Positions 1-32,748 of a DNA stretch of 32,748 bases are shown here, in pieces. Made by a program: the position numbers and the translations under genes. The notes below the pieces were generated by a model. The model saw nothing but the letters and a program-made list of their open reading frames with translations. It had not been told where the DNA came from and ran no database searches. The stretch is from an uncultured Woeseiaceae bacterium (GTDB taxonomy: Bacteria > Pseudomonadota > Gammaproteobacteria > Steroidobacterales > Woeseiaceae): NCBI GenBank assembly GCA_905480255.1, contig CAJQPR010000144.1, positions 1 to 32,748 on the forward strand, given 5' to 3'. Numbering within the stretch: the first letter of the stretch is position 1; every line of letters begins with the position of its first letter.

Positions 1-67
1 AAATCACGCCCAGCGCTGCACCGATCAGTACGGTGGCAAAAAAGTAAAAGAGAATCGCGTGAAACAA
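1..67 (-). CDS. nuoJ: NADH-quinone oxidoreductase subunit J, N-terminal fragment
   Basis: Only about 22 codons are in the window; the gene runs off its left edge. The visible peptide begins LFHAILFYFFATVLIGAALG, a first transmembrane helix typical of NuoJ, a membrane-arm subunit of complex I. The start appears to be TTG (bases 65-67), preceded at good distance by an AAGGA ribosome site that overlaps the end of nuoI. Position directly after nuoI matches the standard nuo order. Identification rests on the short hydrophobic N-terminus plus context. Confidence 0.8.
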   Translation of the reverse strand, partial: MFHAILFYFFATVLIGAALGVI

Positions 68-75
68 ATCGTTCC

Positions 76-564
76 TTACCTGTATTTTGCGTCTGCTGCT
101 TTATCAGCAGAGATCATTGCGTCGTACTTGTCACCGATCGCGAGTAACTTGTCTTTCGTCAGGATGTTCTCGCCCGTGGCTTCCATGTGGTATTCGTGAA
201 TGCGCGTTTCGACAATTGCATCAACGGGACACGCTTCTTCACAAAAGCCGCAGTAAATGCATTTGAAGAGGTCAATGTCATAACGGGTTGTGCGCCGTGT
301 ACCGTCCTCACCAACATCCGATTCAATCGTGATTGCCAGCGCAGGGCAGACTGCTTCGCAGAGCTTGCACGCGATGCAACGTTCTTCGCCGTTGGCATAA
401 CGTCGCTGCGCATGCAATCCACGAAACCGCGGTGATTGTGGCGTTTTCTCTTCCGGGTAATAAATGGTGACGGCCGGCTTGAAAAAATTAAAAAATGTGA
501 CCGACAGCCCCTGCCATAATTCCCAGAGAACGAATGTCTTGATGTAACCGCGAATTCGATTCAT
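76..564 (-). CDS. nuoI: NADH-quinone oxidoreductase subunit I (two 4Fe-4S clusters)
   Basis: NuoI is the ferredoxin-like subunit of the complex I peripheral arm that passes electrons through clusters N6a and N6b towards NuoB. Two CxxCxxCxxxCP motifs are visible: C63/C66/C69/C73 and C102/C105/C108/C112. I chose the ATG at 564 ([11 protein letters not shown]), giving 162 residues, the usual family length, and leaving 4 bases after nuoH. A longer frame from 597 would overlap the nuoH end and add 11 residues not typical of the family. The N-terminal 30 residues form an amphipathic, aromatic-rich segment that lies on the membrane in known structures. Confidence 0.96.
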
Positions 565-568
565 TGCC

Positions 569-1651
569 CTACCCTGCCAGACCAGACCATGGACCAACCT
601 GCATCCAGACCATGACCATCTCCACTACGATCCAGACGATGGTCACAGGAATAAAGACCTTCCATCCCAGGCGCATGATCTGGTCATAGCGATAACGTGG
701 AAACGTCGCCCGAATCCAGAAAAATACGAAGATGAAGAAACAGATCTTGATAATTAGCCACAGAAGACTCGGCTCCCTCAGGAAACTACCCTCTGCAAGG
801 AAAGTCCATCCTTCGAAGAACGAGTTGTATCCGCCCAGGAAGAAGATCGACGTCAGTGCAGAAATCAAAATGATATTCGCGTATTCCCCGAGGAAGAAAA
901 GTGCGAATGCGACGCCTGAATATTCGACATGGAATCCGGCAACAATTTCCGACTCGCCCTCGGCGACGTCGAATGGCGCTCTGTTCGTTTCCGCCACGCC
1001 GGAGATAAAGTAGACCAGGAACAACGGCATTAACGGGAGCAGGAACCAGTTTGAGAAGCCACCAGCCTGAGCTTCGGTTATGTCGCCAAGATTGAGACTG
1101 CCACCGGCCATCAAAACCCCAACAAGTGCGAATCCCATGGCAATTTCGTAAGCGACAATTTGCGCCGCCGACCGCATTGCGCCCAGAAATGCATACTTCG
1201 AGTTTGTTGCCCAACCTGCAAGGATGACTCCGTAAACGCCAACAGACGTGAGTGAGAGCACGTACAAAAGGCCGGCATTGATATCTGCGATGACGAAAGT
1301 GTCGGTCAGAGGGATAACTGCCCAGGTTGCCAGTGCAGGTATCAGCGTCAGCAATGGTGCAACGACGAAAAGAAATCGATTCGACTTCTCCGGGATGATG
1401 ACCTCTTTGACAAGCAACTTGATGACGTCGGCAAACGGCTGCAGCAAGCCCCAGGGTCCCACCCTGTTTGGCCCGACCCTGCCCTGCATATAACCGATGA
1501 CCTTGCGCTCGAAGTATGTCGTGAACGCAACCGACAGGATCACCGTGATCATCACGACAGCAATCCAGAAGGTCGTCTCAATCAGGTACTGCATTAATGG
1601 TGGAAACCAGCTCCACACATCAAGCACGAAATTTGGAATCAATCCCTTCAA
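569..1651 (-). CDS. nuoH: NADH-quinone oxidoreductase subunit H
   Basis: NuoH (ND1-like) is the membrane subunit that forms much of the quinone chamber at the junction of the hydrophilic and membrane arms of complex I. The 360-residue protein is strongly hydrophobic, with about eight membrane segments. It carries the family signatures [18 protein letters not shown] after the first helix and [20 protein letters not shown] in the acidic quinone-site loop. It is somewhat longer than the E. coli protein (325), mainly at the C-terminus. Its ATG overlaps the nuoG stop by 4 bases, indicating translational coupling. Confidence 0.97.
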
Positions 1652-3816
1652 GACTGCCTACCTGAAGTGCGTTTCGCTTCCGGCGTCAATTGCAAAGCAG
1701 TCGCACGTCGAACTACGGCATCAACCTGGTAAATCGGCACGTCAATTTCGTTCGCCGGCTCATCTGCCCCGTTGAGATTCGTGGCAATCTTACCGCCGTC
1801 GTAGCTATTATCTTTGTGGATCTCACCGATTTGCCCGAACAGCTCATCGCGAATTTCTTCGCTATTAACGTAGTCAAAGCCATCAGCATCGAGGAGATTC
1901 CCTACAACCCGGAGAACTTTCCAACCAGGTCTGGACTCACCCACCGGATTGGCGACGCCAACGAAACTTTGTTTGCGGCCTTCGCAATTGACATACGTGC
2001 CCGAGGTTTCTGCGAACGTGCCAATCGGCAACATCAGATTTGCTGATCGTTTCAGCGACTCACTGGCATAAGGGGTAAATGCGGCGACAAATTTGGATTT
2101 TGAGAGTTTGTCTTCAGCGTTCGGAGTACAAGTCAGATCTCCGTCTGGCTCAATACCAAACAGGAGAACTGTTGTGAGCGACGCATCGACTATTTCTGCT
2201 GCGTTGAGACCCGACTCCTTGCGCAACTCACCTGCCGTAGCCCTGTGCGGAAGAATACCCGCCAGATGTGCACCAGCTGAGTTACCCGCCTCAGACAATG
2301 AGCCAAATGTTGCGCCCGTCATGCGGCCGATTGCTGCAACAAGTGCCATCACGGCAGATGACGCCTGGTGGCGGCATGCAATCAATCCCGAGATGATGTG
2401 TGCCCGCTCGGCGTTCGCCAGGGAATCAGCAACCCGTTTTTGTGCAGCGGTTGGTTCGACTCCTTCACAAAGCTTTGCAATTGAGTCGGGTACCTGACCG
2501 GAACCGGCCGCCGCGACGGCTACACCTGCAAGCTGACTTGCGAGGCCCAGGCCGTGGATATGTTCGAAAACATCAAACAGGAAATCATGCTCACCGCTAT
2601 TCACGACGCTGACTTTCGATCCTGCTAAAGCCGCCTTGCGAACTCGATGGGCAATGATCGGTGCTTCTTTCCGCAGGTTGGCGCCCGCGATCAAAATAGC
2701 ATCCGCACTCTCGACTTCTTCGATACTGCAGCCAAGCCACGGCATCATCGGATCGTTGTCCTGGCCCGAAAAATCGCGCTGGCGGATACGATGATCGACA
2801 TTGGCGGTACCAATATGCTCTGCCAATTTTGACAGCAGGTGAAACTCTTCAGTGGTAGATCCAGGCGCTGCCAGGATTCCCGTATTGTCGCCGCCGGCAG
2901 ACTTCAGCTCGTCTGCGAGCCGGTTGAGAGCCTCCTCCCAACTAACTTCTTCCCAATCGTCGCCAGACTTTAACCTTGGACGTAGCAATCTGTCGCTGCT
3001 GTAAATCCCCTCGTAGCTAAAACGGTCCCTGTCAGACAACCAGGCTTCATTGATCAACTCATTCTCACGCGGCACGACGCGTTTGATGGTTCCTCGCAGA
3101 ACGTGCGCGTTCATATTCGAGCCAACGCAATCGTGCGGCGAAATCGTCGATCGCTGCATCATTTCCCATGCCCTGGCACTGTACCGATACGGTTTGTTGT
3201 TCAGCGCTCCGACCGGGCACAGGTCGATAATATTCGCCGACAGTTCGTGATCAATGCTCGCCTCGACATAAGTGCCGATCTTCATGTTCTCGCCACGTTC
3301 GGTGGTGCCAAGCTGTTGCAGACCTGTGACCTCATCGCCAAATCGCACGCACCGCGTGCAATGGATGCAACGAGTCATGTCCGTTGAGACGAGTGGACCA
3401 ATATCTTTATCTTTGACGACGCGTTTTCGTTCCTGGTATCTCGAAACGTCGCGGCCATAACCAAGCGCCTGATCCTGGAGTTCGCACTCGCCGCCCTGAT
3501 CACAAATCGGGCAATCGAGAGGATGATTGATCAGCAGGAATTCCATCGTCGCTTTCTGCGCAGCAATAGCCGCCGGCGACCGCGTGAATACCTTCATGCC
3601 CTCCATAATTGGCGTCGCGCAAGCCGGCATCGGTTTCGGCGCTTTCTCGACTTCAACGAGGCACATGCGGCAATTCGCCGCTATCGACAGTTTTTCGTGA
3701 TAGCAAAAACGTGGGACGTAGGTGCCGATGTTATCCGTCACCTCGATAATCATCTGGCCCTTCTTAGCCTCGACCGGCTTGCCGTCGACTTCAATGTTGA
3801 CGATGTCGTCGCTCAT
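1648..3816 (-). CDS. nuoG: NADH-quinone oxidoreductase subunit G
   Basis: NuoG is the large iron-sulfur subunit of the complex I peripheral arm. The N-terminal [2Fe-2S] domain has C38, C49, C52 and C66. The next cluster is ligated by H98, C102, C105 and C111 ([14 protein letters not shown]). The third has C150, C153, C156 and C200 (CPVGAL). The rest is a molybdopterin-oxidoreductase-like domain that has lost its cofactor in this family. At 722 residues it is shorter than E. coli NuoG (908). After CPVGAL I do not see the four-cysteine N7 set, so it resembles the N7-less type of mitochondria and many proteobacteria. It overlaps nuoF by 4 bases. Confidence 0.97.
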
Positions 3817-5120
3817 GCGGCGGCCTCGCTGGGGTCATCCACGATACTGCGTCCGTGGTTGCGCACCATATATTCGAATTCATGACGGAAGTGTTTAAGG
3901 AAACTCTGTACAGGCCATGCTGCAGCGTCGCCAAGTGCACAAATTGTGTGCCCCTCGATCTTGTTCGCCACATCAACGAGTTTGTCGAGATCTTCTTCCT
4001 GACCCTGGCCAGCAACGATTCTCGACAACATCCGGTATAACCAACCGGTTCCTTCCCTGCACGGCGTGCACTGGCCACATGATTCGGCCATGTAGAAACG
4101 CGAGATTCGACGCAAAACTTTTACCATGCAAGTGGTGTCGTCCATCACCATTACCGCGCCGGTGCCGAATGACGACCCGGCCTGCTGCAACGAGTTGTAG
4201 TCCATCGTGCAGTCCATGATGATGTCCGCCGGCATAACCGGTACAGACGAACCGCCAGGAATGACTGCCTTCAGCTTCCGTCCGTTCCACACGCCACCGC
4301 AGATGTCGAGCAGATCCTTGAACGGGATACCCATAGGTACTTCATAGTTGCCCGGCTTCTCAATATGGCCGGATACTGAAAACTGTGCCGTGCCACCGGA
4401 ACCTTCCGGTCCGAGGTCTGCAAACCATTTCGCACCATTTCGAATAATGGACGGAACACTTGCAAGGCTTTGCGTGTTGTTGATCGTCGTTGGCTTGCCA
4501 TACAGGCCAAAGTTCGCGGGGAAAGGTGGCTTGAAGCGTGGCTTGCCCTGCTTGCCTTCGAGCGACTCGAGCAATGCGGTCTCTTCGCCGCAAATGTATG
4601 CGCCGGCGCCTACAAATGTGTGCAGATCGAAATCTATGCCGGAACCCTTGATGTTCTTGCCAAGCAGACCGGCGTCATAGGCCTCTTTGACCGCCGCTTC
4701 AAATCGGGGAACCGGTTCGTCAATAAACTCACCGCGAATGTAGTTGTAGGCAACCGTGGCACCCATCGAATAGGCGGCAATCGCCATGCCTTCAACCAGT
4801 GAATGCGGGTTGTAGCGTAAAACCTCACGGTCATGGCAGGTGCCCGGCTCGCTCTCATCCGAATTGCAGACCAGGTATTTTTGCCCGGGTGCCGTTCGCG
4901 GCATGAAACTCCATTTCAATCCGGTCGGAAATCCGGCGCCGCCTCTGCCCCTGAGACCGGAAGCTTTCACCTCTTCAATAACATCTTCCGGCGACAACTC
5001 GCCGTCGAGGATTTTTCGCCAGGACTTGTAGCCGTCATGTTTTTCGTAGGTATCGAGAGACCACGATTCGTCGGCCCCGAACGTATTGAAGCAAACCAGG
5101 TTTTGTTTCACTTCAGTCAT
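3813..5120 (-). CDS. nuoF: NADH-quinone oxidoreductase subunit F (NADH and FMN binding)
   Basis: NuoF binds NADH and FMN and starts electron transfer in complex I. The glycine-rich stretch [10 protein letters not shown] (residues 58-67) belongs to the FMN/NADH site, and [14 protein letters not shown] (177-190) is a family signature. The N3 [4Fe-4S] cluster is ligated by C348, C351 and C354 ([12 protein letters not shown]) and C394. The 435-residue length is normal. The ATG overlaps the nuoE stop by 4 bases, and the stop overlaps the nuoG start the same way, so nuoE-F-G are probably translationally coupled. Confidence 0.98.
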
Positions 5121-5608
5121 TCGAGCCCATCCAGAATCTCATCAACCTGTTCCAGCGTAAGATTCTCGTGATACTTGTGATCAATCATCATCATCGGAGC
5201 GCCACAACACGCCGCCAGGCACTCTTCCTCTCTCTTGAGGTAGATGCGACCGTCTGCAGTACTATCGCCGGTTTTGATACCCAGTTTTTTCTCGACGTGG
5301 CTAACTACGTCATCAGCGCCTCGCAACATGCATGCGACATTGGTGCAAATAGCGACGTTATGTCTGCCGACCGGCTTCGTCTGGAACATCGAATAGAAAG
5401 TTGCAACCTCATAAACCTGGATCGTTGGCAGCTCGAGGTAGTTGGCAACGCCATTCATTAACTCTGCAGTCAGGTAGCCATCGTTCTCATGCTGCACAGC
5501 GTGCAACGCACCGATGACTGCCGAGCGCTGTCGGTCTTCGGGAAAACGGGCTTTCCAGCGATCGATTTCCTCGCGAACGTGGTCTGAAAGTACGTTTGCG
5601 TCACTCAT
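5117..5608 (-). CDS. nuoE: NADH-quinone oxidoreductase subunit E (2Fe-2S)
   Basis: NuoE is a thioredoxin-fold subunit that carries the off-path [2Fe-2S] cluster N1a next to the NuoF flavin. The ligands are visible as CxxxxC (C88, C93) and CxxxC (C130, C134) within [10 protein letters not shown]; an extra C135 follows where most homologues have a non-cysteine residue. The 163-residue length is normal. It overlaps nuoD upstream and nuoF downstream by 4 bases each. Confidence 0.97.
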
Positions 5609-6858
5609 CGATCGATCTCGCCAAATACAATGTCTTGCGTACCAATTACTGCAACAACGTCGGCAAGCATGTGCCCTTCTACCATCTCGGACATCGCAGC
5701 GAGGTGCGCGAACCCAGGTGCGCGAATCTTTAAGCGATACGGTTTGTTGGCACCGTCCGAAACGATATATACGCCGAACTCGCCCTTGGGATGTTCAATG
5801 GCGGCGTAGGCCTCGCCTTCGGGCACGCAATAGCCCTCGGTGAACAATTTGAAATGGTGAATCAATGATTCCATGTCGTCTTTCATTTCGACACGCTTCG
5901 GTGGGACTATTTTGTTGTCGTCGATCATGACCGGACCGGGATTGTCCCGCAGCCAGGCGACACACTGCTTCATAATCCTGGCCGACTGCCGCATTTCTTC
6001 GACTCTGACCAGGTAGCGGTCATAACAATCGCCGTTCACGCCGACCGGGATATCAAAATCCATTCGGTCGTAAACCTCGTACGGCTGTTTCTTGCGCAGG
6101 TCCCATTCGATACCTGAGCCTCGCAACATGGGACCGGTGAACCCAAGATTGAGCGCCCGCTCCGGCGTTACAACAGCGATGTTAACCGTGCGCTGCTTCC
6201 AGATCCGATTATCAGTAAGCAAAGTTTCGTATTGATCTACACAACCGGGGAATTTGTCACAAAACGCGTCAATGAAGTCGAGTAATGATCCATCGCGAAC
6301 TTCATTCAGGCGATCGACTTCTTTCTGGCTGCGCCATTTGGATGCCTGGTATTTGGGCATCGTATCCGGCAGGTCACGATAAACCCCGCCTGGCCGGTAA
6401 TAAGTTGCATGCATGCGCGTACCAGATACCGCTTCGTAGCAGTCCATCAAGTCCTCGCGCTCACGAAAGCAGTAGAGAAACATCGTCATCGCGCCAATGT
6501 CGAGACCATGTGCACCGAGCCACATCAGGTGGTTCAGGATGCGGGTCATCTCATCAAACATTACACGGATGTACTTCGCACGCTCCGGCACTTCAACGCC
6601 GAGCAATTTCTCGATCGCAAGTACGTAGCCGTGCTCGTTACACATCATCGAAACGTAGTCGAGGCGATCCATGTAACCAATGCTCTGATTATATGGTTTG
6701 GACTCAGCGAGTTTTTCCGTACCGCGATGCAACAGGCCAACGTGAGGGTCGGCCTTGTAAATAACCTCACCTTCCATTTCAAGGACGAGTCTGAGCACAC
6801 CATGAGCGGCCGGATGCTGCGGACCGAAGTTCATCGTGAAATTCTGAATCTCACCCAT
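5605..6858 (-). CDS. nuoD: NADH-quinone oxidoreductase subunit D
   Basis: NuoD is the 49-kDa-type subunit, related to the large subunit of NiFe hydrogenases, that forms the quinone site with NuoB and NuoH. The N-terminus [20 protein letters not shown] is the family hallmark, and the protein ends in the conserved [10 protein letters not shown] prefer the ATG at 6858 (417 residues). Upstream in-frame ATGs at 6870 and 6867 sit on top of the AAGGA ribosome site and would add MMPA, which homologues lack. With this start the gene overlaps nuoC by 8 bases. nuoC and nuoD are separate, unlike the fused nuoCD of E. coli. Confidence 0.96.
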
Positions 6859-7555
6859 TGCCGGCATCATCCTTAAGTTCGGCCGAGTAGCGGTTGTCGT
6901 CGCGAATCACTCGCGGCACCAGGGTGCGCTCCTCAATGCTGACGGGCTGATAGACAACGCGCCCCCTGTCGCTGTCATACTTGACTTCGACATTTCCGGA
7001 GAGCGGAAAATCCTTGCGGAACGGATGGCCAATAAACCCATAGTCCGTCATGATTCGACGCAGATCCGGGTGACCTTCAAAAAGTATGCCTAAAAGATCA
7101 AACGCCTCGCGCTCAAACCAGTTCGCGGAACTCCAGACAGAGACCAGTGACGGTACAACCGGTGGATTGTTTTCTTCCGTAAAAACGCGCAAGCGAAGGC
7201 GAACATTCTGCTCCACTGACATCAGGTGATAGACGACGGCGAATCGGCGAGGATCAAACGAATCACTTTCATCAAGGATGACTGGCTTTCGCTCAACGCC
7301 ACGACTGAAGCCGCTTTCCGTCGCGCTCTCCGTTTTCCACTCCACTTCGCCGTAGGTCAGATAATCAACACCACAAACATCGATCAGCTGATCGATCTGC
7401 AAATCGTCGTCATCGCGAAGCGCTTTTGCGACGTCGACAAGATCGGCCTTAGCCACTTCGTAGGTCAATTCATCACAGATGGATGTCACGCGCGTGACGC
7501 GTTCGCCAAAGCGTGTGTCTATCCGAGCAGCCAATGTCTCGATTGAAATGGTCAT
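6851..7555 (-). CDS. nuoC: NADH-quinone oxidoreductase subunit C
   Basis: NuoC is the 30-kDa-type scaffold subunit of the complex I peripheral arm. Recognisable elements are the central [20 protein letters not shown] motif followed by [25 protein letters not shown], the family signature. At 234 residues it has the usual length for the stand-alone subunit. A charged insertion near residues 75-95 ([16 protein letters not shown]) looks poorly conserved. The start lies 10 bases after the nuoB stop. Confidence 0.96.
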
Positions 7556-7565
7556 GACTTATGCA

Positions 7566-8093
7566 TTACCTGGCGATCGTGCTCGTTCGCCGAATCTTCT
7601 TCTGGAGCTGAATGAGTCCATAGATGAGCGCTTCCGCTGTAGGAGGACAGCCAGGAACGTAGACATCCACTGGAACAACACGGTCGCAACCACGAACAAC
7701 AGAATATGAATAGTGATAGTAGCCGCCGCCGTTTGCGCATGAGCCCATGGATACTACCCAACGAGGTTCCGGCATCTGGTCATAGACCTTTCGTAGCGCC
7801 GGAGCCATTTTGTTGCAGAGAGTTCCGGCAACAATCATCACGTCGGACTGACGCGGGCTCGGCCGAAAAATGATGCCGAACCTGTCGAGATCGTAGCGTG
7901 CGGCGCCCGCCTGCATCATTTCGACTGCGCAGCAGGCCAACCCAAAGGTCATTGGCCACATCGAACCCGTGCGGGCCCAGTTCATGACGTTGTCAACGCC
8001 GGTAATTACAAATCCCTTCTTCTGCAGACTGACAGCGCCCTCATCAGGCGTAACGTCTGATGTCGGCAATGTCTCAGCGGCGCTCAATCCCAT
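7566..8093 (-). CDS. nuoB: NADH-quinone oxidoreductase subunit B (cluster N2)
   Basis: NuoB carries N2, the terminal [4Fe-4S] cluster that reduces quinone. The ligands are the tandem pair C54-C55 ([10 protein letters not shown]), C119 (GSCANGGG) and C149 ([10 protein letters not shown]). I chose the ATG at 8093, preceded by an AAAGGGG ribosome site, giving 175 residues and a 10-base overlap with nuoA. An ATG at 8114 would add seven residues with a poorer ribosome site. The first 25 residues (rich in Thr, Asp, Glu) are an extension before the conserved [18 protein letters not shown]. Confidence 0.96.
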
Positions 8094-8440
8094 TCCAGTG
8101 CCCCTTTCTTCCATTCATAAATGAAGCCGACGACAAGGACCGCCAGAAAGATGCCCATAGCTATCAGGCCGAACCCACCGACAGTATCCAGAGATACAGC
8201 CCAGGGAAACAGAAAAGCGATTTCAAGATCGAAAATGATGAAGAGAATAGCGACCAGGTAATAGCGGACATCAAACTTCATACGCGACTCTTCAAATGCT
8301 TCGAATCCGCATTCATAGGGCGAGAGTTTGTTGTCGTCCTTGCTGCCACTGCCAAACAAAAAGCCGAGCGCGAGCAGGAGCACACCGATACCGGTGGCAA
8401 CTCCGAGGAAGATCAAAACCGGCACGTAATTTTGCAGCAT
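8084..8440 (-). CDS. nuoA: NADH-quinone oxidoreductase subunit A
   Basis: NuoA (ND3-like) is a small membrane subunit near the quinone entry site of complex I and is the first gene of the operon. The 118-residue protein has three membrane helices (about 5-27, 60-82 and 88-110). Between helices 1 and 2 lies the conserved loop with [20 protein letters not shown], whose cysteine is the residue that reports the active/deactive transition in ND3. The ATG lacks a strong Shine-Dalgarno sequence. All downstream nuo genes follow on the same strand without a visible terminator. Confidence 0.97.
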
Positions 8441-8750
8441 ATTGGAAGGTCTGGTTTGTTCTTGAATTAGGGACCAAATCAGCGCGGAATTGTATCAGGG
8501 TGCCTCACTCCGATAACACCCCTAGAAGGGTCGGATACGTGACTTTTTTCGTTTCGGATACTACGAATGCCCCGGCAGCCGCAAACTGGCCCGCAACGCC
8601 TTGATTGTCCGGTCTCTATGCCCAATCCGCCCGGTCGGCCTACGTTATCGACCCTTGAAAAAATGGTGGGTGCCGACCGACCTTTAGCGCGTCAATAAAT
8701 CGAGCAATGAATGTATCTGCCGCGAAGTTCTGCCTTTTGGCATCAGCCAC
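8441..8750. other. Non-coding leader/regulatory region upstream of nuoA
   Basis: About 310 bases without a credible gene on either strand. It contains the candidate nuo promoter, a directly repeated 8-mer TCGGATAC (8531-8538 and 8554-8561) 23 bases apart just upstream of that promoter, and a loose inverted repeat GGTCGGC/GCCGACC (8633-8639, 8672-8678). No tRNA or clear riboswitch fold was seen. Confidence 0.5.
8489..8517 (-). promoter_or_regulatory. Candidate sigma-70 promoter of the nuo operon
   Basis: On the minus strand a TACAAT -10 element (8489-8494), preceded by TGA as in extended -10 promoters, lies 17 bases from a weak GTTATC -35 (8512-8517). Transcription would start near 8482, about 40 bases before nuoA. 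The operon needs its own promoter because a terminator closes the upstream transcript at 8751-8777. The assignment is by eye only. Confidence 0.4.
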
Positions 8751-8777
8751 AAAAAAACCAGCCGATTGGCTGGTTTT
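8751..8777 (-). terminator. Rho-independent terminator after tRNA-Leu
   Basis: Read on the minus strand, ACCAGCC and GGCTGGT arms (with flanking A/T pairs) enclose a 4-base loop and are followed by a run of seven T. It lies 9 bases past the CCA end of tRNA-Leu and closes the ftsH-to-tRNA transcript ahead of the nuo operon. Confidence 0.9.
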
Positions 8778-8785
8778 CTAATTGA

Positions 8786-8870
8786 TGGTGCCGACGGCCG
8801 GACTCGAACCGGCACAGCTTTCGCCACTGCCCCCTCAAGACAGCGTGTCTACCAATTCCACCACGTCGGC
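8786..8870 (-). tRNA. leuU: tRNA-Leu, anticodon GAG
   Basis: The minus strand folds into a class II (long variable arm) tRNA of 85 bases. The acceptor is GCCGACG/CGTCGGC with discriminator A and an encoded CCA. The anticodon stem CTGTC/GGCAG encloses loop TTGAGGG, giving anticodon GAG, and the T arm is GCCGG-TTCGAGT-CCGGC. It follows secG by 21 bases, the same arrangement as secG-leuU in E. coli, so it is probably cut from a joint transcript. Confidence 0.97.
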
Positions 8871-8891
8871 AATTCCTGTTCGGTTCGAAAT

Positions 8892-9320
8892 CTACTGTTC
8901 AGCAGGAGGCTCATCAGCTGGCGCTTCGGCTTCCAACGGCGGAACACCGATGTCATCGGTCTGTGGCTCCGCGATATCTGTTTCCGGCAACTGGGGAACC
9001 TCGTCTGCAGGCATCGCTTCCTGCTGCTGCTCAGTTTCCGTAAGGGGCATGCTCTCCAGGAGGCTTTCCGGTGCTCCCGTTCGCTGGCTGCTGATATAGG
9101 CCAGGCTCAGGCTCGTCGCAAAAAAGGCTGTCGCCAGGATTGCCGTCGCGCGCGAGAAAAAGTTGGTTGAACCCTGCGCGCCGAAAACCGTGCCTGAAGC
9201 ACCAGCGCCAAATGCGGCACCAGCTTCGGCTCCCTTGCCCCGCTGGAGCAGCACCAGGGCGATAATGCCGAGTGCGATCAAGGTGTGAACGATCAGCACT
9301 GTCGTTTGAATGTTTGCCAT
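8892..9320 (-). CDS. secG: Preprotein translocase subunit SecG
   Basis: SecG is the small accessory membrane subunit of the SecYEG export channel. The N-terminal half shows two membrane helices (about residues 5-25 and 55-77) flanking the conserved LLQRGKGAEAGAAFGAGASG loop with FGAQGSTNFFSRAT. At 142 residues it is longer than E. coli SecG (110). The extra part is an acidic tail rich in Glu, Pro and Ala (residues 90-142), probably disordered in the cytoplasm. A GAGGT ribosome site precedes the ATG, and the gene starts 7 bases after tpiA. Confidence 0.95.
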   Translation of the reverse strand: MANIQTTVLIVHTLIALGIIALVLLQRGKGAEAGAAFGAGASGTVFGAQGSTNFFSRATAILATAFFATSLSLAYISSQRTGAPESLLESMPLTETEQQQEAMPADEVPQLPETDIAEPQTDDIGVPPLEAEAPADEPPAEQ

Positions 9321-9327
9321 TTTTACC

Positions 9328-10089
9328 TCAACAGATGGCGACAGCGGCTTCCGCTATCGCCAGGAAATCTTCGGATTTCAGGGATGCGCCGCCAATCAGG
9401 CCGCCATCAATATCCGGATTTGAGAAAAGACCGCCGGCATTGTCTCCTTTAACGCTACCGCCATACAATATTTTTACACCCTCTGCGACACTTTCACTCT
9501 TCGCTTCCAGCAAAGCCCTGATGTGCCGGTGCACTTCCTGCGCCTGGTCGGGAGTGGCTGTCATCCCGGTACCGATCGCCCAGACCGGCTCATAAGCAAT
9601 GACTGCCCGGCCAAATGCGTCGATGCCAGCAGAATCAAGAACCGCGTTCAACTGCTCGTCAATCACAGCCTCCGTCTTGCCGGATTCGCGCTGTTCCAGC
9701 GTTTCACCAACACAAAGAATCGGTGTCAGTCCGCATTTCTGCGCCGCCATGAATTTGTCCGCCACAGCCTGGCTGGTCTCGCCCATCAGCGCACGACGCT
9801 CTGAGTGGCCCACAATGACATATTCGCAGCCAACGTCCCGCAACATTGATCCGGCGGTTTCTCCGGTGAATGCGCCAGATTCATGCTCAGAAATCGTCTG
9901 AGCCCCCAGCCGGACGTTGCTGCCGCTGGTTTTTGCCGCGACTGCCGAAAGATAAGGGAATGGCGGGCAAACCAGGAGCTCAACGAGATCCGATTGCGGT
10001 GCGCCAGCAATAATGCCGTCTACCAGCTCAGCGTTGGCGACATTACTACCATTCATTTTCCAGTTTCCGGCGACCAGGTAACCGCGCAT
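9328..10089 (-). CDS. tpiA: Triosephosphate isomerase
   Basis: This cytoplasmic glycolytic enzyme interconverts dihydroxyacetone phosphate and glyceraldehyde 3-phosphate. The 253-residue TIM barrel has all catalytic elements: N9 and K11 in GNWKMNG, H95 in IVGHSERR, E167 in AYEPVWAIGTG (followed by the mobile loop), and the phosphate-binding LYGGSV. It sits between glmM (83-base gap) and secG (7-base gap), a placement also known from Pseudomonas-type gammaproteobacteria. Confidence 0.98.
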   Translation of the reverse strand: MRGYLVAGNWKMNGSNVANAELVDGIIAGAPQSDLVELLVCPPFPYLSAVAAKTSGSNVRLGAQTISEHESGAFTGETAGSMLRDVGCEYVIVGHSERRALMGETSQAVADKFMAAQKCGLTPILCVGETLEQRESGKTEAVIDEQLNAVLDSAGIDAFGRAVIAYEPVWAIGTGMTATPDQAQEVHRHIRALLEAKSESVAEGVKILYGGSVKGDNAGGLFSNPDIDGGLIGGASLKSEDFLAIAEAAVAIC

Positions 10090-10172
10090 CTCAGAAATCC
10101 GTGAGGCTTAAAAGGCGCGCAAGGATACCGAGCCGCAGAGCCCAGCGCAACGCAGATTATGGCCTTATTGAT

Positions 10173-11507
10173 CTAGGTAGAGGCTTCTGCCACAACAGAT
10201 GCCAGCCTTTCAGCCAGGCTCAGCACCTGATGCTCGTCCTCGCCTTCCACCATTACCCTGATGACCGGTTCCGTGCCGGATGCCCGCAAAACCACACGTC
10301 CGGTCTTTGCGAGCTCCTCCTCCGCCCTGCTGACGGCATCCCGAATGGCCGGCACGTCGTGCGGATTCATCCGCTTCTCTGTACGAACATTCAGCATCGT
10401 CTGGGGGTAACGTGACATCCCGGCAATGAGCTCCGACAAGGGCTTCCCGGAGCGTTTCATTACGGCCAAAATTTGCAGCGCGGTTACCATGCCGTCACCG
10501 GTAGTTGTTTTATCGAGGCAAATCATGTGTCCGGAGGTCTCACCACCGATAATTCCGCCGGTTTCCCGCAACGCCTCAAGGACATACCGATCACCGACGG
10601 CTGCCCGCCTGAACTCGATACCGTGGCGTTCCAGCGCATGCTCGAGGCCAAGATTACTCATGACCGTACCGACGACAGGGCCTTGCAGCACGCCCTCAGC
10701 TTTTCTTGCTATGGCCAGCACGTACAAAAGCTGGTCTCCGTCTATGATTCCGCCTAGCTCGTCGATCATCACGACCCTGTCACCGTCACCATCCAGTGCG
10801 ATTCCGACGGCTGCTTCTACCGCCATTACGGTCTTCTGCAGCAATTCAGGATGCGTCGAGCCGCAACCGTCGTTGATATTGCGGCCATTAGGCGAGCAGC
10901 CAAGCGTGATCACCTCAGCTCCCAGCTCATTCAGAGTTCGCGGCCCAACTTTGTACCCGGCCCCATTGGCACCATCAAACACAACCTTCATGCCATCAAG
11001 ATCGAGATCAGAAGGAAACGTCGATTTGCAGAAATCCTGGTAGTGAGTTCGAGCGGTGTCAATGCGGGTTGCGCGGCCCAGCTTGCTGGATTCAAGCGTT
11101 ATTGCCGGATTCTTCAATAAACGCTCAATTTTCATTTCGACATCGTCGGACAACTTCGCACCATCGCTATCGAAGAACTTGATGCCATTGTCGAAGTACG
11201 GGTTGTGGGAAGCGCTGATGACCACGCCAAGATTGGCTCCAAGCGCCTGCGTGAGGTTAGCAATGCCGGGTGTTGGCAAAGGACCCAGCAGAAGCACGTC
11301 GGCACCGGCCGCAACAAAGCCGGCTTCAAGCGCGGACTCAAACATGTAACCAGACAGCCTGGTGTCCTTGCCGATCAGTACGGTGCCACCTTCGGGCACC
11401 AGGACCTGCGCGGCGGCGCTCGCCAGGCGCAATGCAAACTCGGCACTCATCGGATCATTGCCGACCGTACCCCTTACTCCATCAGTACCAAAGAATTCCC
11501 TGCTCAT
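10173..11507 (-). CDS. glmM: Phosphoglucosamine mutase
   Basis: GlmM converts glucosamine 6-phosphate to glucosamine 1-phosphate on the way to UDP-GlcNAc for peptidoglycan and LPS. The 444-residue protein has the phosphoserine loop ISASHNP (catalytic S100), the Mg-binding DGDGDR (residues 239-244), the sugar-binding GGETSGHM and a C-terminal phosphate loop RASGTEPVIRV. The N-terminus MSREFFGTDGVRG is canonical. Its ATG shares one base with the folP stop (TAATG), so the two are translationally coupled, as in E. coli. Confidence 0.98.
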   Translation of the reverse strand: MSREFFGTDGVRGTVGNDPMSAEFALRLASAAAQVLVPEGGTVLIGKDTRLSGYMFESALEAGFVAAGADVLLLGPLPTPGIANLTQALGANLGVVISASHNPYFDNGIKFFDSDGAKLSDDVEMKIERLLKNPAITLESSKLGRATRIDTARTHYQDFCKSTFPSDLDLDGMKVVFDGANGAGYKVGPRTLNELGAEVITLGCSPNGRNINDGCGSTHPELLQKTVMAVEAAVGIALDGDGDRVVMIDELGGIIDGDQLLYVLAIARKAEGVLQGPVVGTVMSNLGLEHALERHGIEFRRAAVGDRYVLEALRETGGIIGGETSGHMICLDKTTTGDGMVTALQILAVMKRSGKPLSELIAGMSRYPQTMLNVRTEKRMNPHDVPAIRDAVSRAEEELAKTGRVVLRASGTEPVIRVMVEGEDEHQVLSLAERLASVVAEAST

Positions 11508-12343
11508 TATCCTCGTCCAGCCTGTTTAATTGCCTCGGCAACCATCAATGCATCCACCGTCGAGGCCACGTCATGTGTTCGTACAATGTTCGCTCCTCGA
11601 TCAATGGCTGCCAGGGCCGCCGCGATCCCCGCCGACACCCGCTCTCCAACCGGTTTTCCGGTCAGATTGCCGAGCCATTGTTTGCGGGACAAGCCTACCA
11701 GCAAAGGCAGTTCCAGTACCGCGAATTGATCAAGGTTTGCCAACAGTTTCAGGTTGTGGGCATCGTTCTTGCCAAATCCAAATCCGGGATCGACCAGCAT
11801 TCTTTCTTTTTCAATGCCGGCGGCAGAACAGATTTCAACTCTCTCGGCCAAAAACCTGATGACGTCTCCTGGCAGCTCACCGTAAACCGGCGCCTGCTGC
11901 ATGCTCTCCGGAGATCCCTGCATGTGCATCAGGCATACTGCTGCATCAAGCCCGGCGGCCACCTCCAGGGCGCCTTCTTTTCGCAACGCAAACACGTCGT
12001 TAATCATGACGGCACCTGCTCGCACGGCCTGTTCCATCACCTCCGGCTTACTTGAGTCGACCGAAACCGCAACATCAAGGCGGCTGGACAGGCGCTCAAC
12101 AACCGGAATGACCCGGTCCAACTCTTCCTGCAATGGAGTCTCTTCAGACCCTGGCCGAGTCGAGTCGCCACCGATATCGATTATATCCGCGCCTTCTTCG
12201 TGCATTTCGGCTGCGCGCAGAAGCGCCTGATCGGGAGAGAGGTAGTTGCCACCGTCGGAAAACGAGTCGGGCGTGACATTGAGCACGCCCATTACCCGGG
12301 GCTGTTCAAGAGATAGTGTTCGATGACCGAGTCGCAGTTCCAT
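11507..12343 (-). CDS. folP: Dihydropteroate synthase
   Basis: FolP joins p-aminobenzoate to the pterin diphosphate in folate synthesis and is the sulfonamide target. Signatures of the TIM-barrel enzyme are VMGVLNVTPDSFSDGG, DIIDIGGDSTRPG, MINDVFAL, VDPGFGFGKN, LVGLSRK and the closing RTHDV. I chose the ATG at 12343 (MELRLG, 278 residues). A TTG start at 12358 would add five residues but has no better ribosome site. It follows ftsH after a hairpin, so it may have its own promoter or depend on read-through. Confidence 0.95.
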   Translation of the reverse strand: MELRLGHRTLSLEQPRVMGVLNVTPDSFSDGGNYLSPDQALLRAAEMHEEGADIIDIGGDSTRPGSEETPLQEELDRVIPVVERLSSRLDVAVSVDSSKPEVMEQAVRAGAVMINDVFALRKEGALEVAAGLDAAVCLMHMQGSPESMQQAPVYGELPGDVIRFLAERVEICSAAGIEKERMLVDPGFGFGKNDAHNLKLLANLDQFAVLELPLLVGLSRKQWLGNLTGKPVGERVSAGIAAALAAIDRGANIVRTHDVASTVDALMVAEAIKQAGRG

Positions 12344-12370
12344 ATCCGTAACCCACAAATCCGAGGCTTA

Positions 12371-12403
12371 AAATGCAAAACGGCAGCTCTCAGGCTGCCG
12401 TTT
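12371..12403 (-). terminator. Probable terminator or attenuator after ftsH
   Basis: A perfect 10-bp stem (AAACGGCAGC/GCTGCCGTTT with a 6-base loop) lies 19 bases after the ftsH stop on the minus strand. It is followed by TTTTGCATTTT, an interrupted T tract, so termination may be partial and some read-through into folP-glmM is likely. Confidence 0.65.
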
Positions 12404-12422
12404 CACAGAGTGCTTCGTTCGG

Positions 12423-14342
12423 CTAATGCTCCGATGCAGGGCCGCCGATCGGCGTCACAGTATCTGACTTATCATCTTTCTTTTTCACAGAAGGAGAATC
12501 GTCAGAATCATCCCAGTCGGCCGGTGGTCTTGGTTCGCGACCTGCCATGATGTCCTTGACCTGCTCCATATCAATTGTTTCGTATTTCATCAGCGCCTTG
12601 GCCATGACGTGCAGCTTCTCCTCATGTTCCTTGAGCAGAGACTCGGCACGAGTGTAATTTCGATCAATAATCTGGCGAACTTCCTCGTCGATCGTGTGCA
12701 CAGTGACGTCGGAAACCTGCTTGTGCTGAGTGACGGAGCGTCCAAGGAACACTTCACCGTCATCTTCGCTGTAGGTCAACGGACCCAGCTTCTCAGACAA
12801 GCCCCACTTCGTGACCATGTTGCGCGCAATTTCCGTCGCACGTTCGATGTCATTCGACGCGCCAGTGGTCACATGATCAGCCCCAAGCGTCATCTCTTCA
12901 GCTATGCGGCCGCCGAACAACGTTGAGATATTGCTCTCGAGCGTACATTTCGAGACGCTGTATTTGTCTTCTTCAGGCAAATACATCGTGACGCCCAGCG
13001 CCCTGCCTCGCGGAATTATGGTCACTTTGTAAACCGGGTCGTGATCCGGGACGCAAAAGCCGACAATCGCGTGGCCTGCCTCATGGAAGGCTGTATTCAA
13101 TTTTTCCTTTTCACTCATGACCATCGAGCGTCGCTCGGTGCCCATCATTATTTTGTCTTTGGCTTTCTCGAACTCTTCCATGCTGACAACGCGCTTATTG
13201 GAGCGAGCAGCAAACAATGCGGCCTCGTTGACGAGGTTGGCCAGATCGGCGCCCGAAAACCCTGGAGTTCCGCGAGCAATGATGCTGGGAACAACATCTT
13301 CATCCAATGGCACTTTGCGCATGTGTACTTTCAGAATCTGCTCGCGCCCGCGAATATCAGGAAGCGGCACAACCACCTGGCGGTCGAATCGTCCGGGGCG
13401 TAACAAAGCCGGATCCAGAACATCCGGCCGATTGGTTGCGGCAATCACAATGACGCCTTCGTTACCTTCGAAGCCATCCATTTCAACCAGCATCTGGTTA
13501 AGCGTCTGCTCACGCTCGTCGTGCCCACCGCCAAGGCCGGCACCACGATGCCTGCCTACCGCGTCAAGCTCGTCGATAAATATGATGCAGGGCGCCTGCT
13601 TCTTGGCCTGCTCGAACATGTCCCTTACGCGGGATGCACCAACGCCAACAAACATTTCGACGAAATCCGAACCCGAAATCGTGAAAAACGGCACTTTTGC
13701 TTCGCCGGCGATCGCTTTCGCCAGCAATGTCTTACCTGTGCCCGGTGAACCGACCATCAGCACGCCCTTGGGGATCTTGCCCCCCAGGCGCTGGAATTTG
13801 CTGGGATCTTTCAGGAAGTCGACGATTTCACTGACCTCTTCCTTGGCCTCTTCAATACCGGCAACGTCGGCAAACGACACGCCCACCTGGTCTTCACCAA
13901 GCAGTCGCGCTTTGCTCTTACCAAACGACATTGCGCCGCGGCCGCCGCCGCCGCCCTGCATTTGCCGCATAAAGTAAATCCAGACACCAATGAGAAGCAG
14001 AATCGGGAAAGAACTGATCAGAAGCTGACCTATCAGGCTCTGCGACTCCGGCTCCTGGGCCGTGAATGTCACGCTGTTTTCTTCAAGAATTCCGATCAGT
14101 GTGTTGTTGTCGGTTTCAGGACTTATTGTGTAGTACTGCAACGGAGGACGGCTGCCAAAGTTAATTCGCTCGCCGGAGAATTCCACGCGCTGGACCTTCC
14201 CGCCGCGAACATCCTGCAGAAACACGGAATAATCCGTGGGTTTGGCAGCTTGCCCTGTCGCCGTACTGAGGCCCTGCACAACTGACAGAAGCACAACAAT
14301 AATGACAATGAAAACAAGAATATTTTTGGTCAGATCATTCAC
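12423..14342 (-). CDS. ftsH: ATP-dependent zinc metalloprotease FtsH
   Basis: FtsH is a membrane-anchored hexameric AAA+ protease that degrades misassembled membrane proteins and short-lived regulators such as sigma-32 and LpxC in E. coli. Two membrane helices (about 6-25 and 105-125) flank a periplasmic domain. Then come Walker A GSPGTGKT (about 198-205), Walker [10 protein letters not shown], the SRH region [18 protein letters not shown] and the zinc motif HEAGH (about 420-424). I prefer the GTG at 14342, which starts the typical [10 protein letters not shown] and gives 639 residues. A TTG at 14363 would add seven residues overlapping the GGAGTGG ribosome site. The gene follows rlmE, as in E. 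coli. Confidence 0.96.
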
Positions 14343-14398
14343 GAAAGATTTACCACTCCACAAGCAGGATTTAGACTGCGTCTAAGGATTAGACACTA

Positions 14399-15022
14399 CT
14401 ATAGTTGATAGTTTCTCGCCACAAGGTAGATCTCACTACTACCGGGCCGCGAGGCCTTTGGTTTAACCGCTTTTACTTTATCAAACGAGGTCCTGACGTC
14501 GGCAATAAACGCGTCCGTACCCTCCCCCTGGAAAAGCTTGCTGACAAAGTTACCTTTGCGCCCGAGGGTCTGCCTGGCCAGATCCAGCGCCAGTTCTGCC
14601 AAATACATGGATCTGGGCTGGTCGACAGCCTTGGTCCCGGTGATATTGGGTGCCATATCGCTCATTACAAGATCCGCCCGATCATCTCCGAGGAGATCGC
14701 CCAGCTGCTGCAGAACCTCAGCCTCCGTGAAGTCTCCCTGGATGAATTCAACTCCGGGCAATGAGTCCATGGGCAGGAGATCAAGCGCGATGATTCGCGC
14801 ACGTCCATCCAGACAATGGTTTACATACTGGCTCCAGCCGCCGGGTGCCGCTCCCAGGTCGATACAAGTCATACCGGGTTTCAGGAATCGCTCCTTGTCT
14901 GCGATCTCCTTCAGTTTAAACACGGCGCGCGATCGCCAGCCTTCCTTCCGGGCCTGCAGGACGTAAGGATCTTTTTCCTGGCGTCGGCGCCACGAACCGC
15001 TGCTTCTTCTCGGCTTACTCAT
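14399..15022 (-). CDS. rlmE: 23S rRNA (uridine-2'-O)-methyltransferase RlmE
   Basis: RlmE (FtsJ/RrmJ) is a heat-shock-linked enzyme that 2'-O-methylates U2552 (E. coli numbering) in the A-loop of 23S rRNA. The 207-residue protein has the SAM-binding DLGAAPGGWSQY, and the K-D-K-E catalytic residues lie in RSRAVFKL, VMSDMAPN, NFVSKLFQG and SSEIYLVAR. It heads the rlmE-ftsH pair and is divergent from yhbY, with only 23 bases between the two start codons. Confidence 0.97.
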   Translation of the reverse strand: MSKPRRSSGSWRRRQEKDPYVLQARKEGWRSRAVFKLKEIADKERFLKPGMTCIDLGAAPGGWSQYVNHCLDGRARIIALDLLPMDSLPGVEFIQGDFTEAEVLQQLGDLLGDDRADLVMSDMAPNITGTKAVDQPRSMYLAELALDLARQTLGRKGNFVSKLFQGEGTDAFIADVRTSFDKVKAVKPKASRPGSSEIYLVARNYQL

Positions 15023-15032
15023 AATGGGTTGC

Positions 15033-15038
15033 TACAAT
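15033..15038 (+). promoter_or_regulatory. Possible -10 element for yhbY
   Basis: TACAAT on the plus strand lies 7 bases before the chosen yhbY ATG at 15046, which would make the mRNA leaderless or nearly so. I see no convincing -35, so this is tentative. Confidence 0.25.
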
Positions 15039-15045
15039 GCGCCCG

Positions 15046-15345
15046 ATGAACTTGTCTGAATCACAAAAGAAATTTCTGCGTGGCCTCGGCCACCAGTTGA
15101 AGCCCGTCATTATGGTCGGCGACGCCGGCCTTTCTGATGGTGTCCTGAAAGAATTTGCGTCCACGATTGAGCATCACGAGTTGATCAAGGTTCGAATTCG
15201 CGCCGGCGACCGCTCCGCCCGAGATGAAATTATTAAGAATCTCTGCGACAAGGGTTCCTCGAGCCTGGTGGCGCGAATCGGCAATGTTGCTTTGCTCTAT
15301 CGGCGAAACGAAGAAAAGCCTCGCATCCCTCTGCCAATGAAGTGA
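15046..15345 (+). CDS. yhbY: Ribosome-associated CRM-domain protein YhbY
   Basis: YhbY is a single-domain CRM RNA-binding protein that associates with pre-50S particles. The sequence matches the family along its length: MNLSESQKKFLRGLGHQLKP, the GxxG-type loop VGDAGLSDGV and EHHELIKVRI. I chose the second ATG (15046, 99 residues), because homologues begin MNLS; the ATG at 15037 would add MRP. It is transcribed away from rlmE and towards greA, and no terminator is visible in the 17-base gap before the convergent greA stop. Confidence 0.94.
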   Translation: MNLSESQKKFLRGLGHQLKPVIMVGDAGLSDGVLKEFASTIEHHELIKVRIRAGDRSARDEIIKNLCDKGSSSLVARIGNVALLYRRNEEKPRIPLPMK

Positions 15346-15362
15346 GCCACGCAGGAAGCTGC

Positions 15363-15839
15363 CTAAATATAACGAACCTGGATAATTTCGTATTCCTTGT
15401 CCCCGCCAGGCGCTGAAAAATTGATCTCATCACCTTCATTCTTACCAATCAATGCCCTGGCGATTGGCGACGTATATGAAATAAGCCCCGCACCGATATC
15501 CGCTTCGTCCTCACCAACAATTCTGTAGGTCGTTTCGATTTCAGCCTGAACATCGTACAACTCTACTGTCGAGCCGAAGATTACCTTGCCACGGGCATCG
15601 ACCTCGGTAACGTCGATAATCTGAATGTGTGAGAGCTTGCCCTCAATTTCCTTTATTCGACCTTCAATGAATCCCTGCTGCTCTTTGGCCGCATGATACT
15701 CAGCGTTTTCCTTGAGATCACCATGCGCACGCGCCTCGGCAATTGCCTGTATGACTTCCGGTCGATCTTCTGATTTCAGCTTTTGCAGTTCCTCGCGAAG
15801 CAACTCCGCGCCTCGAACTGTCATTGGCACTTTGCTCAT
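15363..15839 (-). CDS. greA: Transcription elongation factor GreA
   Basis: GreA rescues backtracked RNA polymerase by stimulating transcript cleavage through its secondary channel. The 158-residue protein has an N-terminal coiled coil (about 1-75) with the acidic tip [20 protein letters not shown], whose Asp and Glu are the catalytic pair. A C-terminal FKBP-like domain ends in [15 protein letters not shown]. Its ATG overlaps the carB stop by 4 bases, so carA-carB-greA form a unit, as in Pseudomonas. Confidence 0.98.
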
Positions 15840-18800
15840 GCCGCCACCTCTTTGTGCAGGTCCTGGAGACGATTTACATCACTATCATCGAGATGTTCAA
15901 GGGCATTGCAGGTCGCAATTGCAGCGCCCAGGGTTGTGTAATAAGTCACATTCGTCCGAACGGCTTCAGCACGAATCGAAGCTGATTCCCGAATCGCCTG
16001 CTTGCCTTCCGTCGTATTGACGATTAATGAAATTTCCATATTCTTGATCATGTCAACGATGTGCGGCCTGCCCTCACGAACTTTGTTCACTCGGCGGCAA
16101 TCAACACCTGCTTCCGTAAGGCACTTCGCTGTCCCGTCCGTGGCCACAATATCGAAGCCACGCTTCACCAGGATGTTAGCGAGTTCCACGCACCCGGATT
16201 TATCACGCTCCCGGACACTGAGCAATGCTGTGCCTTGAGTCGGCAGCACAACGCCGGATGCAAGCTGCGCCTTCGCATACGCCTCCCCGAAAGTTCGTCC
16301 GATCCCCATTACCTCACCGGTAGATTTCATTTCGGGCCCCAGGATCGGATCCGCGCCAGCAAATTTCATGAATGGAAATACCGCTTCTTTGACCGAATAG
16401 TATTCCGGAATACGCTGGTTCACGTACCCCTGTTTCTCCAGTGACTCGCCAGCCATTACGCACGCCGCAATCTTGGCAAGCGGAATCCCCGTCGCCTTTG
16501 ACACAAATGGTACCGTTCGTGATGCTCGCGGATTCACTTCCAGCAAATATACGATGTCGTTTTGAATCGCAAACTGGATATTCATCAGCCCGACCACGTT
16601 TAAACCATTGGCGAGCTTCACTGTTTGCTCTACAAGAGTTTCCTGCAATTCTTTGCTCAGACTGAACGGAGGAAGGGAGCAACCCGAGTCTCCGGAATGT
16701 ACGCCAGCCTGCTCGATGTGCTCCATGATGCCGCCGATCAATACTCGTTCGCCGTCGCAGATTGCGTCAACGTCAACCTCGATGGCCAGATCGAGGAACC
16801 GGTCGAGCAGCACAGGGCTGTCGTTTGATACGCCGATTGCCGCATCCATATACGCGGCCAGGTCGTCTTCACCATGCACGATTTCCATTGCACGGCCACC
16901 AAGAACGTAGGAAGGCCTCACAACCAGCGGATAGCCCACATCGGCCCCCATCGAAATCGCCTCGTCCTGGTTACGCGCCGTCCGGTTCGGTGGTTGTTTT
17001 AGCTGCAGGTCCTCGACCAACTTCTGAAATCGCTCGCGATCTTCGGCAAGATCAATGGAGTCCGGCGATGTGCCGATAATCGGTGCGCCAGCGGCCTCGA
17101 GGTCACGAGCCAGTTTTAGTGGCGTCTGGCCACCATACTGAACGATGACTCCTTTTGGCTTTTCTTTTTCAATGATTTCCATGACGTCTTCAAACGTCAG
17201 AGACTCAAAATACAATCGGTCGGAGGTATCGTAATCGGTTGAGACTGTTTCCGGATTGCAGTTGACCATGATGGTCTCGTAACCCAATTCCCGGAGTGCA
17301 AGCGCGGCATGTACACAACAATAATCGAACTCGATGCCCTGCCCGATCCGATTCGGGCCGCCGCCCAGAATCATCATCTTGGGCTTGTCACCCGGATCTG
17401 CCTCGCATTCTTCTTCGTAAGTTGAATACATGTACGCAGTGGTGGTGGAAAACTCTGCGGCGCAGGTATCCACTCGTTTGAAGACCGGCCGAATTCCTGC
17501 ATCAATCCTGCGTTGCCGAACGACTTTTTCTTTCTGCCGCAAAAGCGTTGCCAACCGCGCGTCTGAAAAACCCTTGCGCTTCAGCTGGCGGATACGGACT
17601 TCGTTCAATCCCTCAAAGCCCTCGGTCCTGACCTGCTTCTCTTCTTTGACGAGATCTGCAATCTGCACAAGAAACCACGGATCGATGCCCGTCAGCTCAC
17701 CGGCTTCCTCGAGAGAGAATTCATGCCGTAGTGCATCAGCCAGGTAAAAAAGACGATCCGCGCCTGGATGGCGCAGTTCCTGGCATAGCCTGTCCCTGTC
17801 CTCATTATCGGCAATCGCCCTGATCTTTTCGTCCAGGCCGTCGACGCCAGTCTCAAGGCCGCGCAGCGCTTTCTGCAGAGATTCCTGGAAATTTCTGCCG
17901 ATCGCCATGACTTCGCCAACCGACTTCATCTGAGTCGTTAGTTTGTCGTTGGCACCCGGAAATTTCTCAAAAGTGAATCTGGGGATCTTGGTGACCACGT
18001 AGTCGATAGTTGGTTCGAACGAGGCGGGCGTCATGCCACCGGTTATCTCATTCCGAAGCTCATCAAGCGTATAGCCTACTGCGAGTTTCGCAGCGACCTT
18101 TGCAATGGGAAATCCGGTCGCCTTTGACGCGAGCGCGGACGATCGGGACACCCGTGGATTCATTTCGATAATGAGCAGGCGCCCATCTTCCGGATTTACG
18201 GCAAACTGCACGTTGGAGCCGCCGGTTTCTACCCCTATTTTTCGCAGCACATCAATTGATGCGTTGCGCATTCGCTGATATTCCTTGTCCGTCAGCGTTT
18301 GGGCTGGCGCGACTGTAATGGAATCGCCGGTGTGAACGCCCATGGGGTCCAGATTCTCAATGGCGCATACGATAATGCAGTTGTCATTCTTGTCCCTGAC
18401 AACCTCCATTTCGAACTCTTTCCAGCCGATGACAGATTCTTCCAGCAACACCTCTGTCGTCGGCGACATTTCGAGACCGTGAGATACAATTCGCTTGAAT
18501 TCTTCCTGGTTGTAGGCGATGCCACCGCCGGTACCGCCCATCGTGAAAGACGGACGGATAATCGTCGGATAGCCAACTTCTGATTGCTTCTCAACGGCCT
18601 CCTCCAGCGTGTGTGCGATCTCCGCTTTGGGACTTTCGAGACCGATTTCACCCATGGCCTTGCGGAACAGTTCTCTGTCCTCCGCCATGTCGATCGCTTC
18701 GCGCGATGCAGCAATTAACTCAACCCGGTACTTCTCCAGAACGCCTTCGCGTACAAGGTCCAGGGCGCAGTTGAGGCCGGTCTGTCCACCCATGGTAGGC

Positions 18801-19060
18801 AGCAGGGCATCGGGTCTTTCTTTGGCAATGATCCGCTCAAGCGCCGTCCAGTGAACAGGCTCGATATAGACCGCATCCGCGGTTTCAGGGTCCGTCATGA
18901 TGGTAGCGGGGTTCGAGTTAACGAGGATGACCCGATAACCTTCTTCCTTGAGTGCCTTGCAAGCCTGCGCGCCGGAATAATCGAACTCGCAGGCCTGTCC
19001 GATAACAATAGGACCGGCACCGATTATGAGGACACTTTCAATGTCTGTACGTTTTGGCAT
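15836..19060 (-). CDS. carB: Carbamoyl-phosphate synthase large subunit
   Basis: CarB makes carbamoyl phosphate from bicarbonate, two ATP and ammonia supplied by CarA, for pyrimidine and arginine synthesis. The 1074-residue protein (E. coli 1073) shows two homologous ATP-grasp halves: the first begins with [17 protein letters not shown] and has [11 protein letters not shown]; the second begins [17 protein letters not shown] and has [14 protein letters not shown]. The C-terminal MGS-like allosteric domain includes [16 protein letters not shown]. It starts 74 bases after carA across an AT-rich gap and overlaps greA by 4 bases. Confidence 0.98.
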
Positions 19061-19134
19061 GCGTTAGGAATCAGAGTCGATCATTAGTGACTAATTACTT
19101 TAAGTATTTATTATAAATATATGTTTTTAATAAA
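19061..19134 (-). promoter_or_regulatory. AT-rich carA-carB gap with candidate internal promoter
   Basis: Bases 19081-19134 contain only 7 G or C out of 54, far below the surrounding genes. On the minus strand a perfect TATAAT (19110-19115) lies 17 bases from a weak TTAGTT (19133-19138), which could start a carB-greA transcript near 19103. The arms ATTAGT/ACTAAT around a single G (19083-19095) form a small palindrome between that start and carB. No terminator fold is seen. Confidence 0.35.
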
Positions 19135-20295
19135 CTAAACAGATATTGCAGATTGACTATTGTTGCGCTTGTATTCATCCATATTGCCGATGAAGCGATC
19201 GAAAAGGTGGAGCACGTCATGCGGTCCGGGACTGGCTTCAGGGTGACCCTGGAAGCTGTATGCCGGCCGATCCTTAAATGCGATGCCCTGCAGCGACCCG
19301 TCGAACAGGGACGTATGCGTAATTTCAATGTTTTCCGGAAGCGAATCCGAGTCAACGGCAAAACCATGATTCTGGCTGGAAATCATTACCCGCCCTGTCG
19401 CCAGATCCTGTACCGGGTGATTGGCGCCGTGATGCCCGAATTTCATCTTCATCGTTTTCGCGCCGGCTGCCAGAGCGAGTAACTGATGCCCCAGGCAAAT
19501 GCCGAAAACGGGCACTGACGATTCAAGAATCTTCTGAATCGCCGTAATTGCATAGTCGCAAGGTTCCGGATCTCCCGGTCCGTTCGAAAGAAACACGCCG
19601 TCCGGAGCGAGATCGAGGACTTCCTCGGCTGACGTGGTCGCCGGAACCACGGTCATTCGACACTCAAGATCAGACAGGATACGCAGAATATTTCGTTTTA
19701 CGCCGTAGTCGTAGGCCACGACATGATACGGAGCAATTCGACGGCTCATGATTCTGGACCGGTCACCGAAGTTGCTCCGGTAGGACCATTGGTAGGAACG
19801 ATCGGTGGTTACAAACTTGGCGAGATCCATCCCGGCAATGCCAGGAAATTTGTTGGCGTGCCGAACGGCTACCTCAGACTCCACGTCACCAGTCATTATG
19901 CAACCCGACTGGGCACCCTTCTCACGCAGAACACGCGTCAGTTTCCTCGTATCAATATCGGCGATGGCAACGGCGTTACCCGCCTTCAGGAATTCAGAAA
20001 AACTTCGCTCCGACCGCCAATTGCTCGACACCATGGAAGCATCGCGAATAATCAGCCCTGACGCATGGATCCTGGAAGACTCCATATCGTCACTGTTAGC
20101 ACCGGTATTGCCGATATGCGGGTAGGTCAGGGTTACGATCTGGCGACAATACGACGGATCCGTCAGGATTTCCTGGTAGCCCGTCATTGCCGTATTAAAT
20201 ACGACTTCGCCGATGGTCTTGCCTTCCGCACCGACAGAAACGCCTCGGAATATAGTTCCGTCTTGAAGAGCCAGAACTGCGGGCGTACTCAACAT
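19135..20295 (-). CDS. carA: Carbamoyl-phosphate synthase small subunit (glutaminase)
   Basis: CarA is the class I amidotransferase subunit that hydrolyses glutamine and channels ammonia to CarB. The 386-residue protein has the N-terminal CPSase domain ([20 protein letters not shown]) and the glutaminase domain with the nucleophile elbow [15 protein letters not shown] and the catalytic His/Glu in [13 protein letters not shown] weak AAGGA ribosome site precedes the ATG. In Pseudomonas dapB lies between dnaJ and carA; here only a 171-base gap with a terminator separates them, so carA should have its own promoter, though I could not pick one out. Confidence 0.98.
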
Positions 20296-20356
20296 CGATC
20301 CTTAAGATTCAAACCAAATCCACGGCTTGGTGCCAGTCTATCCGTACATTAGATGC

Positions 20357-20385
20357 ACAAAAGCGGAAGGACATTGCCTTCCGCT
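20357..20385 (-). terminator. Terminator after dnaJ
   Basis: A perfect 9-bp stem AGCGGAAGG/CCTTCCGCT with a 6-base loop (20362-20385) lies about 80 bases past the dnaJ stop on the minus strand. It is followed by TTTTG. The T tract is short, but the strong stem and the position before carA support a terminator. Confidence 0.65.
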
Positions 20386-20466
20386 CATGGATTCGCCGAC
20401 CATCCGGCGACCGGGGGCAGTTTACTTAAGCAGAGCCTGCGGCGCCAGAAAAAAATGTAATTTCGA

Positions 20467-21594
20467 TTACTGACTGATCTTTTCGAAGAAGCGCTTCACC
20501 GTTTCCAGCCATCCACCAGCTCGTGGGTTGTGACGTTCGCCGCCAGCACCGACGAGGTCCTCGAATTGCTGCAGAAGCGATTCCTGTTCAGAGGTCAGAT
20601 TTACTGGCGTCTCAACAGCTACTTTGGCGAACAAATCGCCGCTCCGATGATCGCGGACAGTAGTTACGCCTTTTCCTCGCAAACGGAAAACTTTGCTGGA
20701 CTGGGTTCCCGGTGGAATCTTCAACGAAACATTTCCATTCAGCGTCGGCAGCTCAACTTCTCCACCAAGCGTGGCCGTAGCAAAGCTGATCGGCACCTCG
20801 CAGGAGAGGTCTGCGCCGGCCCGCTCGAAAATCTTGTGTGGTGATACGCGAATTTCGACGTAGAGATCGCCCGGCGGACCACCATTACGACCGGCCTCCC
20901 CTTCACCGGAAAGCCTTATACGATCACCATCGTCGACGCCGCCCGGAACTTTGACATTGAGCGTCTTCGTTTTGGATAGCCTGCCTCGGCCATGGCATTT
21001 CTTACACGGGTCCGTGACAACACTACCGGCTCCTTTACAGGCCGGGCAGGTTTGCTGAATCGAAAAAAAGCCCTGCTGCATGCGCACCTGACCGGCCCCG
21101 CCGCAGGTCGTACATTTGACGGGTTCAGACCCTTTCTCAGCTCCATTTCCGTCGCATTCATCACAGACGATCTGGGTCGGCACGTCGATGGTTACGGTAT
21201 CGCCGTTGACGGCACGTTCCAGATCAAGCTTTAGTTCATATCCGAGATCCGCACCACGAAATACCTGGCTGGCACCGCGCCTGCCACCGCCGCCGAAAAT
21301 ATCGCCGAAAACATCACCGAAGATATCGCTGAAACCCTCAGCGCCGTGGCCGCCACCACCCTGACCAGCGCGCAGGCCCTCATGTCCAAACCGGTCGTAT
21401 GCGGCCCGTTTGTCGTCATCCTTCAGGACTTCGTAGGCTTCCTTGGCTTCCTTGAATTTAGACTCAGCATCGACGTCTTCCGTATTGCGATCAGGGTGAT
21501 ACTTCATCGCAAGACGTCGATAAGACTTCTTGATCTCAGCAGCCGAGGCACCCTTCGGTACATCAAGGACTTCGTAATAATCGCGCTTTGCCAT
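20467..21594 (-). CDS. dnaJ: Co-chaperone DnaJ
   Basis: DnaJ (Hsp40) delivers unfolded proteins to DnaK and stimulates its ATPase. The 375-residue type I protein has, in order, a J domain with H33-P34-D35, a Gly/Phe-rich linker ([17 protein letters not shown]), a zinc domain with four CxxCxGxG repeats ([32 protein letters not shown]) and the C-terminal substrate-binding beta domains. It follows dnaK by 69 bases containing a hairpin. Confidence 0.98.
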
Positions 21595-21619
21595 TCCAGA
21601 AACTTCTTGGTTTAAGAAA

Positions 21620-21639
21620 CGGGCGCCATCAGGCGCCCG
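21620..21639 (-). other. GC-rich hairpin between dnaK and dnaJ
   Basis: A perfect 8-bp stem CGGGCGCC/GGCGCCCG with a 4-base loop lies in the dnaK-dnaJ gap. On the minus strand it is followed by TTTCTT, not a full T run. It may be a leaky terminator or an mRNA stabilising or processing stem that makes dnaK more abundant than dnaJ; that role is inferred. Confidence 0.6.
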
Positions 21640-21663
21640 AATTCATCGATGAGATCCGCAGAT

Positions 21664-23592
21664 CTATTCCGATTTTTTCTGCTCGTCGTCGCCGTCGACT
21701 TCTTCAAATTCCGCGTCAACAACATCGTCGCCGCCAGCCTCGGCCTCTGCACTGCCTTCACCAGCGTCAGCAGCCTGCTCAGCGTAGAGCTTTTGCGCAA
21801 CCGCGGCAGAAGCCTCACCTAATGCTGCAGTCTTCGCCTCGATTGTTTCCTTGTCTCCATCATCGAGTACGGCCTTCAGATCCGATACTGCGTTTTCAAC
21901 CGCGAGACGTTCTTCGCCGCTGACTTTGTCGCCAGCTTCACTGAGCGTCTTCTCGGCTGCATGAATCAGACCATCAGCCTGGTTACGTGCGTCAACCTGC
22001 TCACGGAACTTCTTGTCTTCCTCGGCGTGACTTTCTGCCGCGGCAACCATTTCGTCCACCTCATCATCGGACAATCCACTGGATGCCTTGATGACGATGT
22101 TCTGGCTTTTTCCAGTCGCTTTGTCTTTCGCAGACACATTCAAAATCCCGTTTGCATCGATATCAAACTGAACTTCAATCTGCGGCAGGCCTCTTGGCGA
22201 CGGCGGAATATCAGCCAGGTCAAATCGACCCAGGGATTTGTTGTCTTGCGAACGTTCTCGCTCACCCTGAAGAACATGGATGGTCACTGCTGTTTGATTG
22301 TCATCGGCCGTAGAAAATACCTGTGTCTCATTTGCGGGGATGGTCGTGTTCTTGCCGATCAGCTTGGTCATCACGCCGCCAAGCGTCTCAATTCCCAGGG
22401 ACAACGGCGTCACGTCAAGCAACAATACATCTTTTACGTCGCCTGCCAGCACGCCACCTTGAATGGCTGCACCCATGGCCACTGCCTCGTCAGGATTGAC
22501 ATCCCGGCGTGGTTCTTTACCGAAGAAATCCTGTACTTCCTCCGCAACCTTCGGCATGCGCGTCTGGCCGCCAACAAGAATGACGTCGTCGATTTCATTG
22601 ACCTTCAGACCGGCGTCAGTCAACGCGATTTTACACGGTGCAATAGTGCGACTGACAAGCTCGTCAACCAGTGATTCGAGCTTGGCTCGCGTCAGCTTTA
22701 TATTGAGATGTTTAGGGCCGGTGGAATCAGCAGTAATGTAGGGAAGATTTACTTCCGTCTGTTGCTGCGTCGACAATTCAATTTTGGATTTCTCGGCAGC
22801 CTCTTTCAGGCGCTGCATTGCCAGCGGGTCGGCGGTAATGTCGACGCCGCTTTCTTTCTGAAATTCCGAGGTTAGATACTCGATAACCCGCATATCGAAG
22901 TCCTCACCACCGAGGAACGTGTCGCCATTGGTCGCCAGCACTTCGAACTGGTGCTCACCATCGACCTCAGCGATTTCGATAATTGAAATGTCGAACGTTC
23001 CGCCACCCAGATCAAATACTGCAATCTTGGCGTCGCCACGTTTCTTATCCATGCCGTAGGCAAGCGCTGCCGCCGTCGGCTCATTGATAATGCGCTTAAC
23101 GTCGAGACCCGCGATCTTACCGGCGTCTTTGGTCGCCTGGCGCTGCGAATCATTGAAATATGCGGGAACCGTTACAACGGCTTCGGAAACTTCGGCGCCC
23201 AGATAATCTTCTGCGGTCTTCTTCATCTTCATCAGAACGCGCGCAGAAATTTCCGGCGGTGCCATTGCCTTGCCATTTGCCTCAACCCAGGCATCGCCAT
23301 TGTCAGCCTTCACAATTTTGTAAGGCACCATGTTGATGTCGCGCTGAACAACGTCGTCTTCAAAGCGGCGCCCGATCAAACGCTTGACCGCATGCAAGGT
23401 GTTGCTCGGATTAGTGACAGCCTGACGTTTTGCCGACTGACCAACGAGGACCTCGCCATCTTTGCTGAATGCAACGATTGAGGGTGTGGTCCGGTCTCCT
23501 TCGCTGTTCTCGATCACTCGGGGTTTGCCCCCTTCCATGACCGCGACGCAGGAGTTCGTGGTACCAAGGTCGATACCAATAACTTTACCCAT
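21664..23592 (-). CDS. dnaK: Chaperone DnaK (Hsp70)
   Basis: DnaK is the ATP-driven cytoplasmic Hsp70. The 642-residue protein begins with the phosphate-binding [14 protein letters not shown] and has the conserved [12 protein letters not shown] and [13 protein letters not shown] motifs of the actin-like ATPase. The linker [19 protein letters not shown] is followed by the peptide-binding beta domain and a helical lid. The tail contains [10 protein letters not shown] and a short acidic/basic extension. A GGAGA ribosome site and its own sigma-32-type promoter precede it, so it can be induced separately from hrcA-grpE. Confidence 0.99.
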
Positions 23593-23634
23593 GATTAATG
23601 TTCTCCAATTGGATTAATTTCAAAACTGGACTCT

Positions 23635-23662
23635 AAATGGGGACTTGAGCAACTGATTCAAG
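23635..23662 (-). promoter_or_regulatory. Sigma-32 (RpoH) heat-shock promoter of dnaK
   Basis: On the minus strand CTTGAA (23657-23662), a 14-base spacer and CCCCATTT (23635-23642) match the established E. coli sigma-32 consensus (CTTGAAA, 11-15 bases, CCCCATNT) at nearly every position. Transcription should start near 23629, about 37 bases before the dnaK ATG. It lies in the 121-base grpE-dnaK gap, so dnaK-dnaJ have a heat-shock start of their own. Confidence 0.88.
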
Positions 23663-23713
23663 CATTTTATGTACGCAATTCGGTCATATTGGACTATTCC
23701 CTTCCATTCCGAC

Positions 23714-24268
23714 CTATTCCGCGGCCACCACCACCCTTGCCGGGCGCAAAAGGCGCCCGTTCAGGGCATAGCCCTTTTGAAATACGGTTATTACGCTTCC
23801 TGGCTCAGCGCCTTCGGACGGCTGCATGGTCATCGCCTCGTGCAGATTCGGATCGAAGGGCTCTCCCTGCGGATCCAGCTGCTCGATGCCAAATCTTTGC
23901 AGAACAGTCCCGAGGAGTTTCAAAGTGGCTTCGTTGCCCTCCTGAAGGCTCTCAACGCTAGGTGTACCCTCCGCCGCCAGCGCCATTTCCAGGCTGTCGC
24001 AAACTGCCAGGAGGTCAGCCGCGAAACGCTCCAGCGCGAACTTATGTGCTTTTTCTACGTCGCGGGCCGCTCGTTTGCGGACATTTTCAAGCTCTGCAGC
24101 TGCACGCAGGTACTTGTCCCAGTTTTCGTCTGCCTTGGCCTGCAGTTCGGCCAGCGGATCTTCTGCGACAGTGTCAGTGGCGTCTACCCCGCCACCATCG
24201 TTAATTGCGTCGTCTTCCACCTGACTTGCAGCCTCTTCCTCGTCGGCGCGATCGGGCTCAGCATTCAT
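23714..24268 (-). CDS. grpE: Nucleotide exchange factor GrpE
   Basis: GrpE is a dimeric thermosensor that releases ADP from DnaK. The 184-residue protein has an acidic disordered N-terminus (about 1-40) and a long helical coiled coil with DKYLRAAAELENVRKRA. The C-terminal beta wing is recognisable by DPNLHEAMTMQPSEGAEPGS and VFQKGYALNGRLLRPARVVV. A GGAG ribosome site precedes the ATG. It lies between hrcA (156-base gap) and dnaK (121-base gap) on the same strand. Confidence 0.97.
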   Translation of the reverse strand: MNAEPDRADEEEAASQVEDDAINDGGGVDATDTVAEDPLAELQAKADENWDKYLRAAAELENVRKRAARDVEKAHKFALERFAADLLAVCDSLEMALAAEGTPSVESLQEGNEATLKLLGTVLQRFGIEQLDPQGEPFDPNLHEAMTMQPSEGAEPGSVITVFQKGYALNGRLLRPARVVVAAE

Positions 24269-24359
24269 CGTACATATACTCCGGAAGTCACATGCGGGAT
24301 CGGATCAATCCGGCCCCAATGGAGCCGGAATAGCCCGGCCTCGATTCAAAGATGCGGGA

Positions 24360-24387
24360 ATTGTGGGACTCCGGCGGCAAATATCAA
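24360..24387 (-). promoter_or_regulatory. Candidate promoter of grpE
   Basis: On the minus strand TTGATA (24382-24387) and CACAAT (24360-24365) are separated by 16 bases, a plausible sigma-70 pair. The same bases can be read as a poor sigma-32 pair (CTTGAT, 15 bases, CCCACAAT). Which factor uses it, if any, cannot be decided from sequence. A 19-base hairpin (24310-24328) would lie in the leader. Confidence 0.3.
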
Positions 24388-24424
24388 GGGTTTGGACGAA
24401 TTAATCGTCCGCAGGAAGTACTTC

Positions 24425-25483
24425 CTAGCCGCCAGGCTTAAATGTCGACTCGAGGAGTCTCGCCGTTATGTCGACGATCGGCACGATCCGATCATACGCC
24501 ATACGTGTTGGGCCAATGACCCCCAAGACACCAATGTGGTCGTCATCCACGTGGTAAGGAGCGGTGACGACGCTGCAATTATCCAGGATTTTGTAACCCG
24601 ATTCCCTGCCGATAAACACCTGGACCCCAGTCGCGCTGATGCTCTTGTCGAGCAAATTGAGCATGAATTGCTTTGTTGAGAATGCCTCGAACAAGCGACG
24701 CAACGTCTCAACATCGGACAACTCCGCAAATTCCATCAAATTGGTCTCGCCGGCGACCAGGAATTCTTCTTTCGGCGAAACGGCTCCCTCCATGGCAGAT
24801 TGAGCGACTGAAATAATGTCCGTCATTGCCTGGTTCATTGAGTCACGGGTCAGTTCGAGGTCATCCAGCAGCCGTCTGCGAATCTCATTCAGATCCTTAC
24901 CCACATAATTTTCGTTGATGTAGTTAGCCGCCCTCTGCAACGCATCTTTTGTTTGCGGCTGCTCCGTGTGCAAGACGCGGTTTTGCACCTCTCTATCATT
25001 AATAACGAGTATCGCCAGCACCCGGTTTTCCGAGAGAGACAGGAATTCGATCTGACGAAGAATCGCCTTCTGCCCTTTTGGCACCGACACGACGCCGGCC
25101 ATGCTCGTCACGTCGGACAACATACTGGAAACTGAATCCAGCAACGTCTCAGGGTTGCTAACCCGCCGATCGAGTTGAATCTTTAATTTGTCGATGTCTG
25201 TCTGAGCCGGAGGCTTGTAGCGAATCAGGGAATCAACAAACAGGCGATACCCCTGCGGCGTTGGGATCCTGCCTGCAGACGTATGCGGGGCAGCGATGAG
25301 ACCAAGTTCCTCAAGGTCCGACATGACATTGCGGATCGTCGCCGGGCTGAGATCCATGCCGGACTTCTTCGACAGGGTCCTGGAACCGACAGGCTGGCCA
25401 TCACGGATGAAGCGCTGAATCAGAACTTTGAGAAGTTGCTGAGCGCGTTCATTCGGCAGCTTGGGAATAGTTTCCGTAGACAT
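24425..25483 (-). CDS. hrcA: Heat-inducible transcription repressor HrcA
   Basis: HrcA represses chaperone genes by binding CIRCE operators and is itself kept folded by GroEL in the species studied. The 352-residue protein has an N-terminal winged helix (VGSRTLSKKSGMDLSPATIRNVMSDLEELGLI), the family signature PHTSAGRIPTPQGYRLFVD and a C-terminal GAF-like domain ending in the conserved VIGPTRMAYDRIVPIVD. It heads the heat-shock cluster and is divergent from nadK. No CIRCE sequence (TTAGCACTC-N9-GAGTGCTAA) is visible in this window. Confidence 0.97.
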   Translation of the reverse strand: MSTETIPKLPNERAQQLLKVLIQRFIRDGQPVGSRTLSKKSGMDLSPATIRNVMSDLEELGLIAAPHTSAGRIPTPQGYRLFVDSLIRYKPPAQTDIDKLKIQLDRRVSNPETLLDSVSSMLSDVTSMAGVVSVPKGQKAILRQIEFLSLSENRVLAILVINDREVQNRVLHTEQPQTKDALQRAANYINENYVGKDLNEIRRRLLDDLELTRDSMNQAMTDIISVAQSAMEGAVSPKEEFLVAGETNLMEFAELSDVETLRRLFEAFSTKQFMLNLLDKSISATGVQVFIGRESGYKILDNCSVVTAPYHVDDDHIGVLGVIGPTRMAYDRIVPIVDITARLLESTFKPGG

Positions 25484-25508
25484 TCACACAATTACGAAAA
25501 AAGGTACG

Positions 25509-25527
25509 CCTAACGCAGTATGTTAGG
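25509..25527. promoter_or_regulatory. Inverted repeat at the probable hrcA start site
   Basis: Perfect arms CCTAAC and GTTAGG are separated by 7 bases. The repeat lies just after the predicted hrcA transcription start (near 25531), a position typical of a repressor operator. It is not CIRCE: the TTAG sequence points the opposite way and the spacing differs. Confidence 0.4.
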
Positions 25528-25537
25528 GTGAATCAAA

Positions 25538-25565
25538 AGTGTACAACGGCTTGGCGCTCGGTCAA
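25538..25565 (-). promoter_or_regulatory. Candidate sigma-70 promoter of hrcA
   Basis: On the minus strand TTGACC (25560-25565) and TACACT (25538-25543) are 16 bases apart, a good sigma-70 match. The predicted start near 25531 gives a leader of about 48 bases containing the CCTAAC/GTTAGG repeat. Confidence 0.55.
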
Positions 25566-25630
25566 GGGTTTGCAACAATTGACTGAAATACATATCCCCA
25601 GCCTGATGCCACATATAGTCTGACCCACCT

Positions 25631-26524
25631 ATGAACACAGAATTCAAAAAAGTCGCGCTGGTCGGCCGCTACTCAGATTCCCGGGTTGCCGAGCCTATGC
25701 GGCGGATCTCAGCGCATTTGACAACAGTCGGACTGCAGGTTCTGGCTGCACCCGGGATTGCACCTGACCTGGGCGCAACCGGAGTCGCAGACGACGAGTT
25801 GCCGCGCAAAGCTGACCTGATCGTGGCTGTTGGTGGTGACGGGACCATGTTGCACGCCGCATCGCTTGCTGGCGACAGCGGTGTTCCGTTGCTCGGAGTC
25901 AATCGCGGCCGGCTCGGATTTCTTACAGATGTTTCGCCCGCCGAGATGCTGGAAAGCTTTGACGAGATTCTTGGCGGCAACTTCTCGAGAGAATCGCGAC
26001 TGAGGCTTAAGGCAACGCTGTCGACGCCAGATGGGCATGAGGTCACGGCGCTGGCGCTGAACGATATAGTTTTGCAACGGCGCGACACCGGACGAATGCT
26101 CGATTTTGAAACACGCATTGGCGGCCATTACGTAAATACGCATATGGGCGATGGCCTGATCGTGGCAACTCCCACCGGCTCAACAGCCTATGCATTGAGC
26201 TGCGGCGGTCCCATTATTGAGCCCAGCCTCGATGCGGTCGTTGTCGTTCCAATCTGCCCCCACACTTTGAGCGACCGGCCACTCGTCATTCCTGCGCATC
26301 AGGATATCGAGGTTAAGCTGCTCGCACGTGAGAACACGAATGCCGAGGTTAGCGTCGACGGCCATGCCCTGGGGGAACTCCGCCCCGATGATCGACTGGT
26401 CATCGAGGAGGCACCAAACCGTATTACGCTGATTCATCCGCCCGGCTATGACTATTATGAGATTCTCCGGTCCAAACTGAATTGGGGCCGTGACAGTCGC
26501 AAACGGCATTTTGAAGGTGATTAA
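25631..26524 (+). CDS. nadK: NAD kinase
   Basis: NadK phosphorylates NAD to NADP in the cytoplasm. The 297-residue protein shows the diacylglycerol-kinase-like fold signatures: GGDGTMLHAA (catalytic Asp), the NRGRLGFLTD motif, a conserved ALNDIVLQR and the glycine-rich TPTGSTAYALSCGGPI. The ATG has no obvious Shine-Dalgarno sequence; a TATAGT at 25614-25619 would give a very short leader. It is divergent from hrcA and is followed 3 bases later by recN, the usual nadK-recN pairing. Confidence 0.97.
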   Translation: MNTEFKKVALVGRYSDSRVAEPMRRISAHLTTVGLQVLAAPGIAPDLGATGVADDELPRKADLIVAVGGDGTMLHAASLAGDSGVPLLGVNRGRLGFLTDVSPAEMLESFDEILGGNFSRESRLRLKATLSTPDGHEVTALALNDIVLQRRDTGRMLDFETRIGGHYVNTHMGDGLIVATPTGSTAYALSCGGPIIEPSLDAVVVVPICPHTLSDRPLVIPAHQDIEVKLLARENTNAEVSVDGHALGELRPDDRLVIEEAPNRITLIHPPGYDYYEILRSKLNWGRDSRKRHFEGD

Positions 26525-26527
26525 TCA

Positions 26528-28225
26528 ATGCTGACAAGTATTCAGGTCAGAAACTTCGCAATCATCGATCAGGTGGAAATAGAGTTTTCGTCGGGGATGA
26601 CGGTGCTGACCGGAGAAACAGGTGCCGGCAAATCCATACTCGTAGACGCTATGGGCCTGGTCCTCGGCGAGAGGGGCGGAAGCGGCCTGGTTCGCAGCGG
26701 AGCCAAACGCGCCGAATTTACGGCCGAGTTTGACCTTCGTAACCTCCCGGGCGCCAGGGAATGGCTGGAAGAACAGATGCTGGATCTGGATGACGATTGC
26801 AACCTCCGCCGGATCGTCAACGCAGACGGACGGTCGAGGGCATTTATTAACGGCAATAGCGTGCCACTGCAAAGTCTGAAAACGTTGGGCGAGAAGCTAC
26901 TCGATATCCATGGCCAACACTTTCACCAGTCGCTGGCGCGGCGCGACGTGCAAAGAAACCTCCTCGACTATTTCGGCGGACTGGTCGATCTGGCGGTAGC
27001 CACCAATAACGACTTTAACGACTGGCGCCTGTTGGCGGACAAGCTGGAGGCTCTTGAGTCGGCCAATGCGGACCGCAACGCCAAACTCGAATTGCTGCGA
27101 TTCCAGATTGGCGAACTGGATTCTCTCGATATACAGCCGGCTGAATTTGATGCACTGATGGTCGAGAGATCAAAGCTGCAGAATAGTGGCCGACTGGCGG
27201 AAGGCGTTAACACCGCCCTGAACATCTTGTTCGACGCGGAGCCCGGCAATGCCCAATCGTTGCTTGCGGACGCGATTCAGTCGATCGACAACTTGTCGGC
27301 GGTCGACGCGGCGCTCGAACCAGTTGTGGCGATGCTGCAGGAAGCAAATATCCAGGTCACCGAGGTCGCGGATTCTCTGCGTCGCTATGGCGACGCGCTG
27401 GACATGGACCCGGCGCGGCAAAACTTTGTGGAAGAACGGCTCGATGCAATCAACAACATTGCGCGTAAACATCGCGTTGATCCTTCCGGGATTGACGAAC
27501 TTCATCAAAACCTCGCGGAACAGTTGAACGACCTGGAACACGCCGAAGAGCGCGGAGCAGAACTGAAGGGCTTGGTGAGTGAAGCCGAAAAAAGTTACCG
27601 AAAATCGGCCAAGCGTTTGTCTGCAGGCCGCAAGAAAGCCGCGAATCGGTTCGCCTCGGCTGTAACCGACGCCATGGCAAATCTCGGCATGCCTGGCGGA
27701 GTATTCGTCATCAAACTCTCTGCGAGAGATATTGCCGACCCGCGCCCATTCGGTCTTGACGACATCGAGTACCAGATCAGCGCAAATCCGGGCCAGGAAC
27801 CCATGGCACTTTCGAAAGTCGCTTCAGGCGGCGAATTATCACGGATGAGCCTGGCCATTCAGGTCGTCGCCAGCGACGGCAGCGCAATTCCGACGATGGT
27901 TTTTGACGAGGTTGATAGCGGTGTCGGTGGCGGAATCGCCGAAATGGTGGGCATGCGTTTACGCGAACTAGGCCAGACCCGGCAAGTGTTCTGCGTGACC
28001 CACCTTCCTCAGGTTGCCGCTCTCGGTAACAATCATTTCCGAATCATGAAAATCAGCGACGGCAAATCAACGAAGACGGGGATCACCCTTCTCAACGACG
28101 ACGAAAGAACCGAAGAAATTGCCAGGATGCTGGGTGGCGTCGAGATTACGCAGCGAACCCGCGATCACGCAGCCGAAATGCTCGCGGCTGGTGCGAAAAC
28201 GACAGCAAGTTCAAAAAGTGCCTGA
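26528..28225 (+). CDS. recN: DNA repair protein RecN
   Basis: RecN is an SMC-like ATPase acting early in double-strand break repair. The 565-residue protein (E. coli 553) has Walker A GETGAGKS near residue 34, a central region of long helices broken by a hinge, the ABC signature ASGGELSRMSLA, Walker B TMVFDEVDSGVGG and the switch His in CVTHLPQVAA. An AAGGTGA ribosome site overlaps the nadK end, so the two are co-transcribed. No LexA box is obvious upstream of nadK-recN. Confidence 0.98.
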   Translation: MLTSIQVRNFAIIDQVEIEFSSGMTVLTGETGAGKSILVDAMGLVLGERGGSGLVRSGAKRAEFTAEFDLRNLPGAREWLEEQMLDLDDDCNLRRIVNADGRSRAFINGNSVPLQSLKTLGEKLLDIHGQHFHQSLARRDVQRNLLDYFGGLVDLAVATNNDFNDWRLLADKLEALESANADRNAKLELLRFQIGELDSLDIQPAEFDALMVERSKLQNSGRLAEGVNTALNILFDAEPGNAQSLLADAIQSIDNLSAVDAALEPVVAMLQEANIQVTEVADSLRRYGDALDMDPARQNFVEERLDAINNIARKHRVDPSGIDELHQNLAEQLNDLEHAEERGAELKGLVSEAEKSYRKSAKRLSAGRKKAANRFASAVTDAMANLGMPGGVFVIKLSARDIADPRPFGLDDIEYQISANPGQEPMALSKVASGGELSRMSLAIQVVASDGSAIPTMVFDEVDSGVGGGIAEMVGMRLRELGQTRQVFCVTHLPQVAALGNNHFRIMKISDGKSTKTGITLLNDDERTEEIARMLGGVEITQRTRDHAAEMLAAGAKTTASSKSA

Positions 28226-28236
28226 GTGACCCCGGT

Positions 28237-28656
28237 TCAGGAATCGTCACTCTTTTTCATCGGGCGCACGTACATCACAAGGTTGTGATCCACAATCTCA
28301 TAGCCATGTTTCTCGGCAATTGCGTGCTGAATTTTTTCTATTTCTTCATCCACAAACTCAATGACATCGCCTGTTTCAATACACACCATGTGATCATGAT
28401 GATCCCCGCTGTCGAGTTCAAAAACAGAATGACCGCCTTCGAAGTTATGCCGGATGACAAGGTCAGCCGCCTCGAACTGGGTTAACACCCGATATACCGT
28501 AGCAAGACCTATGTCTTCGCCGGAATCCAGAAGCTCGCGATAGATATCCTCAGCGCTCATGTGCCTCATCGGGCTGTTCTCGAGAATTTCGAGTATTTTC
28601 AGCCTCGGAAGTGTGACTTTAAGTCCGGCCTTACGTAGATCCTGACGCTGTGCCAT
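28237..28656 (-). CDS. fur: Ferric uptake regulator Fur
   Basis: Fur is the Fe(II)-dependent global repressor of iron acquisition. The 139-residue protein has an N-terminal winged helix (LKVTLPRLKILEILE ... DIGLATVYRVLTQFE) and a C-terminal dimerisation/metal domain with FELDSGDHHDHMVC. Only one cysteine (C92) is present, so the CxxC zinc sites of E. coli Fur are absent; this resembles Pseudomonas Fur. It is convergent with recN (11-base gap) and divergent from bamE, the usual gammaproteobacterial arrangement. No Fur box was recognised upstream. Confidence 0.97.
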   Translation of the reverse strand: MAQRQDLRKAGLKVTLPRLKILEILENSPMRHMSAEDIYRELLDSGEDIGLATVYRVLTQFEAADLVIRHNFEGGHSVFELDSGDHHDHMVCIETGDVIEFVDEEIEKIQHAIAEKHGYEIVDHNLVMYVRPMKKSDDS

Positions 28657-28731
28657 CTATGGGGTCTCTTTGTTGGGGTTGCTTACTTGGCAGCTACCGC
28701 AGCGGGTAACAAGTCGGTATCATGCGCGCCT

Positions 28732-28760
28732 ATTATGACCCAGTCGACCGGGTCTCTCCA
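28732..28760 (-). promoter_or_regulatory. Candidate fur promoter with a palindrome in its spacer
   Basis: On the minus strand TGGAGA (28755-28760) and CATAAT (28732-28737) are 17 bases apart. The near-perfect 18-bp palindrome GACCCAGTCGACCGGGTC (28737-28754; only the A and C beside the centre fail to match) fills the spacer. A protein bound there would directly control transcription of fur. The promoter match is moderate. Confidence 0.4.
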
Positions 28761-28825
28761 CCAGCTTATTGGCACCGAACGTCGATAAACGGCACCAATT
28801 GAATCAGTCACGGTCAATCTGAATA

Positions 28826-29152
28826 ATGCGTAAACGCCTGTTTTTAACTCTCGTCCTTGCGACGAGCATCTTTGCGAGCGGCTGTGTCTATCAGGCGGCG
28901 CTGTCGCAGGGAAACCTGCTCGACCAGGAAGATATTGACCAGGTGGAAGTTGGTATGACGCGCGGCCAGGTCCGGTTCCTGCTTGGGACGCCGATGATTG
29001 ACGACCCATTCCATCAAAACCGTTGGGATTACGTTTACTTTCTTCGCATTGGTCGCGACAAAGCAACCTTCAAGCGTTGGATTTCGGTCTATTTCGAGGG
29101 CGAGAATGTGACTGAAATCGTTCGAGACCAGGACCTGCGCGAAGATCTTTAG
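28826..29152 (+). CDS. bamE: Outer membrane assembly lipoprotein BamE
   Basis: BamE (SmpA/OmlA) is a small lipoprotein of the BAM complex that inserts beta-barrel proteins into the outer membrane. The 108-residue product starts with a lipoprotein signal (MRKRLFLTLVLATSIFASGC, acylated C20 expected). The family core follows: DIDQVEVGMTRGQVRFLLGTP and the WDYVYFLR strand. It is divergent from fur, as in Pseudomonas. Its stop codon overlaps the convergent rnfH stop. Confidence 0.96.
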   Translation: MRKRLFLTLVLATSIFASGCVYQAALSQGNLLDQEDIDQVEVGMTRGQVRFLLGTPMIDDPFHQNRWDYVYFLRIGRDKATFKRWISVYFEGENVTEIVRDQDLREDL

Positions 29153-29463
29153 GAACCTTCCGCGGGTGTCGATCCACCCATATGCCGACCACCTCTTGCA
29201 AGTTCCCGCCTGGCATCACGCGGGTCGATCTCCAGCTGCCTGAGTATTTCTACACGATCACCGTCGACCAGTTTCCGCCGCCGGGTTGCGGGCTTCCCCC
29301 AAATTGCGATCGGCATAGCGTCGAGGTCGAAATCCGGAAATTCCTTTCGCATGCCTGATGACTCGATCGCGTCGGCAGCGGTAGAACCCGTGATCAGGTC
29401 GACTTCCACGAGCTCCTGCCGGCTTGGCAGTGCAAAAATCACCTCGACGCGCATATCAGCCAC
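29149..29463 (-). CDS. rnfH: RnfH family protein (RatB/UPF0125)
   Basis: This is a 104-residue ubiquitin-fold protein of the RnfH/RatB family. The conserved core is MRVEVIFALPSRQELVEVDL and AIWGKPATRRRKLVDGDRVE, followed by EILRQLEIDPRDARRELA. Its function is not firmly established; it usually sits next to ratA, as here (20-base gap). The start could be either M at residue 1 or at residue 4. It overlaps bamE tail to tail by 4 bases, with no terminator between. Confidence 0.93.
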   Translation of the reverse strand: MADMRVEVIFALPSRQELVEVDLITGSTAADAIESSGMRKEFPDFDLDAMPIAIWGKPATRRRKLVDGDRVEILRQLEIDPRDARRELARGGRHMGGSTPAEGS

Positions 29464-29483
29464 GGATATGGGCCGGCCGCCGC

Positions 29484-29921
29484 TTAACGCGGCCCATAAA
29501 TATCTGCGGCACGGCGCGTGAACGCGTCAACGAGTGAATTGCAGGTTTCTTCGAAAAACGCACCAAACAGCATATCGACCATCCTGTTTTCGAATTCAAA
29601 CTCCAGTTCCAGAGACACCTTGCATCCCTCATCCCCCAGCGGCCGAAATCGCCAGCCGCCAGCCAGCACCCGAAACGGCCCGCCGAGCAAGGCGATATCG
29701 ATCGCTTCATCCTGATTTCGCGTATTGCGCGTCGTAAACGTCTTGCTAATGCTGCCTTTATGCAGCTCCAGCGTCGCTTCCACGACGTTGTCTTCGCGCA
29801 TCAGGACCTTGGAATGGTTGCACCAGGGCAGAAACTCGGCATAACGATCGACGTCGTCAACAAGTTGAAACATCTCACTGGACAGATATGGCACAAGGGC
29901 TGTTCTGCTAATTTTGCGCAT
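29484..29921 (-). CDS. ratA: RatA/COQ10-like START-domain protein
   Basis: This 145-residue protein belongs to the START/polyketide-cyclase superfamily, which includes eukaryotic Coq10 and E. coli RatA. RatA was described as an inhibitor of 70S ribosome association; Coq10 homologues bind ubiquinone. Signatures are the N-terminal AEFLPWCNHSKVL, LGGPFRVLAGGWRFRPL and a C-terminal amphipathic helix FENRMVDMLFGAFFEETC. It is divergent from smpB (140-base gap) and followed by rnfH. The precise cellular role here is open. Confidence 0.93.
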   Translation of the reverse strand: MRKISRTALVPYLSSEMFQLVDDVDRYAEFLPWCNHSKVLMREDNVVEATLELHKGSISKTFTTRNTRNQDEAIDIALLGGPFRVLAGGWRFRPLGDEGCKVSLELEFEFENRMVDMLFGAFFEETCNSLVDAFTRRAADIYGPR

Positions 29922-30014
29922 TTATCAACTTCTAAAATGGCCGTGCCGGAGCAATTGGGGGAATTCTGGATGATTTAGCAGCAACCGACAACATACCTTG
30001 GGCCCGACCTGTCC

Positions 30015-30020
30015 TATAAT
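30015..30020 (+). promoter_or_regulatory. Candidate -10 element of smpB
   Basis: A perfect TATAAT lies 41 bases before the smpB GTG in the ratA-smpB divergent gap. No good -35 is seen 16-18 bases upstream, so an activator or extended contact would be needed. Confidence 0.4.
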
Positions 30021-30061
30021 CGCCGCGCTCAACTAAAGACACACAGGAATCACCACAGACA

Positions 30062-30541
30062 GTGGCAGCCAAAGACAAAAAACCAGCACCCGCGAAAATT
30101 GCCGTCAATAAAAAGGCGCGCTTTGATTACTCCATCGAGGATACGTTTCAGGCCGGACTGGTGCTGGAAGGCTGGGAGGTGAAAAGCCTCAGGGAGGGGC
30201 GCGCCCAGATTACGGAGAGCTATGTTCACGTCCGTAACGGCGAGGCATGGCTCCTCGGCGCCCAGATAACTCCTTTGGGTACGGTCTCGACCCATTTTCG
30301 ACCTGATCCCACCAGGACCCGCAAACTTCTCCTGAACCGACACGAGCTCGACCGGCTTATTGGAGCCGTGGAGCGCAAAGGCTATACGCTGGTGCCACTC
30401 AATCTGCACTGGAGCAAAGGCAGAGCAAAACTCGATATCGGGCTGGCCAAGGGTAAGAAATCTCATGACAAACGAGCCACAGAAAAAGACCGCGATTGGC
30501 AACGGCAAAAAGGTCGTCTTATGAAGTCATTAAATCAATAG
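30062..30541 (+). CDS. smpB: SsrA-binding protein SmpB
   Basis: SmpB binds the tRNA-like domain of tmRNA, mimics the missing anticodon arm and is required for trans-translation. The 159-residue protein has the family core: [32 protein letters not shown] and [12 protein letters not shown], followed by a basic C-terminal tail ([17 protein letters not shown]) that enters the mRNA channel. The start is GTG with an AGGA about 12 bases upstream. Its partner ssrA begins about 500 bases downstream on the same strand. Confidence 0.97.
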
Positions 30542-30588
30542 TTTCAATGATTTATGCTGATAAGTTAATGTGATCTATCATCACTGTG

Positions 30589-30906
30589 CTAACCTGGATC
30601 CAGTGCAACCGACCATTTATCCAATTGCCCTAGCACCTGGAATAACTTCTCGCCGCTCGTGCTAAGCCGGTACCCGAGGAGCGGAATCTTTTCAATCACG
30701 CCTTGCGCTCTGAGCTCATGCAGCCTTCGCTGCAACACGCTGGGCGAAATATGGCCACAGGATGCCTGCAATGCCCGAAAGTTGAGCGGGCCTACCCGCA
30801 ACTCCCACACGATGCGCAAAGCCCAGCGCCGGCCCGACAGGTCAAGTGCTTTGGCCATACGCTCAGATGTCGGGGCCCTGCGAAGGTTCTGAATCCGTTG
30901 TGCCAT
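30589..30906 (-). CDS. HxlR-family winged-helix regulator
   Basis: A 105-residue single-domain transcription regulator. KALDLSGRRWALRIVWELRVGPLNFRAL matches the HxlR N-terminal helix and turn, followed by the recognition region HISPSVLQRRLHELRAQGVI and a wing ending GYRLSTSGEKL. The N-terminal cysteine used for redox or aldehyde sensing in several HxlR proteins is replaced by Ser14; the only cysteine is C50, in the DNA-binding part. It lies between smpB and ssrA on the opposite strand. A 20-bp imperfect palindrome lies 25 bases before its start. The ligand and targets are unknown. Confidence 0.85.
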   Translation of the reverse strand: MAQRIQNLRRAPTSERMAKALDLSGRRWALRIVWELRVGPLNFRALQASCGHISPSVLQRRLHELRAQGVIEKIPLLGYRLSTSGEKLFQVLGQLDKWSVALDPG

Positions 30907-30930
30907 GGCTCATTCGCCCATTTGCTACGA

Positions 30931-30950
30931 TATTAATAGCGCTAATACTA
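30931..30950. promoter_or_regulatory. Operator-like palindrome upstream of the HxlR gene
   Basis: An imperfect 20-bp palindrome centred on TAGCGCTA (8 of 10 base pairs match) lies between the HxlR start codon and the tmRNA promoter. HxlR proteins bind such repeats as dimers and often regulate themselves, so this is a natural autoregulation site; it could also affect ssrA. Confidence 0.45.
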
Positions 30951-30996
30951 ATGCGCTTCCACTTCAGTAGCAATTCCAGAAATACCGTCTGTTCGA

Positions 30997-31024
30997 TTGT
31001 TTTTTGCTGGAACGCCCCTACACT
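30997..31024 (+). promoter_or_regulatory. Candidate sigma-70 promoter of ssrA
   Basis: TTGTTT (30997-31002) and TACACT (31019-31024) are separated by 16 bases. Transcription would start near 31031, giving a short 5' leader that RNase P would remove at 31047. Confidence 0.55.
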
Positions 31025-31046
31025 AGTCATTCGAAAGATTTAAACC

Positions 31047-31408
31047 GGGGGCGAACTGGATTCGACGTGGGTCGCGAAACTCCGGGTGCATGCCGAGGGA
31101 CAGATCACCTCGTAAAACCAGCTGTAACACTTATAGTTGCCAACGACGACAACTACGCACTAGCTGCTTAAAAACCAACTTAGTGCCTTCTGCCCGGCTC
31201 GTGCTTGTGCGATCGGATCCCAGGAGTCATCTACACAAGACCGCGGCAAGGGCGTGTTCAGGGTCCGAACCGTTAAATCCTAACTGGACTGGTTTCAGGT
31301 TTTCCCTGCCCGTCGGGTAGCCTGCGACGAGATTAAAGACGGAATAAGCATGTAGACCCCGTAGCGGAGGACTTGCGGACGCGGGTTCGATACCCGCCGC
31401 CTCCACCA
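31047..31408 (+). ncRNA. ssrA: tmRNA (SsrA), one-piece
   Basis: Transfer-messenger RNA rescues ribosomes stalled on broken mRNAs and tags the unfinished protein. The 362-base gene begins GGGGGCGAACTGGATTCGAC, and its first seven bases pair with CGCCTCC near the 3' end, followed by discriminator A and an encoded CCA. The D-like region, TGCATGCCGAGG, the tag frame and the T arm GCGGG-TTCGATA-CCCGC are all in standard order. A terminator follows 10 bases later. It is linked to smpB. The sequence just downstream partly duplicates its 3' end. Confidence 0.98.
31139..31171 (+). other. tmRNA tag-peptide reading frame (ANDDNYALAA)
   Basis: Resume codon GCC (31139-31141) opens a ten-codon frame for ANDDNYALAA ending in TAA. 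It differs from the E. coli tag only by Asp for Glu at position 4. The terminal ALAA is the signal recognised by ClpXP and related proteases; FtsH, also encoded here, degrades some tagged proteins in E. coli. Confidence 0.95.
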
Positions 31409-31485
31409 ACAAACAAAGGTCACCGAAAGGTGGCCTTTTTGTTGTGGCGGGCAAGAGTTGAGTACCCGCGTAGCGGGTTCACATC
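31393..31485 (+). repeat. tmRNA-tail repeat, copy 1
   Basis: This copy spans the last 16 bases of tmRNA, the terminator, and a segment from GTTGTGGCGGG to GGTTCACATC. The same 93-94 bases recur at 31557, differing by three substitutions and one extra T. Two of the changes are in the A-rich spacer, and one turns a G-U pair of the terminator stem into a G-C pair. Confidence 0.93.
31416..31440 (+). terminator. Terminator of tmRNA (first copy)
   Basis: GGTCACC, a GAAA loop, GGTGGCC and five T form a classic rho-independent terminator starting 10 bases after the tmRNA CCA end. Confidence 0.92.
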
Positions 31486-31562
31486 TCGTCACGACGGACG
31501 AGATGGACGCGCCCAGCGCGCCCGCAGGGCGAGGGCCAGGGATGGCCCGAGTCTATCCCGCC
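31446..31562 (+). repeat. Stem-loop-rich element after tmRNA, long form
   Basis: GGCGGG (31446-31451) and CCCGCC (31557-31562) can pair and enclose four further hairpins: ACCCGC/GCGGGT (31464-31478), a perfect 9-bp CATCTCGTC/GACGAGATG (31482-31505), CGCCC/GGGCG (31519-31531) and GGGCCA/TGGCCC (31533-31548). Nearly every base lies in or near a stem. No protein gene is supported here. It may be a structured RNA or a small palindromic mobile repeat; I cannot decide which. Confidence 0.7.
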
Positions 31563-31650
31563 GCCTCCACCAATAAATAAAGGCCACCGAAAGGTGGCCT
31601 TTTTTGTTGTGGCGGGCAAGAGTTGAGTACCCGCGTAGCGGGTTCACATC
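31557..31650 (+). repeat. tmRNA-tail repeat, copy 2
   Basis: Second copy, 164 bases after the first. It begins with the CCCGCCGCCTCCACCA end of tmRNA without the body of the gene, then the terminator and the same trailing segment, and diverges after CACATC. A compact GGCGGG...CCCGCC element (31611-31661, 51 bases) follows its terminator, with the inner ACCCGC/GCGGGT hairpin but without the three extra hairpins of the long form. Confidence 0.93.
31580..31605 (+). terminator. Duplicated terminator (second copy)
   Basis: GGCCACC, GAAA, GGTGGCC and six T. The stem is now fully Watson-Crick and the T run one base longer than in the first copy, so it should be at least as strong. Confidence 0.9.
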
Positions 31651-31720
31651 CTGTTCCCGCCTGTAATCGGAGTGGGGACGCTGTCTACCGTCGGGAGTAT
31701 TGCAAAACCAACAGGGATTC

Positions 31721-31760
31721 CCGATTATCTTTGCCCCTATGCCGCGACTGCAATAATCGG
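31721..31760 (+). promoter_or_regulatory. Inverted repeat and candidate promoter upstream of pyrC
   Basis: Perfect 8-bp arms CCGATTAT (31721-31728) and ATAATCGG (31753-31760) are 24 bases apart. Between and overlapping them are TTGCCC (31731-31736) and AATAAT (31752-31757), a possible but short-spaced (15-base) promoter pair. The start would be near 31764, about 28 bases before pyrC. Confidence 0.35.
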
Positions 31761-31791
31761 CAATCGCTATTACGAACGAAGGAAGTCACAG

Positions 31792-32748
31792 GTGCCAACC
31801 CAGCCCGACCAAATAACGATAACGCGACCCGATGACTGGCACCTGCACCTGCGCGACGGCGCTTGTCTCGCCGCAGTACTTCCCGACACGGCGCGCCGAT
31901 TCTCCCGCGCGATAGTTATGCCAAATCTCCTGCCGCCGGTGACGAATGTTGCATCGGCAGCCGCATATCGCGACCGAATCCTCGCCGCATTGCCGAAAGG
32001 TATGCAATTCGAACCACTGATGACGTTGTACCTCACAGAGACGACATCACCCGCGGATATCGCAGAAGCCAAGGCTAGCGGCTTCGTCCATGCTGTGAAG
32101 TACTATCCTGCCGGTGCAACGACCCACTCGGATGCCGGCGTGAACGACCTGGCGCGCTGCAGTGAAACCCTCGCCGCTATGGCGCAGCACGACTTGCCAC
32201 TGTTGATGCATGGCGAAGTTACAGACCCCGGCATCGACATATTTGACCGCGAACGCGTATTCATCGAAACCCAACTGGAACCGGCAGTGCGCGAGTTCCC
32301 GGAGCTGCGCATAGTGCTTGAGCACATCACCACACGCGACGCGGTGGCGTTTGTTGAACGTAGCTCCGCTAGGGTTGCCGCGACAATCACTGCCCACCAC
32401 TTGCTGCTCAACCGTAATCATATGTTCATCGGGGGCATAAGACCTCACCACTACTGTCTCCCGATACTGAAACGAGAGACCCATCGACAAGCGCTGCTGG
32501 CATCGGCAACGGGGGGCAACCCGAAGTTCTTTCTTGGCACTGACAGTGCGCCTCATGCGCGCAACTCGAAGGAAACCTCGTGCGGTTGCGCCGGCGTCTA
32601 TACCGCGCATGCTGCGATCGAGCTGTATGCGGAAGCCTTCGACTCGGCAGGCCGACTTGATCGACTGGAAGCGTTTGCCAGTCACCACGGTCCGGATTTT
32701 TACGGACTGCCGCGGAACTCTGATCGCATCACCTTGGAGCGACGCGCA
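31792..32748 (+). CDS. pyrC: Dihydroorotase, 5' part (gene runs off the window)
   Basis: PyrC reversibly cyclises carbamoyl aspartate to dihydroorotate, the third step of pyrimidine synthesis. The visible 319 codons are open to the window end; E. coli PyrC has 348 residues, so about 25-30 are missing. It is the class II enzyme: zinc ligands H17 and H19 in WHLHLRD, carboxylated K103 in [14 protein letters not shown]140 in LMHGEV, a further His in LEHITT and the catalytic Asp in GTDSAPHA. The start is GTG with AAGGAAG six bases upstream. Carbamoyl phosphate for the pathway comes from carAB in the same window. Confidence 0.96.

Follow-up and report, generated by a model that had tools for sequence, protein, structure and literature searches.

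Since 1978, tRNA-linked repeats (TLRs) have been on record as an oddity of Escherichia coli that lacks a firm function, and one of them is located in the widely used rrnB T1-T2 terminator. E. coli K-12 contains 22 TLRs at ten tRNA and rRNA loci (Rudd, 1999, cited in PMC8144298), and they are defined by final 18-19 bp that repeat, without mismatch, the 3' end of the RNA gene ahead of them (PMC8144298). The TLRs RrA, RrB, and RrF lie between T1 and T2 of rrnA, rrnB, and rrnD of E. coli, are produced by read-through of T1, are apparently processed by RNase E, and bind Hfq as well as CsrA. It has been proposed that they titrate CsrA in step with rRNA transcription, and the other E. coli TLRs are predicted to be CsrA non-binders (PMC8144298). 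An early starvation role of RtT has been withdrawn (PMC8144298). Relatives of RtT are expressed in Actinobacillus (PMC4986893) and in Thioalkalivibrio (PMC8092127), and RtT-like sequences have been reported inside BIMEs (PMC2965389). For CsrA the SELEX consensus is RUACARGGAUGU, and the repeats of CsrB present CAGGA(U/A/C)G in loops (PMC7652899).

The window, i.e., the whole stretch of 32,748 nucleotides that was analyzed here, is contig C144 of a 2.8-Mb MAG with a completeness of 78%. Its positions 31409-31602, which follow the tmRNA gene, very probably represent a TLR with ssrA as the host gene (Table 1). The order of the elements, namely, tmRNA tail, T1, a covarying hairpin cluster, tail copy, and T2, is the same as in RrA, RrB, and RrF, and the unit is likewise flanked by two terminators and has a spacing of about 150 bp. 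The identity of the tail copy with the tmRNA 3' end extends over 16 nt and one base beyond, so that the resulting 16-17 nt are slightly shorter than the 18-19 bp of the E. coli K-12 class. The host of RrA, RrB, and RrF is 5S rRNA, and they have been described for Enterobacterales only, while the host in the window is tmRNA. In addition, the rrnB unit has H1 and H4 hairpins with GGA loops, whereas the H1 loop of the window unit is devoid of GGA. Expression has been demonstrated for RrA, RrB, and RrF and is predicted for the window unit.

RtT RNA (RF00391), which is encoded at tyrT/tyrV of E. coli, resembles the family of the window unit in its cognate tails, the period of 178 bp, an inverted tail, hairpins H1-H4, and GAGTAAT ahead of the tail. 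However, its host is tRNA-Tyr, and, in contrast to the window, its units lack an obvious strong terminator ahead of each. CsrA-titrating RNAs of the CsrB/RsmX type share CAGGA(U/A/C)G-like loop motifs with many units, but they are free-standing, unlike the window unit, which has one such loop and for which no homology is claimed. The terms ssrA and tmRNA are absent from the main text of PMC8144298, which mentions no ssrA-linked TLR; an earlier report elsewhere is possible. Papers about Woeseia, about repeats at tmRNA, and about fragments of tRNA were searched and offered nothing specific.

Anatomy of the repeat behind the tmRNA gene

Positions 31393-31485, which comprise 16 nt of the tmRNA, the terminator, and 45 or more further nt, align with positions 31557-31650 with three substitutions and one inserted T (94 bp, 96% identity). 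This is far beyond chance expectation, and it confirms the coordinates as well as the substitution and indel counts that the initial annotation had given for a repeat 3' of the tmRNA. The start-to-start spacing is 164/165, and 148 bp lie between the CCA end at 31408 and the start of the tail copy at 31557. Taken together, the repeat consists of one full unit and one truncated unit. An assembly artefact, which had been named as an alternative, is unlikely, because unique sequence flanks the block within a contig of 32.7 kb, and because the genus mates L123, L030, and L153 have homologous blocks. The presence of these blocks also settles the objection that the repeat might be found in no relative.

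Table 1. Features of the tmRNA locus and the downstream units in the window.
Feature	Positions	Strand	Basis or remark
tmRNA gene (ssrA), tag ANDDNYALAA	31047-31408	+	ARAGORN; Rfam RF00023 E=2.3e-93
Functional tmRNA 3' tail (CCCGCCGCCTCCACCA), donor copy	31393-31408	+	
Intrinsic terminator T1 of tmRNA	31415-31438	+	Terminator scoring
5' arm of the predicted closing stem (GUGGCGGG); begins the degenerate inverted tail copy; partner 31557-31564	31444-31451	+	Fold z=-4.74
Hairpin H0, ACCCGC-GTA-GCGGGT; 3' arm is a copy of the T-stem 5' strand	31464-31478	+	Fold
TLR/RtT-type hairpin cluster, 84 nt, between the T-stem halves (GGGTTC...TATCCC)	31476-31559	+	Covariance model R3
Hairpin H1, CATCTCGTC-ACGACG-GACGAGATG	31482-31505	+	Fold; column pairs covary across the family
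Hairpins H2/H3, GCGC-CCA-GCGC and GCCC-GCA-GGGC	31509-31530	+	Single-sequence fold gives other pairing here
Hairpin H4, GGGCC-AGGGAU-GGCCC	31533-31548	+	Fold; family covariation
CAGGGATG within H4, match to the CsrA core CARGGAUG	31537-31544	+	Consensus from PMC7652899
Displaced tmRNA tail copy, CCA at the end	31557-31572	+	Repeat alignment
Terminator T2; the - strand scores too	31579-31602	+	Terminator scoring
Truncated last unit, made up of a second post-terminator block and GCGGG-TTCACATCCTGTT-CCCGC; lacks hairpin cluster and tail	31603-31660	+	

In general, the units are composed of the tail, a terminator, in many cases an inverted tail, a copy of the T-stem, the hairpins H1-H4, and the tail copy. 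The predicted fold of the window unit (-71 kcal/mol, z=-4.74) contains a closing stem of inverted tail and tail copy, which surrounds H0, H1, H2/3, and H4. For the minus strand of the window unit the fold has z=-3.71. The plus-strand folds are stabler than the minus-strand folds, but the z-scores of both strands are nearly equal, and therefore folding energy was discarded as evidence for a strand preference and the counts of G-U versus A-C pairs and of GGA loops were used instead. An inverted tail was significant (p<0.01) at 40 of 91 tmRNA loci, whereas the control in direct orientation reached this level at 9 of 91. Among 18 arrays, 11 had the cognate inverted tail in first rank. The window's own inverted tail is degenerate and has rank 2 of 18.

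The hairpins of the units, with their GCGAAGC-like loops, brought a possible RAYT/REP or attC-like origin into consideration. Weak Rfam matches to rsmX, isrD, and tmRNA_permuted in the window were taken as chance or cross-hits. ARAGORN also called a tRNA-SeC gene at 22926-23016 on the minus strand of the window, which is probably false, because the sequence just downstream looks protein-coding (DnaK-like).

Homology of the hairpin cluster and its loop motifs

An alignment of 25 clusters (A1) was the basis of the covariance model R1, while R2 was built without E. coli and R3 without the window sequence. The calibration of the models was shortened, and thus all E-values are rough, including those of the sole match of R3 in the 32.7-kb window, i.e., the cluster at 31476-31559 (72.9 bits, E 6.8e-17), and of the matches of R2 to the E. 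coli tyrT/tyrV units (2e-6 to 9e-6 for tyrT). R1, for which rrnB was never in training, matched the rrnB T1-T2 unit with 37.9 bits; the alignment of R3 included rrnB, and its match to rrnB is therefore not independent. The parallel to rtT/tyrT that had been drawn in the initial annotation is borne out, and it has become stronger than a parallel, because the cluster models show homology to both the tyrT and the rrnB units.

The Rfam RtT model, which is independent of R1-R3, was applied to 97 genomes of the order and had matches in 15 (six above the cut-off), and among 14 control genomes it matched E. coli only. A tRNA gene (Ser, Gln, Lys, Arg) or, once, a tmRNA gene was present at 16 of the 20 retrieved loci, usually no more than tens of bases from the match. 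The tmRNA units of relatives scored 36-40 bits with this model, which has a gathering score of 45 bits. In the window it had no match at E<=1, and, with the gathering score not reached, the window unit is not filed as RtT.

In an alignment of 30 matches, 94.6% of the cells were paired, compared to 72.5% in shuffles, whereby part of this excess is built in, because the alignment was fitted to the model; sliding controls reached at most 53%. Two-sided changes amounted to 87 versus 28 in shuffles, and 13 of the 18 pairs have them. The covarying pairs contained 40 G-U versus 8 A-C combinations, or 18 versus 3 without helix 1, and such counts on a model-fitted alignment tilt somewhat toward G-U.

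The loop motifs of the hairpins are also strand-specific. In 83 non-redundant tmRNA units, GGA was found in 52 of 160 hairpin loops on the gene strand but in 6 of 160 on the opposite one; in shuffles the share was 15%. CA(N)GGAWG was present in 29 of the 83 units, versus one on the other strand and an expectation of 2.6. The CsrA-type motif occurred in 32 of 70 gamma/other units, in 2 of 23 beta units, and in none of 8 actinobacterial units, and some units have a full match to the CsrA consensus, e.g., L186 with GGUACAGGGAUGUACC. The window contains one exact match to the CsrA core, CAGGGAUG in the loop of H4, which is its sole hairpin with a CsrA-type loop. These motifs suggest that the units may bind CsrA. 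A csrA gene was not found in the source MAG, which is 78% complete; of 60 relatives, 46 have the gene, including six members of the same genus.

Distribution at tmRNA and tRNA genes

The order-level set comprised 102 tmRNA genes with at least 250 bp downstream, and copies of the 14-nt tail with up to two mismatches were recorded. The tail recurs downstream of 12 of these genes, window included, while the chance expectation is 0.01 at no more than one mismatch. All but one of the copies lie at +134 to +182, the window and the weak two-mismatch copy of L040 among them. The match of L012 (+299, two mismatches) is outside this band, probably arose at random, and was left out of the unit count. A similar layout with decayed tails was observed for L021, L025, L028, L030, L033, L082, and L153. 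In addition, about 85,000 species genomes were scanned for pairs of tmRNA tails at a distance of 131-191 bp; the scan is restricted to this range and thus silent on other spacings, which are covered by the order-level set. It yielded 104 stretches, about 90 of which were accepted as duplicated tails; some ten were discarded as random matches in other kinds of sequence. The loci that were kept belong to many gammaproteobacterial groups, Oxalobacteraceae, Gallionellaceae, Mariprofundus (Zetaproteobacteria), Actinomycetota, and others, although the taxon labels of MAGs may have errors. Some tmRNA arrays hold two or three equal units, namely, L160 (175 bp), L190 (162 bp), L200 (200 bp), L195 (165 bp), and L229 (189 bp). 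L164 (Sorangium cellulosum So0157-2) was rejected, since it represents chance pattern matches in a short-period repeat and no tmRNA locus.

The tRNA loci were sampled rather than surveyed genome-wide. In the source genome, cognate tail copies are located behind tRNA-Arg (+149), tRNA-Glu (+154), and tRNA-Thr (+223). The two units at tRNA-Arg share their first 133 nt except for one base, but they differ in H4, for which another, still-pairing stem has been substituted. In a relative with a single contig (4.06 Mb), one tRNA-Asn, two tRNA-Met, and one tRNA-Arg carry arrays with periods of 177-180 bp. The window-type hairpin cluster occupies the position of the T-loop in several tRNA tail units, and a cluster of the same type was also found in the anticodon loop (upstream of tRNA-Ser, G017) and in the D-loop (tRNA-Ser, G004) of 5' partial copies. 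Class D units (L290, L293, L304, L332, L010, L123) have an equal tail spacing and the TLR layout, but another insert (GATCAATCCGC...GCGGATTGGGTTC or AACTTGCGC...GCGCAAGTGG); they are devoid of the T-loop cluster and do not fit the cluster model. A genome-wide dispersed repeat was considered and rejected, as the pattern search yielded tRNA loci only, to which the model added two dispersed copies (L338, G000:C105:87645; L340, G000:C153:25199) without an ARAGORN tRNA nearby. The L338 copy sits inside another hairpin repeat.

Several further arrangements were noticed at tRNA genes. Upstream of the tRNA-Ser of G017 (L311), 152-bp units form an array, with the cluster in the anticodon loop of the 5' partial tRNA-Ser copies. 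At a tRNA-Gln gene (L346, G004), a very regular palindrome of tail, bidirectional terminator, and inverted tail is followed by a tandemly repeated hairpin cluster. Upstream of a tRNA-Met gene (L063, reverse complement), tandem repeats of about 76 bp consist of the tRNA 5' half with the D-arm region swapped for other sequence, which makes them a mirror image of the downstream units. Downstream of a tRNA-Pro gene at a contig end (L065), tandem units of about 165 bp are composed of a tRNA-Arg 5' part and inserted hairpins. Behind a tRNA-His gene (L267, G004), a long degenerate repeat run (GTGAGAATTGATCTTTAGTCGGCTGG...) is located 3' of the tail copy.

Alternative explanations, origin, and possible function

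The 3' ends of ssrA genes are common integration sites, and the copied part begins in the T-loop, as might be expected if an integrative element had left a scar at its attachment site; the initial annotation had likewise suggested a leftover of recombination there. However, the copy is at 134-182 bp in every order-level relative that has a convincing one, the terminator is part of the repeat, and units of this class are found after many tRNA genes, where the tails are cognate, the spacing is almost constant, and no island is present. Between the window copies (164-bp spacing) there is no integrase, island, or coding element that would identify them as attachment sites. The spacing and the cognate tails led us to reject the scar, which is very improbable. 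It is hardly credible that the units are kept as backup terminators behind highly transcribed RNA genes. T1 and T2 of the window and the second terminators of many units would agree with it, but several E. coli tyrT units do not each have an obvious strong terminator, and terminators alone need neither covarying loops nor tails. Tandem duplication, which the initial annotation had preferred to a simple attachment-site copy, might have come about through slippage or through unequal recombination of one tail with another, with the structure being incidental. It agrees with the 94 bp of 96% identity in the window, with the near-perfect tandem units of many arrays, and with the copy number of the tyrT-type unit, which 4680 of the 5426 E. 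coli genomes carry at 1-9 places each. As a full account it is nevertheless incomplete, since the window has one full and one truncated unit and an 84-nt family-specific cluster set in the T-loop. The shared hairpin cluster, the inverted tail, the covariation, and stacked units of different classes are left unexplained, and it is contradicted by inserts that are homologous among tRNA, rRNA, and tmRNA genes. Tandem duplication is therefore an improbable explanation of the whole; it did not give rise to the units, although it probably increases their number.

The cluster might also be a selfish palindromic element, i.e., a non-autonomous mobile element that enters the T-, anticodon-, and D-loops of tRNAs, with arrays and tails as by-products and an RNA devoid of a role for the host. 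Its presence in all three loops of partial tRNA copies, both up- and downstream, the two dispersed copies, the difference of close relatives by whole units, the en bloc swap of H4 between the two tRNA-Arg units, and the RtT-like sequences within BIMEs (PMC2965389) agree with this explanation. Yet nearly all copies in three genomes are within tRNA-derived sequence with little spread beyond, no mobilizing enzyme was identified, and neither the strand-specific CsrA-type loops nor the presence in so many E. coli genomes would be expected for pure junk. We regard such an element as unlikely.

We favor the interpretation that the window contains an ssrA-hosted TLR that was gained as a whole unit and gives rise to a read-through RNA able to bind CsrA, with a probability of roughly 0.55 for this statement in full. 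It is plausible that the window unit yields a small RNA, because its rrn relatives make one (PMC8144298). Read-through, processing, and CsrA binding are inferred from RrA, RrB, and RrF, and the structure and the motif are their only support in the window. Most ssrA transcripts would stop at T1, and read-through would lead to a precursor that could be cut to an RNA of roughly 130-165 nt, closed by the stem of inverted tail and tail copy and ending with the tmRNA-like CCA tail. The displaced tails have decayed in some relatives, and therefore the tail copy may be dispensable. CsrA binding to the H4 loop is a tentative step that is suggested by the loop sequence. If it takes place, the RNA would signal that ssrA is being transcribed and would act as a weak titrant of CsrA, in the way proposed for RrA, RrB, and RrF with respect to rRNA.

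With the same unit on ssrA, related units on many marine gammaproteobacterial tRNA genes, and repeated tails of the same layout in other phyla, what was an oddity has become a family open to comparative study. Because the CARGGAUG loops are strand-specific, it can be tested directly whether an RNA that accompanies tmRNA, tRNA, or rRNA tunes CsrA. Copies of tRNA or tmRNA 3' ends 130-210 bp downstream should not be taken as integration scars. It is conceivable, but rather doubtful, that TLRs are a widespread RNA family beyond enterics on tRNA, 5S, and tmRNA genes, many with CsrA-site hairpins that would couple CsrA activity to the output of translation-machinery genes, and that they spread via insertion into tRNA loops, rebuilding the 3' (or 5') end of the host.

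For the ssrA-hosted unit, the origin would have been that a complete unit was acquired, with the T-loop and tail as its anchor, which would leave the tmRNA intact and push the old tail downstream. Comparison of relatives indicates that whole units were either gained at the T-loop and tail or lost through recombination between tails. The genus mate L123 has an additional unit of another class between the tmRNA and a block that is identical to the first block of the window at 82 of 90 positions. L031 contains an additional unit ahead of one that is identical to the first unit of L082 at 144 of 151 positions.
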